Part shown: positions 1-63,631 of the stretch, piece by piece | Numbering within the stretch: the stretch's first letter is position 1 | How the letters are laid out: each line of letters begins with the position of its first letter | Source: Planctomycetota bacterium | GTDB taxonomy: Bacteria > Planctomycetota > Phycisphaerae > UBA1845 > UTPLA1 | NCBI GenBank assembly: GCA_003576905.1 | Contig: QEVG01000029.1 | Coordinates: 1-63,631, forward strand | DNA length: 63,631 nt | Direction: 5' to 3' | The notes under the pieces: generated by a model | What the model was told of the DNA's origin: nothing | What the model saw: the letters and a program-made list of their open reading frames with translations, nothing else | Database searches by the model: none | Translations under genes and position numbers: made by a program

Positions 1-333
1 ACATCAAGGCCCGAAGAGCCGACGGCTTCGAGGTGCGTCACCTCGCAGTCGCGGCTTAACTCAGACCGCCATGTTTACAGCATGTTTGGGACTTGACCCG
101 CCGGAGAAATAATCGAAGGGACGGATGCCTTTGTCGGCGTCCCCAACACCGGCGATCCCGCTGTTCCAGGCAATGGCCGATTCTTCGAATGTTTTGATAA
201 CAATTCCGCGTCCACGCCTGAATGCGGGTTCTCTCTTTGCACCGGCGCACAGTCTCCGAACTACCACCGTTTTACAATTACCGAAGCTAAATGGAACGAG
301 TGGCTTGGCTCGGGATCGAGCATTACGGTCGTC

Positions 334-3021
334 GTGACCAGCCAATCGGTCATGAAGAATCTGCCGACCTATTGCGAGCAGGATGCATCAGGAGGGTTGT
401 GTTGTCCGACAGGCGTCGGCGGTGAATGTGGAAACCGGCCGGGGTCCAATGCCACCGTGATCATCACGTACACGCCCGCTCCGCTTGGGTCGTGTTGCTT
501 CGCCGCCACGGGTGCGTGTCTGGTCCGAACGCAGTCGCAATGCAACAGCCTTGGAGGGACTTGGACACAGCACGGAAGCTGTGTTCCGAACCAATGCACA
601 CAGCCGCCGATGGGCGCATGCTGTCTGGGAAGTGGCGTCTGTTTTCTCGAAAGATCGGTTGACTGCTCGGCTCAAGGCGGCTCCTTCTCGGGAGACGGGA
701 CCGATTGCGAACCGAATCCATGCGCGCAGCCGGCGATTCTCTTCGTTGATGACTCGGCGACAGGGTCTGGGAATGGTTCGGACTGGGCGAATGCCTTCAC
801 GAATCTTCATGCCGCATTAGCTGCGGCACTTGCCAGTTCTGGCGGAGACCAGATTTGGGTAGCGGAGGGGACATATAAGCCTTCGTCGCCTTCGGGTCGA
901 GATGCCACGTTTCAACTCGTTAACGATACAGCAATTTATGGCGGGTTTAGCGGCGACGAGACCGTAATTGGGGAGCGTGATCCTGGCGGCCATCCAACAA
1001 TACTCAGTGGCGACCTTGACTGCAATGACGGGACAGACTTCGCCAACTATGCGGATAACGCCTACCACGTCATCACCGGTAGTCTCAGCACGAATCAGGT
1101 CAATCGATCTGCTTTGCTGGATGGCTTCGTCATTCGCGGCGGCAACGCCAATGGAAGCGGGGTGGCCGGCATCGCAGGCGCTCTGCTCGTAATCCAGGGG
1201 GGGCCGACTATTCGAAACTGTATCTTCGAGGCAAACTCGTCAAGCGACGGCGGCGGGGCCGTCTATTGCTCTCAGAGCTCGTCTTCGTTTGTCAATTGCG
1301 TCATCAGCGAAAATCGATGCACGTCGAGCGGCAGCACCGGCGGGGCTCTGCGCAATGTCAACGGACAGGGCATGTCTCTGAGCGTGACGAACTGCGTGGT
1401 CTATGGGAACTCGGTGGGAGGAAACGTTACCACAAGCGGCGGTGGCATCGCCAGCGATCAGGGAACGCTTGGAGGTACGCTTTTGACCCTGACGAACAGC
1501 ATCCTGCGAGGCAACACAGCACAGAGTGGCGCAGCTTCCCAAATCTACAATGGCGCAGGGGTCGTAGCTGCAATCTCATTTTGCAATGTTCAGGGCGGGC
1601 ATGCAGGAGTCGGCAACATCAGTTCAGATCCACTGTTCGTAAACGTCGCCAGCGGCGACTTTCGACTGGCCAGCGGGTCACCATGCATTGATTCCGGAAG
1701 TAATCTCAGCGACATCGACGCCAACATACCGGCCATCCAGCCGCTTCCTACATCGGACATCGTTTTGAACGCGCGAAGAATGGATGACCCGGAAGCAACC
1801 GATACGGGTGCAGGAGCATGCCCGCTCGTCGATATCGGCGCCTTCGAGTTTCGGCGACTGTGCGAGGAATCAAGCGAATGCGTCACACGGGGCGACAGCG
1901 TAGAGGACGACGACGAGGTCGCCGATGGACTTGACATTGGACCATTCAGCGCATGTCTGACTGCGGCAGACCCACACTGTGCGGCGGAGTGCCAGTGCTT
2001 CGACATGGACCTTGACGGCTTCATCACCATGGAAGGCGATCTGCCGTGTTTTATCGCTCTGCTTCTTGATCAGCCGGATTGCGTGGTTGATTGTTCAACG
2101 CCGAGTACAAGAACCGGCATCGACTGTAACGGAAACGGGCTGCCCGATGATTACGACATCCTCATCGGGCTGACCAGCCCCGACTGCAACGCCAACGGCG
2201 TGCCCGACGAGTGCGAGATTGACGAGAACTCGACCGCGCCCGGCGGGCCATTCTTCTGCACGGGGGACTGCGCCGCCGACATCGACGACAGCGGCGTGCC
2301 CGACGAGTGCGAGCCAGATTGTAATACCAACGGCACGCCGGACGAGATGGATATCGCCGAGTCCACCAGCAACGACGTGAACACCAACGGCATCCCGGAC
2401 GAATGCGAACTCGACTGCAATGCCAACGGGACGCCCGACGCGTGGGACCTGTCGGAAGAGACCAGCCCGGACTGCAATACCAACGGCATCCCCGACGAGT
2501 GCGACCCGGACTGCAACACCAATGGCGTGCCCGACGACTGCGACGTGGACCCGACCGATCCCGACGGGGACGAGTGGGTTAGTCCGGACTGCAATGGGAA
2601 CGAGTACCCGGACGAATGCGACCTTTCTCTGCCGCCGCCGTTCGGGAGCCTGGACTGCAATGACAATGACGTGCCCGACGAGTGTGACATCGCGGAGTGC
2701 GAAGAGGGCCCGGCGTGTGACGATTGCAATGAGAACGGCGTGCCGGACGGGTGCGACATCGCGGCGGAGATCAGCGAAGACGCCAACACCAACGGCATCC
2801 CCGACGAATGTGAGGAAGATAGCCTCATTGGCGGTAGTGGCGGCGGCGAGTCGTCGATGATGGGCGGTGGCGAGTTCGACGAGGAGGCCGCATGGGAGGC
2901 ATTCTTCGAATGGTCAATGTCGCAGTGCTGGGGGCCAGACTGCGAAACCACCGGCGCGGAGCAGTTTTTGGCCATGATTGAGAAGCTCCGGGAACTGGGC
3001 TTGTCATGGGCCGATTTCTGA
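334..3021 (+). CDS. Secreted beta-helix protein with Cys-rich and DCN/PDEC repeats, 5' end probably broken
   Basis: An 895-residue product from the first usable start (GTG at 334). Order: two Cys-rich modules (about residues 50-130, GxCC...GxC spacing); a right-handed parallel beta-helix with the choice-of-anchor Q layout (about 135-505, beginning ILFVDD and ending DIGAFEF); a dockerin-like Asp motif (DMDLDGFI, about 530-585); and about a dozen Asp/Cys repeats of type DCN-x-NG-x-PDEC (595-828), probably Ca-binding, then an acidic tail. There is no signal peptide at this start. The frame stays open and protein-like back to 97, directly after a TGA at 94-96, with no start codon between, so the true N-terminus has been lost by frameshift, stop or sequence error. 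Unlike the two other surface proteins here it has no C-terminal membrane anchor. The role (surface or exported structural protein) is inferred. Confidence 0.75.
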   Translation: MTSQSVMKNLPTYCEQDASGGLCCPTGVGGECGNRPGSNATVIITYTPAPLGSCCFAATGACLVRTQSQCNSLGGTWTQHGSCVPNQCTQPPMGACCLGSGVCFLERSVDCSAQGGSFSGDGTDCEPNPCAQPAILFVDDSATGSGNGSDWANAFTNLHAALAAALASSGGDQIWVAEGTYKPSSPSGRDATFQLVNDTAIYGGFSGDETVIGERDPGGHPTILSGDLDCNDGTDFANYADNAYHVITGSLSTNQVNRSALLDGFVIRGGNANGSGVAGIAGALLVIQGGPTIRNCIFEANSSSDGGGAVYCSQSSSSFVNCVISENRCTSSGSTGGALRNVNGQGMSLSVTNCVVYGNSVGGNVTTSGGGIASDQGTLGGTLLTLTNSILRGNTAQSGAASQIYNGAGVVAAISFCNVQGGHAGVGNISSDPLFVNVASGDFRLASGSPCIDSGSNLSDIDANIPAIQPLPTSDIVLNARRMDDPEATDTGAGACPLVDIGAFEFRRLCEESSECVTRGDSVEDDDEVADGLDIGPFSACLTAADPHCAAECQCFDMDLDGFITMEGDLPCFIALLLDQPDCVVDCSTPSTRTGIDCNGNGLPDDYDILIGLTSPDCNANGVPDECEIDENSTAPGGPFFCTGDCAADIDDSGVPDECEPDCNTNGTPDEMDIAESTSNDVNTNGIPDECELDCNANGTPDAWDLSEETSPDCNTNGIPDECDPDCNTNGVPDDCDVDPTDPDGDEWVSPDCNGNEYPDECDLSLPPPFGSLDCNDNDVPDECDIAECEEGPACDDCNENGVPDGCDIAAEISEDANTNGIPDECEEDSLIGGSGGGESSMMGGGEFDEEAAWEAFFEWSMSQCWGPDCETTGAEQFLAMIEKLRELGLSWADF

Positions 3022-3153
3022 CTACCGTATTGCCGCCTGAGGTGGGAATAGCCGTGTGAATCGCCTGGTCGATGACGACATTCGGTATCTGAAACTAAGT
3101 CGGCTAGCGTTCTCGACTTGCGATATGAACTGGCCGGGCAATGACCCAGTAAG

Positions 3154-5637
3154 ATGATGCAATACCAGACAGCACTAGCCCTTGGCGTCCTGATCCCGCT
3201 GATCAGCTTCACCTTTCTCGCCTTTACCGGGCACAAGCTCGGCAAGCCGCGGGCGTCGTACGTCGCCCTGCTGGCCATCGGCCTGAGCTGCCTGCTGTCC
3301 ACCTATGTGCTCGTCGGCTGGATGGGGGACACCCCGGACGAAAGGGCGGCGCTAGCGGCAGACGCTTACCGCTTCGACTGGGGCCGGGTGGGCGATATCC
3401 CGGTCACGGTCGGCGTCAAGCTCGACTCGCTCACGGTGATCATGTATTTCATGGTCACCTTCATCGCCTTTTGGATCCACTTTTTCAGCATCGGCTACAT
3501 GGAAGGCCACAGCGACGAGGTCGATGGCGTCAGCAAGTATCACCGGTTCTTCACCTACCTGTCGCTGTTCTGCTTTTCCATGCTGGGGCTCGTCATTTCC
3601 AGCAGCCTGCTGTTCCTGTTCATCTTCTGGGAACTGGTGGGCCTCTGCTCATACCTGCTCATCGGCTTCTACTTCGACAGGAAATACGCCTCCGACGCGG
3701 CCATGAAGGCCTTCATCACCAACCGCGTCGGCGACTTCGGCTTCATCCTCGGGCTGGCACTCGTCGTGCTGCATTTGAACACGTTTGATCTCGACGAGGC
3801 CGCCGCGAACTTCGCCACGCAGTTCAATACCGGCACCGGCATATTCGCCTCGCCGATCTCGCTCTTCGGCTACTCGCTGGCGACGCTCATGGGCATCGGC
3901 CTCTTCTGCGGGGCCATGGGCAAGAGCGCCCAGTTCCCGCTGCACGTGTGGTTGCCGGACGCCATGGCGGGTCCGACGCCCGTGTCCGCGCTCATCCACG
4001 CCGCCACCATGGTCGCCGCCGGCGTGTACCTCGTCGCCCGGGTCTTCCGCCTGTTGACGCCGGAGGCGCAGTACTTCATCGCGGTGATCGGCTGCATCAC
4101 GCTGACCATTACGGCGCTGATCGCCATCGTCCAGACGGATATCAAGAAGGTGTTGGCCTATTCCACGCTGAGTCAGCTTGGCTACATGATCTTCGGAATG
4201 GGCATGGGGGCATGGGTGGCCGCCCTGTTCCACCTGATGACCCACGCCTTCTTCAAGGCCATGCTCTTCCTCGGCAGCGGGCAGGTCATCGAGGGCTGCC
4301 ACCACGAGCAGGACATCCGCAAGATGGGCGGATTGCGAAAGAAGATGCCGGTGACGTGCTGGACGTTTTTCATCGGCGTGCTGGCGATCGCGGGCTTCGG
4401 AATTCCCGGGGCGCATTTTGGCCTGGGCGGGTACTTTAGCAAGGACGAGATTCTCGCGGTCGCGTACGACCGGGCGTTCAACATCCCGGACCTCAAGCAA
4501 ACGGATGCGGCGGCGGATGATGCGGGGGAACATGCAAGAGCGAATGGCCAATTGCAAACAGCGAATAGCGAAGTGAAGACAGATCCTGCTATCCGCTTGG
4601 CCTCGACTTCGGAGGCATCCGTTTCGCCGTTCGCTATTAGCAATTCGCTCTTGGCCAGCGGTCCCGAGCAGGGCGGTGAGGACGCTCATCATGCGGATCA
4701 TGCCACCGGCACCCCGGAAAAGTTGAAGATCGCCGCCACGCTGCCGGTGGTGCCGAAGTGGATGTTCTGGCTGCCGATCATCATTGCGTATGTCACGCCC
4801 TTTTACATGATGCGGTGCTGGTGGCTGACATTCTGCGGCCGGCCGCGCGACCATCATGTGTATGACCATGCGCATGAGAACTGGAAGATGTACCTTCCGC
4901 TGGTGATTCTGGCAGGGGGTACAGTGTTCTGCAGTTTCTGGATGTTCCGCGACATGATTCATGACGCGGCGGCCGCTGCCACGAACTCCCCGGCCGTCGT
5001 GGCAATTGACGGCGAGGCGCACTCGATCGCCGAGGCCGGGAACGGCGCGATGCTGATGCTCGATCATGCCGTGGGCCGCAGCGCCCACGACTGGCTCAAG
5101 CTCGGCGTCGGCTGGTCGTGGCTGATCGGCATGGGTATCGCGGTGATGATCTACCGCGGCGGCCTGGCCCTGGGCGACCGCTTCAAGCGCATGTTCGGGC
5201 CTGTCCACACCGCCCTCGACAACAAGCTCTATTTCGACCATGTGTACGACAGTGTGCTGGTCGCCGGCACGACGACGTTCGGATTCGTGTGCGGCACCTT
5301 TGACAAGTACATCATCGACGGGGCCGTCAACCTCGTCGCGAAGCTCACTGCGTGGTTCGGCAAGTTCACCGGCCGCCAGCTCGACATGCCGGTGGAGCGA
5401 GGAGACTGGGGCATCGTCGATGCCGTGGCCAACGGCCTTTCGGCGACCATGCTCGACATCGGCTCACAGATTCGCCGGCCGCAGAGCGGGCGGATTCGGA
5501 ATTACGTGTGCTTCACGGCCGGCGTGGCGGCGGTCGCCTTGCTGGTTGTACTGTATTTCGATCAGATCGCGTCGGGTTCCTTCACGTTCTACCAGTGGAT
5601 CGTGCAGAAGACCCAGGCGCTGGCACAGGGGAGTTAA
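3154..5637 (+). CDS. nuoL: NADH-quinone oxidoreductase subunit L
   Basis: Membrane subunit of respiratory complex I and one of three antiporter-like proton channels. At 827 residues it is longer than usual for NuoL (about 600-700). The typical core is visible: ELVGLCSYLLIGFYFD, the ITNRVGDFGF segment, HVWLPDAMAGPTPVSALIHA and KKVLAYSTLSQLGYM, followed by the long C-terminal helix region. The extra length includes about 40 residues around 461-500 encoded by an imperfect palindromic DNA repeat, in a loop next to a His-rich stretch (AHHADH). ATG at 3154 follows an in-frame stop at 3142 and is followed by a second ATG. No strong ribosome-binding site is visible. nuoM and nuoN follow on the same strand; nuoA-K are not in the window. 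Confidence 0.95.
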   Translation: MMQYQTALALGVLIPLISFTFLAFTGHKLGKPRASYVALLAIGLSCLLSTYVLVGWMGDTPDERAALAADAYRFDWGRVGDIPVTVGVKLDSLTVIMYFMVTFIAFWIHFFSIGYMEGHSDEVDGVSKYHRFFTYLSLFCFSMLGLVISSSLLFLFIFWELVGLCSYLLIGFYFDRKYASDAAMKAFITNRVGDFGFILGLALVVLHLNTFDLDEAAANFATQFNTGTGIFASPISLFGYSLATLMGIGLFCGAMGKSAQFPLHVWLPDAMAGPTPVSALIHAATMVAAGVYLVARVFRLLTPEAQYFIAVIGCITLTITALIAIVQTDIKKVLAYSTLSQLGYMIFGMGMGAWVAALFHLMTHAFFKAMLFLGSGQVIEGCHHEQDIRKMGGLRKKMPVTCWTFFIGVLAIAGFGIPGAHFGLGGYFSKDEILAVAYDRAFNIPDLKQTDAAADDAGEHARANGQLQTANSEVKTDPAIRLASTSEASVSPFAISNSLLASGPEQGGEDAHHADHATGTPEKLKIAATLPVVPKWMFWLPIIIAYVTPFYMMRCWWLTFCGRPRDHHVYDHAHENWKMYLPLVILAGGTVFCSFWMFRDMIHDAAAAATNSPAVVAIDGEAHSIAEAGNGAMLMLDHAVGRSAHDWLKLGVGWSWLIGMGIAVMIYRGGLALGDRFKRMFGPVHTALDNKLYFDHVYDSVLVAGTTTFGFVCGTFDKYIIDGAVNLVAKLTAWFGKFTGRQLDMPVERGDWGIVDAVANGLSATMLDIGSQIRRPQSGRIRNYVCFTAGVAAVALLVVLYFDQIASGSFTFYQWIVQKTQALAQGS
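4535..4653. repeat. Palindromic element inserted in frame within nuoL (copy A)
   Basis: Imperfect nested inverted repeat of about 119 bases. The outer arms CAAGAGCGAAT (4535-4545) and ATTCGCTCTTG (4643-4653) are perfect complements, as are the inner arms AATAGCGAA (4564-4572) and TTCGCTATT (4630-4638). The centre holds a GCCTC/GAGGC hairpin. It is more AT-rich than the flanking gene and is translated as low-complexity residues rich in Ala, Asn, Ser and Thr. It shares GCAAACAGC (4554-4562) and, 11 bases after the start of that word, ATAGCGAA with the copy downstream of nuoL, in the same order and spacing. It resembles protein-coding palindromic repeats such as those of Rickettsia in style, not in sequence. 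Confidence 0.7.
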
Positions 5638-5638
5638 T

Positions 5639-5728
5639 TGAGAATCGCAAACAGCAGATAGCGAATGATGAAACCGTGATCTTTGCTTTTCACTATTCGC
5701 TGTCGGTTATTCGCTTTTCGCTCTGGAG
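5639..5728. repeat. Palindromic element in the nuoL-nuoM spacer (copy B)
   Basis: Second member of the family found inside nuoL. GCAAACAGC (5647-5655) and ATAGCGAA (5658-5665) occur with the same 11-base offset as in copy A. The right half carries repeated ATTCGCT/TTCGCTCT words complementary to the left half. It fills nearly the whole nuoL-nuoM spacer and runs into the GGAG ribosome-binding site of nuoM (5725-5728), so its insertion or retention probably shaped nuoM translation initiation. Confidence 0.6.
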
Positions 5729-5734
5729 TTTGCC

Positions 5735-7324
5735 GTGGATCTCACCTCATTGTTGAACTGGATCATCTTCCTCCCGCTCATCGGGGCCGTGGTGGTGCTC
5801 TTTGCCCCGGCGCAGATGGCGAGGTCGATCACCTGGCTCTTCACCTTCGGCGTCTTTCTCCTCTCGTGTGCCCTGTTCGGCCCGTTCTGGGACGGCAGCG
5901 CGTTCAAGGGCGAATACGGCGTCATGCAGTATGAGACGATCGTGAAGTGGATCGACGTCGGCGGCTTCCACATCAATTACCACGTGGGTCTCGACGGTAT
6001 CTCGTTCCCGCTCATCATCCTCACCACGCTCATCACCTGGCTGTCGGCCTGGGCAAGCTGGAACTTCGACCACTGGAATGTGAACCGCGGGCCGAAGGGT
6101 TTCTTCGCCCTGTTCCTTCTGCTTGAGACCGGCGTCCTCGGCACCTTCGCCGCGCTGGACTTCTTCCTGTTCTACATATTCTGGGAAGTGATGCTGCTGC
6201 CGATGTACTTCCTCATCGGGGTCTGGGGCGGCCCGCGGAAGGAATACGCCGCCATCAAGTTCTTCATCTACACGCTCGCCGGCTCGGTCCTGATGCTCGT
6301 GGCCCTGCTGGCCATGTATTACACCAGCGGCGACGCGGTCGGCGGCGACGGCACCTTCAACCTGATCGACTACGCCACCAAGCCCGCCATCATCCAGATG
6401 TTCAATGACGAGGCGACGCGCTTCCTCGGCTGGAACTTCGGCCAGGCGATGTTCGTCATGCTGTTCATCGCCTTCATGATCAAGGTGCCGGTGTTCCCGT
6501 TCCACACGTGGCTCCCCGACGCCCACGTCGAGGCGCCCACGCCGATCTCCATGATTCTGGCGGGCATTCTGCTGAAACTCGGGGCATACGGTTTCTTCCG
6601 CGTGTGCTACCCGATTTTTCCCGAAGCGGCCCAGTCGCTGGCCTACGGCGTCGCCCTCCTCGGCGTGATCAACATCATCTACGGCGCCTTCTGCTGCCTG
6701 GCGCAGACCGACTTCAAGCGGCTCGTCGCCTACAGCTCCATCAGCCACATGGGCTATGTCGTGCTCGGCATCGCCATCATGACCAGCACCGGTTTTCAGG
6801 GCGCGATGTTCCAGGTATTGGCCCACGGCATCTCCAGCCCGATGTGCTTCTTCCTGGTCGGCGTGATTTATGATCGGGCACACCACCGCGACCTCAACCG
6901 ATTCGGCGGATTGTGGCTGGCCATGCCGCGGTACGGCTCGCTGGCCACGCTCGGCTTCTTCGCCTCGCTCGGCCTGCCGTCGCTGTGCGGATTCATCGGC
7001 GAAATATGGGTGCTGCTCGGCACCTTCAACGCCCCATTCCCGTGGGCCAAGCCGATGGCGGTGGTCGCCGCGTTCGGCGTCGTGCTTACCGCCGCGTACA
7101 TCCTCTGGATGATCCAGCGGGTTTACCTCGGCAAGAAGAAGGAAGAGTACGCCGAGTTTCCCGATGCCGATGCCCGCGAGACGGCAATCCTGATTCCCAT
7201 GGCCGCCCTGGCCATCTTCATGGGCATCTTGCCGAGTTATACGTTTCGGCTCATGAACGGCACCATCGATCGGATGTTGAACGACGTGATCGGTCCGGCC
7301 ATGGCCGTGGCCTTCGGAGGTTGA
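5735..7324 (+). CDS. nuoM: NADH-quinone oxidoreductase subunit M
   Basis: 529 residues, normal for NuoM. Proton-channel membrane subunit of complex I. Signature segments are FYIFWEVMLLPMYFLIG, FIKVPVFPFHTWLPDAHVEAPTPIS (key Lys and His; only part quoted matters), LAQTDFKRLVAYSSISHMG and SLCGFIGE near the C-terminus. The start is GTG at 5735 with GGAG six bases upstream, lying at the edge of the palindromic element. Seven bases separate its stop from nuoN, so the two are surely co-transcribed. Confidence 0.95.
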   Translation: MDLTSLLNWIIFLPLIGAVVVLFAPAQMARSITWLFTFGVFLLSCALFGPFWDGSAFKGEYGVMQYETIVKWIDVGGFHINYHVGLDGISFPLIILTTLITWLSAWASWNFDHWNVNRGPKGFFALFLLLETGVLGTFAALDFFLFYIFWEVMLLPMYFLIGVWGGPRKEYAAIKFFIYTLAGSVLMLVALLAMYYTSGDAVGGDGTFNLIDYATKPAIIQMFNDEATRFLGWNFGQAMFVMLFIAFMIKVPVFPFHTWLPDAHVEAPTPISMILAGILLKLGAYGFFRVCYPIFPEAAQSLAYGVALLGVINIIYGAFCCLAQTDFKRLVAYSSISHMGYVVLGIAIMTSTGFQGAMFQVLAHGISSPMCFFLVGVIYDRAHHRDLNRFGGLWLAMPRYGSLATLGFFASLGLPSLCGFIGEIWVLLGTFNAPFPWAKPMAVVAAFGVVLTAAYILWMIQRVYLGKKKEEYAEFPDADARETAILIPMAALAIFMGILPSYTFRLMNGTIDRMLNDVIGPAMAVAFGG

Positions 7325-7331
7325 GCCGGAC

Positions 7332-8942
7332 ATGCCACTCGGTCTGTTTGCCACTATCTGGATGCCCGGCGGCGAGGATCTCGCCCGGCTCGCTCCCGTT
7401 TGGAGTCTCGTGGGGACGATCGTCGGCGTGCTCCTTGCGGCGCTGATCGTCGGGCGCAACTGGCGCGTGGCCGGCGGCGTAACGATGATCGGCGCGCTGG
7501 TCACGGCGTGGCTCGCATTTCGCGGCTTCACGGCCACGGAGGGCCACTGGGCGGGCATGTCGCCGGCCGGGGCCGCGCCGATGCTCGTGGTCGATCAGTT
7601 CAGCCACTTTTTCATTTTTCTGCTCGCGATTTTTCTGGCCGCGGTGACGTGGCTCTGGTTTATGGGCCAGGACGCCGCCGTGCCCGATATCAGTGCGCAC
7701 CGCGGCGACGCGACCGAATTCTTCGTTCTGCTCGTGGGCAGCGCCTTCGGCATGGCGATGATGGTCAGCACGACGAACCTGCTCATGATCATCCTCGCGG
7801 TCGAGTCTGCGTCGCTTCCGTCCTACGGCCTGGCCGGCTTTCGAAAGAAGAACCGCCAGTCCGCCGAGGCGTCGCTCAAGTACGTCCTCTTCGGGGCGGT
7901 CACCAGCGCCATCATGATTTACGGCGCGTCCCTGCTCTATGGCCGCTATCACACGCTTGACCTCGCAATGATCGGGCGGCAGATTCAGATCGAGGGTCCC
8001 ACGGTCCTGATGGGCGTCGCCATGTTCGCCTTCATGGTCGGCGTGGCCTTCAAGGTCTCGGCCGTGCCGTTCCACTTCTGGTGTCCCGATGTGTTTGAGG
8101 GCGCATCGATCGAAGTGACAACCTGGCTGAGCGTGGTGAGCAAGGCGGCGGGCCTGGGACTGATGCTCCGGATCATCGCCGTGGTGACATCGGAACTGAC
8201 ATCCACCGACGCGCTCCAGTATGTGACGATGGCCATCGCCATCATGGCCGCCCTGACCTGCACGTGGGGCAATTTCTCCGCGTTTCGCCAGACGAACATG
8301 AAGCGCCTGCTGGCGTTCAGCTCGATCGCCCATGCGGGGTACATGCTCATGGCCGTGGCCATCATTTGGAAACCGGCGGAAGGCGCGCTCAGCCCCGCGC
8401 ACCCGGCCTTCAGCGCAATTGTCGCCTACATCACGGTATACCTGTTGATGAATCTCGGGGCGTTCGCCTGCATCGCCTTCGTCTACTGGTCGACCGGCAG
8501 CGAGTCGATCGACGCCTTCAACGGAATGGCGCGTCGCAACCCGCTTCTTATGGTGGCGATGGTGGTCTTCCTGTTCTCACTGGTCGGCCTGCCGCCGATG
8601 GGCGGGTTTCTCGCCAAGTGGTGGCTCCTGGCCGCGTTGTGGGACGCCAAGCTCATCTGGCTCATCTTCGTTGCCGTCTTTAACACGGTGATCAGCCTTT
8701 ATTACTACGCGCGGATCGCCGTGGCGATGGTCTTTCGCGACGACGACCAGGCCCCGCTTCGCGCGCCCCTGGCCGGGCAGGCGATCGTGCTGGCCTGTGC
8801 CGTGGGGATTCTCCTCACCGGTACCCTTTGGGCCGGTCGCCTGAAGGACTTCTCCGACGCGCGCAGCCGCGATCTGTACGCGGTGACGCAAAAGTCCCCG
8901 GCCGGCTCGGTGGCCGCCGCGGAATCCGGCACGGCCGATTGA
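7332..8942 (+). CDS. nuoN: NADH-quinone oxidoreductase subunit N
   Basis: 536 residues, third antiporter-like subunit of complex I. The family pattern is clear: LLMIILAVESASLPSYGLAG, KYVLFGAVTSAIMIYG, FKVSAVPFHFWCPDVFEGA, NMKRLLAFSSIAHAGYMLM and VGLPPMGGFLAKW. ATG at 7332. It ends the nuoLMN block and a weak hairpin follows. The separate nuoLMN arrangement suggests that the remaining complex I subunits are encoded elsewhere in the genome. Confidence 0.95.
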   Translation: MPLGLFATIWMPGGEDLARLAPVWSLVGTIVGVLLAALIVGRNWRVAGGVTMIGALVTAWLAFRGFTATEGHWAGMSPAGAAPMLVVDQFSHFFIFLLAIFLAAVTWLWFMGQDAAVPDISAHRGDATEFFVLLVGSAFGMAMMVSTTNLLMIILAVESASLPSYGLAGFRKKNRQSAEASLKYVLFGAVTSAIMIYGASLLYGRYHTLDLAMIGRQIQIEGPTVLMGVAMFAFMVGVAFKVSAVPFHFWCPDVFEGASIEVTTWLSVVSKAAGLGLMLRIIAVVTSELTSTDALQYVTMAIAIMAALTCTWGNFSAFRQTNMKRLLAFSSIAHAGYMLMAVAIIWKPAEGALSPAHPAFSAIVAYITVYLLMNLGAFACIAFVYWSTGSESIDAFNGMARRNPLLMVAMVVFLFSLVGLPPMGGFLAKWWLLAALWDAKLIWLIFVAVFNTVISLYYYARIAVAMVFRDDDQAPLRAPLAGQAIVLACAVGILLTGTLWAGRLKDFSDARSRDLYAVTQKSPAGSVAAAESGTAD

Positions 8943-8950
8943 TCGGTGGC

Positions 8951-8977
8951 AAAGGGCTCTCTCCTGTGGCGCCCTTT
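8951..8977 (+). terminator. Weak hairpin after nuoN
   Basis: AAAGGGC (8951-8957) pairs with GCCCTTT (8971-8977) around a 13-base loop, nine bases after the nuoN stop. No T-run follows, so it may only be an mRNA end structure. Confidence 0.35.
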
Positions 8978-9045
8978 CGGCCTATTCAGGATGCCTCGGC
9001 GTCGCTATTGTCTCAAGGGAATCATTCAGCAATCTGGTTTTCTGC

Positions 9046-9471
9046 ATGGAACGAGCCGTTGACACTTTGAATCGCCTGCTGGCCGCCGAACAGGGCAGTC
9101 TCGTGCGCCGGCTGGCGGAGGCCGACCCCTTCGTGACCTGGCGGGCCGCCGACGACAAGGCTGAAATCCGTCGTATGATCGCCGACATCGAGCGGCACGA
9201 ACGCGACCTCGCACGGATGATCCTCAAGCTCCGCGGAGCGCCGATCCCGCCGACCTATCCCACCTCTGCGGGCGGCGTTCACTACCTCAAGCTCTCATAC
9301 CTGATGCCCCAGGTCATTGCCAATGTGCGCCAGATCATCCGCGCCTATGAGGAGGCCGGAACGACCGGCGACCGCGAGGCCGACGCCTTGATCGCCCGGC
9401 ATCTTGAGGATCACAAGCGACACCTGGCCAACGTGCAGCGCATTCACGCCGACGCATTTCAGCCTTCGTGA
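9046..9471 (+). CDS. Small helical protein, possibly ferritin-like
   Basis: 141 residues, no signal peptide or membrane segment. It is predicted to be almost all helix with regularly spaced His, Glu and Asp (DIERHERDLARMI, then HLEDHKRHLANVQRIH) around a Pro-rich turn (GAPIPPTYPT). That pattern suits a ferritin-like or other metal-binding four-helix bundle, but no diagnostic metal-site motif can be confirmed by eye. It lies alone between nuoN and the convergent LysR gene. ATG at 9046 without an obvious ribosome-binding site. Function unknown. Confidence 0.65.
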   Translation: MERAVDTLNRLLAAEQGSLVRRLAEADPFVTWRAADDKAEIRRMIADIERHERDLARMILKLRGAPIPPTYPTSAGGVHYLKLSYLMPQVIANVRQIIRAYEEAGTTGDREADALIARHLEDHKRHLANVQRIHADAFQPS

Positions 9472-9499
9472 CGATCGCCGCGCGGCGCGGCGACAGGAC

Positions 9500-10399
9500 C
9501 TACCCGAAGAGGCGATCCCGCGCCGCCTCGCAGATGGCGACCACGGCCGGGTTTTTCAGCCGCCGCTCCACGGTTATCGCGTAAAAACGCTCCTTGATCG
9601 ACGGAATGCGCCCGATCACGCGCATGTCGAGCGTCTTGCGGATGTCGCGTTCCGATATGCTTGGGCAGGGCATGACGCCTATGCTCGACATGCTGAAGAC
9701 CTTGATCAGCGCGCTGTCCTCGAACTCGCCGCGAATGACGGGGTGAATGCCCTCCTGCTCGAACCAGCGGTCCAGCGAACGCCGCAGGGCGGTGTTCTCG
9801 GTCGGCAGAATCCACGGAGCGCCGTTCAGCGATTGCGGAAAGCCCTTGCGATACTCCTCGGCAAGCTTTTCGGTGCCGAAGACGGTCACGTCGCACTCGC
9901 CGAGAAGATGGCTGTAGGCCTTGACCTTCGCCACATTCGTGACCGGGGTATCGGTCAGGATCAGGTCAAGCTCGTGTGCTGCAAGCTCGTCCATCAGTGC
10001 CTCAGAATTGGCCTCCTTGCAGACGAGGTGCACCTGTTCCTTCAGCCGCAGGGCCGGCTCGAGAATGCGAAAGGTGACGAATTTCGGAAGATTGTCCGAG
10101 ATGCCCACGAAGAAACGCACCGGGCTTCCGGTCGGACGTCCCTTGAGGACGTCCACCAGTTCCTGTCCGAGCGTGAAAATCTCGTCGGCATAGCGAAAGA
10201 CCACCTGCCCGGTCTCGGTGAGGGCCAGTTTTCGCCCGGCCCGTTCAAAGAGCCGCTCGCCGATGCGCTGTTCGAGGGCACGAATCTGTCCGCTGATGGT
10301 CGGCTGGGCAAGGTAGAGCTGATCGCAGGCCTTGGCGATGCTGCCTTCCTTGGCGACTACCCAGAAATAGAGCAGATGGTGGTAGTTGATCCATTCCAT
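9500..10399 (-). CDS. nhaR: LysR-family regulator, NhaR type
   Basis: 299 residues: N-terminal winged helix-turn-helix (residues 5-64) and a C-terminal LysR substrate-binding domain. The N-terminus (NYHHLLYFWVVAKEGSIAKA) matches the NhaR subgroup, which in enterobacteria activates the Na+/H+ antiporter gene nhaA in response to sodium. It is convergent with the small helical gene just after nuoLMN, whose products are related to Mrp antiporter subunits, so a role in ion homeostasis is attractive but inferred. No antiporter gene of the NhaA type is visible nearby. There is no ribosome-binding site; a candidate promoter lies very close to the ATG. Confidence 0.85.
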   Translation of the reverse strand: MEWINYHHLLYFWVVAKEGSIAKACDQLYLAQPTISGQIRALEQRIGERLFERAGRKLALTETGQVVFRYADEIFTLGQELVDVLKGRPTGSPVRFFVGISDNLPKFVTFRILEPALRLKEQVHLVCKEANSEALMDELAAHELDLILTDTPVTNVAKVKAYSHLLGECDVTVFGTEKLAEEYRKGFPQSLNGAPWILPTENTALRRSLDRWFEQEGIHPVIRGEFEDSALIKVFSMSSIGVMPCPSISERDIRKTLDMRVIGRIPSIKERFYAITVERRLKNPAVVAICEAARDRLFG

Positions 10400-10408
10400 G
10401 CCGTGAGG

Positions 10409-10437
10409 AGCCTACATCGGAATATTCGATGCGTCAA
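10409..10437 (-). promoter_or_regulatory. Candidate promoter of the NhaR-type gene
   Basis: Read on the minus strand: TTGACG (10437-10432), 17-base spacer, TAGGCT (10414-10409). Transcription would begin two to four bases before the ATG at 10399, giving a nearly leaderless mRNA. This agrees with the absence of a ribosome-binding site. Confidence 0.4.
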
Positions 10438-10595
10438 ACGAGGTCCATTCTTCCTGTCGATGCATCGCGGGGCGGCGCACGGGCATTGAGTGCCGGCAGT
10501 TGCGGTCGCGGCGCGGAGTCCCGAGAATCCCACGGCTCCGGCGCCCCCGACTCCTTCGGACTCAACAGAGAGTGCGCCGGCGAAACGGATGCCGG

Positions 10596-11345
10596 ATGCA
10601 GCACGACGCCACGCCGCCGACGCGCACCGAGCCGCCCTGGCTGACCAGCCTGGTCGCGGCCGAGCCGCGCGCGCCGCTCATCCTTCCCTACATGGCCTAC
10701 CTCGTCCTGCTGGCCTTCATGGACTGGTTTCCGGTGCGGATGTTGCCCGTGGCCATCGCCCTGCACATCGGGATCGGCCTGTGGGCGACCTTTCTCTTCC
10801 GAAATCACTGGCCGCCGCTGGGAAGGCCGCATTTGCTCATCGCCACGGTCGCAGGTGTCGCAGCTGCGGCCCTCTGGGTCAAGGGACAGCATCTGCTCAA
10901 CGGCGTTTCCGTCGGCGGCTATGACCTGGGCAGCCGCCTCTTCCTCTATCCCGGCCACGCCAAGCCCTACAACCCGCACACCGACTTCGGTGACGGGACG
11001 CTGTTCTGGGTGTACGCGGTGCTTAAGATCGCGCGGGCCTGCTCGGTCGTGCCGATCGTTGAGGAGCTTTTCTGGCGGGGGTTCATTCTCCGGGCCTTTG
11101 TGAACTGGCACCGGCCCGAAAGTGTGCCGCTCGGCGCCTTTGCCTGGAAGGCGATGATCGGCTCGGCCCTGCTGTCGACAATTCAGCACCCTGACGCCTG
11201 GGGCGTTTCCATTGCCTGCTGGCTCTTCTTCAACGCGCTGTTCTATTGGAAAAAGAGCCTTTTGATGCTCATGATCACCCACGCCGTCACCAATCTGGTG
11301 CTGTATGCCTATGTGATTCGCGCGGGAGACTGGCAGTTCTGGTAA
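10596..11345 (+). CDS. CPBP-family intramembrane protease (CAAX-protease related)
   Basis: 249 residues from ATG 10596; the longer open frame upstream is Arg-rich and unlike the family. Several membrane helices. The glutamic protease signature EExxxR is at E156-E157-R161 (VEELFWRGF), with conserved His in TIQHPDAW and MITHAVTN. It resembles the CAAX prenyl protease-related proteins linked to exosortase systems in bacteria that sort PEP-CTERM-like proteins. It follows the divergent LysR gene by 196 bases and precedes copA by 48. The substrate is unknown; a role in processing C-terminal sorting signals is speculation. Confidence 0.85.
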   Translation: MQHDATPPTRTEPPWLTSLVAAEPRAPLILPYMAYLVLLAFMDWFPVRMLPVAIALHIGIGLWATFLFRNHWPPLGRPHLLIATVAGVAAAALWVKGQHLLNGVSVGGYDLGSRLFLYPGHAKPYNPHTDFGDGTLFWVYAVLKIARACSVVPIVEELFWRGFILRAFVNWHRPESVPLGAFAWKAMIGSALLSTIQHPDAWGVSIACWLFFNALFYWKKSLLMLMITHAVTNLVLYAYVIRAGDWQFW

Positions 11346-11379
11346 GGGCGAGGCCGGTCGCCGATCGTGCGGCCGCTCC

Positions 11380-11385
11380 TACAAT
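11380..11385 (+). promoter_or_regulatory. Candidate -10 box of the copper ATPase gene
   Basis: TACAAT eight bases before ATG 11394, with no ribosome-binding site. Spacing like this predicts transcription starting at or next to the ATG (leaderless mRNA). No convincing -35 box. Confidence 0.35.
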
Positions 11386-11393
11386 ACGCATCT

Positions 11394-13625
11394 ATGGCGA
11401 CCGCATCCCAGATTCAATTACGCATCACGGGCATGCACTGTGCCGGCTGCGTCGGACGTGTGGAGCAGGCCCTGCGCGGCGTGTCGGGCGTGCGCGAGGT
11501 AAGCGTCCAGCTCATGACGGAATCCGCCGCCGTGACGGCAGAGAGCGCGAGCGACCTGCGGCCGGAGCTGTTGAAGGCGGTTCGCGCTGCGGGCTACGAC
11601 GCCGAGGTGACGTCCGGGGCCGACCCCTTCGCTGCGCTCGGCGCCGATGATTCGGCCCATCGCGAGCAGCTTCGCCGCGGCCGGCAGGCGCTGATTCAGG
11701 CCATCGGCCTCGTGCTGCCGATTCTTGCCGTCGATCACTTCCGCCACGATCTCTGGGGCCATGACCCGGCCAGCCAGGTTTCAGCCCTGCTCCTGGAGTT
11801 GATTCTGCTGGTCATGCTCGCCCTGAGCCCGGCCGGCGCGCCGATTCTTGTCAGCGGGCTGCGCGCAATAGTATTTCGCACAGCCAACATGGACCTGCTC
11901 ATCACGATGGGCTTTACCGTGGCGCTGGCGAGCAGCATCTACGGGACCTTCATTGCCCGGGACGATTCATTTGTGCACATTCACGCCGCCGCGATGATCC
12001 TCGGGCTGGTCTGTGTCGGCCGCTATCTCGAGACCGGCGCGCGCGGCCGCGCGTCGGCTGCGATGTCCGCACTCGCCCGGCGCGCGCCGAAGACGGCTCT
12101 CGTCCGCCGCGACGGGCAGGCGGTTTCAATCCCCGTTGCGCGGCTTCAGCCCGGCGACGTCGTCGTCGTGCCGCCGCATTCGGGGATTCCGGCGGATGGC
12201 GAGATTGTCGACGGCAGCGCTGCCATCGACGAAAGCCTCATGACCGGCGAGCCGATGCCCGTGACGCGATCGGTCGGCGACCGTGTGCTCGGCGGGACGC
12301 TGGTGGTAGAAGGGCGCATCGACATTCGAGTCACCGCGACCGGCGCGCAGGCGGCGCTCGGCCGCATCGCGCAGCTTGTGGCAAAGGCTCAATCCGGCAA
12401 GACGGCGATGCAGCGGCTGGCCGACCGCGTCGCCGCCGTGTTCACGCCCATTGTCATCATCGCCGCCGCTCTGACCTTCGCGGCCTGGCTGGCGGTGTAC
12501 GGCCGCGGCGCGCTTTCCGATGCGGCCCGCGCCGCCATCGCGGTGCTCGTCGTGGCCTGTCCCTGTGCGCTGGGCCTCGCCACGCCCGTCGTTGTCATGG
12601 TGGCGTCGGGCGCCGCCGCCCTGCGCGGCATCCTGGTACGCGACGCCGCCATGCTTGAGGCCATGTCCCGGGTCGACACCGTCGTTTGGGACAAGACCGG
12701 CACGATCACCGCCGGCACGCCTTCGGTGCAGCGGGTCGTTACATTCGGCACGCTAACCGAGACAGATGTCCTGCAACTGGCCGCGTCCGCTCAGCTTCTT
12801 TCGCCTCACCCGCTCGCCAAGGCGATTGTCGCCCATGCGCGGAGGATGGGCTTGTCACCTGCGGCGCCTGCGCATTTTGAATCGGTGCCCGGCGCGGGCG
12901 TTGTAGCGGGCTTTTCCCGTTCAGAAGGCGGCGCGCCCGCCGATATTCTGGTCGGTAGCGAGAAGCTCCTCGCGTCGCGCGGCGTGACTGTTCCCGAGAG
13001 CGGCGAACCGGTCGCGCAGACGCATGCATGGGTCGCGGCGAATGGGGCCGTGGTCGCGCGGATCGAGCTGACGGACACGATCCGGCCTTCGGCGCGCGAC
13101 GCAGTGCGGCGGCTTTCCGCGCTCGGCATGCGGAGCGAGATGCTCACCGGCGATCACGCGGCCGCGGCGCACGGGATCGCGGAGGCGGCGGGGATCGACA
13201 CGCTCCACGCGGGCATGGATCCGGCAGGCAAGGTCGCGCGAATCGAGCGTCTGAAAAGGGGGGGCTGCTTTGTGGCCATGGTCGGCGACGGCGTCAACGA
13301 TGCCGCCGCGCTGGCGGCCGCGGATGTGGGCATCGCGTTCGCCACCGGCGCGGACGTGGCCGGCGAGGCGGCGGGCATCAATCTCATCGGCAGCACGCCG
13401 CATCTCGTGGCCGACGCGGCCGAACTCGCGCAGAGGAGCGTCCGGATCATTCGCCAGAACCTCTTCTGGGCCTTCATCTATAATGTGCTCATGATTCCTC
13501 TGGCGGCGGTTGGCAGGCTGCCGCCGGCGGTGGCGGCCGGGGCGATGATGATCAGTTCGCTGACGGTCGTGCTCAACGCGCTGCGGTTGAAAGGAAGCGG
13601 GCGCAGCTCAAACACTGAGAAGTAA
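11394..13625 (+). CDS. copA: P1B-type Cu(I)-transporting ATPase
   Basis: 743 residues from ATG 11394. One N-terminal metal-binding HMA domain (GMHCAGC, C16 and C19), then eight predicted membrane helices with the CPC metal site (VACPCALGLATP, about residue 390), phosphorylation motif DKTGT (about 433), SPHP in the nucleotide domain and GDGVNDAAAL. The last helix has a Met-x-Ser-Ser pattern as in Cu+ pumps. It exports Cu(I) from the cytoplasm using ATP. No copper regulator or chaperone gene is adjacent. Upstream GTG at 11367 is possible but less likely. Confidence 0.93.
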   Translation: MATASQIQLRITGMHCAGCVGRVEQALRGVSGVREVSVQLMTESAAVTAESASDLRPELLKAVRAAGYDAEVTSGADPFAALGADDSAHREQLRRGRQALIQAIGLVLPILAVDHFRHDLWGHDPASQVSALLLELILLVMLALSPAGAPILVSGLRAIVFRTANMDLLITMGFTVALASSIYGTFIARDDSFVHIHAAAMILGLVCVGRYLETGARGRASAAMSALARRAPKTALVRRDGQAVSIPVARLQPGDVVVVPPHSGIPADGEIVDGSAAIDESLMTGEPMPVTRSVGDRVLGGTLVVEGRIDIRVTATGAQAALGRIAQLVAKAQSGKTAMQRLADRVAAVFTPIVIIAAALTFAAWLAVYGRGALSDAARAAIAVLVVACPCALGLATPVVVMVASGAAALRGILVRDAAMLEAMSRVDTVVWDKTGTITAGTPSVQRVVTFGTLTETDVLQLAASAQLLSPHPLAKAIVAHARRMGLSPAAPAHFESVPGAGVVAGFSRSEGGAPADILVGSEKLLASRGVTVPESGEPVAQTHAWVAANGAVVARIELTDTIRPSARDAVRRLSALGMRSEMLTGDHAAAAHGIAEAAGIDTLHAGMDPAGKVARIERLKRGGCFVAMVGDGVNDAAALAAADVGIAFATGADVAGEAAGINLIGSTPHLVADAAELAQRSVRIIRQNLFWAFIYNVLMIPLAAVGRLPPAVAAGAMMISSLTVVLNALRLKGSGRSSNTEK

Positions 13626-13710
13626 CGCAGCGGGGCGCGCCGGCCTGTGTGCCCGTTGCACGGGTTATTGCGCTTTGCCGACCGATTGTGGTGCGAGGCT
13701 CTGGTTTGCC

Positions 13711-14676
13711 ATGAGAATCTATCGCGGCATCTCTTCCATCGACGACCACCTGCGCGGTGCGGTGCTCACCGTCGGTAACTTCGACGGCGTGCACCTCGGC
13801 CATCAGCGCATCCTTCGCACCGCGCATGCCCTCGCGAAGGTCTCGAGCGCCGCGGTCGTCGCGATGACCTTTGAGCCGCATCCGATCTCCATCCTGCGGC
13901 CGGAACGCGACCCGCCGCGGCTGACGCCGTGGGATGAAAAACTCCATCAACTCGAAAGGGCCGGGGCCGACGCGGTCATCCGGCTCGCAACCGACTGGCC
14001 GCTGCTGTCGCTTTCCGCCGAGGACTTCGTGCGCGAAGTGCTGGTCAAGCGAATCCACCCTTCTTACATCGTCGAGGGGCCGAACTTTGCCTTCGGGCGC
14101 GGGCGCGCGGGAGACGTTCGCACGCTCGAACAGTTGTCTCCCAAGGGCGGCTTTCAGGTCCGTATCGTCGAGCCTTATCGCCTGCACCTTTCCGACGGGC
14201 GGCAGATCGTCGTATCCAGCACGCAGGTCCGCGCGCTGCTCGCCGCGGGAAACGTCGTCGACGCCGCGCATTGCCTCGGCCGGCCGTATGCCCTCGTCGG
14301 CACGGTCATTCACGGCGCGGGTGCAGGGCGAAGGCTCGGCTTTCCCACGATCAACCTCGACGTGGGCAAGCAGCTGGTCCCCGCCGAGGGTGTTTATGCC
14401 GGCGCGGCAGAGGTCGCGGGGCTTCGCGCTCCGGCGGCGGTGAGCATCGGCACGCGCCCGACACTTGGGGGTACGTCACTGGCGATCGAGGCGTTCGTCC
14501 TCGACGAGTCCGGCGACTGGTACGCGGAGACCGCGCGGCTAGAGCTATTCCGCCGCCTTCGAGATCAGCGAAAGTTCGACGGCCCCCAGGCCCTTTCCGC
14601 CCAGATCGCCGTGGATGTTCAGCAGGTTCGCGAGATCGCCGAGGCGGCGCAAAAATCCGGTGAGCCTTGTCCGTGA
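13711..14676 (+). CDS. ribF: Bifunctional riboflavin kinase / FAD synthetase
   Basis: 321 residues from ATG 13711, the usual RibF size. The N-terminal FAD synthetase nucleotidyltransferase domain has TVGNFDGVHLGHQRIL. The C-terminal flavokinase domain has GRRLGFPTINL and the YAG/IGTRPT segment. It converts riboflavin to FMN and FMN to FAD. Flavins are needed by complex I, which is encoded upstream, though a functional link is not shown. The DHH phosphoesterase follows on the same strand after 123 bases. Confidence 0.95.
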   Translation: MRIYRGISSIDDHLRGAVLTVGNFDGVHLGHQRILRTAHALAKVSSAAVVAMTFEPHPISILRPERDPPRLTPWDEKLHQLERAGADAVIRLATDWPLLSLSAEDFVREVLVKRIHPSYIVEGPNFAFGRGRAGDVRTLEQLSPKGGFQVRIVEPYRLHLSDGRQIVVSSTQVRALLAAGNVVDAAHCLGRPYALVGTVIHGAGAGRRLGFPTINLDVGKQLVPAEGVYAGAAEVAGLRAPAAVSIGTRPTLGGTSLAIEAFVLDESGDWYAETARLELFRRLRDQRKFDGPQALSAQIAVDVQQVREIAEAAQKSGEPCP

Positions 14677-14799
14677 ACGTCTCGCATGTCGCTCATCGCG
14701 CGGAGAGGTGCCCCGCCGCACCCGGGATGGCCCGCAGTGGGGATTCACTTATACTCCCGCTCGCAGGAATCGACCGCATTTTTAGAGGTGCCCGCGGCC

Positions 14800-15843
14800 A
14801 TGACCATGCCTATACGAATCGACATTGACGCCGCCATCGAGCGCATCGGCGCCGCGCGGCGCATTGTCATAACGACGCATGCCCGCGCGGATGGCGATGC
14901 GATCGGCTGCGTCGCCGGCATGCGGCGCGTGCTTCGGCAGCAGGGCAAATCGGCCGAGGCGTACGTCCATGAGCCGGTGCCGGAGCGCTACGCGTTTCTG
15001 ACGGCGGCCGACCCCCTGTCCGTCTGGCGGCCTGCCGCGGCCGCCGGCGTGCTGGCATCGTGCGACCTGCTTCTGGTGCTGGATACCTGCGCGGCGGTCC
15101 AGCTCGGAGACATCGCGGATGCGATTCGCGCGGCCGCCGCGGACAAGCTGGCGATCGATCATCACGTCACCCGCGACGACATCGTCGCCGCCGCCTGGGT
15201 GGACACCTCGGCGGGGGCCTGCGCGCAGTTGGTGCTGCGGCTCTGCGACCGGGCGGGCTGGCATGTGGATGCTGATACCGCGACGCTGCTTTTCGCCGGT
15301 CTGGCCACGGACACGGGATGGTTCCGGTTTTCCAACGCCGACAGCGCGGCCTTTGAAGACGCAGCGCGGCTGATTTCGGCCGGGGCGCGGCCAAGCGCGC
15401 TCTACGAAGCGCTGTTTCTCCAGGAAATCCTGCCGCGCGTGCGGCTCATGGGCGAGGTGATGCGCTCCTTCGAGCTGCGCGCCGACGGCCGTGTGGCCGT
15501 GGTCCGCGTCACCCGGGAGATGCTTGCCCGGTGCGGTGCGACCCGGGAGATGACCGAGGACATCATCAACGAGCCGATGCGCGTTGCCTCCGTCGTGGCC
15601 TGCGTCATGCTGACCGAGCCGGACGGCGACGCGCCGGTCCGCGCGAGCTTTCGCAGCAAGCGCGATCTGGACGTCGCGCGGCTCGCGGCGCGGTGGGGCG
15701 GAGGGGGCCACAGCCGCGCGGCGGGAGCGAAGATCGTCGGTCCGTTTGTCGCCGTGGCCGAGGATGTGGCGGCGGCCCTTGTTGATTCGCTGGAGCCTGC
15801 GGCCGCCGCTTCGCCGCCGGGGGGCGGATCCGGCTCCGGGTGA
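14800..15843 (+). CDS. DHH/DHHA1-family phosphoesterase (NrnA-like)
   Basis: 347 residues from ATG 14800, with AGAGG about 11 bases upstream; ATG 14806 is an alternative. The N-terminal DHH domain has HARADGDAIG, a DTCA motif and DHHVT, which bind the two Mn ions. The C-terminal DHHA1 domain has the GGGGHSRAAG loop. This is the layout of nanoRNase / pAp phosphatase and related oligonucleotide or cyclic-dinucleotide phosphodiesterases. A next gene begins within 12 bases of its stop, so it is probably in one operon with the membrane cytochrome-like protein and the site-2 protease. Confidence 0.9.
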   Translation: MTMPIRIDIDAAIERIGAARRIVITTHARADGDAIGCVAGMRRVLRQQGKSAEAYVHEPVPERYAFLTAADPLSVWRPAAAAGVLASCDLLLVLDTCAAVQLGDIADAIRAAAADKLAIDHHVTRDDIVAAAWVDTSAGACAQLVLRLCDRAGWHVDADTATLLFAGLATDTGWFRFSNADSAAFEDAARLISAGARPSALYEALFLQEILPRVRLMGEVMRSFELRADGRVAVVRVTREMLARCGATREMTEDIINEPMRVASVVACVMLTEPDGDAPVRASFRSKRDLDVARLAARWGGGGHSRAAGAKIVGPFVAVAEDVAAALVDSLEPAAAASPPGGGSGSG

Positions 15844-15854
15844 GTCCGGCATCG

Positions 15855-16757
15855 ATGGATGACGAAGGCATGACACACACAAACCCACTGACGCGGTACG
15901 CGGGCGTTCTTGCCGGGCTTCCGGCCGGTCCGCGGCTCATGCTCACGGCGTTTCTCGCCCTGATCGGCTTCGGCTATCTGATCGCCGTGGCCAATATCTT
16001 CAGCCATCACGCCAACGCCGACGGCAACGACGGCCTTTCGATCGACGACCTGCGCGCCGTGTACTCGGGCATGGACGTGCCCGCCGGCGCGGGGGCGGAG
16101 GTCCCGTCGCGCATGCTCACCATGCTGCGCGGCGAGATGCGGCAGTACGCCTCCTCCGAGGCGCATTTCACCGTGCTGGAGGGCTGGCTGGCGAAGGGCG
16201 CGCCGGAGGCGGGTCTCGAACAGGGCGAAGGGAAGATCACTCCCCGCCGTGTGCTGATCCTCGACTGCATGCGATGTCATGCACTGAGCACCGGTACGGA
16301 GATTGCGAAACAGGCGCCCTTCGGGCCCGATGAGTTCACGCCGGATTCCGCGATGCTGGTCCGGTTTACCGCGCCGGCAAAGAGCAAGTCGCCGGGCGTC
16401 GTTCGCGCCGCCCCGCAGTATACGCTGCCTCGGCTGATCCTCATCAGCCATCAGCACATGCTGGCGATCCCGATGTTCACGCTCGCGGTGGCGATTGTTT
16501 TCATGCTTTCGCGCGTGCCGGCGCGCTGGAAGAACGCACTCACGCCGCTGCCGATGATCATCCTCGTGTTCGACTTTTCCGGCTGGTGGCTGGCCCGCGT
16601 CGCCGAGCCGTTTGTGTACGTCATCGCCGCCGCCGGAGGGCTGTTCAGCGCCGTGCTGGGCTTTCAGATCATCGCCGCCGCGGTGGATCTCTGGCGCGGA
16701 CCTCCGCGCGGCGGGCCGGGCATGTTGGGAGGGGGCGCCGGCGGAGCGACGTCTTAG
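15855..16757 (+). CDS. Membrane protein with a single CxxCH haem-binding motif
   Basis: 300 residues, about four or five membrane helices: one near residue 25-45 and a cluster in the C-terminal third. Between them is a soluble segment ending in LDCMRCHA, a covalent haem c attachment motif (CxxCH). This suggests a membrane-anchored mono-haem protein with the soluble part outside the cytoplasm. His residues in the second membrane block (ISHQHML) could bind further haem. Starts at 15840 (GTG, overlapping the preceding stop), 15855 and 15870 are all possible. I do not recognise a named family. Confidence 0.75.
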   Translation: MDDEGMTHTNPLTRYAGVLAGLPAGPRLMLTAFLALIGFGYLIAVANIFSHHANADGNDGLSIDDLRAVYSGMDVPAGAGAEVPSRMLTMLRGEMRQYASSEAHFTVLEGWLAKGAPEAGLEQGEGKITPRRVLILDCMRCHALSTGTEIAKQAPFGPDEFTPDSAMLVRFTAPAKSKSPGVVRAAPQYTLPRLILISHQHMLAIPMFTLAVAIVFMLSRVPARWKNALTPLPMIILVFDFSGWWLARVAEPFVYVIAAAGGLFSAVLGFQIIAAAVDLWRGPPRGGPGMLGGGAGGATS

Positions 16758-16789
16758 AGGACCGGGCGAATCGCCGGAAGAATGCATCC

Positions 16790-17488
16790 ATGCTCGCACT
16801 TCAATTCACCCCGCTGATGCTCGCCGCACTGGCCGCTTACATCATGTGTGTGTGCCTTCACGAATTCGCGCACGCCCTCGTCGCCTACTGGGGCGGAGAC
16901 CGCAGCGTGCGCGACAAGGGATACCTCTCGCTCGATCCGACGCGGTACATCGATCCGGTGTTCAGCCTGCTCATTCCGGCGATCGTGCTCATGATGGGCG
17001 GGTTTCCCCTGCCGGGCGCAGCAGTGCAAATCAACGCCGGCGCGCTGCGCAGCGAGCGGTGGAACGCGTATGTCTCCGCCGCAGGGCCCGCGATGAACTT
17101 CATCCTGTTCCTGCTGTTTGCCGCGCCGCTCCATCCGGTCGCCAGGCTTGTCGATTCCTATGCCGCGTCGCAGCCGACCTGGGTCTATTTCCTCGGCGCG
17201 ATGTCCACGCTGAACTTCATCGTGACGATCTTCAATCTGATTCCCATACCTCCGCTCGACGGCTTTGGCATCATCGAACACACCTTCGACCACGAGACCC
17301 GGTGGAAGCTGCATCAGCCGCAGGTTGTATGGGCCTGCTTCGCCGGGCTCATGCTCTTCTTGTTCGCCATACCGGGGAGCATGCGCCCGTTTGTATTCAT
17401 GTTGGAGCAGATGTGCGCGGCGCTTGGCCTTCCTGTGGAACTGCTGCTTGCCGGCTACGGCGTGGTGTTCTACAACGAATCGCCGTGA
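16790..17488 (+). CDS. Site-2 protease-like M50 zinc metallopeptidase
   Basis: 232 residues, almost all membrane helices. Zinc-binding HExxH is at H24-E25-H28 (CLHEFAHAL) and the third ligand Asp is at about residue 156 in NLIPIPPLDGFG. This is the short form of the family without a PDZ domain, typical of FieF/YwhC-like rhomboid-style site-2 homologues in planctomycetes and many other bacteria. ATG 16790 has GGAAG ten bases upstream. It would cut membrane-embedded substrates; the target is not evident. Confidence 0.9.
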   Translation: MLALQFTPLMLAALAAYIMCVCLHEFAHALVAYWGGDRSVRDKGYLSLDPTRYIDPVFSLLIPAIVLMMGGFPLPGAAVQINAGALRSERWNAYVSAAGPAMNFILFLLFAAPLHPVARLVDSYAASQPTWVYFLGAMSTLNFIVTIFNLIPIPPLDGFGIIEHTFDHETRWKLHQPQVVWACFAGLMLFLFAIPGSMRPFVFMLEQMCAALGLPVELLLAGYGVVFYNESP

Positions 17489-17861
17489 CACCCCTTCGGC
17501 ATCCCGCGCCCGCGCGACAGCTGGTACAGCCGTGGGCGTCCGGATTGGACGGGAACCCGTGGGGGAACTTCAGCGATGTATCCGCAGGTTTATGCTTCCC
17601 GCGAGGCCGGCGCGACGGGGCTGGCGGTGCATGCTGTTTCGGCGGCCGCGAGCGTTTATAAGTTGTGTATGCAAATACGGTTACGGCGCTTGCAGCCGCT
17701 GCGGCTCCCGGGGCGCGATGCAGGGGAACTGGGCGGAACTTGAGGTCTTTTTTCCGCGCTGCCGGAGTCTTTGCTTAACTCGCCGGGGGTGCGTGCCGAA
17801 TTATCCGGCGTGCCCTGGTACCGGACCGGGCGAGAACTTGTTCTCAACAAGGAAGAACGAA
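17489..17861 (+). other. Gene-free 373-base leader region
   Basis: No coding signal. It holds an AT-rich patch around 17655-17690 (TTTATAAGTTGTG and ATGCAAATAC) that may contain a promoter for the basic protein gene, and a small palindrome at its 3' end. Confidence 0.5.
17832..17845 (+). promoter_or_regulatory. Palindrome abutting the ribosome-binding site of the basic protein gene
   Basis: GAGAAC-TT-GTTCTC, a perfect 6-base inverted repeat. It ends five bases before the GGAAG ribosome-binding site (17851-17855). It could be an operator, or a hairpin affecting translation. Confidence 0.4.
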
Positions 17862-18332
17862 ATGACCTTCAACAAGAAGAACTTCAGCAAGGCCACCTTC
17901 AAGGCCCAGATCACGCGAAAGCAGAGCCAGTTCAACCGGTTCTGCAAGCGGTTCCAGACCTCGAAGAACCCCGTGGAGAAGAGCTTTCTGAAGAACGAGG
18001 CCGCCTACATCGTCGAGGACCTCAAGACCTGGGCGAAGCAGTGGATGAGCTGCGGTTTCGGCCCCTGTGGCTGGATCACCCGCAACTTCACGATGGCCAA
18101 CTTTAACAGCAACAACACGCCGTCGACGCGCAAGACGACTCGCACGTACGGCAGCCGCACGACCCGCAAGTACGGCTCGAAGACGACCTCGCGGAAGCGA
18201 AACGGCAAGCGCAGCTACGCCCGACGCAGCAACAAGACGAAGAGCTACGCTCGACGCAATCGCAAGAGCAGCTATGCTCGCCGCTCGAACAGCCGGAAGT
18301 CGAACTTCCGCCGCAGCTACGTCGCCTGGTAA
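17862..18332 (+). CDS. Very basic repeat protein, possibly a DNA-compacting protein
   Basis: 156 residues starting at ATG 17862 with GGAAG six bases upstream. The N-terminal half (1-80) is Lys-rich with a helical stretch and two Cys in SCGFGPCGW. The C-terminal half is low complexity and extremely Arg/Lys/Ser rich, with TRKYGSKTT-type units and then the word SYARR three times, ending in FRRSYVAW. There is no membrane segment or signal peptide. The composition recalls histone H1-like and other nucleoid proteins with disordered basic tails, or an RNA-binding protein; no family was recognised. A good terminator follows, so it is probably a single-gene transcript. Confidence 0.8.
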   Translation: MTFNKKNFSKATFKAQITRKQSQFNRFCKRFQTSKNPVEKSFLKNEAAYIVEDLKTWAKQWMSCGFGPCGWITRNFTMANFNSNNTPSTRKTTRTYGSRTTRKYGSKTTSRKRNGKRSYARRSNKTKSYARRNRKSSYARRSNSRKSNFRRSYVAW

Positions 18333-18449
18333 ATCCGGCGACCTGCCGCATCGACGTCCGCCGTCGGCCCGGCCCGCGTCGCGGGGAGGCGAGGCGGGGC
18401 GGCATCGCCGACAGGGCGGTGAACGCCGCACGGTGGACGACAGGTTTGG

Positions 18450-18488
18450 GCCAGCGCCGAGACGGGAATCGCCCTGTCCGGCGCTGGC
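18450..18488 (+). terminator. Intrinsic terminator of the basic protein gene
   Basis: GCCAGCGCCG (18450-18459) pairs perfectly with CGGCGCTGGC (18479-18488), followed by TCTTTTGCTTT. The 19-base loop can form a smaller GACGGG/CCCTGTC stem. Confidence 0.75.
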
Positions 18489-18520
18489 TCTTTTGCTTTG
18501 CGGCCCGCCCCGGCCCCGGC

Positions 18521-18550
18521 TTGGCCGCGCCCCCCATTGTCTCGTATGAT
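18521..18550 (+). promoter_or_regulatory. Candidate promoter of the sulfotransferase-like gene
   Basis: TTGGCC (18521-18526), 18-base spacer, TATGAT (18545-18550). It lies just after the upstream terminator and about 45 bases before the ATG. Confidence 0.4.
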
Positions 18551-18601
18551 GCCCGCCTGCACGCGTGCATCGACTGAGGAATTCAGAAGGATTTGGCGCC
18601 C

Positions 18602-19186
18602 ATGAATCAGAGCGACGTCATCACCATCGTCTCCGGCCTTCCGCGCTCCGGCACCAGCATGATGATGAGCATGCTCGAGGCCGGGGGCATTCCGCCCGTC
18701 ACGGACGGAATTCGCACCGCCGACGAAGACAACCCGAAGGGCTACTACGAGTTCGAAAGGGTGAAGAAGGTCAAGGAGGACAAGAGCTGGCTGCCGGATG
18801 CGAGGGGCAAGGTCGTAAAGATGATCTCGCAGCTTCTGCTGGATCTGCCGACCGAGGGCTACCTGTATCGCGTCGTCTTCATGCGGCGGAAGATCGAAGA
18901 GATCCTCGCCTCGCAGCGCGAGATGATGAAGCGCCGCGGGACGCTGAAGGACGGCGGACCCAGCGACAAGGAGATGGGCGACATGCTGCTCAAGCACGTG
19001 GACCAGGTCCTCCGGTGGGTGGACAAGCAGCCGTGCATGCAGCTTCTCGAAGTGGATTACAACGCAACGCTCAAAAACGCCGCGCCGCACATCGCCGCGA
19101 TCAACGCCTTTCTCGGCGGAAATCTCGACGTCGCCGCCATGACCGCCGTCGTCGACAAGAACCTCTACCGCCAGCGAAAAGACTGA
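18602..19186 (+). CDS. Sulfotransferase-like P-loop protein
   Basis: 194 residues from ATG 18602 with AGAAGG 11 bases upstream; a TTG nine bases earlier sits too close to that site. The N-terminus ITIVSGLPRSGTSMM is the PAPS 5'-phosphosulfate loop (PRSGTS) of the sulfotransferase superfamily. It is shorter than typical enzymes (about 250-300), lacks an obvious catalytic-His segment, and is Lys-rich. It may transfer sulfate or act as a nucleotide-binding relative. Flanked by a terminator upstream and a convergent peptidase gene downstream. Confidence 0.75.
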   Translation: MNQSDVITIVSGLPRSGTSMMMSMLEAGGIPPVTDGIRTADEDNPKGYYEFERVKKVKEDKSWLPDARGKVVKMISQLLLDLPTEGYLYRVVFMRRKIEEILASQREMMKRRGTLKDGGPSDKEMGDMLLKHVDQVLRWVDKQPCMQLLEVDYNATLKNAAPHIAAINAFLGGNLDVAAMTAVVDKNLYRQRKD

Positions 19187-19244
19187 CGAAGGCCCCGATC
19201 CTATCCGCGCGGCCGCGCCGCGGGGGCTTGCGCCGCCTGCGGAG

Positions 19245-20039
19245 TCAGTTCGCTTCAGTCGCGAGCGCGCCTGCCGCGCCGCCGAACTCAATCGCTGCCA
19301 GCATCATCCGGCCGTATTTCTTCCAGAGCGCCGGGCCGTCGGCGTCGTCCGGCGATCGCGGCAGTTCGAGCGTGATGATGGGTGTCCCAAGCGTGACACC
19401 GGCGTACGAACCGAGCGAGCCCGGCCGGCTGCCGATCTTGTGCAGCGGCAGGTCGGTGTGGCGGGCCATGACCGCGGCGAGGGCCTCGCCCGGTCCGTCG
19501 TAGTCGATGCAGGCCGGAAGCGTCGTCGGCTGATGAATGCTGATGATTCGTGCCGGAGAATATTCCTGCATGAGGCGATGCAGGGCCCGGCTTTCCGGCT
19601 CGGAGAGCGGGTTCTCCCCGTGCTTCGATGCGGTGGCATAGTTGCCCGCCGGGAAGTTGCGGTTCAGGTCGACCCCGCGCACGTTGTGGCGCAGATTCTT
19701 CCTGAGGCCGTCCGGGTTGGCCGCCGGGACAATGATGACGCGCCGCCCGGCCACCACGCCCGGTTTTTCGCGCAGGTATGCGGAAAGCTCACGGACCAGC
19801 GGCGTGCCTGCCGGCTCGTCGCCGTGAATCGAAGCGATGATAAGCACGACTTCCGGCCCGTCGCCGAAGATTTCGCATTCGATGGGCCGGCCTTCGACGG
19901 AGCGGCCGATGGTCATTTGCCGGAAGTAGCCGGTCCTGGAGTCCGTCGCGGTCGAGTTCGGCGCGACGCGCGTTTCCGGCGGCTGACAGCCGACGAGCGC
20001 TGCGGCCACGAACAGCGGCACGAGACGTTTGGCGTGCAT
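19245..20039 (-). CDS. M14-family zinc carboxypeptidase lipoprotein (MpaA-like)
   Basis: 264 residues from the ATG at 20039, which gives a lipoprotein signal (KRLVPLFVAAALVGC). Upstream codons in the longer open frame do not look like protein. Zinc-binding HxxE is in ASIHGDEPAG and the third His in SIHQPTT; DLNRNFP carries the substrate-carboxylate Arg; the catalytic Glu probably lies in ITLELPR. Similar to murein peptide amidase MpaA, which trims diaminopimelate from peptidoglycan peptides, but here placed outside the cytoplasmic membrane. Convergent with the sulfotransferase gene. Confidence 0.88.
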   Translation of the reverse strand: MHAKRLVPLFVAAALVGCQPPETRVAPNSTATDSRTGYFRQMTIGRSVEGRPIECEIFGDGPEVVLIIASIHGDEPAGTPLVRELSAYLREKPGVVAGRRVIIVPAANPDGLRKNLRHNVRGVDLNRNFPAGNYATASKHGENPLSEPESRALHRLMQEYSPARIISIHQPTTLPACIDYDGPGEALAAVMARHTDLPLHKIGSRPGSLGSYAGVTLGTPIITLELPRSPDDADGPALWKKYGRMMLAAIEFGGAAGALATEAN

Positions 20040-20313
20040 GCACCGGGCCACTCGGCATCGCGATGCCGACGGAGCTGCCGCGCGGGGTGGAAAGAGAAGG
20101 CTGCTGCGTTCCAAAACCGGTCCCTCTGCCGTTGGTTGTGCGAGCGGATTGAAAGTCCCGAAATACCCGGTCATGTTCCGGGCATTCGCCGCGTAGTCAA
20201 GGGGAATCATGGCGCGGCAGCAGCCGCCGGCGGCTTCTGACCGGGGCCGGCGGCGACTAGAATGGTCCGGCCGTCACATGCGTGATGGCACCGCCCAGGA
20301 GAGGTATTGCCAG

Positions 20314-21519
20314 ATGCATCCGCGCCGCAGGACACGCCAGATGAAGGTCGGGCCCGTCGCCATTGGGGGCGATGCGCCGGTGTCGATCCAGTCGATGACG
20401 AGCACGTATACGTACGACATCGACGCGACGGTGAAGCAGATTCACGAGCTGGCGACGGCCGGGGCGGATATCGTGCGCGTGGCGGTGCCGGAGCCGAAGG
20501 ACACCGAGGCCCTCAAGCACATCCTGCCGCAGGTGCCGGTGCCGATCGTGGCGGATGTGCACTTTCACTTTCAGCGGGCGATGGAATCGATCGAGGCCGG
20601 GGTGCATAAGATTCGACTGAACCCCGGCAATATTCAGGATCGCAAGCAGGTGGACCGGGTAATTCGCGCGTGCCGCGAGCGGGGCATACCCATCCGCGTG
20701 GGTGTCAATGAGGGCGGCATCGTCGAGCGGAAAGACAAGGACAAGCGCGCGGTGGAGAAGGCCCGGCTGGAGGAGAACTACGAGGATCAGCTCGTCGGCA
20801 TCATGATGGACAAGCTGGCCGAGTATCTGCGCATCTTCGAGGAGAATGACTTCGGCGACGTGGTCATCTCGGCCAAGAGCATCGACCCGCGCATCGTCAT
20901 CAAGGCCTACACGGCCATCAGCGAGCGGTACGACTACCCATTGCACCTTGGCGTGACGCACGCGGGCCCGAAGGAGACCGGGTGCATTCGCAGCGTGGTC
21001 GCCCTCGGCACCCTGCTGGCCAACGGCATCGGCGACACGGTGCGGATCAGCTATGCCAGCGACCCCGTGCTGGAGGTGATCGACGCGAAGGAGATGCTCA
21101 ACTGCCTGGGCCTTCGCCCGCGCGTGGAGCCGGAGCTGATCGCCTGTCCGACCTGCGGGCGGATCGAGATCGACCTGATCAAGCTGGTGCAGGAGGTACG
21201 GCACCGGCTGGCGACGATCAAGACGCCGGTGAAGGTGGCGGTCATGGGGTGCGTGGTGAACGGCCCCGGCGAGGCGGAAGGGGCCGACGTGGCCATCTTT
21301 GCCGGGAAGGGGAAGGGCATCATCTACGTGCAGGGGGAGCAGAAGCGGACGGTGGCCGAGAGTGAGATGCTCGACGCGCTGTACGAGGAGTCGGTGGCGT
21401 TTGCAGCGCGGGTGGAGCGCGGAGAGGTGCAGCTTCGCACCGGTGGCGTGACGATCAAGCCGCCGGACCCGCTGCCGAGGGCGGACGGAAGTTTGCCGCT
21501 GCCGGTCGTTACAGGCTGA
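20314..21519 (+). CDS. ispG: 4-hydroxy-3-methylbut-2-enyl diphosphate synthase
   Basis: 401 residues from ATG 20314, with AGGAGAGG nine bases upstream. Penultimate step of the non-mevalonate isoprenoid pathway; an iron-sulfur enzyme that reduces MEcPP to HMBPP. The 4Fe-4S ligands are visible: C278 and C281 (ACPTCGR), C313 and E320 (GCVVNGPGEAEGAD). The N-terminal TIM-barrel begins RRRTRQMKVGPVAIGGDAPV and contains RLNPGNI. It is the short bacterial form without the extra plant/Chlamydia domain. TAGAAT at 20258-20263 is a possible -10 box. Confidence 0.96.
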   Translation: MHPRRRTRQMKVGPVAIGGDAPVSIQSMTSTYTYDIDATVKQIHELATAGADIVRVAVPEPKDTEALKHILPQVPVPIVADVHFHFQRAMESIEAGVHKIRLNPGNIQDRKQVDRVIRACRERGIPIRVGVNEGGIVERKDKDKRAVEKARLEENYEDQLVGIMMDKLAEYLRIFEENDFGDVVISAKSIDPRIVIKAYTAISERYDYPLHLGVTHAGPKETGCIRSVVALGTLLANGIGDTVRISYASDPVLEVIDAKEMLNCLGLRPRVEPELIACPTCGRIEIDLIKLVQEVRHRLATIKTPVKVAVMGCVVNGPGEAEGADVAIFAGKGKGIIYVQGEQKRTVAESEMLDALYEESVAFAARVERGEVQLRTGGVTIKPPDPLPRADGSLPLPVVTG

Positions 21520-21751
21520 GTTACTTGTGATAGCACGTCCCGCCTTCTCTTCCCCAGTTCTGGGGGTCAAAAACTGGGCAATTCTCCCAACCACCCTGCA
21601 ATATCGCCCACTCCCCGCCCCTTTTTCGATGTGTTCCGTGATGTCGCCGCCGGCTGGCATGCGCATTGCTCCGGGACGCGGTGCCAACCTGCCGGGTGCA
21701 CCAGGAGAGATGCACCCGATGCCACCGCGCGACTCCCCTCGGAGATGTGCC

Positions 21752-21994
21752 ATGTATGAAAGCGAGAAATCCTGTGACGGGTCGCAGAACAATCGGCCGA
21801 GCCGCCATGAAGACGCCCCGGTCCACCGGAGGCTTCGTTATTGCGAGGGCTTCATTGCAGACCTCGAAGAGTATGCCGACTGTCTGTCAGGGCTGGAGGC
21901 GACGATCGCCCGGGCCCTCGGAGCGCTTTACATCCGCGACGCCCTGAGGTCGGTTCACTGGTCGGTGGAAGTCGCGCCCGCGCGCTGCCGCTGA
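21752..21994 (+). CDS. Small hypothetical protein
   Basis: 80 residues from ATG 21752 with GGAG seven bases upstream. Third-position GC is high, as in neighbouring genes, and the middle is Asp/Glu-rich and helical (FIADLEEYADCLSGLEATI). No motif, signal or membrane segment. It could be a real small protein or chance reading; the upstream part of the open frame is not convincing. Confidence 0.4.
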   Translation: MYESEKSCDGSQNNRPSRHEDAPVHRRLRYCEGFIADLEEYADCLSGLEATIARALGALYIRDALRSVHWSVEVAPARCR

Positions 21995-22174
21995 TCCGCG
22001 GCGAACCGTATCGCGGGCGTGAAGTTTCGGACGGATTGTCGCACGTGAAATAAGCCGTGCGGCTGGAAGTCGGACCGGCCGCCTCCGACTTGCGGGATGG
22101 CGGCACTGTCCGCAACATGACGGACGTGTACCGGGCATCGCCGAGCCCGAATTCATCAAAAAGGAAGCAGAGCC

Positions 22175-23539
22175 ATGAAGCGAATCAATCAACAGTTTGG
22201 TGTGTACGTGTGCGCGTTGGTGTGCCTTGCCGTGGCGTCGGCGGCGAAGGCGTCGCCGGAAGATACCGTGGCCGACGCGGTGCTTGGTCAGGCCGACTTC
22301 AGCACAAATCAGGCAAACCAGGGCGGCGCAAATGCCACGGCGACCGGAATGAACGGCAACCGAGGTCTTGCGGTGTCTCCCAGCGACGGGCGGCTCTGGG
22401 TCGCTGATACGAGCAACAACCGCGTGCTTTCCTTCGCGAGCGCGGCCGCTTTCACGAATGGACAGGCGGCCGATATCGTTCTGGGACAGGCCGATTTCGT
22501 GAGCAATCAGCCCAATCGCGGCGGGGCCAACCCGGCGCAGAATACGTTGAGCGGTCCGCGCGGCGTGGCGGTGGATTCGGCGGGGCGTGTCTATGTCGCC
22601 GACACCGACAACAAGCGCGTTCTGCGGTTCGATCCGCCCTTCACAAACGGCGAGGATGCCGTGCAGGTCTTCGGCCAGGCCGGAAGCTTCACGACGGCGA
22701 ACCAGGCGGCCATGAACGCCGCCACGGCCGACAACATGGGCAATCCGGAAGGCGTCGCTGTCGATGCGAACGACAACCTGTGGCTGGCCGATCGCTTCCT
22801 CAGTCGCTGCACGCGGTTCAATACGCCGGCGGCCCCCGGCGGCGATACCACCGCTGACCTCGTAATCGGGCAGCCCAACCTGACGAGCGGCGATCCCAAC
22901 CAGGGCGGTGCGAACCCGGCCGCGAATACGATCAACCGCGCCAGCGGCTGCGCGTTGGATGCGGCCGGTAATTTGTACGTCTGCGACGAGTTCAATCATC
23001 GCGTGCTGCTCTATCTGGCGCCGCTGTCGAACAACCAGGCCGCCGCCCGGGTGTACGGCCAGCCCGACTTCGTGTCCCAGGGGGCGAACAACGGCGGGCG
23101 CAGCGCAACCAGCCTGAACACGCCGGTCAGCGTCGCGGTCGATCCGATCAGCGGCAACATGTTCATCGCCGACTCGGTGAACATGCGCGTCCTGGAGTTC
23201 TCGAATCCGCAGACCGACAGCGTCGCCGATCGCGTGTATGGCCAGGGCGGTGATTTCACGACGGGAGACGTCAACAAGGGCGGGGTCAGCGCCAGTTCGA
23301 TCAACGATGTCGGCGGTGTCGCCTGTGATGCGCTGGGCAACCTCTACGCCGGCGACCGACTCAACAGCCGCGTGCTTCGATACAACGTGCCCGCCGGCCA
23401 GAACGGCAACAACGGCGGGAACAATGGCGGAAACAACGGTGGTGGGGCGATGCCCTGCGGTGTCTGCGGCCCCGGCATGTTCTTCATGATGCCGATGTGC
23501 GTCGTGGGCATGATCGTGATGCGCCGCCGCACACGTTGA
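22175..23539 (+). CDS. Secreted six-module NHL-type propeller protein with CGxCGP C-terminal anchor
   Basis: 454 residues, ATG 22175 with AAGGAAG upstream. Signal peptide about 1-27 (ending SAAKAS). Six repeated modules each begin V-x-GQ-x-(D/N)-F/L, contain N-x-GG and go on with VAVD...VADT-N-RVL-type NHL strands, so a six-bladed beta-propeller is likely. A Gly/Asn linker (about 410-425) leads to CGVCGPG, a hydrophobic helix rich in Met, and the basic end RRRTR. The same C-terminal pattern ends the TSP3 protein at 35504-38944. Probably an exported, membrane-held or surface protein; ligand unknown. Confidence 0.85.
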   Translation: MKRINQQFGVYVCALVCLAVASAAKASPEDTVADAVLGQADFSTNQANQGGANATATGMNGNRGLAVSPSDGRLWVADTSNNRVLSFASAAAFTNGQAADIVLGQADFVSNQPNRGGANPAQNTLSGPRGVAVDSAGRVYVADTDNKRVLRFDPPFTNGEDAVQVFGQAGSFTTANQAAMNAATADNMGNPEGVAVDANDNLWLADRFLSRCTRFNTPAAPGGDTTADLVIGQPNLTSGDPNQGGANPAANTINRASGCALDAAGNLYVCDEFNHRVLLYLAPLSNNQAAARVYGQPDFVSQGANNGGRSATSLNTPVSVAVDPISGNMFIADSVNMRVLEFSNPQTDSVADRVYGQGGDFTTGDVNKGGVSASSINDVGGVACDALGNLYAGDRLNSRVLRYNVPAGQNGNNGGNNGGNNGGGAMPCGVCGPGMFFMMPMCVVGMIVMRRRTR

Positions 23540-23569
23540 GTCGAAAGACAGGAATTTGCTCTGAAAAAA

Positions 23570-23600
23570 GGGCGGCTCCTCTTCAGCAGGGGAGCCGCCC
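23570..23600 (+). terminator. Intrinsic terminator, probably bidirectional
   Basis: GGGCGGCTCC (23570-23579) pairs perfectly with GGAGCCGCCC (23591-23600), followed by TTGTT and preceded by an A-run, which reads as T-run on the other strand. It lies between two convergent genes. Confidence 0.75.
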
Positions 23601-23635
23601 TTGTTCAATGAGTGGATCGGCCATCGGCGCGGGCG

Positions 23636-25732
23636 TCACGCCAGGGCCGGCTGCGGCGAGACCCCGCCGGCCTCGGCTTCCATGAGCTGCTGGTGGGTCG
23701 CTCGCTCTTCGCCGAATCGCACCAGCCGGGCCGAGTTGAACACCACGACAAAACTGGATGCGGTGTGAAGAATGGCGGCCAGGACCGGGGGAATGAAATC
23801 GAACGCGCCCAAGGCCATCACGGTTACGACGAACATGACCCCGAAAACGAGGTTCTGCACGACGACGCGTCGCGTGGCGCGGCTGAGCCGGACCAGGAAG
23901 GGAATGCGCGTCAGGTCGTTGTTGAGCAGGGCGATCGAAGCCGAGTTGATCGCCACGTCGCTTCCCGCCGCGCCCATGGCTACGCCCAGATCGCCGGCGG
24001 CCAGCGCCGGGGCGTCGTTCACGCCGTCGCCGATCACCATCACGCGGTGTCCCTGGGCCCGCATGGCGTTGACCAGATCGAGCTTCTCCTGCGGCAGGCA
24101 GTCGGCCCGGTACTCGGTGCAGGCCATTTCCGATGCGACCCGCTTGGCCACGGCCTGGCGGTCGCCGGTAAGCATGGCCACGCGGCGGATACCGATATTG
24201 CGCAAATCTTCGACGGCCTCGCGGGCCGCGGGGCGCGTCCGGTCTTCGAGGCAGACGAGCCCGAGCAGCTTTCCATCGGCGGCGACGTAAAGCTGGCTCA
24301 TGCCCTCGGCGGCCCGGGCGGCTTCGGACAGTGCCGACACATCGACACCTCGTTCGCGCAGAAACGTCTCACGGCCGACCAGTACTGTGGCCGCGCCGCC
24401 GTCATCGGAGACCGTCGCGACGACCCCCTTGCCGGGCACTTCCTCGAATTTCTGCGGCTTTTCGGCCTCGATGTTGGCCTCGCGGGCGACCTCCTGAAGC
24501 GCCTTTGCGGCCGGGTGGTTGCTGAGCATCTCCGCCGAAGCGGCCAGTCGCAGGAGCCGGACGCCGTCTGTTTTCTCGGCAGGGACGAGGCGTGTCACGG
24601 ACAGGATTCCGGTGGTCAGCGTGCCGGTCTTGTCGAAGACGACGGCCGTCAGCCGGCCGGCGCTTTCGAGGTGCCCCACGTCCTTAATGAGTATTCCCAG
24701 CCGGGCCGCGCACGACAGGCCCGCCACCATCGCCGTCGGCGTGGCCATGATCAGGGCGCACGGGCAGCTCGCCACGAGCATGGCGATGGCCCGCTGCATC
24801 CCGTTTTCATCCTTGGTGAAGAACATCACCAGGGCCGCGAGCATGAGCACGACCGGCGTGTACCAGATGACATAGCGGTCGATGAGCCGCATGATCGGAA
24901 TGCGCGTCCGTTCGGCCATGAGGATCAGCCGCTGCACCTGACCCAGCGTGGTTTCACCTGCCACCTTGGTCACTTCGATGTCCATCGCGCCGGTGAGATT
25001 CATCGTTCCGGAAAAGACCGGGTCGCCCGGCCGCTTGTCGACCGGAAGTGATTCGCCGGTGATGTTGGCCTGGTTGACGGTCGATTCGCCGGACACAACC
25101 TTGCCGTCGGCGGGAATGCTGTCGCCGGGCCGGACGCGGATGCGCTGGCCCTTCTCGAGCGAGACGGCCTCGACGATCTGTTCCCCGCCGTTGGCAATGA
25201 GCCGCGCCGTCTTGGGCGTCAGCTTGACGAGTTCTTCAATGCTCGCCCGCGCCCCGATCGCCGTGCGGGTTTCCACCAGTTCTGACAGGAGCAGAAAGAA
25301 CGCGATCACGCCCGCCGCGCGGTAGTCGCCGGTGGCGAAGGCCGCCACGATCGCGAGGGCGACGAGTTCGTCCATGTGCATATGACCGCGGATCAGGTTC
25401 CTGATCGCGTGCCAGATAATGCGCAGGGCCAGGAGCGTCGCGCCGACCGCGGCCACGAAATCCATGTGAAACTGGTAGAGGTATTCCTTTCGCTCGCCGA
25501 TCGAGCCGTCGTCCCGCGTGAATTCCACGAGTTCATAGGGGCTGAAGATCTGGACGAAATAACTGGTGAGAACCAGCATGCCGCCGACGAGCGTTATGAA
25601 CAGCCAGACGCCGGCCCACCGAGCCTGCTCGGCCGCCTCGCCGTGCGCATGATCGTGAAAATGATCGTGCCCGTGATCGTGGTCATGGTGATGCGCCTCG
25701 GCCGCGGAAACGCCAATGATCTGATGCGCCAT
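23636..25732 (-). CDS. P1B-type heavy-metal ATPase, probably Zn/Cd/Pb exporter
   Basis: 698 residues from the ATG at 25732. A His/Asp-rich cytoplasmic N-terminus (residues 14-30, HHHDHDHGHDHFHDHAHG) replaces the Cys-type HMA domain and suits zinc. CPC metal site in VASCPCALIMATP, DKTGTLTTG, SNHPAAKAL and GDGVNDAPAL are all present, and the final helix has HTASSFVVVFNSARL as in zinc pumps. It would export Zn, Cd or Pb. The long upstream frame to 26170 lacks protein character. A good promoter lies 120 bases upstream and no metal regulator is adjacent. Confidence 0.9.
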   Translation of the reverse strand: MAHQIIGVSAAEAHHHDHDHGHDHFHDHAHGEAAEQARWAGVWLFITLVGGMLVLTSYFVQIFSPYELVEFTRDDGSIGERKEYLYQFHMDFVAAVGATLLALRIIWHAIRNLIRGHMHMDELVALAIVAAFATGDYRAAGVIAFFLLLSELVETRTAIGARASIEELVKLTPKTARLIANGGEQIVEAVSLEKGQRIRVRPGDSIPADGKVVSGESTVNQANITGESLPVDKRPGDPVFSGTMNLTGAMDIEVTKVAGETTLGQVQRLILMAERTRIPIMRLIDRYVIWYTPVVLMLAALVMFFTKDENGMQRAIAMLVASCPCALIMATPTAMVAGLSCAARLGILIKDVGHLESAGRLTAVVFDKTGTLTTGILSVTRLVPAEKTDGVRLLRLAASAEMLSNHPAAKALQEVAREANIEAEKPQKFEEVPGKGVVATVSDDGGAATVLVGRETFLRERGVDVSALSEAARAAEGMSQLYVAADGKLLGLVCLEDRTRPAAREAVEDLRNIGIRRVAMLTGDRQAVAKRVASEMACTEYRADCLPQEKLDLVNAMRAQGHRVMVIGDGVNDAPALAAGDLGVAMGAAGSDVAINSASIALLNNDLTRIPFLVRLSRATRRVVVQNLVFGVMFVVTVMALGAFDFIPPVLAAILHTASSFVVVFNSARLVRFGEERATHQQLMEAEAGGVSPQPALA

Positions 25733-26201
25733 GATGGTGGATACCCGATGAATTCGGCGGGGTTGGCGGCTCGCGTGCCGTGCACCCTGCGCCTGGTACG
25801 CCGACGGCGACCGGTCCGTTCTCGATCGCGAATCCCCCTTAGGGAATGCGGAATAATAGGCCCGAACCGTCGACGTGCCAAGACGGGGGCGGAGTGCGGG
25901 TCGGAACGCGCCCCACCGCGAAGGCGGCGTCGGGGTATCTACGGGCGGCGGAAATGCCTGAAAAAGGGCAGTTGCCGCGGGCACAAGCCCCACGTCCCCT
26001 GGCAAGCCATGAATCGCGGACTGCACAGTCGCAAATGGCACAGCCAATGAACAAACGCGGCGGAACAGGGTCGCATGCGCACGCCGCGGATTCACTGTTC
26101 GTATACGGCTACGTCGTTCGGCAGGATTTCTCTCATTCGTGGCGCGTAACTTTCTCTGCGCGCAGGTCATCAGTGATATCGGGACCCTGGGAGTCGTGAT
26201 T
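25733..26201. other. Divergent 469-base intergenic region
   Basis: No gene seen. It separates the zinc-type ATPase (minus) from the hydrolase lipoprotein (plus) and contains one good minus-strand promoter, which leaves a leader of about 110 bases before the ATPase start. Confidence 0.5.
25852..25880 (-). promoter_or_regulatory. Candidate promoter of the Zn/Cd ATPase gene
   Basis: On the minus strand TTGGCA (25880-25875), exact 17-base spacer, TATTAT (25857-25852). The best sigma-70-like match noticed in the window. The spacer is not the long form expected for MerR/ZntR control. Confidence 0.5.
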
Positions 26202-27029
26202 ATGCCCGCACATACGCTCAGTCTTATCTTTGCCGCGCTCGGCGTCTTTACCCTCGTGGCCGCGCCGGGATGCAGCCTGTCCGACGGTCGCGCGTACGAG
26301 TCCGAGCCGCAAGGGCGGGTCTACTACTTCGACGGCGCCGGGGGCGGCGGTGTGCTGACCAACTGGGGCGGAGGTGTGCGCGAGGGGCTCGGGCGCGCCG
26401 GTGTGCCCGGAGGCTTCGAGAGCTTCGCGTGGCATACCGGGCTTGGTGTGTTTGCCGATCAAGGCGCAAGCGTGATGTACAAGCGCCAGAAGGCGGGTGA
26501 AGCCGCGGTGCTGATGCGGCGATTCATCGAGTCCCATCCCGGCCGTCCCGTGCATGTGGTCGGCCTGTCGGCCGGCACCGCAGTCGCAGTCTTCGCGCTT
26601 GAGGCACTGCCGAGTGAACTGGCGGTCGATGAGGTCGTGCTTCTCGGGTCGTCGCTCAGTTCGCATTACGATCTCAGCCCGGCCCTGGAGCATGTGCGCG
26701 GCAGCGTAACCGTGTTTACCTCCGAAAAGGATGCTGTGCTGGGGGTCGCGGTGAGCGTTGCGGGCACGGCGGATCGTGAATTCTGCGGTGCTTGCGCAGC
26801 GGGCTTAAAGGGCTTTCACCTCCCGGCCAAGGCCGATCAAAGTACCCGGGAGCTTTACGCTCGGGTCCACAACATCGCGTGGATGCCCGAGTTCGCCGGC
26901 GCGGGCAACTTCGGGGGTCATACGGATGCGGTGAACCCCGCGTTTGTAAGCACTTACGTTGCGCCGATTCTCCTCGGGACGGGGCCCCGGTTTTCGCAGT
27001 CCGGCAGACAGCCGGTCAGCAAACTGTGA
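26202..27029 (+). CDS. Alpha/beta-hydrolase-like lipoprotein
   Basis: 275 residues from ATG 26202 with GGGAG eight bases upstream. Lipoprotein-type signal ending VAAPGC (C24). The nucleophile elbow GxSxG is present as VVGLSAGTAVA; an Asp in FTSEKDAV and His in GGHTDAVNP could complete the triad. Two Cys (FCGAC) may form a disulfide. Probably an esterase-like enzyme held on the outer face of a membrane; the substrate cannot be told. It is divergent from the zinc ATPase gene. Confidence 0.8.
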   Translation: MPAHTLSLIFAALGVFTLVAAPGCSLSDGRAYESEPQGRVYYFDGAGGGGVLTNWGGGVREGLGRAGVPGGFESFAWHTGLGVFADQGASVMYKRQKAGEAAVLMRRFIESHPGRPVHVVGLSAGTAVAVFALEALPSELAVDEVVLLGSSLSSHYDLSPALEHVRGSVTVFTSEKDAVLGVAVSVAGTADREFCGACAAGLKGFHLPAKADQSTRELYARVHNIAWMPEFAGAGNFGGHTDAVNPAFVSTYVAPILLGTGPRFSQSGRQPVSKL

Positions 27030-27158
27030 TCCGGCATCCACGGCGCAGTCCGCTGAAGGGGTAGCCGCCGGGGGCGGCGAGTGGGTGCGGATTGAGGATT
27101 TTTGCTCACATCGGATTCGATGCATATCTAAAAAACCTCGGGGCAGGCCGGCGAATTC

Positions 27159-27188
27159 TGGACATTAGCTCGCGAGCGTATGTAAGAT
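27159..27188 (+). promoter_or_regulatory. Candidate promoter of the zinc-ribbon gene
   Basis: TGGACA (27159-27164), 18-base spacer, TAAGAT (27183-27188), about 50 bases before ATG 27240. Confidence 0.35.
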
Positions 27189-27239
27189 ACGAATGAGCCG
27201 GTCTTTATGCCCGATCCCGGGCTGGAGTGCTGACGAGTC

Positions 27240-27683
27240 ATGAGATTTGTCCAGATACTCTTTATTGTCGTTGCGCTCTCATCCGCCACGGTCCTGGCAC
27301 TGAGAGACGGCTCAAGCCTTCGAAGCGCGGCGGACGCCCCGGAAACGCAAACCCAGTGGAAGTGCCGGATCTGCGCACGTGAGTTCAAGCTCACCGCTTT
27401 TGATGTCATGAAACAGTCCGCCGCCCCCTACGACGGGTCGCGCGGGCTCAAGTGTCCGGGCTGCGACGAGGACGAGGCCTTCCTCGCGCGGACCTGTTTT
27501 AATTGCCGCGGCGTCTATCTCGGTCCGGAAGTCTCCGGCGGCGTCGCGCGGTGTCCGAACTGCATAAACGGAGACGTGGAGGAACAGGTTCCGGGTCATG
27601 GAACCTACGAATCCGCGCCGGGTACGGAGGAAGGCGCTTCGGAGCGGCAGTCGCCGCCCAAACCGCCGGTGAAGGTGATCTAG
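27240..27683 (+). CDS. Membrane-anchored or secreted double zinc-ribbon protein
   Basis: 147 residues. N-terminal hydrophobic segment (about 4-21) may be a signal or anchor. Four CxxC knuckles follow: CRIC, CPGC, CFNC and CPNC, enough for two zinc ribbons. The C-terminus is Glu/Pro-rich and disordered. A zinc ribbon exported from the cytoplasm is unusual. It precedes a pseudopilin gene by 123 bases on the same strand and may belong to the same secretion apparatus; this is inference. Confidence 0.75.
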   Translation: MRFVQILFIVVALSSATVLALRDGSSLRSAADAPETQTQWKCRICAREFKLTAFDVMKQSAAPYDGSRGLKCPGCDEDEAFLARTCFNCRGVYLGPEVSGGVARCPNCINGDVEEQVPGHGTYESAPGTEEGASERQSPPKPPVKVI

Positions 27684-27806
27684 GCACGTGCCTCGGTAAG
27701 GCACGGATCGACGAGTGGTCCGATCCGGTCGTGCCCATCGAGCACGCGAAGGTACGAAAAAGAGGGTGCGACCTTCGGGTCGTCGTTGCATGGTCGCGGG
27801 TGGAGC

Positions 27807-28736
27807 ATGCCGGCCAGCAAAAAAAATATCGCGCGTTCGTTTCGAGCGTCAATCCGTGGGCCCGGCGGATTCACACTGATCGAACTTCTCGTTGTCCTCG
27901 CCGTGATCGCGCTGCTTATGGCGATCCTCGTTCCCTATCTGCGCGCTTCGCGCGAAGAGGCGCGCAAGATCAAGTGCGTCGCGAATCTCCGGTCGATCCT
28001 ACAGGCCAGCGGGATGTACGTAGACGACCAGGAAGGCCAGCAGCTTTATCCCTGGTACCAGGTGCCGCCGCATCAAGGCTATCGCCCCTCGGTCGTGACG
28101 CCCTGGGTCTTTGGCGGGTTCCGCGCGCCAAAGCCCGAGCGAGACTCGGAGTTCATGGACAGCGCCCTCTACCCGGCACAGGTCCGTCCGCTCAACAAGT
28201 ACGTCGATCCCACCGCATTTGCGGAGCCGTTCGACCGCAAGGACCGGGGGCGCGACATCATCAAGACATACATCTGCCCCAGCGACCGGACCAACTCGAC
28301 CACGTTCATCGGAGACCCCGGCGAGCCGGTGGAGGAGTGGGAGCCGAGGACGTCGTGGGAGGCCAATGGCAGCAGCTTTACGCTGAACACGCGCTGGCTT
28401 CAGGGCTACGTCGGGTTTGATTTCTCGCGCGTGATCCACAATCCGGACAGGTTCAGCGAGCTTTCGAGCCGCATCGCGCGGCACATCGTCGGTGGCAACG
28501 CTTCGCAGTTTATCCTGTGGGCCGAACAGGGCTTCTACGGCGCGACCTACAACGCCAAGCCGGAGAACCACAACAAGGACGCCCCGCCGTCGATCCCGCA
28601 GATCGAAGGCTGGCACCAGGGCTTCTCGTCGTGGTCGGTGGGCTTCGCCGACGGGCACGTCTCGCACGGTTTCTTCGACACCCGCGGCATCTACGGCCTG
28701 GGCGGCACGATCTGGCAGCCGGCCATGCGCGACTGA
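27807..28736 (+). CDS. Type II secretion-like pseudopilin with C-terminal H-X11-DG motif
   Basis: 309 residues from ATG 27807. Prepilin signal RGPGGFTLIELLVVLAVIALL: prepilin peptidase cuts after the Gly before FTLIE, leaving a long helical N-terminus, then KCVANLRSILQASGMYV. The large C-terminal domain ends HQGFSSWSVGFADGHV, a longer variant (H-X11-DG) of the H-X9-DG signature of planctomycete pseudopilins. These families are greatly expanded in planctomycetes; the role (minor pseudopilin or substrate adaptor) is unknown. No other secretion genes are nearby. Confidence 0.9.
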   Translation: MPASKKNIARSFRASIRGPGGFTLIELLVVLAVIALLMAILVPYLRASREEARKIKCVANLRSILQASGMYVDDQEGQQLYPWYQVPPHQGYRPSVVTPWVFGGFRAPKPERDSEFMDSALYPAQVRPLNKYVDPTAFAEPFDRKDRGRDIIKTYICPSDRTNSTTFIGDPGEPVEEWEPRTSWEANGSSFTLNTRWLQGYVGFDFSRVIHNPDRFSELSSRIARHIVGGNASQFILWAEQGFYGATYNAKPENHNKDAPPSIPQIEGWHQGFSSWSVGFADGHVSHGFFDTRGIYGLGGTIWQPAMRD

Positions 28737-28785
28737 CGCGGCACGCATTTCCGCCGCGCACGCGCTACCTGTAATCAAAGAAAAA

Positions 28786-28812
28786 GTGCCGTCAGTGTAG
28801 CGATGACGGCAC
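28786..28812 (+). terminator. Intrinsic terminator, probably bidirectional
   Basis: GTGCCGTCA (28786-28794) pairs with TGACGGCAC (28804-28812); GTATCTTGTT follows, and AAAGAAAAA precedes, which serves the convergent minus-strand gene as a T-run. Confidence 0.7.
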
Positions 28813-28851
28813 GTATCTTGTTCAATGGATTGGTGGCACCTTGCGCGTCCC

Positions 28852-30678
28852 TTACCGTCCGCGCCCGCCGCGTGAGCCGCCGCCGCGCATTCCGCTGCTC
28901 CGCATGCCCCCGCCGCTTCTCATTCCGCTGCCGCCCCGGCTGCCGAAGGAGGCGCTTCCGCGCGGGCGAATAGATGGAGCACTGCGCGCCTGCATGCGCG
29001 GACCGGACGAACCGCCTCCGCCGCCGCGAAACGCGCTTCCGCCGGACGACCTGCCGGGGCTTCTCATGAATCCGCGCGAGCCGCTCGGGGTGCCTGAATT
29101 GCCAAAGCTGCGGCGCGGTGCCGAACCGCCTCCCATGGCCGGGCCGCCGTACGATCGCGGCGAACTGTTCATGGCGCGTGGACGCCCGCCTCCAAACAGG
29201 TTGCCGAAGTCACTGCCCGATCGGCCGGACCGATTGGGGCTTTGAAACGCACTGCCGCTGCGTGACGGCTGACTGCGATTCAACATGCCGAACGGATTTC
29301 CGCTGGATGGCGAGCGCCCCGCGCTGCGGGGATCGGACTGCACGCCTTGGCGCGGTCCGCGGGATCCGTCGAAGCGATTTGACGAAGGTCCGCGGCTCCA
29401 CATGTCGCCCGGCGTGCGCGGCCCCGATCGGTTGGGCCGATCATTGCCGAAGGCGCGCGGCGGGCCGTCGCGGCGCTGCTCGTCGCGGGGTCCCTTTCCG
29501 AGACCGTTAAACGCGCTGTTTCCAGGGCCGCGGAGATTGTTGCGCGGACCGCTTCCGAATTGGCTGCTGAACGGATATCCGCCGCGGCCATAGGCGTTGA
29601 CGCCGGAGCCGCCTTGGTTGAATCCGCCTGGTCCGGTCGCGATTCCGGAGCGGCGCGGGTCGCCACCAAAGCCGCCGCCGCGCGGCCCGCCGGGGCCACC
29701 GCGGCCGCCGGAGTTGCCGCGTCCAGGTCCGCCGGCAAATCCACGGCCGGGCCCGCCGCGCGGTCCGTTGCCGAAGCCCCTACGAAGTCCGTCAAAGCCG
29801 CGTCCCCGGCCATAACCGGCGAATCCGCCATAGGGTCTCGGCAGCGGTCGACCCGGACGTCGACACCACGCGCCGCCCCATCCACCGCCGCGGTAATACG
29901 AGTAGCCGAAACGGTAGCCGCGCGCATAGCCGGGCCATGGACGATAGGCGAGGCATCCGCCGCCCCAGTTGAAGCCGAGATTCAGCCACCCGCCGCTGTA
30001 AAAGCTGAAGCCAAACGAGATCGCACCGTAGTAGCCGCCGATCGGTGGCTCGCACCAGCCGTAGACCACTTCGGGTACGTACTGGGGAACGTAGATAATC
30101 TGCGGATCAGCGGGCACGATTCCGACGAACCCCTCGTCCGTGTAGATCTCCTGTTCCGGCGTGTCGCGCAGCGCTCCGCTGTTCATGGCCTGGGTGCGCA
30201 GTCTCTGAACGGCGGCCATGACATCCTGCTGCTGGTTCAGAAATGCCGCGCCGAGGGCATTTGTCCAGTCGAGCTGCTCATCCATCATCTGGAGAACACT
30301 CGGGATACGCGCGATGGCCTGCACACTCGGGTCCAGCCCAAGCTGATCGAGCTGGTCGAGGTCGGAGGATGTGGAGAGGAAACGCGCCGCCTGCACGATG
30401 TCCATCGGGTAGGTGGCGGCCGCGAGAACCTGCGCGAGCAGCGGATCCGGATAAAGCGCGACCGGCCCGAGGAGCTCATCGAGCTGTTGAGGCGTGAAGG
30501 GCGTGTACTGCGGGGCGCCGCCCTGCGATGGAGCCGCCGCGTAGTTTGGGTCGACTCCCTGGGGAACAGGCTGCATCTGCTCGATCGGCTGCGCGCCTGC
30601 GCGCAACGCAAGTCCCATGACAAGAACAGGAACAAGGGCCAGGCGCGGTCGAAGGGATTGGGAGAGGCGGGTACGCAT
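28852..30678 (-). CDS. DUF3300-domain exported protein with a long Gly/Arg-rich tail
   Basis: 608 residues from the ATG at 30678 with GGGAG upstream; signal peptide about 1-30 (LALRAGA). The N-terminal DUF3300 domain (roughly 50-215) shows LLGPVALYPDPLLAQVLAAATYP and the segment ending IIYVPQY. A Gly/Tyr-rich membrane-like stretch follows, then about 330 residues of low complexity dominated by Gly, Arg, Ser and Pro with many GRG, RGG and SRG units. DUF3300 function is not established. The tail should be disordered and strongly positive, fit for binding anionic envelope polymers or nucleic acids. Confidence 0.85.
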   Translation of the reverse strand: MRTRLSQSLRPRLALVPVLVMGLALRAGAQPIEQMQPVPQGVDPNYAAAPSQGGAPQYTPFTPQQLDELLGPVALYPDPLLAQVLAAATYPMDIVQAARFLSTSSDLDQLDQLGLDPSVQAIARIPSVLQMMDEQLDWTNALGAAFLNQQQDVMAAVQRLRTQAMNSGALRDTPEQEIYTDEGFVGIVPADPQIIYVPQYVPEVVYGWCEPPIGGYYGAISFGFSFYSGGWLNLGFNWGGGCLAYRPWPGYARGYRFGYSYYRGGGWGGAWCRRPGRPLPRPYGGFAGYGRGRGFDGLRRGFGNGPRGGPGRGFAGGPGRGNSGGRGGPGGPRGGGFGGDPRRSGIATGPGGFNQGGSGVNAYGRGGYPFSSQFGSGPRNNLRGPGNSAFNGLGKGPRDEQRRDGPPRAFGNDRPNRSGPRTPGDMWSRGPSSNRFDGSRGPRQGVQSDPRSAGRSPSSGNPFGMLNRSQPSRSGSAFQSPNRSGRSGSDFGNLFGGGRPRAMNSSPRSYGGPAMGGGSAPRRSFGNSGTPSGSRGFMRSPGRSSGGSAFRGGGGGSSGPRMQARSAPSIRPRGSASFGSRGGSGMRSGGGMRSSGMRGGGSRGGRGR

Positions 30679-30954
30679 GGGAGTGCTCCCGGAGGGTATC
30701 GCGCGGGGCGCATCTGCCCGCGGTTGCGCATGCAACCGATCCATGGCCCAGCCGGCGATCGCACCTCATCGTAAGTCTAGACAACTCCGCGGGCCAGATC
30801 GTTAGGATTCATTCCCGATTCCGCGATTTGGCGGTCCTGAGTGGCCGATATTCGCAATTTGCCGTGGGATGGGCGTGGTTGGGCCTGGTGGGCCGGCTCA
30901 ACGCCCGGCGATATGATACCCCGGCGAAATGACTCGCCCGGGAAGACTCCCCCT

Positions 30955-31695
30955 ATGACGATTGCCCGAGACGGCTGGCGCGAAATCCTGATATCGACCG
31001 TGATCTGCCATTCCCTCGCGGGGGCGTGCCTGTGGGCGGCGCGGCAGGTATCACCTCTCTTCTGGATCCCGGCCGTCGCGTTGTGGGGCGTGTGGCTTTT
31101 TACAGTGGCCTTCTTCCGCGACCCGTACCGCGAAATCCCCTCGGAACCCGGCATTCTCGTTTCGCCCGCCGACGGCAAGGTCACGGAGGTCAGCCGCCTC
31201 GATCGCTACGAAGGCATTGACGGCCCGGCGCTGCGTATCAGCATCTTTCTTTCCGTTTTCAACGTGCATGTGAACCGGGTGCCATGCGCCGGACGCGTGC
31301 GACGGATTGCTTATCAGCCGGGTGAGTTTCTCGATGCCCGGCATCCGGAGTGCGGAATCCGGAACGAGGCGAACACAATCGTTATTGACCCCGCTCAGGA
31401 GATGTCCGGCCCGGTGATCGTTCGGCAGGTGGCAGGTCTGATCGCTCGGCGGATAGTGTGCAATCTGCGCGAAGGCGACCCTGTCGAGCGTGGACAGCGG
31501 CTGGGGCTGATCAAGTTCGGTTCGAGGACCGACCTTATCGTCCCCGCGGCCTCGGGTCTCGAGCCGGCGGTCCGGGTAAACGATGTAGTGAGCGGGGGCG
31601 ACACGGTTCTTCTGCGGCCCGCGCGGTCCCGAGCCGGTCAGGGCGGCCCGCGCGGCGCGGGCATGGAGCGGCGCGAGGCGGCGGCCCGGCATTGA
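30955..31695 (+). CDS. psd: Phosphatidylserine decarboxylase (short form)
   Basis: 246 residues from ATG 30955. Two membrane helices near 12-55, then the pyruvoyl enzyme core: PADGKV (D73), FNVHVNRVP (H105) and the self-cleavage site KFGSRTDL, in which S190 becomes the pyruvoyl group. It makes phosphatidylethanolamine from phosphatidylserine at the cytoplasmic membrane. Its stop codon overlaps an upstream ATG of pssA (TGATG), so the two enzymes of one pathway are translationally coupled. TATGAT at 30912-30917 is a possible -10 box. Confidence 0.94.
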   Translation: MTIARDGWREILISTVICHSLAGACLWAARQVSPLFWIPAVALWGVWLFTVAFFRDPYREIPSEPGILVSPADGKVTEVSRLDRYEGIDGPALRISIFLSVFNVHVNRVPCAGRVRRIAYQPGEFLDARHPECGIRNEANTIVIDPAQEMSGPVIVRQVAGLIARRIVCNLREGDPVERGQRLGLIKFGSRTDLIVPAASGLEPAVRVNDVVSGGDTVLLRPARSRAGQGGPRGAGMERREAAARH

Positions 31696-31715
31696 TGCAG
31701 CGTCAGGAGCCTGGA

Positions 31716-32705
31716 ATGCGGATCGTCCCACCGACAGATCACTGGGAGAAGCGGGCCCGGCGGCGCGAGCGCGTGCTTAAGACGGTGGCGGTTCTTCCCT
31801 CCCTGGCGACGCTCGGCAATCTCGTGTGCGGCCTTGGGGCAATCTACATCTGCCTGCTCAGCGTCCATGCCGCGGGCGAGGATCTATTCAAGGACACCCT
31901 CGGCAGCGCCCGGCTGAACGCGATGTTCCCCACGTTCATCGCCATTGCCGCATACCTGATCTTCGCGTCCATGTTCTTCGACGGGATCGACGGGCGGCTG
32001 GCCCGCATGACACGTAAGACGAGTGAGTTCGGCGCACAGCTCGATTCGATGGCCGACGTCGTCAGCTTCGGCGTCGCCCCGGCGGTGCTGGTCCTGTGCA
32101 TCGCCCATCCCGGCGACGTGATGGCGCTATCCAAGATGGATCGCATCTATTGGCGGGCCGAATGGGTGATGGTGGCGATTTATGTCTGCTGTGCCGCACT
32201 GCGGCTTGCGCGGTTCAACGTAGAGAACGTCGCGGACGAGGCGGCCCACATGGGCTTCAAAGGCCTGCCGACGCCCGGCGCGGCCTTCGCCATGATCGGA
32301 TTGGTGATCTTTCACCAGGACCTGTTGCAGGACATCACATCGTCGCCGTGGCCATCGCGGTTCGTGGCCCGGCTGATGCCGCCGTTCTCTGCGCTCCTCG
32401 GGCTGCTGATGGTCAGCCGCTTCCGCTATCCGCACCTCGTCAACACGCTCCTTCGCGGGCGTCGGTCGTTTCGCCAGGTCGTGGGCCTGCTGATCCTGCT
32501 TCTCGCCGGGCTGGTCGTGCATTTTCAGTTCACGATGGCCCTGGCGGCGGCGATCTATGCCCTCTCGGGTCCAAGCGGTGCGGCGGTGCGGCGTCTGCGC
32601 GGCGGAACCGAGTCGGTGGCCTCGGCGGCGCTGGCGATGGGTGATATCGTCGCGGCGCGCGGCGGGCACGACGAGGCCGGTGAGCGACCGCGAAAAGCCG
32701 AGTGA
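31716..32705 (+). CDS. pssA: CDP-diacylglycerol-serine O-phosphatidyltransferase
   Basis: 329 residues from ATG 31716, which has AGGAG six bases upstream; ATG 31695, overlapping the psd stop, would add seven residues. The CDP-alcohol phosphotransferase motif DG-x2-AR-x8-G-x3-D-x3-D is exact (DGRLARMTRK... to ...GAQLDSMAD). Several membrane helices. It makes phosphatidylserine, the substrate of Psd. The C-terminus extends about 30 residues past the last helix with a charged tail. Convergent with the TPR gene, with 25 bases between stops and no terminator seen. Confidence 0.94.
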   Translation: MRIVPPTDHWEKRARRRERVLKTVAVLPSLATLGNLVCGLGAIYICLLSVHAAGEDLFKDTLGSARLNAMFPTFIAIAAYLIFASMFFDGIDGRLARMTRKTSEFGAQLDSMADVVSFGVAPAVLVLCIAHPGDVMALSKMDRIYWRAEWVMVAIYVCCAALRLARFNVENVADEAAHMGFKGLPTPGAAFAMIGLVIFHQDLLQDITSSPWPSRFVARLMPPFSALLGLLMVSRFRYPHLVNTLLRGRRSFRQVVGLLILLLAGLVVHFQFTMALAAAIYALSGPSGAAVRRLRGGTESVASAALAMGDIVAARGGHDEAGERPRKAE

Positions 32706-32730
32706 GCCCGAACGCGGAGTGGACCGTGAT

Positions 32731-34524
32731 TCATCTCGCGTCGGGAGAGTCGGCGCGTTTCGCCTTTTCCGGCGGCTCTGAGAACTGCCGCAGGTAAGCG
32801 ATCATCCGGTCGGCGTCGGCAAATCCCAGTTCCTTTGCCTTCAAGGTGTGTTCCCACGCGAGATCGTCTTTGCGCATCGCCGCGTAGGCTTCGCCGAGTA
32901 TCGCGTGGGTCTTTGCCAGGTCGAGCCCGGTCAGGGGCGGGTTCGCGGACATGGCCCGCTCGCAGGCGCGGACGGCGTCGGCCGGCGCGCCGGCCCGGAC
33001 GAGCAGTGCCGCAAAATTGGCATAAGCGAAGGCAAAATCGGGGTCAAGGTCGATGGCTCGGGCCAGGTGTCGCGAGGCCTCGGTGTAGTCCTCGCGGCGA
33101 AGCAGGTCTTCTCCGAGATTGCAGTGGGCGACGGCACATTCCGGGTCCAGCGCAATTGCGCGGCGCCAGAGCGCGTCGGACGAGAGCCAGTGGGCCGCAT
33201 AGGCCCGGGTCGCCGCGACCTCGGCGAAGATCAGGATGGCCAAGACCCCGAGAATCGCGACTCGCGCATGGGTGCGGACGGGCTTCGTGTAGGAGTCGGT
33301 CGGGAAGGCGTCAGGGGCCGCCTCGCCACCGCCTCGCCACAGACGTGCAATAAAGTGCGCGGCGACGATCATGATCGGCATGACGGCGAGATACGCGTAA
33401 CGATCGGCGGCGATCTGTCGGCTGATCTGCACGATGCCGAGATTGGGCAGGAGAATCGCGAGATACGCCAGCCAGGCCGCAAGCAGGCCCGGCGCGCGGC
33501 GGCGCAGGACAATGAGTGTCACCGTCGTGGCGAAGACAAATGCGAAGCAGCCCCAGTACGGCCAGTGTCCCGGGTGAATCCCATCTGGCAGGCGATAATA
33601 GGGACTCAGGCCGGTCGGCACGAGTGTGCGATACAGGTAGAAGCAGATACCGTACGCCGATTGCGCGAACCGCTCGCCGAAGTTCGCCTCGGTCCACGGT
33701 ACGCGCGATGCGTTGCAGTCCTTCGCGGCCATGGCCCAAACGCATACGGGAACCGCTGCGATGACATACGGGACCTTTTCGAGAACCAGGCGTACCACGG
33801 CGGGCGGGGCGGAGGAGTTCCCGCGCCGTCGGAGGACCCACAGGTCTAGAATCAGCAGCACGACCGGCAGGCTCACCGCGACGGCCTTGCAGCCCATCGC
33901 GAGCAGGAAGCACGCAAGAGACAGGGTCATCCAGCCGTGGCGACCGCTCTTGGGCCGCTCGGCGTCCGTGGCGCGGATATGTGCATGAATCGCCAAAAGG
34001 TAGAACATCGCCGCGGGCAGATACGGCTGACATGAAATCCACGTCACCGCCTCGACCCGCAGCGGGTGTGCCGCGAAGAGCAGCGCCGTCGCCGCCGCGC
34101 CGATCCTGTGCGAAGCCGGGTTGGCCCGCCCCCCCGCCGCGCGGACTTCGAGAATGCGTATCATCAACAGATACAACAATACGCAGTTGATCGCGTGCAG
34201 GGCGAGGCTCACTCCGTGAAACACGCGGGAGTCCAGCGTGCCGCCCGGCGCCTGCGCGCCGAGCAGAATCCACGCGACGGGTTGCCACACGCCGAGGTGA
34301 TACGTCTGCCAGGCCCATTGAAGCTGCGCGAGACCGATCCCCCGGAACGCGTCGTTTCGGATGAAGTTGCGGTCGTCGTCCCAGTTCAGAAAGTCGCCGC
34401 CGATGCCCGGTCCGAGGGCCGTGATGACCGCGGCGGTGATCAGGAGCACGACGGGCAGGAGGGACGAGGCGCTCGCGCCGCGGTCCTTTGTCGTTATCGG
34501 GCGGGATGTCGCGGGATATTTCAT
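32731..34524 (-). CDS. GT-C-like membrane glycosyltransferase with TPR tail
   Basis: 597 residues from the ATG at 34524. Ten or so membrane helices. The first loop has the acidic motif LNWDDDRNF expected at the active site of GT-C enzymes, and HPLRVEAVTWISCQ matches the conserved HP-x-x-VE-x-V-x-WIS block seen in the two paralogues at 47016 and 49107. The C-terminal 160 residues form three or four TPR units. The same layout occurs in eukaryotic TMTC O-mannosyltransferases. Probably transfers a sugar from a lipid carrier to exported protein or polymer; donor and acceptor unknown. TATGAT at 34550-34545 (minus) may be its -10 box. Confidence 0.82.
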   Translation of the reverse strand: MKYPATSRPITTKDRGASASSLLPVVLLITAAVITALGPGIGGDFLNWDDDRNFIRNDAFRGIGLAQLQWAWQTYHLGVWQPVAWILLGAQAPGGTLDSRVFHGVSLALHAINCVLLYLLMIRILEVRAAGGRANPASHRIGAAATALLFAAHPLRVEAVTWISCQPYLPAAMFYLLAIHAHIRATDAERPKSGRHGWMTLSLACFLLAMGCKAVAVSLPVVLLILDLWVLRRRGNSSAPPAVVRLVLEKVPYVIAAVPVCVWAMAAKDCNASRVPWTEANFGERFAQSAYGICFYLYRTLVPTGLSPYYRLPDGIHPGHWPYWGCFAFVFATTVTLIVLRRRAPGLLAAWLAYLAILLPNLGIVQISRQIAADRYAYLAVMPIMIVAAHFIARLWRGGGEAAPDAFPTDSYTKPVRTHARVAILGVLAILIFAEVAATRAYAAHWLSSDALWRRAIALDPECAVAHCNLGEDLLRREDYTEASRHLARAIDLDPDFAFAYANFAALLVRAGAPADAVRACERAMSANPPLTGLDLAKTHAILGEAYAAMRKDDLAWEHTLKAKELGFADADRMIAYLRQFSEPPEKAKRADSPDAR

Positions 34525-34850
34525 GCGCGGCTTTCGGTCCACGAATCATATCGACCGAATCGACGCCCCGGATGTCGCCCGGACGAAACGAGGGAAATCG
34601 ACGGTATGTGTTCGCCTGCGGCAACCGGCCGCTACAGACGGACGGGTCGCGATTGAGGTCCCGTTTTCGCTGCGCCCGCGCGGCTCGGCGGGCGGCCGAC
34701 ACATTACCGGCGTCGGGCGGATGAACGGCGCGGGCGATTTTGCGGCACGGGACTTGCCTTTTCGGATGCCGCAGGCGTTCAATTCGTTGAGCGAGAACCA
34801 TTCACGAATGCCCCGGGCAAAGGCCCGACGGCACGTTTGGGGGGAGAGGA
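34525..34850. other. Divergent 326-base intergenic region
   Basis: No gene seen. Contains the likely start region of the minus-strand TPR gene and, at its right end, the strong GGGGAGAGG ribosome-binding site of the coiled-coil gene. Confidence 0.5.
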
Positions 34851-35117
34851 ATGGACGAATCCACTTTTCAGAAAAAGCTCGCGGAGCTGGTTCAGGAGAT
34901 CGGCAACATACCGGAAGAAGATCGTGTCAGGCTTCAGACACTCGCGGCGGAGACCCGTCAGCGGCACGAGAAGCTCAAGCAGACGGTGTCCGGGCTTCAG
35001 GACTCGATCGACTACCTTCGCCTTTCGATCAAGTACCTGCTCTTTGATCTGGAGGCCACGCGTCGCGAAAACGGTTACCTTCGCAAAATGCTTGAGGAGC
35101 AGTCGGGCAACGGCTGA
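34851..35117 (+). CDS. Small coiled-coil protein
   Basis: 88 residues, ATG 34851 with a strong GGGGAGAGG site. Soluble, all helical, heptad-rich (TRQRHEKLKQTVSGLQDSID, then DLEATRRENGYLRKMLEE). I believe similar 85-95 residue proteins are widespread in planctomycetes, without known function; this recollection is unchecked. A strong terminator follows, so it is probably monocistronic and well expressed. Confidence 0.85.
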   Translation: MDESTFQKKLAELVQEIGNIPEEDRVRLQTLAAETRQRHEKLKQTVSGLQDSIDYLRLSIKYLLFDLEATRRENGYLRKMLEEQSGNG

Positions 35118-35503
35118 CGCGCCGCCGCGGGGCCACGCCCCGGCGCCCTGAGGCATTCGCCGGGACGTACCACTCGGACCCGGTGCGTGCGACTTCGCAC
35201 GGGCCATAACTCTGTGTTTATCCGCGGCGTGATCGAACAGGATCGATCACGCCGCCCATCATTTTATCAGGACTCGGTCCGCCCCAAAAAAAACGCACTC
35301 CCGCGGCCGCGCGGAAACATCGTTCGGGCTTGTTTTTCCGGCCTATTGAGGCTATCGTTATACGTATCGATCCGCGGCGGCCATAGGTCTAAATCGCGAA
35401 TCAGTCAGCACGAGGGGAGCGGCCCCCGACCGGCGAGGTCCGGCGTTTCGCGGCCGCCCGCACGGGGGCTCACGCGGACAGGGTTCCTTCACTGTAAGCA
35501 CGC
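35118..35503 (+). other. Gene-free 386-base region
   Basis: Contains a terminator, a run of nine A around 35285 and an AT-rich patch with GTTATACGTATC near 35357-35368 that may contain the promoter of the TSP3 surface protein. Confidence 0.5.
35224..35255 (+). terminator. Strong hairpin terminator after the coiled-coil gene
   Basis: GCGGCGTGATCGA (35224-35236) pairs perfectly with TCGATCACGCCGC (35243-35255), a 13-base stem with six-base loop, followed by CCATCATTTTATC. Confidence 0.75.
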
Positions 35504-38500
35504 ATGCTCAATTTTCGCCGATCAGTACGGACGCGCACGCGGTATCTCCGCTTCGGATTTGGCGCCGGCGTCGTTGCGCTGTGGCTGCTGCCGCGGGCGG
35601 CACGGGCCCAGGCGGACGTCGTGCTCTATCCGGAAAAGCCGGAGATCTGCGCCTCGCCGCAGGTGCTCTTTTTTGATGACATCGAGCATGGCGCGGGCCG
35701 CTGGTCGATCTCCGATTCGGGCGCGTCTTCGGGTCTGGGCTGGGCCCTGTCGGCGCAGCCGCTTCCCTTCGGCCGGGCGGGCGTCGCCTGGTTCTGCAAC
35801 GATCTTGCCGGTCCGTCGGAGTGTCTGACAGGAGGCACCTTCGCCTCGCATTCCCTGTCGACGCCGGATATCCCGCTGCCCTCCGGTCTCGGCTCGCTCT
35901 ATTTTTCGTTTACCCATTACCTCGCGTCGCAGGGCGGCTTTGACGGCGGAAACCTCAAAGTCCGCGTCAACGGCCGCACCGTGGTCGTCGTTCCTCGAAC
36001 GGCGATCCGCTTTAACCCGTACAACGGGCGGCTCCCGGCGACAAACCCGAGTCCGCTCGCAGGACAGGACGTCTGGACCGGCGTCGGCGGCGAATGGGGA
36101 ACGACGCTCGTTGATCTCGGCAGCTTCATCAACCTGGGCACGACGACGTCGCTCCAGGTTCGCTTCGACTTCGGACGCGACACCTGCGGCGGCGTCGAAG
36201 GCTGGTATGTTGACGATGCCACGCTGTTCACCTGTCTCGACTGTGACGGCAATTCCGTCCCGGACCAGGCCCAGTACAACTTCGCTGCGTCCTCACCGAT
36301 TCTGGGCAACATCGGAAGCGGTTCGCCGCAGAACTTCGTGCTGACTGCCCCGCCCCGCGCCGACGACGTGGTAACGCTGTCGTTCACCGCCGTCGCCGAC
36401 CTGTTCGACGTGACGGAGTTCATTGATGTTCAGGTCAACACTGCGCTCGTCGGACGCATTTTTGAAAGCGGCGGGGGCACCTGCCCCGGAACGCCGGATA
36501 CGCAGCGGCTCATCGTGAGCGCCGCGGCCTGGAACGCGGCCGTGGGCGGGGGAAATGCCAGCATCGTGCTCGTTCCTTCCGCGGCGGTGAACCCCGTCGC
36601 CTGCGGCGGTGCGTCGACCATCGGCGTCCACGTGGCATACAGCACTGAAACCGACTGCGACAGCAATGGCACGATCGACAGCGTTGAGATTGCCGGCAAC
36701 CCCGGACTTGATACGTGTGTCAATGGAGTCCTCGACGCCTGCGAATGCGACTGCGACACGGACGGATTTCCCGATACGTGCGAGCTTTCGGAACGGCCCG
36801 ATTTCGACTGCAACCGGGACGGCATCCCCGACAAGTGCCAGCCGACCGCCCCAAATGGTGTGGTTCTCGGCGTCGATTTTGAGGGCGGCCTTCCGGCCGA
36901 CTGGACAGCGATGGGCACATTCGTGACCACGGCGCTGTGTTCCAGTACAAGCGGCGCTGCCGGTTGCGGCGGATCGAACTTTGGCTATTTCGGCGCGACC
37001 GGGACGTGCACCGCGGCCGCGGGCGTGTCGGGCCGGCTCGATTCGCCGACGGTGTTCATCCCTCCGGGCGTGACGGGTGTGACGCTGGGGTTCTGCTCGC
37101 GAATGCAGGTGAGGAACAATATCGACTTTGGTATTGTCCGCGTCAACGGGATCGACGTGCTGACCCGAACCGGGGGCGCCGGGACATGGGTCAACGAGAG
37201 CGTCAATCTCGACTCGTTCGCGGGAACGACCGTCAAGGTGCAGTTTGCCTTCTCTGCCAGTTCGAACACGAGCCCGGCGGCCCTGCTGGGATGGCAGATC
37301 GACAATGTGAAACTGGTGGTGCCCGGCCAGGGCGACATGGACACAGACGGCGTGCGCGACGCCTGCGACAACTGCCCCGCGAATCCGAATGGGGATCAGT
37401 CCGACTCCGATTCCGACGGACTGGGCGAGGCCTGCGACAACTGTCCCGGATTCGGAAGCAACGACCCCACGGATTCCGACACAGACGGCATCGGAGACGC
37501 CTGCGATAACTGCCCCGGCGCGTTCAATCCCGGGCAGGTGGATGCCGACTCCGACGGACTGGGCGATGCGTGCGATAACTGTCCGGACTTCCCGAGTTCG
37601 AACACGGGCGACACCGACAGCGATGGAGTCGGTGACATCTGCGATAACTGCCCCGACGAACCAAACGCCGATCAGGCGGACGCCGACACCGACGGGCTCG
37701 GCGATGCGTGCGACAACTGCCCCGGCGTGGCGAGCGATGATCCGACGGACTCGGACGGCGATGGTCTGGGCGACATCTGCGACAACTGCCCGGACCATGC
37801 CAATGCCGATCAGGCCGACGCCGATTCCGACGGCGTGGGCGACGCGTGTGACAACTGTCCCTCGACCGCGAACGCGAACCAGGCCAACAGCGATGGCGAC
37901 AGCCGCGGGAACGCGTGCGACAACTGTCCGAACTTCGCCTCCGAGGATTTTACCGACGGCGACGGGGACGGTGTCGGCAATGTATGCGACAACTGCCCCA
38001 CGACGGCAAACGCCGATCAGCTCAACCGGGACGGCGACAGCCGCGGCGACGCGTGTGACAACTGTCCCACCGTTTCGAATCCCGACCAGTTCGATTCCGA
38101 CGGCGACCTGGTCGGCGATGCGTGCGACAACTGCCCGATCGTGTCAAACGCGTCGCAGGCGGACTCCGACGGGGACGGCGACGGCAACGCCTGCGACAAC
38201 TGTCCAAATACGTCGAATCCGGATCAGGCCAATTCTGATGCCGACGCGCTGGGCAACGCCTGTGACAACTGCGACCTCGTGTCGAACCCCGGACAGGAAG
38301 ACGCCGACGGCGACGGCGCGGGCGACGCCTGCGACAACTGCCTGGGGGCTGCAAACCCCGATCAGGCCGACACGGACTTCGACGGCAAGGGCAATGCGTG
38401 CGATCTGTGCCCGAACCTGGCGACCAGCGGAGAAGACACCGATTCCGACAGCGACGGGTTTGGTGACGCCTGCGATAACTGTCCGACGGGTGGGAGTCCC

Positions 38501-38944
38501 GTTGAGGGCTCGCCGATTCAGATCTCGGTCGGCGCCTATGACAGTTATCACCCGATTCTGCTCGTAGGCGAAACGCTTGCGCCCGGGTCGGAGTTTTCCG
38601 TTAGCGGCGGAACTCCGCCCTATGGCTATTCGTGGACACTGACTTACGGCACCCAGTTGGACAATGTGATCAAAGATGGCAACACGGCCAATCCTGTAAT
38701 TTCGTCCAACACCGAGGGGGCCTATGAGGTCGCGCTGACGATCCGGGATAGCGCGGGGTGCAGCGCCCAGACCCAGTTCACCTTCTCTGTGACCGAGTCG
38801 CCGGAATTCTCAACGGCGCCGCCGGGCGGACAGGAGACGCCCGATACCTGCGGTCTCTGCGGACCGATGGGGACGTCAACCCTGTTTGCGTGCGTGATCG
38901 GCTCGCTGACGCTGATCGGCCGCCGGCGCAGGTCAGACGGCTAG
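35504..38944 (+). CDS. Large surface protein with TSP3 repeats and CGxCGP C-terminal anchor
   Basis: 1146 residues. Signal peptide about 1-35 (ending AARAQA). A jelly-roll or lectin-like beta domain (40-245), short DCDGN/DCNRDG repeats (about 385-445), a second beta domain (450-607), then 17 thrombospondin type-3 units of the form D-x-DG-x-GDACDNCP (about 613-1003), which should bind many Ca ions and form a stiff rod. An immunoglobulin/PKD-like domain (about 1005-1105) leads to CGLCGPM, a hydrophobic helix and the basic end RRRRSDG. Likely a calcium-dependent adhesin or matrix protein exposed on the cell. No clear ribosome-binding site. Confidence 0.88.
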   Translation: MLNFRRSVRTRTRYLRFGFGAGVVALWLLPRAARAQADVVLYPEKPEICASPQVLFFDDIEHGAGRWSISDSGASSGLGWALSAQPLPFGRAGVAWFCNDLAGPSECLTGGTFASHSLSTPDIPLPSGLGSLYFSFTHYLASQGGFDGGNLKVRVNGRTVVVVPRTAIRFNPYNGRLPATNPSPLAGQDVWTGVGGEWGTTLVDLGSFINLGTTTSLQVRFDFGRDTCGGVEGWYVDDATLFTCLDCDGNSVPDQAQYNFAASSPILGNIGSGSPQNFVLTAPPRADDVVTLSFTAVADLFDVTEFIDVQVNTALVGRIFESGGGTCPGTPDTQRLIVSAAAWNAAVGGGNASIVLVPSAAVNPVACGGASTIGVHVAYSTETDCDSNGTIDSVEIAGNPGLDTCVNGVLDACECDCDTDGFPDTCELSERPDFDCNRDGIPDKCQPTAPNGVVLGVDFEGGLPADWTAMGTFVTTALCSSTSGAAGCGGSNFGYFGATGTCTAAAGVSGRLDSPTVFIPPGVTGVTLGFCSRMQVRNNIDFGIVRVNGIDVLTRTGGAGTWVNESVNLDSFAGTTVKVQFAFSASSNTSPAALLGWQIDNVKLVVPGQGDMDTDGVRDACDNCPANPNGDQSDSDSDGLGEACDNCPGFGSNDPTDSDTDGIGDACDNCPGAFNPGQVDADSDGLGDACDNCPDFPSSNTGDTDSDGVGDICDNCPDEPNADQADADTDGLGDACDNCPGVASDDPTDSDGDGLGDICDNCPDHANADQADADSDGVGDACDNCPSTANANQANSDGDSRGNACDNCPNFASEDFTDGDGDGVGNVCDNCPTTANADQLNRDGDSRGDACDNCPTVSNPDQFDSDGDLVGDACDNCPIVSNASQADSDGDGDGNACDNCPNTSNPDQANSDADALGNACDNCDLVSNPGQEDADGDGAGDACDNCLGAANPDQADTDFDGKGNACDLCPNLATSGEDTDSDSDGFGDACDNCPTGGSPVEGSPIQISVGAYDSYHPILLVGETLAPGSEFSVSGGTPPYGYSWTLTYGTQLDNVIKDGNTANPVISSNTEGAYEVALTIRDSAGCSAQTQFTFSVTESPEFSTAPPGGQETPDTCGLCGPMGTSTLFACVIGSLTLIGRRRRSDG
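37336..38490 (+). repeat. Tandem imperfect repeats encoding TSP3 units
   Basis: About 17 units of roughly 60-75 bases, each containing TGCGACAACTG or a close variant (Cys-Asp-Asn-Cys) and GA(C/T)-rich codons. The units differ enough to show age, but stay similar enough for slippage or recombination. Confidence 0.8.
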
Positions 38945-38974
38945 GGCACTTTCCACACGATTCGCAAGTGGGCT

Positions 38975-41224
38975 TCAAGATGCATCGGTTCGATTGCCGA
39001 ACGAAGCGTCTTCGCGCAGTCGCCCCAGAAACGCCTTGATGCGCGTCGACTGCGCGGGGCTCAGGGTTCTCCGCCCGTACTGAGCGGTGTAGTACCACTC
39101 CGTGAGCAGCGGAAGCTCCGCGAAGTCCCGGTTGGCGCGCGCCAGGTCGCACGCGAATTCCATCGGCGACAGATGCGAGAGTTTCACATAGCCCTTGTTG
39201 GCGAGCAGGAGCACCAGGCGGTCGTAAAACCGGGCTTCGGCCTGCCGCACGCGGGCCTGCCGGCCGCGTCGGCCCGATTCGACGTTCTCCTTGAGCATCA
39301 GCGAGACAATCCCCAGCGCCCGCAGGACCAGCAGGATAAACGCGATCATCAGGACGAGAAGCAGCCAGTAGAAGAACCGCTGCCAGAGAGGCAGCTCGTC
39401 CGGGCCCCAGAGGATCGACAAAACGGTGATGCCCCGGCCATTTGCGCTGTCACCCTTCTGGATCTTCTCGACCCATGCGCCGAGGCTTTCGACGAGTGTG
39501 TACCAGCTCTCGGCGTCGAAGGCGACGATCAGCGTGGACCATTTGAACTGAAGCTGATCGAGCATCCGGCTGAAGGTGGCCGGCCAGCCTTCCTCCTGCC
39601 GCGCGAGTCGCGTCTGCGCGATCGGGCTGGGATCGAACGCGATCCAGCCTTCGTCGGAAAGGAAGACCTCCACCCAGGCGTGGGCGTCCCGCTGGCGAAA
39701 CTGGAAGAATCCTCCCGTCGTGTCGTATTCGCCTCCCATGTATCCGTTCACGATCCGCGCTGGGATGCCGGCGGCCTGACACAAAACGGTCATCGCCGAG
39801 GCGAAATACTCGCAGTGGCCCCGCTTGTGCCTGAAGAGGAAGTCCTTGACCGGATCGCTGCCGCCGAGCCGGGCTCCGCGGCTGAGGGAGTACTCGTACT
39901 CCCCGCCCGAAAGGTGCTCGCACAGCCGCTGGGCGAGCCTGCGCCGCTGCGCGGGGTCGGAAGGGTCGCCGTATCGTGAGAAGAACTCACGCGCATATCT
40001 TCGCACCTCGGGGTGAATCGCCGACAGGCGCATCGGCCGGTTGGGGTTTTCCGGCGGCGGATCGAGTATGACGCGCTCGTCCGCCGAAAGATTCCGGACG
40101 GTTCGAACGGTGTAGCGCACGCCCTTGCGCGGACGCTCATCCGTCTGAAGGCAGAGGTCCGCCTCTTTCACGCGCATCTTTCCGATATCCGTCGACGTGA
40201 ACTCCATCGGCGGATACAGAGCGAACAGCGCGCCCGAGGAGAGATTGTCGAGCCACACCTGCTGCTCGAGGACCTGGTGGGTCGGCTTGGGCGCTCCGAG
40301 CCGGGTCAGTGGAGGCGCATTGCCGGCGTCGTCGAGCTGAATCGTCTCCGCCTTTTTTTCGCGGGTTTCCCACCGGCCGCGTTCGTATCGCTCAAACGTC
40401 ATCCCGCGCAGGTAGGGTGTTATTTCCTGGTCGTCAACGACGCGGCCGTTGAGGCGCAGCGTCACCTTCATGACCGGCGTATCGTCCTCAATGATGTTGC
40501 CGTCCTCGAGCGTGATATCGCCGGAGAAAGCCGTCACAGACGTCGGCATGACGCCCTGGATTCGCACGAATAGACCCTTGCCCCACCCGCGCGGCACGGC
40601 GAGAAAGATCAGGCCCGCAAAGAGGCTCAGGGTGATCGCGATGAGCGTGGCCGGCACAATGAACGCCTTGCGCCGGGGACCAAGTGTCGCCTTTCGCAGG
40701 GGCGCCGCCTCGGGGACAAAGACGGCGGCGCGCTGCGCCAGGATAAGATCGGCCGCGCGCATCGACTGAAACGACAGCAGCCAGGCAAGACCGAAGGTCA
40801 GGTCAATGATCAGGACGAGCCCGAAAAGGGGGCTGCCGCTGGCAAATCCGCTGATCACCAACAGCAGAAACGAGATGGTCGCGACGAGGCCGTAGTCTCG
40901 ATAGCCCTTGAGATCGAAGAACTTGCAGCAGCCCAGGAACATCATGAAGTGCGCAAGGTCGATGATATGAACCGTCGGCTCGTCGTGCGGGGCGAACATC
41001 TCGAAGAGAAGGAATGCCCCCGCTGTTCCGATCATCGCGTGAATGCCCCATTCGGGCATGCGGCTGGTGCCGTCGGGACGCATCAGGAGCAGGCTCGCGA
41101 CGGCGCAGAGGAAGGCGATCGCCAGCAGGTGCCACGACTGCTCGACTTCCACGGCGGGCACCATGTTGGCCAGCGCCAGGAGGATCAAGCCGAGGTGGAT
41201 GCGTCCGAAGGGCTGCGGGCTCAT
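38975..41224 (-). CDS. DUF3488/transglutaminase-like membrane protein (TgpA type)
   Basis: 749 residues. Five or six N-terminal membrane helices, a large periplasmic transglutaminase-like domain and a final helix near residue 630 with a cytoplasmic C-terminus (DUF4129-like). The Cys-His-Asp triad is visible in RGHCEYFASA (about 470), RDAHAWVEVF (about 512) and AFDPSP. It follows moxR and the DUF58 gene with 4-base overlaps, a widely conserved trio thought to act in envelope assembly or stress. ATG at 41224 overlaps the DUF58 stop. Confidence 0.92.
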   Translation of the reverse strand: MSPQPFGRIHLGLILLALANMVPAVEVEQSWHLLAIAFLCAVASLLLMRPDGTSRMPEWGIHAMIGTAGAFLLFEMFAPHDEPTVHIIDLAHFMMFLGCCKFFDLKGYRDYGLVATISFLLLVISGFASGSPLFGLVLIIDLTFGLAWLLSFQSMRAADLILAQRAAVFVPEAAPLRKATLGPRRKAFIVPATLIAITLSLFAGLIFLAVPRGWGKGLFVRIQGVMPTSVTAFSGDITLEDGNIIEDDTPVMKVTLRLNGRVVDDQEITPYLRGMTFERYERGRWETREKKAETIQLDDAGNAPPLTRLGAPKPTHQVLEQQVWLDNLSSGALFALYPPMEFTSTDIGKMRVKEADLCLQTDERPRKGVRYTVRTVRNLSADERVILDPPPENPNRPMRLSAIHPEVRRYAREFFSRYGDPSDPAQRRRLAQRLCEHLSGGEYEYSLSRGARLGGSDPVKDFLFRHKRGHCEYFASAMTVLCQAAGIPARIVNGYMGGEYDTTGGFFQFRQRDAHAWVEVFLSDEGWIAFDPSPIAQTRLARQEEGWPATFSRMLDQLQFKWSTLIVAFDAESWYTLVESLGAWVEKIQKGDSANGRGITVLSILWGPDELPLWQRFFYWLLLVLMIAFILLVLRALGIVSLMLKENVESGRRGRQARVRQAEARFYDRLVLLLANKGYVKLSHLSPMEFACDLARANRDFAELPLLTEWYYTAQYGRRTLSPAQSTRIKAFLGRLREDASFGNRTDAS

Positions 41225-42501
41225 GTTGCCGCTCCCGCCGCCGCGGGCGCCTGCACGGCGGACGTCGGCACGGCAATCAGTGAATCAAACGCCTCGGCGC
41301 CGGGGACGCAGATTTTCGTCGGCCCCAGCGTGCGGCGTAGAAACCGGCTTACTGCGCGGACGTCGTCGGTCTCCTTCACCGCGAAGAGGACGCAGGAACC
41401 GCGCCACCGCGTCGGCAGGGGAACGCCCTGCAACTGGCGCGAAAGCACATCCTCGGAGTTTGTCGTGCGCACGGCCAGCTCACGCAGCAGGCGCTTGCGG
41501 CGGTGCCTGCCCGCGCCGGGCGGCAGCACCAGCAGCGGGTCGCCGCTGCAAATCAGGCCGACCCGCGTGCCCTGTTCCAGCACATCGCAGATCACGGTGG
41601 CGGCGGCGCTGATGGTCGTCTCGAGCTTTTCCCGCTGCTCGGCGTCGGCCGGGTCGATCCGCGTATCGATCACGCACCAGAGCTGTGGATCGCGCGTGCG
41701 GGCCATCTCGCGGATCATGAGCTGCCCGGTATGAGCGCTGCGGCGCCAGTGAATGCGCCGCGGGTTGTCGCCCTGCCGATATTCGCGCAGGCCGTAGAAT
41801 TCGTCATCGCCGCGTCCGCGCACCAGCATCGCGCCGCCGTCCGCGGCGTCGGCAAGCTTGCTTCGTTCCAGCGGATTGCCGCGCAGGCGTCCCAGCGTGG
41901 GAAAGACGATGATCTCGTCTTCCGCGCGATGCCGGATGACCTTGACAAAAATGCCGAAGGGAAAGGACGTCGAGACCTGCATGCACGACAGCACGATACG
42001 TCCGCGCCGCTTCGAAAGGGCCGGGGCGGTGAGCGTCACCGCCTCGCCGCCGCGCAGAAACGGTATGTACGTCTCGGGCGCGGCCGCCGGCGGATGCGGG
42101 CCGAAGATCTCGCACACGTGTATCTCGCGGGCCGGCCACCAGCCGCGATGATTGGTCACCGTGTATCTCAGTTCCATCGGCTGGCCGGCGACGGCGATGT
42201 CCGGCGCCAGACGCGAGATGCTGAGACCGCGCAGCGTGCGCCAGCCTGAAAGCAGCGACACAAGAATGGCCCCCAGGCACAGGCCGAACAGGATCAGCAG
42301 GATGTTGTTGTCGGAATCGATCGCGGCGAGTCCGATCAGGACGGCGCCGAGGCAGAACACCGCTCCGCCCGCGCGCAGGCGCAGTCGGTAGCTCGTGACG
42401 CGGCGGGATCGGGGCGGTCTGGGGCGTGCGGCCTTCATGTTCCGGTTGCGGGTAGAGAAAACATCGCGCGCGTCGGGCGCAAACTCCGGCGCGGCGGTCA
42501 C
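41221..42501 (-). CDS. DUF58 domain protein
   Basis: 426 residues. Two N-terminal membrane helices (about 43-85), a beta-rich region, then the DUF58 core YRQGDNPRRIHWRRSAHTG followed by a von Willebrand A-like fold. The GTG start at 42501 overlaps the moxR stop (GTGA), and its stop overlaps the transglutaminase ATG, so three proteins are made in step. In such clusters the DUF58 protein is thought to be the adaptor or target of the MoxR ATPase. Confidence 0.92.
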   Translation of the reverse strand: MTAAPEFAPDARDVFSTRNRNMKAARPRPPRSRRVTSYRLRLRAGGAVFCLGAVLIGLAAIDSDNNILLILFGLCLGAILVSLLSGWRTLRGLSISRLAPDIAVAGQPMELRYTVTNHRGWWPAREIHVCEIFGPHPPAAAPETYIPFLRGGEAVTLTAPALSKRRGRIVLSCMQVSTSFPFGIFVKVIRHRAEDEIIVFPTLGRLRGNPLERSKLADAADGGAMLVRGRGDDEFYGLREYRQGDNPRRIHWRRSAHTGQLMIREMARTRDPQLWCVIDTRIDPADAEQREKLETTISAAATVICDVLEQGTRVGLICSGDPLLVLPPGAGRHRRKRLLRELAVRTTNSEDVLSRQLQGVPLPTRWRGSCVLFAVKETDDVRAVSRFLRRTLGPTKICVPGAEAFDSLIAVPTSAVQAPAAAGAAT

Positions 42502-43460
42502 GTCGGCACGGGAATCTGCTCCAGGATCTCCAGCATGATCTGGTCGTTCGAGCCCATGTGCCCGTCCCGTAGGTAGGACTTGCTCACCACGCGGTGGGCG
42601 AACACCGGTATGGCCAGCGCCTTGAAGTCGTCCGGGACGGCGTAATCGCGCCCCTGAAGAAGCGCCGAAGCCCGCGCGGCCCGCAGGAGGGCCAGGGCTC
42701 CGCGCGGCGAAACTCCGACCTCGAACGCCTCGTGCCTTCGCGTGGCTTCGACGACGTCCTGGAGATAGTCCATCAGGGCGTCGTCGACGCTGACGCGGTC
42801 GGTCAGTTCCTGGAGCCGGAGCACCTCCGCCGCGTGCATCACCGGCTTGAGCGCCTCCAGCGGCGCCCGGTCCGGCTGGTTGCGCAGAATGAGCCGTTCG
42901 TCCTCGCGCGAGGGATACCCGATGCGAATACGCAGGATGAACCGGTCAAGCTGGTTCTCCGGCAGGAAATACGTTCCTTCGAACTCAAACGGGTTCTGCG
43001 TCGCGATGACCATGAACGGCTGATCGAGCCGCATCGCCTGGCCCTCGACGCTGACCTGGGCTTCGTTCATGACCTCGAGCAAGGCCGACTGCGTGCGCGG
43101 GGTCGTGCGGTTGATCTCGTCGGCGAGAACGATGTTGGCGAAGATCGGCCCCGGCTTGTATTCAAAAAGGCCGTTCTTGTCGTTGTAAACACTCACGCCG
43201 AGGATGTCCGACGGCAGCAGGTCGGGCGTAAGCTGAATGCGCGAAAACCGGCAGTCGATGCTTCGCGCCACCGCCCGGGCCAATACGGTCTTTCCTACGC
43301 CCGGTACGTCTTCGACGAGTACGTGGCCCCGGGCCAGCAGACCGATGAGAATCTGCGAGATGGCCTCGGGCTTGCCAATGAAGACCGATTCGATGTTCGC
43401 CCGAAGCTGCTGGAGCTTGTCGAGCAGGCCTTCGTCCTGTCGTGTCAATGCCGGGGTCAT
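42498..43460 (-). CDS. MoxR-family AAA+ ATPase
   Basis: 320 residues from the ATG at 43460; the TTG at 43493 would add 11 residues. Walker [10 protein letters not shown] (54-58 GVGKT), Walker B VLADEINR, sensor and arginine residues in [22 protein letters not shown]. Cytoplasmic chaperone-like ATPase that works on von Willebrand A-type partners, here the DUF58 protein next to it. The preceding GT-C gene ends 87 bases upstream on the same strand. Confidence 0.94.
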
Positions 43461-43547
43461 CGCCAAGCCCTTGGAAGCCCACTGGATCTTCAACAGTCCA
43501 TTATAGGCGAGACGGCGAGCGTGACACAGGGCCTTGCGGCGAAGAGG

Positions 43548-45698
43548 TCACGGTCTCGGCGCGGGCGGAATCTGAAACAGGGTGGCGTAGGGTGGCGCGC
43601 CGGCTTCTCCATCCAGGGTGAACTCCGCGACGCGCGAAAGGCCGGCGGCCTCCAGACGTTTGAAGAGTTCTTCGTCGATCGATTTCCAGAAGCCGTACCG
43701 GCTGCCGCGCAATCGCCGCATCTCGCCCCCGTTGACCAGGACATGGTCGTACCCGCGGTCTCGAAGCCAGGCCAACAGCTGTTCGGGCGAAATCTCGTCA
43801 GCCGCCTCGGCAAATGGATTGTTGTTGAAGACGACGCAGTAGTCCGCGCCGCGATCAAGGTAAAAGCGTCGGGCGTCGGCGACGACGAGCACCCGCGATC
43901 CGCGCGCCGCAAGCTCATTGACCCGCGGAACATGGGCGTGGGTCGGCCATTGGCCGCCGGTAAACCATTGTGTCGCTCCCGGCGCGCCGAAGCGCGCAAG
44001 CTCGAAGACGTGGCCCCGCGTGCAGGCCTCGATCAGGAGGGCGGCGTTCACAATGACCGCGGACAGGGCTGCGAGCAGGGCGAGGCGCCGGCGGCCCCCC
44101 ACGAGGAGCCGATCGCCGGCCGCCGCGGTGAGGACGGCGGCGGGCGGAATCAGGGTGACAGCGAATCGGCCCACCAGGTGCGTGAAGGCCGTCCAGCAGA
44201 GGAGACCGACTGCGATCATCAGCCAGCAAGGTGTCAGAATAGTGGCATCTCGGCTGCCGCGCGCCGCGTCGGCGTCCGGACGGCGGCGACTTGCACAGGC
44301 GACGACGCCGGAGGGGATGATCAGGATCACTGTTGCCCCGAACAGGGGGGACGCGCCGATTTCCCGGGCGGCGGCCGCCAGCCGCCGCGCGGCCGACCGG
44401 TCCTCCGGAGCGGGCTGGTGTCCCTCGCTCCAGCGCGCGGCGCCGTCGTCGTTCCAGACACCCCCGCGCTCAGGCATCACGGATCGTGCGAGGGGAAAGA
44501 CCGGATTGCCGGTGTGTATCGCATTGCGCACCAGCCAGGGACCGAACGCCAGAAGCGCGGGCAGGACAAACGCCGCGCCGCGCCGTACTGCGCCTTTTCG
44601 TGGCCGTGCCGCGGCGAGTGCCAACGGGAGCAGCACGGCGGGCACGCCGGTGTATTTGCATCCGCACGCAAGGCCGGCGAAGAAGCCGGAAAGAACGACC
44701 CAGCCGGCGCCGCCTTCCGGCGATCGTCGCGCGCGCAGCATGGCGGCGAGGCCCATCGCAGCGAAGAGGACCAGCGCGTTCTCGACATACGCGACGCCGC
44801 ACAGATACGTGACGAAGGGACAGCTCGCCGCGATCACCGCCGCAAGGGTCGCGAAGCGGGGAGCGGCCTCCCGCGCCGCGAGATAGACCGCCCCGGCCGC
44901 GAGCATGGCAAGAGCCGCATTGAGAAGCTGCGCGGCGCATGCCGCGTCGATGGCATCGCCCTCGACGATCATGGTCAGGAGGTAAAGCATCTCCGCGTTC
45001 ATGGGGAAGTTGCTGTAAATGTTGTGCGGCAGGTAGGTGATTTTTCCGGCGTCGATCCAGTCGCGCGGCGCGCCGAAGTGGTATTCCAGAACGTCGTAGC
45101 CGTTCCCCTCGGCGGGCCAGAGAATCCCCGGCGGAAACGTCGCGACGAGGAGCGCCATCGCCGCGAACGGGGCGGCCGCGAGCCAGAACCACCGGCTCAC
45201 ACGATCCGCCCGGCCGCTCGGCAGGAATGCGGGCTCGCCGCGCGCGCGCAAGGCCGGCGGGTCGGCCATCGTGGCAGAGCGGCGTCCGCGGCCTGTCAGG
45301 AACCACGCCGCCCCGGCGGCGATGCATCCGAACAGCACGCCGCGCCATGTCGTTGTGCCCATGATTCCCAGCGCGCCGCCCCCGAGCATGAGCAGGGAAA
45401 GCCCGCCCAGGCCGAGCGACAACGTGGTGAGCCCTCGCCACACACGATCCGCCTCTCGTGGAAGAAGCGCGCGTGCGACGATGCTTCCGAGGCCGGCCGC
45501 GGCGAGAAGAACCACGCATGTCGACGGCAGCTCAATCGTGAAAACCGCGACGGCCTTCGGCGACATCAGTCCCAGGCACGCCAGCGAAAGCCCGACGAAG
45601 ACAAGCGCGACCCGGGGCGGCGCATCGGAGGCGGAAGCAGCGCGGGCCGGCTCGGTTGTCGGCGACGGCACGCTCAATAGCCCTTCCTCTCGGCGCAT
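43548..45698 (-). CDS. GT-C-type membrane glycosyltransferase-like protein
   Basis: 716 residues with about 14 membrane helices and a soluble C-terminal part (from about 600). The first large loop has acidic EGNGYDVLEYHFGAPRDW, the place of the catalytic Asp/Glu in GT-C enzymes, followed by a region like PMT/ArnT family proteins (LAGLACGCKYTG type repeats). The C-terminal part contains a Tyr/Asp-rich small domain. The start overlaps the end of rsgA by 25 bases. Probably transfers sugars from a polyprenyl donor to envelope polymers; no TPRs, unlike its neighbours. Confidence 0.8.
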   Translation of the reverse strand: MRREEGLLSVPSPTTEPARAASASDAPPRVALVFVGLSLACLGLMSPKAVAVFTIELPSTCVVLLAAAGLGSIVARALLPREADRVWRGLTTLSLGLGGLSLLMLGGGALGIMGTTTWRGVLFGCIAAGAAWFLTGRGRRSATMADPPALRARGEPAFLPSGRADRVSRWFWLAAAPFAAMALLVATFPPGILWPAEGNGYDVLEYHFGAPRDWIDAGKITYLPHNIYSNFPMNAEMLYLLTMIVEGDAIDAACAAQLLNAALAMLAAGAVYLAAREAAPRFATLAAVIAASCPFVTYLCGVAYVENALVLFAAMGLAAMLRARRSPEGGAGWVVLSGFFAGLACGCKYTGVPAVLLPLALAAARPRKGAVRRGAAFVLPALLAFGPWLVRNAIHTGNPVFPLARSVMPERGGVWNDDGAARWSEGHQPAPEDRSAARRLAAAAREIGASPLFGATVILIIPSGVVACASRRRPDADAARGSRDATILTPCWLMIAVGLLCWTAFTHLVGRFAVTLIPPAAVLTAAAGDRLLVGGRRRLALLAALSAVIVNAALLIEACTRGHVFELARFGAPGATQWFTGGQWPTHAHVPRVNELAARGSRVLVVADARRFYLDRGADYCVVFNNNPFAEAADEISPEQLLAWLRDRGYDHVLVNGGEMRRLRGSRYGFWKSIDEELFKRLEAAGLSRVAEFTLDGEAGAPPYATLFQIPPAPRP

Positions 45699-46909
45699 TC
45701 TTCATACATCTTGCAGTAGCTCTCGTATCGTTCGAGGGTGATGCGCCCGTCGTCCACCGCGGTGCGCACCGCGCACTGCCCTTCGTGCCGGTGCGAGCAG
45801 TCGGGGAACTTGCACTGCGATACGAGGTCGCGGAACTCGATGAAATACGCCTCGAGTTCCTCCTTCCCGACCGAAGCCGGGTCGAATTGCCGTACGCCGG
45901 GCGTGTCGACGACGTATCCGCCGAAGCTCCATTTGAGCAGCCGGGCCGTCGTGGTTGTGTGCTTTCCGCGCCGAAGGTCCGTCAGCGTCCCGACGCGCAG
46001 GTCGAATCCGGGCTCGATGGCGTTAAGCAGCGAGCTCTTCCCGACGCCGCTGGGTCCGACAAAGGCGGACGTCTGTCCGGCGATCACCTCGCGCAGCGCG
46101 TCGATTCCCCGGCCGTCCACCGTGCTGGTCAAAAGCGCGCAATACGACAGCCCGCGGTACCGCTCGACGACTTCGGCGGCGTGCCCGTCCGCGTCGAGAT
46201 CGGCCTTGTTGATGCAGATGATCGGCCGCATGTGCCCGTGGTGAATGGCGACGAGATACCGGTCGATCAGGTGGGGGCGGAGCGGCGGTTCATCAGCGGC
46301 GACGACGATCACGCACTGATCGACGTTCGCGGCGATCAGGTGCGCGCGGCGCTCGTAGTGCCGCAGCAATGTCGTCGCCCGGGGCGACACTTCCTCGACG
46401 ATCCCCTCGGGCAGCAGCGTCTCCCCGCTGACCTGGACGCCGAGGACTTCGCCCACCGCAACCGGGCGGATGCGAACGCGGTCGCCCACGGTGATCGGCG
46501 ATCGCGCCTCGATAAGACGCGTTCGCAGAAGTCGTCGCACCGTGCAGGCCCAGAGCCGTCCGTCAGCTTCGACTTCGACGAAAAGACCACGCACCGCGGT
46601 GACGACGCCGACATGATCGTCGGGGCCCACCTGTGGTTCGTCGTGCACGATGATCGTGCGCTTGCGCGAAAGATCCCCCTTGCGCCGGACGGATTCGCGC
46701 AGGGCCAGGTCCTCGGCCGAGACGTCACCCCCGCGGAGGCGGCGCGTCCATTCCGCCTTGTCGCGGCGGAGCTTGCCGCGGTTTTTTCGCAGGTCGACGC
46801 GGACCTTCTTGCCGCGCCCCTGCGGCTTCCCGGCGCCGCCGTCGCGGCGCTCGGAAGCGTCGTCGCCGTCTTCGCGCCGCGGCGCGTTGTCATCGCGGTT
46901 GTCCGGCAC
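45674..46909 (-). CDS. rsgA: Ribosome small-subunit maturation GTPase RsgA
   Basis: 411 residues from the GTG at 46909, chosen because AGGAG lies six bases upstream; the ATG at 46981 would add 24 residues. A disordered charged head (1-60), an OB-fold, then a circularly permuted GTPase: G4 NKAD (234-237) precedes G1 GPSGVGKSS (285-293), with DTPGVRQF as G3. The zinc-binding tail is C-x5-C-x-H-x5-C (CKFPDCSHRHEGQC). It helps late 30S assembly. It lies within a set of envelope genes, and its 3' end overlaps the next gene by 25 bases. Confidence 0.93.
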   Translation of the reverse strand: MPDNRDDNAPRREDGDDASERRDGGAGKPQGRGKKVRVDLRKNRGKLRRDKAEWTRRLRGGDVSAEDLALRESVRRKGDLSRKRTIIVHDEPQVGPDDHVGVVTAVRGLFVEVEADGRLWACTVRRLLRTRLIEARSPITVGDRVRIRPVAVGEVLGVQVSGETLLPEGIVEEVSPRATTLLRHYERRAHLIAANVDQCVIVVAADEPPLRPHLIDRYLVAIHHGHMRPIICINKADLDADGHAAEVVERYRGLSYCALLTSTVDGRGIDALREVIAGQTSAFVGPSGVGKSSLLNAIEPGFDLRVGTLTDLRRGKHTTTTARLLKWSFGGYVVDTPGVRQFDPASVGKEELEAYFIEFRDLVSQCKFPDCSHRHEGQCAVRTAVDDGRITLERYESYCKMYEECAERKGY

Positions 46910-47015
46910 ACGCGTCTCCTGGAAAGGGCAGATACACGGCTCCGCCGGCGGATATTGTCCATTCCGACGGTCGCGCGCCATGTTACCCGAGAGCGGCGGG
47001 AAGAGACCAAGACAT

Positions 47016-49082
47016 TCAGGACCCGGCCGGTCGCGTGGCCGTCCGCCGTCGGACGCGGTCCATGGCCCGTCCCAACTCCGCCGGCAGCGCAAGACCTCGC
47101 TTCTCGTGCGCGCTGCGAACCGCCTCGTATTCCGTGAGCGCCCCCGCGTCGTTTCCGGCGTATTCAAGGGCGGCGCCGAGGTTCCATCGGATCACGGTGT
47201 TTTCGGGATCAAGCTCGAGCGCCTTGCGGTAGTGGCGGACGGCGGCTTCAAACCGGTGCGCGTAGCGCAGGGCGATATCGCCGATCTCCGCGTGGCACAG
47301 CGCGGGCGTAAAGCCGAGCCGAATGGCTTCGGCCGCGGCGGCGTCCGCACCGGCGTCATCGCCGAGGCAAACCAAGACTTCGGCCAGGGCGACGTACCCG
47401 GCCGGATCGGAAGGTCCGAGTCCCAGGCGAAGCGCCTCGCGAATCAGCGGCAGCGCGGCGGCGGCCCGCTTGGCGCACGGCGCTCCGGGCGGATACCGGA
47501 TGTGCGTCGTATCGGCCGGCGCGTCGTCGGGTCCGCGTGTTTGCGTCCTGGATCCTTCGCCCGCCGGAGGCTTCCGATCATCCCGTATTATCGCGCGCGC
47601 GAGCAGGTGCAGAATCGTCGCGTCTCGCGGATCGATTTTCAGGGCGCGATCGGAGTGTGCGATTGCGGCGGCGATATCGCCGTCTTCAAGGGCGAACATG
47701 GCGAGGTTGGAATGCGCCTGGACATAGTAGGGCACGGCGTCGGCGACATGAGCCCAGAGGTTCCTCGAATCATACCACACCCGCTGTTGCGCGCGATTGA
47801 GTACCGCGAGGACCGCAAGCAGCGGAACCGCCACGGCGATAAGTGCCAGTCGGTTGCGCCGAATCGCCGCGGCGCGGTCGCTGTCGGATTGAGCGCCCGC
47901 GGTCCCCGCGCGACGCTCGATCAGCACGGCAAGAGGGATAAAAAGAAAGAGCATCGGCAGATACAGGAACCGGTCCGCGACGCACGAGGCCATGAATCGG
48001 ACCGGACCCATCGCGGGGGAGAGCAGGATTATCGCGCCGGTGAATCCGGTGAAATACGCGGGCGCCCTTCGAAAGGAAGCCATCCATACGGCCAGGATGG
48101 CGGCGGTGACAACAAGCGCGCAGAGGATAACGGGGTTGGAAAACGAAAGGTCCGAGGGCATGGCGCGCATCGGCGACAGGTGCACCGGATACAAGAGGTT
48201 GCCCGCGTAGAGCATGAGGTTGTAACACAGAAGCGCCGCCCAGCGCGACACGCGATCAAACGTGGTCAGGTCGGCGAGGCCGACGCCGGTTCCCTCCCCC
48301 GCCGAGGCCTGCGACACGACGGCCACCCATGCGAACAGCGGCATGACGACGAAGAAAGGCCAGGTCCGCCTCAGAGCGCCGATGGGGCTGCGCCGAAGCG
48401 GCCACCTGTCCAATAGCGGCAGGATGAGCGGCAGCAGCACCACCGTGGGCTTGGCGAGATTGGCGAGGAGATAGAGCACGAACGAGACCGCCAGCGCCGC
48501 GCGTGACCCCCGCCGCGCCCAGTGGAAATAACCCATCAGGCAGCCAAGGGCCAGCGGCGTCGCCAGCAGCGACTTGCGCTGACTGATCCACGAAACTGTT
48601 TCGACCTGTGCCGGGTGAACGACGAACAGCAGGGCGGCCGCGAAAGGCCCCCAGAACCCGCCGACGATCGTCCGCAGGCACAGAAACACCATGACCGCCG
48701 TCACGCCGTGCAGCAGGACATTCGTCAGGTGAAAGATCATCGGCGAGAGGGTGTCATCCGGCTGGCCCGACAAGGCGGCGTCCGCCATCAGCGAGAACAT
48801 CGTCAGCGGCTGGTAGTACCCCTCGACCGTCGAAGGCTGTCGGACTTCAGTGAGAAACCGCCACGCGCCGGACCACGACGGGTCGCGGACGCGCGCGTTG
48901 TCGACGACGTATTGGTAGTCGTCAAGCCGCACGAAGTCGGAGTGGATCGACGGCGCGTACAGGATGGAGGACAGGGCGAAGAGCAACAGGCACGCCGCAG
49001 CCGCGCTGCGGCTCGGGGCGATCGGCGCCTCCGCGCGGGTCGATGGCTCCGCCGCGCCCGCCGATGCGATGTTGTGATTCAT
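47016..49082 (-). CDS. GT-C-like membrane glycosyltransferase with TPR tail
   Basis: 688 residues from the ATG at 49082. About ten membrane helices with the acidic first-loop motif VRLDDYQYV and the paralogue signature HPAQVETVSWISQRKSLL. YYQPL lies between them. TPR units occupy roughly residues 450-640, interrupted by a disordered insert rich in Thr, Arg and Pro. Closest in the window to the gene immediately upstream (49107-51095), 24 bases away, so the pair looks like a tandem duplication. Confidence 0.83.
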   Translation of the reverse strand: MNHNIASAGAAEPSTRAEAPIAPSRSAAAACLLLFALSSILYAPSIHSDFVRLDDYQYVVDNARVRDPSWSGAWRFLTEVRQPSTVEGYYQPLTMFSLMADAALSGQPDDTLSPMIFHLTNVLLHGVTAVMVFLCLRTIVGGFWGPFAAALLFVVHPAQVETVSWISQRKSLLATPLALGCLMGYFHWARRGSRAALAVSFVLYLLANLAKPTVVLLPLILPLLDRWPLRRSPIGALRRTWPFFVVMPLFAWVAVVSQASAGEGTGVGLADLTTFDRVSRWAALLCYNLMLYAGNLLYPVHLSPMRAMPSDLSFSNPVILCALVVTAAILAVWMASFRRAPAYFTGFTGAIILLSPAMGPVRFMASCVADRFLYLPMLFLFIPLAVLIERRAGTAGAQSDSDRAAAIRRNRLALIAVAVPLLAVLAVLNRAQQRVWYDSRNLWAHVADAVPYYVQAHSNLAMFALEDGDIAAAIAHSDRALKIDPRDATILHLLARAIIRDDRKPPAGEGSRTQTRGPDDAPADTTHIRYPPGAPCAKRAAAALPLIREALRLGLGPSDPAGYVALAEVLVCLGDDAGADAAAAEAIRLGFTPALCHAEIGDIALRYAHRFEAAVRHYRKALELDPENTVIRWNLGAALEYAGNDAGALTEYEAVRSAHEKRGLALPAELGRAMDRVRRRTATRPAGS

Positions 49083-49106
49083 CTCGAACTGCCTCACGAC
49101 GCGCGC

Positions 49107-51095
49107 CTACGATCCGCGGGCGCTGCGCGCCGCGGGGAGCTCCTCGCCAAGCGGCTCGGCATCGTACTCGCCCGGGGGCATATCCTGAAACAGGTCGTCC
49201 AGTTCGTCATGAAGCCGCCGCAACTCGGGAGAAGAGGCGGCCCGTGCGGCCATCCGCGGATCCTTGGCCAGCGCCGCCTTCAGGTGCCTTCGGGCAGGCA
49301 CCACCGCGTCGTTCGCCGCCCAGGCCATCGCCAGGCCGAGATGAATGATCGGGTCGTTGGCCCGCTTCAGGGCCTCCTGAAGCTCGCGCCGGGCGGATGC
49401 GGGGCGATGCACCTTTAGATAGGCGTGCCCCAGGCCGGTCCGAATCTCCGCCGAGTTCGGCTCGAGGTCGCGGGCCTTTTCAAGACAGGCGATCGCCCGG
49501 TCGTACTGCCCCGCGCGGGCCAGCGCGACGCCGAGGTTCTGCAGGCAGGCGATCCAGTTCGGGTTCGAACGCAGCGCCTTGCGCAGCGGGGCGATGGCGT
49601 CGGCGCTTCGACTCCCGTGGTGAAGCAGGAGCGTCGTGCCCAGGTAAAACTGCGTCGTGGGGTCTTCGGGGGCGACCCGCGCCGCTCTCTCCGCGTGGAA
49701 TAGCGCCGAGTCCAGTTCGTTCTCTTCGAGATAGGCTTCGACGAGACCGGTATAGCCGCGCGGCCACGTCGGGTATTTCGCCATCGCCTCGCGATAGAGG
49801 GACTGGCTGGATTGCCATGTAAACGTGCCGCCGTAAGACGTGACCGCGAAGACGATGGCCACCGCCGCCGCGATCGCCGCGGAAATGCGCCCGCGAGCCG
49901 CTGCCAGCATGTGACCCCTCCCGGAAATCGCCACGGCCGACGCCGCGAGCGGTACGATCAGCGCGGCGTAAAGATACGCGTCTCCGAGAAGCTGCTCGCT
50001 GTAGGCCATGTCCAGCAGGGCCGGAAGGATCAGGCACAGCATCCCGCAAAGCGCCACAAACAGCGGGCGCGAACGTCGAAACGACCAGACTCCGAGCACG
50101 ATCAACCCGACCGGCACGCCGACCGCCGTCACCGCCTCCGCGACGGTCAGCCGGTCATTCAGCATCGGATAGAACGGCGACAGGTCCGCCGGAAGGACGA
50201 GGCGCCGGACGAAGCCGGCCAGATTTCGCCCGAGCAGAACCATGCTCTCCGCACTGCCGCCGGGACGGGCCACGATGCGCCGGTGGATCGCCGCCTGCAC
50301 AAAAAGGGCGGCGAGCAGGACGACGAACAGCGGCGTCTTCTCGACAAAAGGCCTCCAGCCGGCGCGAACGTCCGGCCAGAGGTCAAGAATCAGGAAAACG
50401 ATCGGCAGGGCAAGGTAGGTCGGCTTTGACAATACCGCCGCCGCGTAGCAGATCGTGACAACGAAAAGCGTCAGCGGACGCGTGTCACCCCGGACCGGTC
50501 CGTCGCCGGGCAGCGTCGTGCCTGAATCGGTCGGGCCGGCTCCTCGCGCGCGCGGCGTGCCGCGAAGGTAGGCATTCAGCGCGAGCAGGACAAAAAAGAG
50601 CCCGAGCACTGTGCCGCGCTGACTGATCCACGCGACGGGCTCGACCTGCGCGGGGTGCAGGGCGAACAGCAGCGTGAGCAGCGCGGGCCACATGAGTCCG
50701 CGCGCCAGCGATTGAAGCAGAATGAACACAAGGAGTGTATTGACGAGGTGCAGGGTCAGTTGCGTGAGATGAAACTGAAACGCCGGCGCGGAAAGGTCCC
50801 TGGTCAGCCGAGCATCCACCGCCAGCGACAGGAGGGCAAGCGGCTGGTAATAGCCGCCCGTCTCCGACGGGACCGAGAAGATGCGGAAGGCTGTCGAGAT
50901 TGCGGTCCAGCCCAGTCCGCGGAGGCGCGCAGCCTGTTTGAGGTACATGCCGTCGTCACGACTGAGAAACCCGGCCGTAAGAACAGGACTGAGAACGAAC
51001 CCGCAGACGAGCAGGATCGCGGTCGCGGTGAAGATCGACGGCAGACCGGGCGCGGGGCGATTGGGACCGGGTTTAGTGATCAGGGTTGGTGTCAT
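49107..51095 (-). CDS. GT-C-like membrane glycosyltransferase with TPR tail
   Basis: 662 residues from the ATG at 51095. Membrane helices with first-loop motif LSRDDGMYL, GYYQPLALLSL and HPAQVEPVAWISQRGTVLG; TPR units fill about residues 430-600 (for example DRAIACLEKARDLEPN). First gene of a seven-gene minus-strand run ending at 38975. It shares a 63-base spacer with the divergent surE, which contains a symmetric promoter. No ribosome-binding site is visible. Confidence 0.83.
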   Translation of the reverse strand: MTPTLITKPGPNRPAPGLPSIFTATAILLVCGFVLSPVLTAGFLSRDDGMYLKQAARLRGLGWTAISTAFRIFSVPSETGGYYQPLALLSLAVDARLTRDLSAPAFQFHLTQLTLHLVNTLLVFILLQSLARGLMWPALLTLLFALHPAQVEPVAWISQRGTVLGLFFVLLALNAYLRGTPRARGAGPTDSGTTLPGDGPVRGDTRPLTLFVVTICYAAAVLSKPTYLALPIVFLILDLWPDVRAGWRPFVEKTPLFVVLLAALFVQAAIHRRIVARPGGSAESMVLLGRNLAGFVRRLVLPADLSPFYPMLNDRLTVAEAVTAVGVPVGLIVLGVWSFRRSRPLFVALCGMLCLILPALLDMAYSEQLLGDAYLYAALIVPLAASAVAISGRGHMLAAARGRISAAIAAAVAIVFAVTSYGGTFTWQSSQSLYREAMAKYPTWPRGYTGLVEAYLEENELDSALFHAERAARVAPEDPTTQFYLGTTLLLHHGSRSADAIAPLRKALRSNPNWIACLQNLGVALARAGQYDRAIACLEKARDLEPNSAEIRTGLGHAYLKVHRPASARRELQEALKRANDPIIHLGLAMAWAANDAVVPARRHLKAALAKDPRMAARAASSPELRRLHDELDDLFQDMPPGEYDAEPLGEELPAARSARGS

Positions 51096-51121
51096 GGCTG
51101 CACGCGGGGCCGGCACGGTTT

Positions 51122-51151
51122 ATTGTATGCCCGGCGCGCGGGCCATACAAT
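51122..51151. promoter_or_regulatory. Symmetric bidirectional promoter between surE and the GT-C gene
   Basis: ATTGTATG (51122-51129) and CATACAAT (51144-51151) are perfect inverted repeats 14 bases apart. Read rightward: TTGTAT (51123-51128), 17-base spacer, TACAAT (51146-51151). Read leftward: TTGTAT (51150-51145), 17-base spacer, TACAAT (51127-51122). Each arm thus serves as -35 for one direction and -10 for the other. The rightward start would fall at or next to the surE ATG (51159); the leftward start about 20 bases before the GT-C ATG. The GC-rich core could also pair as a hairpin. Confidence 0.55.
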
Positions 51152-51158
51152 CACAGCC

Positions 51159-51935
51159 ATGCGTATTCTGCTTTCCAACGACGACGGCATATTTGCACCC
51201 GGCATCATGGCGATGCACAACGAGCTCGCGAAGATCGCCGACGTCCAGGTCGTCGCGCCGGCCAACGTGCAGTCCGGCGGCTCTCACGCGATCACCATCC
51301 GCCATCCCGTGGCCTGGCGCAACGTGGACGTCAACGGCACTTTTCGCGGCGTCTGCGTCGAAGGAACGCCCGCCGATTGTGTGAAACTTGCTCTCGGCGG
51401 GCTCGACGGCCGGAAGCCGGACCTGGTCGTCTCCGGGATCAACGCCGGCCTCAACACGGGCATTCACGTGCTCTATTCCGGCACGGTGGCGGCTGCCATC
51501 GAGGGGGCGATTCTGGGTCTCCCTGCCGTAGCCGTGTCACTCCAGCTCTATCGCGACATGGACTATGCCGGCGCGGCGGTCATTGCCCGAGGGCTTATCG
51601 AAGAGATCATCCAACGCGAACTTCATCCGCGCGAAGTGTGGAACATCAATATCCCTGAGAACAAGCCCGGCTGGCCGAGGGGTGTGCGCGTCGTGCCGCA
51701 GTCGATCCAGCCGACGCTCGACCGGCTGGAGAAGCGCATCGACCCAACCGGGCGCGAGTACTACTGGCTCGGCGGCGACTTCGGCGAGCTGAGCGACGCC
51801 CACGACACCGACCTCCGCGCCGTGCGCGAAGGCTATGTGTCGATCACGCCCCTGCAATTCAACCTGACCGACACGGGGCGGCTTGAACGGGCGCGCGCAT
51901 GGACCTGGGAGCTGCCCGGCCCGGCCGGGGCATAG
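51159..51935 (+). CDS. surE: 5'/3'-nucleotidase SurE
   Basis: 258 residues from ATG 51159. SurE metal site: N7, D8 and D9 (LLSNDDG), the Ser in QSGGSHAIT and Asn in VSGINAGLN. The family removes phosphate from nucleoside monophosphates and is linked to survival under stress. No ribosome-binding site precedes the ATG, and the predicted -10 box ends only seven bases before it, so translation is probably from a leaderless mRNA. Its stop lies one base from the stop of the convergent aldo/keto reductase. Confidence 0.94.
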   Translation: MRILLSNDDGIFAPGIMAMHNELAKIADVQVVAPANVQSGGSHAITIRHPVAWRNVDVNGTFRGVCVEGTPADCVKLALGGLDGRKPDLVVSGINAGLNTGIHVLYSGTVAAAIEGAILGLPAVAVSLQLYRDMDYAGAAVIARGLIEEIIQRELHPREVWNINIPENKPGWPRGVRVVPQSIQPTLDRLEKRIDPTGREYYWLGGDFGELSDAHDTDLRAVREGYVSITPLQFNLTDTGRLERARAWTWELPGPAGA

Positions 51936-51936
51936 G

Positions 51937-52971
51937 TCACGCGCCCTTGTTTCGCGCCGTCTTGCTGATGAACTGGTGCGGGTAAGTCGGCGGAGGCAGG
52001 CTCGCTTCGTCAAGCAGGGTCAGATCAGCGTCGGTCAGCCGCACGTCGCATGCCGCGAGGTTGCCCCCGAGCTGTTCAACCGTCTTCGGCCCAATGATGA
52101 CGCTGCTGACCGCGGGCCGGGTCAAGACCCAGCCGATCGCCGCCGCCGCCGGCGTCGTGCGATGCGCCTCGGCCACTTTCCGGACCGCCTCGACGATGCG
52201 CAGATTGCGCTCGTTGACGAACTGCCGCCGCCACGAGTTCGGCTCGTCGGGCTGGTCGCCGAAGCGCGAGCCCTTCGGCCCCGTGCCGGTTGATGCGTAC
52301 TTTCCGGTCAGGACGCCGCCGCCCATCGGGCTCCACGGCAGGATGCCGATGCCGTACCTTTGGCACACGGGAACGACGCCCGTTTCGATGTCGCGGCAGA
52401 CCAGGCTGTACTGCATCTGTGCCGTGACAAACGGCTCCCAGTTGTACCGGATGCAGAGCTGCCGGCTCTCGGCGATCTGCCACGCGTCAAAGTTTGAAAG
52501 GCCGACGTACCGGACCGTTCCGCTCCGCACAAAGTCGTTCAGCGTGCTCAGCGTCTCCTCGATCGGCGTGTGCCAGTCCCAGCAGTGCACCTGGTAGAGG
52601 TCGATGTAGTCGGTCCCGAGCCGGCGCAGGCTGTCGTGCAGCGCCGCGGTCAGGTGCCGACGGCTGGAGCCCGTCGCGTTCTCGTGCTCCGGCGGCTCGC
52701 CGAACTTCTTCACCACCGGAAAATGCCCCTTGGTCGCGAGGATCGTCCGGTCGCGCCGCCCCTTCATCGCCTTGGCGCAGATTCCCTCGCTGACGCCCTT
52801 CGAATACACGTCGGCCGTGTCGATGAAGTTCCCCCCGGCGTCGAAGTACGCGGCGAGGACCTCCAGGCTCGTCTTCTCGTCGACGCCCCAATCGGCCATG
52901 CCGAAGTTCATCGCCCCGAGGCAGAGTTCCGAGACGTGGATACCCGTGTGGCCGAGCCGGTTCAGTTTCAT
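51937..52971 (-). CDS. Aldo/keto reductase
   Basis: 344 residues from the ATG at 52971, of the YdbC/IolS-like subgroup. Catalytic tetrad: D51 and Y56 (FIDTADVYSKG), K81 (LATKGHF), and His in YQVHCWDWHTP. The NADPH-binding end reads AIGWVLTRPAVSSVIIGPKT. It would reduce an aldehyde or ketone with NADPH; the substrate is unknown. It follows the conserved hypothetical gene on the same strand, 95 bases after its stop. Confidence 0.93.
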   Translation of the reverse strand: MKLNRLGHTGIHVSELCLGAMNFGMADWGVDEKTSLEVLAAYFDAGGNFIDTADVYSKGVSEGICAKAMKGRRDRTILATKGHFPVVKKFGEPPEHENATGSSRRHLTAALHDSLRRLGTDYIDLYQVHCWDWHTPIEETLSTLNDFVRSGTVRYVGLSNFDAWQIAESRQLCIRYNWEPFVTAQMQYSLVCRDIETGVVPVCQRYGIGILPWSPMGGGVLTGKYASTGTGPKGSRFGDQPDEPNSWRRQFVNERNLRIVEAVRKVAEAHRTTPAAAAIGWVLTRPAVSSVIIGPKTVEQLGGNLAACDVRLTDADLTLLDEASLPPPTYPHQFISKTARNKGA

Positions 52972-53066
52972 GGTGTCGCTCCCAGTCGTGCCGCTCTTTT
53001 CGCCGCAGCGGATTGCACGCGCTCGCCATCTGCGCCGGCCGGTCACCCGCCGACGCGAATCATTCG

Positions 53067-54824
53067 CTACGCCGCCGGCCGGGACGCGGCCTCCGATCCA
53101 TCCGCCGGCGCGGCGCTCCCCTCCGCCGTCAGGCCGAGCTTTCGGCGGATAACGTCGTAGGTCCCCTTGTACAGACGCGGGCCGAGACGCTCAAGGTTTT
53201 GAGTGACCAGTTCCGGGAAGGTGCGCGGAATATCGAGCCGTTTTGAGGACAGGTCGCTGCGGTAGAGGTTGAACACCTCGCGCGCCCGGTTGAGATACCG
53301 AATCGCCTCCTCATCCTCGCCGTAGCCGTACTGGATGAGCCCGCGCTGGATGAGCCCCTCGATGCGGCTGATGACCTTCGGAAGATCGGGATTCTTCCGA
53401 TCATAGGCGAACTGCCGGGCCAAGAACTTGTCGAGCCCGCCCTCATAAATCGGATCGGGATAGGTGCTCGAGATAAAGTCGTAGAACTCCTGCGCCTCTT
53501 TCTGCATGCCCAGTTCGTGATAGCGGACGATCGCCGTTCGGACGAACCCGACAAAGCCGGTCACGAAGTTGATGGACACGGGGGAGTTCTGATTCTCGTC
53601 CTTGAGATATTCCCTGGAGTCTTCGAGGTAGGCGTTGAAGAGCACCTTGGCCATGCGGATGTCGGGTCCGTAGTAGGGCGGCTCGCCGAGATTTGCGCTG
53701 GGGCTCATGGCCATCCGGCCGCGGTAGAACATCTTCTGGAGACAGAAGAACTCGATCCGGTTGGTATTCAGCTTGTGAACGTCGATCGCGGTGGCGGAGT
53801 CGAGTCCTTTTTCGAGGCCGAGATTCGCCCAGTAAAGCGCGTGTGCCTCGGGCAGACGCCAGTCCAGCGAAACGCCGAAGCCGTTTTGAATGTCCACGAT
53901 GCGCTGCGGCTCCAGCTTCACTTCGGTGCGCAGGCGATCGGCTCGCCAGAATCGCTCCAGCGCCCCGCGCGCCGCGGCGGTCGCCGGGTCGTTCATCAAA
54001 GCCTTGAACTCCACGAGCCGCGTCTCGCGAAGGTGCTCCGGCGCGTTGGGAATCTGGACGGTGCCGTCGACGAGTCCCTTGAGCAGGCCCAGAAACAGCC
54101 CCGGCTGCGAAGCGTCGAAGCCGAACGCGCTGACCTTGTCAGCGAAATCCTTGACAGACGGATCCTTGATCAATTCCTCGTAGGTCCTCGGCATGGCCGC
54201 CAGCGAGGCGAAGTCATAGTCACGGTAATAGTCGCCCGGCACGCGGCCGTCGCGATGGTACTCCGGCGGCGCGTCGCCGAGGATGTCCTCCATGATCAGC
54301 GCGAACTGGAGCTTGTAATAGTTGTGCATCTCGTCCATGTAGTCGCCGACCTTGTGGAAGAGAATCCAGGCCAGTTCGCGGTAGAGTTGCGTGTTGTTCG
54401 GGTTGAGCGGGATCCCCCGGTCGCGGATGAGTTCGTATCCGTTGCGTACCCAGCGCCATCGCTCCTCGGGCGTCTTGCAGGTGACCGAGATGTTGTAGGC
54501 CATGTTCCATCCCTGGAAGCCCCAGACCGCGCCGAACTTGGGCTGAAGCTCGCAGATCATCTCGGAAAGCTGGTACGCGTCGAAGTATCGGCCCTCTTCC
54601 TTCAGCGTCGTGGCGCGGATCCAAAGATAGTCCACCAGCGGCGCGCGGCCCAGCGCCAGCATCGGCGTCAGCAGCATCGAGGGGCGGATTGTCTTCGGCA
54701 ACGGCGGCAGGACGAGCCCCTTCTCCTCACGCAGCGCGTTGACGGGACCGACGGACCAGACCGCGCCAGCGCCGATCGACAGCGCGGCGAGCAGGAGAAT
54801 CCATTTTCGTGCAGAAGGACGCAT
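53067..54824 (-). CDS. Conserved hypothetical exported or membrane-anchored protein
   Basis: 585 residues; one N-terminal hydrophobic segment (about 8-27), then a large soluble region that is mostly helical and rich in aromatic and charged residues (for example GFQGWNMAYNISV, LNPNNTQLYRELAWILFHKVGDYMDE). Repeated helix pairs with Trp/Tyr at regular spacing suggest TPR-like alpha-solenoid. I do not recognise a named family. It lies between rpiB and the aldo/keto reductase gene, all on the minus strand. Confidence 0.8.
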   Translation of the reverse strand: MRPSARKWILLLAALSIGAGAVWSVGPVNALREEKGLVLPPLPKTIRPSMLLTPMLALGRAPLVDYLWIRATTLKEEGRYFDAYQLSEMICELQPKFGAVWGFQGWNMAYNISVTCKTPEERWRWVRNGYELIRDRGIPLNPNNTQLYRELAWILFHKVGDYMDEMHNYYKLQFALIMEDILGDAPPEYHRDGRVPGDYYRDYDFASLAAMPRTYEELIKDPSVKDFADKVSAFGFDASQPGLFLGLLKGLVDGTVQIPNAPEHLRETRLVEFKALMNDPATAAARGALERFWRADRLRTEVKLEPQRIVDIQNGFGVSLDWRLPEAHALYWANLGLEKGLDSATAIDVHKLNTNRIEFFCLQKMFYRGRMAMSPSANLGEPPYYGPDIRMAKVLFNAYLEDSREYLKDENQNSPVSINFVTGFVGFVRTAIVRYHELGMQKEAQEFYDFISSTYPDPIYEGGLDKFLARQFAYDRKNPDLPKVISRIEGLIQRGLIQYGYGEDEEAIRYLNRAREVFNLYRSDLSSKRLDIPRTFPELVTQNLERLGPRLYKGTYDVIRRKLGLTAEGSAAPADGSEAASRPAA

Positions 54825-54950
54825 GTCGGGATTATAAGGTTCGACGGTGCGGGCGACGATCTTCCATACGCGTTCAGCAATAACGGGAAAAACGGATGCG
54901 TCATCGCGCGGACGGCAGGGGGCGGGCCGGCGGAATCGCGAGGAGCACGG

Positions 54951-55412
54951 TCAACGGCCCGGCTTCTCGCACTGGCTGCGCTCGATCTCTCCGATCTTGT
55001 CGACCCGTGTCTGGTGCCGGCCCCCCTCGAAGGTCGTCTTGAGCCACACTTCAACGATGCGGCGCATGAGGGCGTTGCCGACAAGGTCGGCCGGCAGGCA
55101 GAGGATGTTCGCGTCGTTGTGCCGCCGGGACATCTCGGCAGTGAGCTCATCGTGGCACAAGGCGGCGCGGATGCCGTGCAGTTTGTTGGCCGTGACGCAG
55201 ACGCCGATGCCGGTTCCGCAGAAAAGGACGCCGACGTCGCACTGCTTCGACTGAACCGCGCGCGCCGCGGCCTGCGCCGGATCGGGATAATCGCAGGGCT
55301 TGGTCGAGTCGGTGCCGAAGTCGATGACCTCCATGCCCAGCTCCTGGAGTACGGCCTTGATGTGGCTTTTGGCGTTGAAGCCGCGATGATCGGCTCCGAG
55401 TGCGACTTTCAT
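54951..55412 (-). CDS. rpiB: Ribose-5-phosphate isomerase B
   Basis: 153 residues, standard size. Phosphate-binding ADHRGF near the N-terminus, catalytic C65 in FCGTGIGVCVTANK, and SRRHNDANIL toward the C-terminus. Interconverts ribose 5-phosphate and ribulose 5-phosphate in the pentose phosphate pathway. The Sua5-phosphatase gene ends 78 bases upstream on the same strand, as often seen near rpiB in bacteria (where low-molecular-weight phosphatases and Sua5 also neighbour it). Confidence 0.95.
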   Translation of the reverse strand: MKVALGADHRGFNAKSHIKAVLQELGMEVIDFGTDSTKPCDYPDPAQAAARAVQSKQCDVGVLFCGTGIGVCVTANKLHGIRAALCHDELTAEMSRRHNDANILCLPADLVGNALMRRIVEVWLKTTFEGGRHQTRVDKIGEIERSQCEKPGR

Positions 55413-55490
55413 GGTGCTGTCTCCGCGGTCGTTTCGAATGCTTCGCTTTCAGTCGCCGGGCCGGCGCCCCTTCCGCGCCCTCGTCCGTCG

Positions 55491-56621
55491 TCAGACGGGT
55501 ATTTCCTGAAGCCTTGTCCGAAGCGCCTTTTCGATTCGCTCCGCCGCGGCATCATAATCCTGAAGAGTGCCGCCGACAGGGTCCGCGATGTCGCCGGACG
55601 GATCGAGCAGTTCCGCGCGGGCGGCCGCTGCGGGAGAGAGGCTCCGAATGACTTCGAGATGGTGCCTCCCCATGACAAAGATATAGTCCGCCGGGTGGAT
55701 CAGGTCCACGCTTAAATGGCGCGCCACATGATCGGCAATCTCCGCGCCCCGTTGGCGGCAGACTTCCACAGCCTCGGCGCTGACCCGTGCGCCGGGAAAC
55801 GACATCGTCCCCGCCGACAGGACCTGGACTCCGTGGCGGCCAAGGTGCCCGACCTCGCACCCCAGGCGCTCGGCCAGCAACTTTCGGCAGAGCCCCTCGG
55901 CCATGGGCGAGCGGCACGTGTTGCCGGTGCAGACGAACAGAAGCGTGAGCGTGGCAAATCTCCTCACCGTCCGCTCGTCATACACGCCCGTTCGAAGCAC
56001 CTTGTAACCCGTTCCGTTGAGTGAGACGATCGTCGAGGCCTGTTTGTAACGGCAGGGGCCGCCGTCGATGACGATGTCCACCTTTCCGTCGAGTTCCGCG
56101 CGGACGCCGTCCACGTCCGTCGGGGCCGGGCGTCCGCCAAGATTCGCGCTCGAGGCGATGATCGGAGCCCCCGCCTCGGCGAGAACCGCGGCGCCCTGCG
56201 GGTGATCGGGGTAGCGCAGGCCGACGGAGTTGTCGGCGTAGATCGCCGTTCGGCCCGATTCGCTCAGCGAGGCAAACACCGGCGCGGCGCTGGGGTCGGT
56301 CACGGGAAACACGAGCGTCAGCGGACCGGGCCAGCCCTTGCGGATGAAGCGTCGCGCGACGGGCGTCAGCCCCTCGCCGCCGACGAACTGCTCGGAATCC
56401 TCCCGGCGGCCGATGTGAACCGTGAATGGTTGCTTCCAGGAGCGTCCCTTGACCTCGCGCAGGCGCTCCACGCTCTCCTGGCGGGTCGCCGCCGCGCCGA
56501 CGCCGTACACCGTTTCGGTGGGGAAGACGACGAGTGCGCCGTCGGCCAGGGCCTGCGCGGCTCGGCGGATCGCGGCGTGCCCGGCAGCGCCGGATTGCAG
56601 TGAAATGTATTCCGTCTCCAT
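55491..56621 (-). CDS. Fusion of threonylcarbamoyl-AMP synthase (Sua5/YrdC) and low-molecular-weight protein-tyrosine phosphatase
   Basis: 376 residues from the ATG at 56621. Residues 1-215 are a YrdC domain (FPTETVYGVGA, KGRSWKQPF, PGPLTLVF, ASSANLGGRPAPT), which makes threonylcarbamoyl-adenylate for the t6A base of tRNAs. Residues 225-376 are a LMW phosphatase domain with the P-loop C231-x5-R237 (VCTGNTCRSPM) and the general-acid Asp in DIADPVGG. The separate proteins are often neighbours of rpiB in Bacillus-type genomes; here they are joined and placed right before it. Confidence 0.93.
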   Translation of the reverse strand: METEYISLQSGAAGHAAIRRAAQALADGALVVFPTETVYGVGAAATRQESVERLREVKGRSWKQPFTVHIGRREDSEQFVGGEGLTPVARRFIRKGWPGPLTLVFPVTDPSAAPVFASLSESGRTAIYADNSVGLRYPDHPQGAAVLAEAGAPIIASSANLGGRPAPTDVDGVRAELDGKVDIVIDGGPCRYKQASTIVSLNGTGYKVLRTGVYDERTVRRFATLTLLFVCTGNTCRSPMAEGLCRKLLAERLGCEVGHLGRHGVQVLSAGTMSFPGARVSAEAVEVCRQRGAEIADHVARHLSVDLIHPADYIFVMGRHHLEVIRSLSPAAAARAELLDPSGDIADPVGGTLQDYDAAAERIEKALRTRLQEIPV

Positions 56622-56834
56622 CGGGGGGATGACTCCGCGTCGATTATGAAACCACAAACCCGGCCTGTCAACCGAACCGGCGGCGTGGACTTCAGACGCT
56701 TGGCCGTCAGCGTCACGGCCCGTACGAACGGCGCGCCCGCGCCCGGCGGGGACCTTCGCGCGAGGCGGCGTGGCCGCGCCCAAAGCGCGCGCCGCGCCGC
56801 GGCCCGGATCGGCGTCGGTGTCACTATCTTGTCA

Positions 56835-58163
56835 CTATTCCCGATCCTCGAACATCTCGATCTCGAGGAGGTCGAAGAAGTCCGTCACGCTCACAGGGTC
56901 AATGTGGTCCTCAAAATACGTGATGGACAGCGACATCCGGTCGCCGAAGGTGGTGCGCCCGAGCAGCCAGCCCGGGTGGCAGTTCATCGCTCCCGCGCCG
57001 GAAAGATTGGTGACGCGGGCCCGGCCCAGTTCAATAAACGATTTGTCAAACTGGTAGCCCGTAAAACCAGCCGCCGCGCGGGGCATGCGGTGCGACGTCA
57101 GCCAGCGCGTCACGGCCAGCGGCCAGCGCGCCGAGGCGCGGTACATCATCCATGTCGCCTCGTCGAGGCGCCGCTCGAAAAACTCCGCGAATTGCCGTGC
57201 CGCCGCCGCGTCCGCCCGGCGCCGGTCGGCCAGGTCTTCCGCCGTGAACACGATCCACGGAATCGTCACGTGGTTGCCGTGTACGCCGGGACGGGGACCC
57301 GTTCGGGCCAGGGGAAGCGGCTGGGGAAACAGGTAGTGCGAGCGCGGCCGGCCCCGCGCGGCGCACATCTTCAGATAGGCCCGGCCGAGTGCCACGAGGA
57401 TGGCGCGCGAATAGCGAAGCGGGCCCTCCGCCGTCCGCGCGCGGGCCAGGGCCTCGAACCGCTGCCGCCGCGCGGCGTCATACGTGCGATGGACGAAGCT
57501 GCATCGCTGCGCCGCTCCTTCCGGCTTCCGCACGATGCGAGGCTGGTGGTACCGGTCGCAGACCGCGTAGCGCAGCCGCCCCTGAAAGGCGCGGCGCACC
57601 GATAGCGGGAATCTCGGCCGGAATGGAGCCGGACACACGGCGGCCGGGTCGCGCCCCAGCGGCGGTTCGCGGCCCGTCAGGATGGCGTGGAGGCACTGCA
57701 TGAGCAGATGGCCTCCTTCGATATCCATCAGGGCGTGTCCCCAGCGCAATCCCAGCCGATGGCGTCCGTCGCCGAAGTCGACATGGACCAGCCGCAGTTG
57801 CGGGCCTTCGCGCACGTTCACCGGAATGTCGATCGCCCGCTGGAGCGGGCCCCAGCCGTTGTCGCCGGCCGCGTCGATCGCGTGATAGTCGTACTCAACT
57901 GCGTCCTCGAAGCGTTCGTTGCCGCTGATGTGCCAGTAGGGCTGGTGAAACAGCGGCCGGAAGCGGATGTGCGCCGAAAGCGCCGGGTACAACCGGCCCA
58001 GTTCGCGCACCGCCGCGGCGAGCTCTCCGCGATCCAGCGGGCCTTCGAGATCGACAATGAGCATCACGCTCAGGCCGGAATAGCCTCGCTGCTGAAGCGA
58101 CTCGTGCGTCACCAGCAGAACATAATCCACGGGACTGAGCGGGTAGGAAATCGGTCCGGTCAA
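56835..58163 (-). CDS. Condensation-domain-like acyltransferase
   Basis: 442 residues, no signal peptide. The CoA-dependent acyltransferase / NRPS condensation fold motif HxxxD occurs as H143-A-L-M-D147 (RWGHALMDIEGG). A second-half motif near the C-terminus (FGDRMSLSITYFEDHID) matches the DFGWG-like region seen in such enzymes. Arg-rich middle. It could esterify alcohols or lipids with acyl groups as wax ester synthases do; the substrate is unknown. It is divergent from the E1-alpha gene, 149 bases apart. Confidence 0.8.
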   Translation of the reverse strand: MTGPISYPLSPVDYVLLVTHESLQQRGYSGLSVMLIVDLEGPLDRGELAAAVRELGRLYPALSAHIRFRPLFHQPYWHISGNERFEDAVEYDYHAIDAAGDNGWGPLQRAIDIPVNVREGPQLRLVHVDFGDGRHRLGLRWGHALMDIEGGHLLMQCLHAILTGREPPLGRDPAAVCPAPFRPRFPLSVRRAFQGRLRYAVCDRYHQPRIVRKPEGAAQRCSFVHRTYDAARRQRFEALARARTAEGPLRYSRAILVALGRAYLKMCAARGRPRSHYLFPQPLPLARTGPRPGVHGNHVTIPWIVFTAEDLADRRRADAAAARQFAEFFERRLDEATWMMYRASARWPLAVTRWLTSHRMPRAAAGFTGYQFDKSFIELGRARVTNLSGAGAMNCHPGWLLGRTTFGDRMSLSITYFEDHIDPVSVTDFFDLLEIEMFEDRE

Positions 58164-58312
58164 TGCGGCATTCCTCGGGTGGAAGGATCGGGCCTCTGCG
58201 CCGCCGTCGAGGCGGCGGGGACCCGCGGCATCCGGTATTCATCATTCCAGCGCAGGCCGGGCACGCGCGGCGCGGGCGATTTCTTGTATCCCGGCATGCG
58301 AGCCGCTACTCT

Positions 58313-59590
58313 ATGGACTCATTGGTCACGTCGTCCAGCGAGATGGGATCCGCCGGCGGCGGGCCCGGCGCGTGCCCCCCGCAAGAGGCCTCCTCGCGAG
58401 CTTTCCAGGGAGTCGTAGTGCCCAGAGCCAGAATCGCTCTTGCCGAAGAGGTCGAATACCTATCGATTCTCGACGAACAGGCAAACGTGGACGTCGCGCT
58501 GGATCCGCGCCTGCCCCCGCACGAACTTCAGCGACTGTACCGCACACTTCTTCTGGGGCGGCGCTTCGACGAGCGCATGATCATGCTCTCCCGCCAGGGT
58601 CGGATCGGCAACTACCCGCCATATCGCGGCCAGGAAGCCGCCTCGCTCGGCCCGGCCTGGGTCCTCCGCCGCGACGACTGGATCGTCCCGTCGTTTCGCG
58701 AGCTGATCGCTCTCATTCATCACGGCTGGCCGATGCACCGCCTCATCCTCGGCTGGTGGGGCGGGCACGAGATCGGTGCGCAACCCCCGGAAGGTGTCAA
58801 TGCGTTGCCACTGTGCGGGCCGGTTGCCGGGCAGTGCCTCCATGCCGCCGGCCTTGCCTGGGGCAGCAAGCTCGCCGGGCGCGACGCCGTCGCGGTTTGT
58901 TTCATCGGCGACGGCGGAACCAGTGAGGGCGATTTCCACGAGGCGATGAACGTGGCCGGCGTGTTCCGGCTGCCACTCATCATGATCGTTCAGAACAACC
59001 ACTGGGCCATTTCGACCCCGCGCAGCCGCCAGACGGCCTCGGCCACCTTCGTCCAGAAGGCCGTGGGCTACGGCGTGCCCGCCGTGCAGGTCGACGGCAA
59101 CGACATTCTTGCGATGATCGTGGCCACGCGCGCGGCGGTCGATCGCGCACGCGCCGGGGGCGGTGCGACGTTGATCGAGGCGGTCACCTACCGCCTCGGC
59201 CCGCACTCGACCTCCGATGATCCGAAGAAATACCGCAACCCGGCCGAAGTGGAGCCGTGGGAAAAGCGCGAGCCGCTGATTCGCTTCCGAAAGTACATGG
59301 AGGCCAGAGGACTCCTGACCGACGCGACCCAGGCTCTCATTGAGGCGGAGATCGACGCGCAGATCGTCGCCGAGATCGCCCTGGCCGAGCAGTATCGCCC
59401 TGTCGAGACCGAGCCGTTCGATCATTGCTTCGCCGAGATGCCCGACCACCTCGTGCGCCAGCGCGCCGAGTTCGAGCATTACCTTCGCGTGCGCGGCGGT
59501 GGCGCTGCGCCCGCTCCGGCCGCCGCCATACCCAGCGCCCCCCCGCGCCTTCCGGTCGATCGCTTCACGCCCACCGTTCCGGTTGTGTGA
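58313..59590 (+). CDS. pdhA: Pyruvate (or 2-oxoacid) dehydrogenase E1 component, alpha subunit
   Basis: 425 residues from ATG 58313. Thiamine diphosphate/Mg motif GDG(x)nNN: G199-D200-G201 to Asn in IVQNNHWAI. Typical blocks are GNYPPYRGQEAAS, RLGPHSTSDDPKKYR. An Ala/Pro-rich tail about 40 residues long follows the catalytic domain. The enzyme decarboxylates pyruvate or a branched 2-oxoacid together with a beta subunit; neither E1-beta, E2 nor E3 is adjacent (an SGNH hydrolase follows), so it must find its partner from elsewhere. Which 2-oxoacid it uses cannot be told. Confidence 0.92.
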   Translation: MDSLVTSSSEMGSAGGGPGACPPQEASSRAFQGVVVPRARIALAEEVEYLSILDEQANVDVALDPRLPPHELQRLYRTLLLGRRFDERMIMLSRQGRIGNYPPYRGQEAASLGPAWVLRRDDWIVPSFRELIALIHHGWPMHRLILGWWGGHEIGAQPPEGVNALPLCGPVAGQCLHAAGLAWGSKLAGRDAVAVCFIGDGGTSEGDFHEAMNVAGVFRLPLIMIVQNNHWAISTPRSRQTASATFVQKAVGYGVPAVQVDGNDILAMIVATRAAVDRARAGGGATLIEAVTYRLGPHSTSDDPKKYRNPAEVEPWEKREPLIRFRKYMEARGLLTDATQALIEAEIDAQIVAEIALAEQYRPVETEPFDHCFAEMPDHLVRQRAEFEHYLRVRGGGAAPAPAAAIPSAPPRLPVDRFTPTVPVV

Positions 59591-59645
59591 CGTTTGCCCT
59601 CTGCGCTCATTCGCGCGACGGCCAACGCAGCTCGCGCGGCGCGCA

Positions 59646-59651
59646 TATAAT
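59646..59651 (+). promoter_or_regulatory. Candidate -10 box of the SGNH hydrolase gene
   Basis: Perfect TATAAT, 20 bases before ATG 59672. No matching -35 hexamer; GAGG between box and ATG is the likely ribosome-binding site. Confidence 0.4.
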
Positions 59652-59671
59652 CCTTGCGAGGGACGTACGTG

Positions 59672-60484
59672 ATGATCACTCCTACAGGGCGACCGGACGC
59701 GGCCGCGCAACGCGGCCGACGATTCACTCGCGGCGCGGTCCTGCCGGCCGTCGCCGCGTTCATCAGCCCCGTTGCCTGCTCCGAGGACGCATTCCGCCTG
59801 CCCGATTTCAACGCGCGCTACATCGCCTTCGGAGACTCCTCGACGGCCGGCCCGTCGCAGCGCGATTATGTTGACTTCCTGTGCGAGCGGCTGGGCGTGC
59901 CGCCCGAGGCCTTCGCCAATGAGGGCCGCGGCGGCGAGTCTGCCGGGGAAGGTGCGGACCGGCTCACGTCCTACCTCGACCGGCGCCTGTTTCCGAATGC
60001 CCATTCGCTGCTGTACTGGGAGGGCGCCGCCGAGCTGATTGATTTCCTCCAGGCGAATGACCCGCTGCTGGCATTCTCGCCGAGCGCACCGGCCTATCCC
60101 CATGCCGCCGCCCTCGCGGCGCGCCTTGACGAGACGCAGGCCGCCGTGGAGCGGGCGCTGGCCGCCGGCCGCGACGCGGGACTGACGGTTTATGTGGCGA
60201 CCTACTTCTTCATGCCGTCGGGCAGCCTGAACTGCGAACCGCTCTTCCTCGGCGTTCTGCTGCCCGGCCAGGCCGACAACGCGAACGCATATGTCGCGCT
60301 GCTGAACGAGCGCATCCGCGCCGCCGCCGCGGCGCAGGGGGCGACGCTGGTGGACGTGGCGACGCTGGACGCAACGCTGCGCGGCAGCGCCGCGAACTAC
60401 CACAACTGCAACCACCTCAGCGCCGCGGGCAACGAGATCGTCGCGGGCCTGTTTTTCGACGTCATCCCGCCCGGCCCGCCGTAA
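59672..60484 (+). CDS. SGNH/GDSL-family hydrolase, exported
   Basis: 270 residues from ATG 59672. N-terminal Arg-rich head and hydrophobic segment (about 20-36, ending VACSED) suggest export, possibly with Cys36 lipidated, though the lipobox is poor. Block I is FGDSSTAGP (S56 nucleophile); block II Gly in NEGRGGESAGEG; block III is weak (YWEGAAELIDF); block V is NHLSAAGNEI with His. Hydrolases of this type act on esters of sugars, lipids or peptidoglycan. The substrate is unknown. Confidence 0.85.
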   Translation: MITPTGRPDAAAQRGRRFTRGAVLPAVAAFISPVACSEDAFRLPDFNARYIAFGDSSTAGPSQRDYVDFLCERLGVPPEAFANEGRGGESAGEGADRLTSYLDRRLFPNAHSLLYWEGAAELIDFLQANDPLLAFSPSAPAYPHAAALAARLDETQAAVERALAAGRDAGLTVYVATYFFMPSGSLNCEPLFLGVLLPGQADNANAYVALLNERIRAAAAAQGATLVDVATLDATLRGSAANYHNCNHLSAAGNEIVAGLFFDVIPPGPP

Positions 60485-60955
60485 GGGCCGCACGATTGGC
60501 GCCTCCTCCCGGGCATCCGTCCACCCTCCGCCTCGTGCCGATCGAACGGAGTCGTCCGCACGCGCAGGACCATCGGGCATGTCCCGCCGTGCGCGCCAGT
60601 CCCGGGGATTGCGCATTACGATCTGGGCGTGCTTTGCAGCCTGCGAGTCAGAGAGAATTCGCCCGATCCGCTCGCTCGCCTACCTCTTGCGGGCCGTCGC
60701 CAACGTCGGAGTCTTTGTTGTCTGACGGGCCGCTACGGCCTTGCTCGGCGACATTTGGCTCCTTGAGGGAATCGGGCCCAGGGTCGTGTGGCGCAGCCGA
60801 GCCTACGGATGCATCTTTCGTAATCAGAAGGGAATGCGGCTGGAAGATTCCCAAGGCCATGCGGGCGTCACTCCGACTGGAAGAAGGCCCCTGAAAATGA
60901 TATAAACGCGGAGGGACGGCGGATTCGCCGCCGGGTTTCCAAAAGGAGGATTTCG
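60485..60955 (+). other. Gene-free 471-base region
   Basis: No coding signal supported. It includes a small GGCCGCTACGGCC hairpin near 60730 and TATAAA at 60901-60906, about 50 bases before ATG 60956, which could be a -10 element. Confidence 0.5.
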
Positions 60956-63250
60956 ATGACCACGATCCGATCCGCTCGGTTCGCGCTCGCGGGCCTTTGC
61001 CTTTTTGTGCTCGCAGCGCAGACATCCATCGCGCGCGACCTGGCCCGCGCGGTCCCGGCCGACACGCTTATCTTCGTCCATCGCGCCGGCAGCGATGTCA
61101 TTCAGGAGTCCCTTGACGCGACGGCGTTCGGGCGGATGCTGACCGAGCCCGAGGTTCAGGAATTCGTCGGCCAGGCCTTTGCCCTTGCCGAGACCTTAGT
61201 CCGGCCGACACTCACCGGCGAGAAGGCGCCACGGATCTACGACGAGGCCCGGAACCTGTTGGCGCATCTCGCGCGGCGGCCCGTGGCGGTGGCGCTCGTG
61301 GACATCACGCGAAAGGGCGACGACATCCGGCCGCACGTTGCGCTGGTCGTGGACGGCGGCGAGGCCGCCCGCGAGTTCAAGTCCGCTTTTGAGTCTTTTC
61401 TGAGGGCCTGCGGGGCTCCCCGGTCGAAGAAGGCGAAGGGGATGCCCAAGAGCGTCCGCTTCGTGATGAACACACCGGCCGGCGCGCTTTACTACGCGAC
61501 CTACAAGGAGTATTGCGTCGCCGCGATCGGCAAGGGCGCGTTGACGAAGGTCCTCGCGTGCCTGAAGGATGACTCCGGCTCCCTCGGCCGCGCGCCGGGG
61601 CTGACCGGACCGCGAAAGATCATCGGCGGCTCCGATGGGACGCGCGCGTGGACCGTGTACGTTCAGTTCGAGAAGGCCTTCGCGGCCGCGCGCCGGCTCT
61701 CGAAGGGGGGCAGCGCCGAGGACGCCGACGAAACGGCGCGGCTGCTTACGGTCGCCCAGTCGGTCGTTCTCGGCAATGCCGCGACGATGACATGGGAGCG
61801 GCACTACCGCGACGGCGGCTGCTGGAGCACGACCTACTATGCCCCGCGCGAAGGACAACGGGTTACGTCCCTGTTTCGCGGCGGCGAGTCCGTCTCTGAG
61901 GAAGACCTAGCCCTCATTCCGCGATCGCCCACCTGGGCCTTCGTCACCAAGGTCGAGCTGGCCAGCGCGTGGAAGGCGATGCGTCAGGCTCTGAAGGACG
62001 TCGATGAGAAGGCCGACGCCTCGCTCGCCGAGGCCCTCGGTGCCGCCGCCGAGACCATCGGCTACGACATCGAGTCCGACCTGCTCCCGCTCATCGGTCG
62101 GACCCTCATCGCCTATGAGACGCCCTCCACCGGCGCTGTCTCGATGCTGGACGTGATCTACCTCATCGAATCTCCGGACCCCGCCGCCTTGTCCGACCGC
62201 ATCGCGGGGGCTGTCGAGGCCCTCAGTGGGCGCTTCGGCGGGCAGCGCCTTCGCATCAGCGAAAAGACCGGTAAGGACGGCCCGATCCGCAGCCTGAGCC
62301 TTACCGGGATGCCGATGCCGGTACCGGTCGCGCCGACCTGGGGCGTCGCCGATCGCTGGCTCGTGATCGGGCTGTCGCCGACGTCGGTCCAGCCGCTGGT
62401 CACCTCGATCGCTGAGGGGAAGATGCGCGGGGACGACTCGCTCGCCGCCAACACCGATTTCAAGCGCCTTCGCGGAAAGATCGGCGACCTCGGCTGGAGG
62501 TTCAGTTACTCAAACGTCAAGGCTGAAATGCACGGGCTCTACCCCATGGCGCACATGGGCCTTCAGTTCGCCGCCGCCTATATGAAGGGCATGCCGGTTC
62601 CGGGATTGCCCAGTCTCCCGACCCTTACCAAGCACCTATTCGACGAGGTCGCGACCGTCCGCGCCGAGGGCGACGGCGAAATCTCCATCAGCTATGGCCC
62701 GCTGCCGATATCGACAAGTCTCTTCTCGTCGACCGGCATCGCCGCCGTGAGCATGGGAACGGCGATCATGCTGCCGGCCCTTTCGCGCGCCCGCGAGCTC
62801 TCCAAGCGGACCGTCTGCGCCGCGAATCTTCGTGGCATCGGCCAGGGCATGTACATCCATGCCCAGGACGCCGACGGTGCGTTTCCTGACTCGTTCGCGA
62901 AGCTCGTCTCGGAGGGCCACGTGCCGGAGAAGAACTTCACCTGCCCCAGCTCAACGTGCGAGGTCGGAGACCTGACCTGCTGCTACGAGTACATCCCCGG
63001 CCAGAAGGATTCCGACGACCCGCTGAACGTCCTCGTCTATGACAAGGAGGGCGTTCACGGTCCCGAGTCGGGCGGAAACGTCCTGTTCCTCGACGGCCAC
63101 GTTAACTTCATCAAGCCCTATGAGAAAGTCGAGGAACTCGTCGAAGAGACGCGGAAGCGCCTCGCGGAAAAGGACAACGCGAAGCCGGACAGGAAAAAGC
63201 CCGGCCGAAAGAAGTCCGGGGGCAAGATTAGGCCGCCGGCGGGGTCGTAG
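60956..63250 (+). CDS. Secreted protein fusing a DUF3352-like region to a pseudopilin-like C-terminal domain
   Basis: 764 residues, ATG 60956 with AAAGGAGG upstream (strong site). Signal peptide about 1-26. Residues 30-580 look like planctomycete DUF3352-type proteins (LARAVPADTLIFVHRAG, followed by alternating beta and helix). From about 588, MGTAIMLPALSRARELSKR then CAANLRGIGQGMYIHAQDADG is the sequence that normally follows a pseudopilin N-terminus, and GNVLFLDGHVNF near 700 resembles the H-X9-DG end. The prepilin cleavage site is absent because the domain is internal. The last 50 residues are Lys/Pro-rich. Function unknown. Confidence 0.85.
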   Translation: MTTIRSARFALAGLCLFVLAAQTSIARDLARAVPADTLIFVHRAGSDVIQESLDATAFGRMLTEPEVQEFVGQAFALAETLVRPTLTGEKAPRIYDEARNLLAHLARRPVAVALVDITRKGDDIRPHVALVVDGGEAAREFKSAFESFLRACGAPRSKKAKGMPKSVRFVMNTPAGALYYATYKEYCVAAIGKGALTKVLACLKDDSGSLGRAPGLTGPRKIIGGSDGTRAWTVYVQFEKAFAAARRLSKGGSAEDADETARLLTVAQSVVLGNAATMTWERHYRDGGCWSTTYYAPREGQRVTSLFRGGESVSEEDLALIPRSPTWAFVTKVELASAWKAMRQALKDVDEKADASLAEALGAAAETIGYDIESDLLPLIGRTLIAYETPSTGAVSMLDVIYLIESPDPAALSDRIAGAVEALSGRFGGQRLRISEKTGKDGPIRSLSLTGMPMPVPVAPTWGVADRWLVIGLSPTSVQPLVTSIAEGKMRGDDSLAANTDFKRLRGKIGDLGWRFSYSNVKAEMHGLYPMAHMGLQFAAAYMKGMPVPGLPSLPTLTKHLFDEVATVRAEGDGEISISYGPLPISTSLFSSTGIAAVSMGTAIMLPALSRARELSKRTVCAANLRGIGQGMYIHAQDADGAFPDSFAKLVSEGHVPEKNFTCPSSTCEVGDLTCCYEYIPGQKDSDDPLNVLVYDKEGVHGPESGGNVLFLDGHVNFIKPYEKVEELVEETRKRLAEKDNAKPDRKKPGRKKSGGKIRPPAGS

Positions 63251-63631
63251 CGCCGGGTGACGCGCCAGGGAGTTCCGCGCTGTTCTGCGGCGGTCCGAGC
63301 GAAGTCCAATCGCCGCGCCGCGCGTCCGCGGCTCGCCGGCGCTCGGGGCACGGTGTGGGCGGCGCCGTAGAGGAATGGGTTACTCTTTGACATCGGAGTG
63401 CAGATCACACGACACGTGTTTTCGCAGAGGTCGGGCGGGCGCTGCGCACCGCGCGCATCCTGTCGTACGTCTCGATAATCAAACCTGAATGGGGGCATGC
63501 ACAAATTATTTTTATCCTGAAAAACGGCGTTCCTTGCGCAGGAAGGCTGAATGGAACCTGAACAACCTGAATGCGTTCAGGTTTGGGGTGGGGCGGGGCG
63601 CGAACGGTGAGTTGCGGGTTTCGAGAGAGAA
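63251..63631. other. Gene-free region at the window end
   Basis: No gene recognised. Holds an AT-rich patch (CAAATTATTTTTATCC, 63502-63517) and a cluster of CCTGAA words; it may be the upstream region of a gene beyond the window. Confidence 0.5.
63484..63581. repeat. Cluster of CCTGAA direct repeats with one inverted copy
   Basis: CCTGAA occurs at 63484, 63516, 63557 and 63566, and its complement TTCAGG at 63576; the last two form a CCTGAA-TGCG-TTCAGG hairpin. Spacing is irregular. Could be binding sites of a regulator or an RNA element. Confidence 0.4.

Follow-up and report, generated by a model that had tools for sequence, protein, structure and literature searches.

Two palindromes in the nuoL-nuoM region

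The window, i.e., the entire 63,631-nucleotide stretch of planctomycete DNA that was analyzed, carries adjacent nuoL and nuoM genes and two palindromes, designated E1 and E2, of which the first lies inside nuoL and the second between the two genes. The features are as follows.

3154..5637, + strand: nuoL, 827 amino acids, host of E1; matches TIGR01974 and NF005141 above the curated cut-offs
4468..4756, + strand: extra NuoL loop, approximately residues 439-535
4535-4565/4623-4653: arms of the E1 palindrome, 84% complementary
4536..4573, + strand: E1 left arm, a heptad array (AAGAGCG AATGGCC AATTGCA AACAGCG AATAGCG AAG), z 6.8
4574..4615, no strand: E1 interior, devoid of an S23 gene
4616..4657, + strand: E1 right arm (CATCCGT TTCGCCG TTCGCTA TTAGCAA TTCGCTC TTGGCCA), z 7.0, the inverted partner of the left arm
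5642-5673/5688-5719: arms of the E2 palindrome, 72% complementary
5632..5673, + strand: E2 left arm (AGTTAAT TGAGAAT CGCAAAC AGCAGAT AGCGAAT GATGAAA), z 5.8, overlapping the nuoL stop codon
5677..5725, + strand: E2 right arm (TGATCTT TGCTTTT CACTATT CGCTGTC GGTTATT CGCTTTT CGCTCTG), z 5.9, the inverted partner
5725..5737, + strand: nuoM ribosome-binding site (GGAG, 5725-5728) and GTG start codon (5735-5737), read from the sequence and adjoining E2
5735..7324, + strand: nuoM, 529 amino acids; matches TIGR01972 above the cut-off

Both palindromes were found where the initial annotation had placed them. As it had also proposed, E1 is carried in frame in a loop of NuoL, nuoL remaining open over its full length, while the second copy, E2, sits at the nuoL-nuoM junction, where it occupies the whole spacer and reaches the nuoM ribosome-binding site. 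Residues 450-515 of the NuoL loop are predicted to be disordered. Within the window, GCAAACAGC is confined to two positions, 4554 and 5647, and in both cases ATAGCGAA comes 11 bases later; the GC content of E1 and E2 (0.53 and 0.44) is indeed lower than that of nuoL and nuoM (0.62). A 16-base motif derived from E1 had eight matches in the window with up to 3 mismatches, all eight of them within E1 or E2, against a mean of 0.69 in shuffled sequence.

The arms of both palindromes consist of degenerate heptamers arrayed in inverted orientation, with AGCGAAT-type units in the left arm and ATTCGCT-type units in the right, an anatomy that had gone unnoticed in the initial annotation. Identity at lag 7 was 0.42 in E1 and 0.49 in E2, and at lag 14 it was 0.41 and 0.39; the remaining lags between 2 and 15 gave 0.19-0.30. 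The first scan of the window, which used a strict score, returned no heptads because the E1 and E2 arrays are degenerate; a looser scan admitted GC-rich false positives, and a composition z-score was therefore added. One more array match was recorded in the window, at 31329 (z 5.6). Folding of the RNA was supported for E1 (z -2.41) and weakly so for E2 (z -1.05), the E2 fold pairing GCAAAC (5647-5652) with GTTTGC (5728-5733). Rfam returned nothing over the window at gathering scores.

The motifs shared by E1 and E2, and their common spacing, follow largely from the common heptad register. In simulations with an assumed retention rate, 13% of pairs of independent noisy AGCGAAT arrays matched in at least 20 of 23 positions; the observed agreement of E1 and E2 was 19/23 in the printed register and 20 one base over. 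The similarity is thus within reach of a shared unit and copying from E1 to E2 is not needed, for which reason spreading of an exact copy between the two was rejected.

Heptad arrays in the NuoL loop and in related genomes

The best-matching solved NuoL structure, 8qby, which we take to be the Paracoccus protein, has only 4 residues at the position of the extra loop. NuoL was aligned in 58 rows, comprising the window and 57 rows of relatives that remained after repeated genomes were merged and the fragment L082 was excluded. Part of what the initial annotation had said would count against its reading was observed: 56 of the 57 relatives also have a loop at this site, mostly with unrelated DNA, the exception (L080) having only about 15 residues there. 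Judged from these rows, the loop is old, near-universal and hypervariable.

Heptad arrays are present in 9 of the 58 loops, including that of the window. Their units differ from loop to loop, and their scattered occurrence maps on the tree as seven changes (gains or losses), at least six by the starred branches. Control periods of 5, 10, 11 and 13 gave no array in the loops and period 8 gave one; in the rest of nuoL (126 kb), there were two matches each for periods 7 and 5. The loops of the four rows closest to the window NuoL (L012, L041, L045 and L015) had no scored array, and no clear lag-7 excess emerged when the loops of the relatives were pooled (0.272, against 0.269 at lag 8 and approximately 0.29-0.32 at triplet lags). 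The signal being confined to 9 of 58 loops, the phenomenon is patchy. The hypervariability of the loop and the flat pooled signal are what would be seen if a variable loop and a spacer resembled each other by chance; this explanation, however, is contradicted by the motif shuffle test, the lag-7 signal, the array scans and the nine heptad-bearing loops, and we regard it as barely credible.

Over 57 nuo loci (423 kb), 40 arrays of period 7 were found, compared with two of period 5, one of period 8 and none of periods 10, 11 or 13; shuffled sequence gave no period-7 array. An inverted partner within 140 bp accompanied 16 of 68 arrays, as opposed to 7 of 701 control comparisons. In the genome of the window, period 8 is nearly as common as period 7 (13 vs 14 arrays), and the period is therefore better described as 7 or 8. 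Genome samples of G001, G003 and G015 contained 4, 1 and 6 period-7 arrays, respectively, and samples of G047 (200 kb) and Escherichia coli K-12 (150 kb) contained none. The arm at the 5' side is purine-rich in E1, in E2 and in the 13 arms listed for other paired arrays without a gene, as it is in 46 of the 62 S23 elements described below; since purine-rich coding strands are frequent in bacteria, this match in polarity is a weak one.

The initial annotation had suggested a mobile or spreading repeat in the manner of Rickettsia palindromic elements. One explanation considered was a palindrome defined by its sequence (such an element or another MITE) and moved by a transposase acting in trans. 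The in-frame and intergenic copies, their palindromic form and their size of about 85-125 bp would suit such an element, and AGCGAAT-type arrays do occur elsewhere in the genome: AGCGAATAGCGAATAGC has 29 overlapping matches there with up to 3 mismatches, six of them in E1 and E2, the backwards control having 5. Thus, of the further copies that had been anticipated, short arrays of the same unit were found, but a 136-base E1 query retrieved only itself. Against this reading, there is no second alignable copy of E1 in the genome, and units differ even between neighbors; the mean unit distance was 2.80 between distant arrays of one genome and 3.00 between genomes. Among 17 'near' unit pairs, ten are same-orientation neighbors, some being pieces of one array, and seven are inverted, so that their closeness is partly trivial. 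On these comparisons, the units are mostly array-specific and do not form a sequence-defined family, which leaves the mobile palindrome very improbable. What stands of the original proposal is that one kind of repeat occupies both a coding loop and a spacer; it is not defined by its sequence. Its common denominators are a period of 7 (or 8), the inverted layout and the kind of site.

Selection for an RNA hairpin was also considered, in which E2 would tune nuoM translation or the stability of the nuoL-nuoM mRNA, E1 being a by-product. E2 does adjoin the nuoM ribosome-binding site and can fold, and the same junction in the same-genus L012 has, by eye and below the scan threshold, an inverted array of a different unit. 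However, the nuoL-nuoM spacers of the close relatives L041 and L015 measure just 12 and 11 nucleotides, that of L045 (154 nucleotides) has no scored array, the folding score of E2 is low, and E1 is coding. A role of E2 as a selected nuoM regulator is therefore not supported by the spacers of close relatives, and we consider this explanation improbable.

Inverted arrays around S23 genes

In relatives and in plasmids, mostly cyanobacterial, genes of the S23 family (PF05635), which encode a four-helix bundle, are bracketed by arrays of 7 or 8 bp. Of 82 S23 loci, 79 were flanked by arrays on one side or both, 63 of them on both (79/83 and 63/83 if L186, which is outside the 82, is counted), and 61 of 62 comparable arm pairs were inverted. 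At random positions, the corresponding numbers were 17/400 and 2/400, and within the same loci the S23 flanks had 3.28 arrays per kb compared with 0.38, neither control being matched for intergenic location. The set leaves out L265 and L271, which repeat L204 and L189, as well as L260, which a single-query search had missed; its loci are not independent, L247-L249 and L237, L238 and L240 being close relatives, and 30 of them are picks among the best-scoring matches from 120 genomes.

Two S23 genes were found in the window's own genome, on contigs C26 and C24 and not on that of the window. The dnaE2 gene of this genome carries a GGGAACA array, an S23 gene and an inverted array, all in frame; the second S23 gene (L186) had no scored array. 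In the relative G036, an S23 gene with octad arms lies between nuoM and nuoN, and in four genomes S23 elements with different arms occupy one dnaE2 loop. Among the 32 S23 genes collected first, nine were in frame inside host genes, with the host and S23 frames both open. In-frame hosts numbered 12 among the 66 scored loci, a count that includes the dnaE2 copy from which the S23 search started as well as L252, L255 and L258, which were chosen for being in dnaE2; as hosts were defined by an open frame, openness in 12/12 holds by definition. Plasmid loci had none (0/14). More informative is the figure for the other S23 loci, of which 4 of 54 were open. The S23 protein tree (66 rows, 118 columns) was poorly resolved, with the dnaE2-borne proteins in two small clusters. 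The fold of the family is given by a homologue of solved structure, 2gsc, and its similarity to Avd, an accessory protein of retroelements, is weak and falls below the cut-off. In a limited literature collection, searched with limited terms by title and abstract start, no description of heptad arms around S23 genes was found.

Period, inverted layout and kind of site are shared by the arms around S23 genes, and it is these features that link E1 and E2 to the S23 brackets. We consider it reasonably probable that E1 and E2 belong, as foldback hairpins without a gene, to a class that also has an S23-bearing form, the latter consisting of a 7- or 8-bp array, an S23/IVS four-helix-bundle gene and an inverted array of the same unit. 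Their descent, mobility and function as elements of this class we infer; the gene-less hairpins would derive from the S23-bearing ones, or be moved or maintained like them. Replication slippage may renew the units locally and hairpin-templated correction may keep the two arms alike, which together would explain why arms match within an element while units differ between elements. Such hairpins would survive at sites where insertion costs little, namely spacers within operons and disordered loops of proteins. In transcripts they would form stem-loops, as the 23S IVSs do, and E2 may modestly influence nuoM initiation. Several observations count against this assignment. No S23 match was found in the nuo loci L011-L082, the window's nuo region included, so E1 and E2 are without an S23 gene. 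Units of nuo arrays and S23 arms lay at a distance of 0-1 in 3/22 comparisons within a genome, only mildly above the 14/316 in other genomes. The S23-bearing arms of the same genome use AGGGAAC, two changes away from AGCGAAT, and only the 16 of 68 arrays noted above have a clear inverted partner. No array was scored in the four nearest NuoL loops or around L186.

The main competitor is purely local slippage, whereby heptamers expand wherever they are tolerated and fold-back synthesis supplies inverted copies, with no element involved; S23 genes would then merely sit in such spacers or promote slippage. It accommodates the mostly array-specific units and the near-pure GCCTCAA array (L154) in the window's genome, and PMC4679880 credits Mrazek et al. 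2007 with an excess of heptanucleotides and its explanation by slippage. It fails to predict same-unit inverted arms on both sides of S23 genes in nearly every comparable pair, or the differently armed S23 elements that four genomes carry in one dnaE2 loop, and we judge it unlikely, although a serious contender. A broader proposal, less likely than not, is put forward tentatively: S23, an orphan family of 23S rRNA intervening sequences, would be carried by a widespread element of the foldback type, whose inverted arms are 7- or 8-bp arrays that take a new unit at each site. Such an element would enter genes of DNA enzymes (dnaE2, DNA methyltransferases) in frame while keeping its own gene in another frame, and hairpins lacking the gene, E1 and E2 among them, would be shed into essential proteins.

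Relation to known repeats and implications

Eukaryotic foldback transposons (FB, Tetris) end in inverted repeats that are themselves composed of tandem subrepeats, as in the E1 and E2 arms, but differ in subrepeat length and in their transposases. The STRR sequences of cyanobacteria are heptameric tandem repeats. Other heptameric repeats include TAACTGA in Beggiatoaceae and GGGNATC in Xanthomonas and Nostoc, which, according to PMC4679880 and PMC4692102, likewise have period 7 and reside in spacers and occasionally ORFs; all of these, STRR included, are direct repeats of a fixed published unit, whereas the AGCGAAT unit of E1 and E2 is degenerate and inverted. The P6b stem of the Nostoc trnL intron is built of seven-base units (Class I TDNGATT, Class II NNTGAGT) whose class has been repeatedly replaced, and resembles the E1 and E2 stem-loops; unlike them, it belongs to a single group I intron locus, is non-coding and, in the partial text of PMC4476775, is not described as dispersed. 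Rickettsia palindromic elements are also palindromes found in spacers and in frame within protein genes, but form a family of 105-146 bp according to PMC2229807, while E1 has no alignable family in its genome. The 23S rRNA IVS with its S23p protein (PF05635, TIGR02436) is presented in PMC4990558 as a short insert with complementary ends and a four-helix-bundle ORF, tolerated in its host gene, its stem-loops being cut by RNase III and its proteins having no known function. The complementary ends of E1 and E2 similarly form a predicted stem, and their arms are inverted with one 7-bp unit, as in the S23-bearing bracket. Unlike the 23S IVS, the arms here are 7-8-bp arrays with element-specific units, and the hosts are protein genes or operon spacers; E1 and E2 themselves encode no S23 protein and occupy the nuoL loop and the nuoL-nuoM spacer instead of 23S rRNA.

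These results join three topics that have been separate, namely heptanucleotide repeats of unknown origin, palindromes within proteins, and the S23/IVS proteins. If true, the proposal would identify what the S23 gene travels with, offer a testable reason for the 7-bp excess in bacterial genomes, and account for the low-complexity inserts carried by NuoL and other proteins. With two frames open over the same DNA, the S23 genes lying in frame in dnaE2 and methyltransferase genes would offer a striking example of an insert leaving its host readable.

Heptad palindromes in and beside nuoL

Re-analysis of the sequence bore out the two palindromes that the initial annotation had placed in this region of the window (contig C43; 63,631 bases of a 4.7-Mb genome), namely E1, which lies in frame within nuoL, and E2, in the nuoL-nuoM spacer. 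The arms of both were found to be degenerate heptamer arrays, and self-identity was highest at lags 7 and 14.

Genes and palindromes of the nuoL-nuoM region (arms in sevens)
3154-5637: nuoL, confirmed by NCBIfam
about 4535-4657: E1; left arm AAGAGCG AATGGCC AATTGCA AACAGCG AATAGCG; right arm TTCGCCG TTCGCTA TTAGCAA TTCGCTC TTGGCCA
about 5632-5725: E2; left arm including CGCAAAC AGCAGAT AGCGAAT; right arm including CACTATT CGCTGTC GGTTATT CGCTTTT
5735-7324: nuoM, confirmed by NCBIfam
7332-8942: ORF after nuoM, taken for nuoN from its position and a match at the place of nuoN in locus L245 of a relative

A fifth period-7 match of the window was seen at 31329-31364 (CTCGATGCCCGGCATCCGGAGTGCGGAATCCGGAA; composition-corrected score z, 5.6).

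In 8qby, the best-matching solved NuoL, which we take to be that of Paracoccus, residues 421 to 426 span what occupies residues 438 to 536 of the window NuoL, and this stretch is therefore an extra loop. AlphaFold, with 33 aligned sequences, assigned residues 450-515 a pLDDT below 50. Upon alignment with relatives, to see whether the stretch is unique to this NuoL, a loop was found in the remaining rows too, and it proved extremely variable. The loop is only about 15 residues long in L080, and is interrupted by the contig end in L076. The named relatives identified through NuoL were Phycisphaerae and other planctomycete MAGs, plus one labelled Alphaproteobacteria (L059, JANQQE010000011.1), whose NuoL was placed within the planctomycete tree and which is perhaps a mislabelled or chimeric MAG.

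Heptad arrays occurred in 9 of 58 NuoL loops, with very different units: L076 has pure (AGAGGCA)n, L072 and L073 have an AATCC-type unit, L079 has CTCAGTC, and L016 and L017 have GAATAGC and CTCAAGC. A period-8 array was present in a single loop of the 58 (L070), and arrays of period 5, 10, 11 or 13 in none of the 58 scanned, while nuoL outside the loops (126 kb) gave two matches each of periods 7 and 5. The nine array-bearing rows correspond to 7 changes on the tree, gains or losses, or at least 6 by starred branches, and no loop array was scored in the window's four nearest rows (L012, L041, L045, L015). We read the loop as a permissive site in which arrays were acquired or re-acquired more than once. 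Further short palindromes, CCGGCGATTCATCGCCGG and GCGGGCTGAAGCCCGC among them, lie in the loops of L057 and L058, and thus the loop seemingly takes several kinds of small palindrome.

Among 55 resolved nuoL-nuoM spacers, arrays exceeded the scan threshold in the window, L033 and L073, and L039 had a weak one. By eye, and below threshold, the 111-nt spacer of L012, of the same genus, holds an inverted array of a different, GAATTG-type unit; the spacers of the close relatives L041 and L015 are 12 and 11 nt long, and that of L045 (154 nt) had no scored array. This site can therefore hold a like architecture with another unit, or none.

Period-7 and period-8 arrays across genomes

In 57 nuo loci (423 kb), 40 period-7 arrays were found, and none when the loci were shuffled; periods 5, 8, 10, 11 and 13 gave 2, 1, 0, 0 and 0, and periods 6, 9 and 12 gave 50, 17 and 4, as expected from codon periodicity. 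An 830-kb sample of the window's own genome yielded 14 period-7 arrays (2 when shuffled) and 13 of period 8, whereas 150 kb of E. coli yielded neither. An inverted partner lay within 140 bp of 16 of 68 arrays, against 7 of 701 control comparisons. The mean unit distance was 1.24 for arrays within 200 bp of each other (17 pairs, of which 10 were neighbours in the same orientation), compared with 2.80 for distant arrays of one genome; arrays of different genomes gave 3.00, and permuted units 3.11.

Two related units, mixed within one array in L004, are dispersed in the own genome: AGCGAAT, with 29 overlapping matches (6 in E1 and E2; control 5), and TTCCCTG, with 47 (control 0). Period-8 matches were about as many as period-7 in the own-genome sample; arrays of octads lie scattered at L083, L090, L098, L153, L157 and L158, most of them with a CGAAACGT-type unit, and the longest array of the sample was near-pure GCCTCAA (L154 7034-7168, contig C12). 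Another repeat, about 100-180 bp long and dispersed in the own genome (L166-L184), has a GAGCGGGGATTCCCGGCGCGACCGTGCCACAC core in several copies, TTCGCCA-like heptads before some and TTCCCTG heptads plus octads after others, and several copies lie close to contig ends.

S23 genes bracketed by inverted arrays

Tracing of the TTCCCTG unit led to contig C26, where dnaE2, which encodes an error-prone DNA polymerase (NF004225, above cut-off), contains a GGGAACA array, a 134-amino acid gene and an inverted TGTTCCC array (L180 985-1535). The protein belongs to S23, the 23S rRNA intervening sequence (IVS) family (PF05635, E 5e-34; four helix bundle TIGR02436); the dnaE2 frame remains open throughout, and S23 is read from that strand in a different frame.

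PF05635 was present in 91 of 120 genomes searched, the own included, and in none of 14 control genomes.

7- or 8-bp arrays near S23 genes (within about 340 bp in the first set)
First 32 loci: array in 30, both sides in 25
Second set of 20, chosen partly by location (dnaE2, nuo), 19 scored: 18, both sides 12
14 copies on plasmids (13 from cyanobacteria, 1 from Gemmatirosa): 13, both sides 12
All 82 loci: 79, both sides 63 (79/83 and 63/83 with the omitted L186)
400 random positions: 17, both sides 2

Array density at 52 planctomycete loci was 3.28 per kb near S23 versus 0.38 per kb at 500-1400 bp. Of 62 pairs of equal period, 61 were inverted and 1 direct; the controls are unmatched for intergenic position, which would not by itself produce inverted pairs sharing one unit. 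In a divergent S23 subgroup from the own genome and G001 (L186, L247-L249), arms were one-sided or absent. Of four S23 genes with repeat arms on cyanobacterial plasmids (L233, L239, L243, L232), two separate cas6 from cas4, one separates cas10 from a Cmr3-type gene, and one sits between genes for ribonucleotide reductase subunits.

S23 lay within a larger same-strand open frame in 9 of the first 32 loci, 12 of 66 scored loci (three of the 12 having been fetched for their dnaE2 location) and 0 of the 14 on plasmids. The host frame was identical relative to S23 in all 12; it was also open in 4 of the 54 others, and the other alternative sense frame in 0 of 66. The hosts were dnaE2 in six (three recognized by family searches, others by alignment or by eye) and DNA methyltransferases N6_N4_Mtase and Eco57I in three each. 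In aligned dnaE2 orthologues, the insert occupies one common loop with different units in the own genome (GGGAACA), G009 (AGGCACAA), G019 (AGGGATCA) and G004 (AGGCACGA), and the loop is empty in G010, G001, G008, G007 and G005; L200 and L201 have flanking protein motifs as in the dnaE2 insert loci.

In the portions of the open-access literature covered, S23 elements with heptad or octad arms did not come up, nor did such elements in frame in dnaE2, in-frame copies not having been sought by name; these portions include MacGregor 2015 (PMC4679880), Rehm 2015 (PMC4692102), Kaasalainen 2015 (PMC4476775), PMC4060949, PMC2229807 and, on an IVS, Warrier 2016 (PMC4990558).

Relation of E1 and E2 to S23 elements

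Local slippage together with arm-to-arm correction could make arms alike within an element and elements unlike one another. S23 weakly resembles the retroelement protein Avd, below curated cut-offs, and an RNA or cDNA step in arm formation is thus conceivable. E1 and E2 lack an S23 gene, and nuo arrays shared units with S23 arms of the same genome only slightly more often than with those of other genomes (distance 0-1 in 3 of 22, versus 14 of 316); direct descent is therefore not claimed. E1 and E2 resemble S23 elements in their period, in their inverted layout, in having a 5' arm that is purine-rich on the coding strand, and in the kind of site that they occupy, the nuo operon included: the nuoM-nuoN spacer of the relative G036 holds an octad-armed S23 element (L245). 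On the simplest account, E1 and E2 are a gene-less form of the S23-element class.
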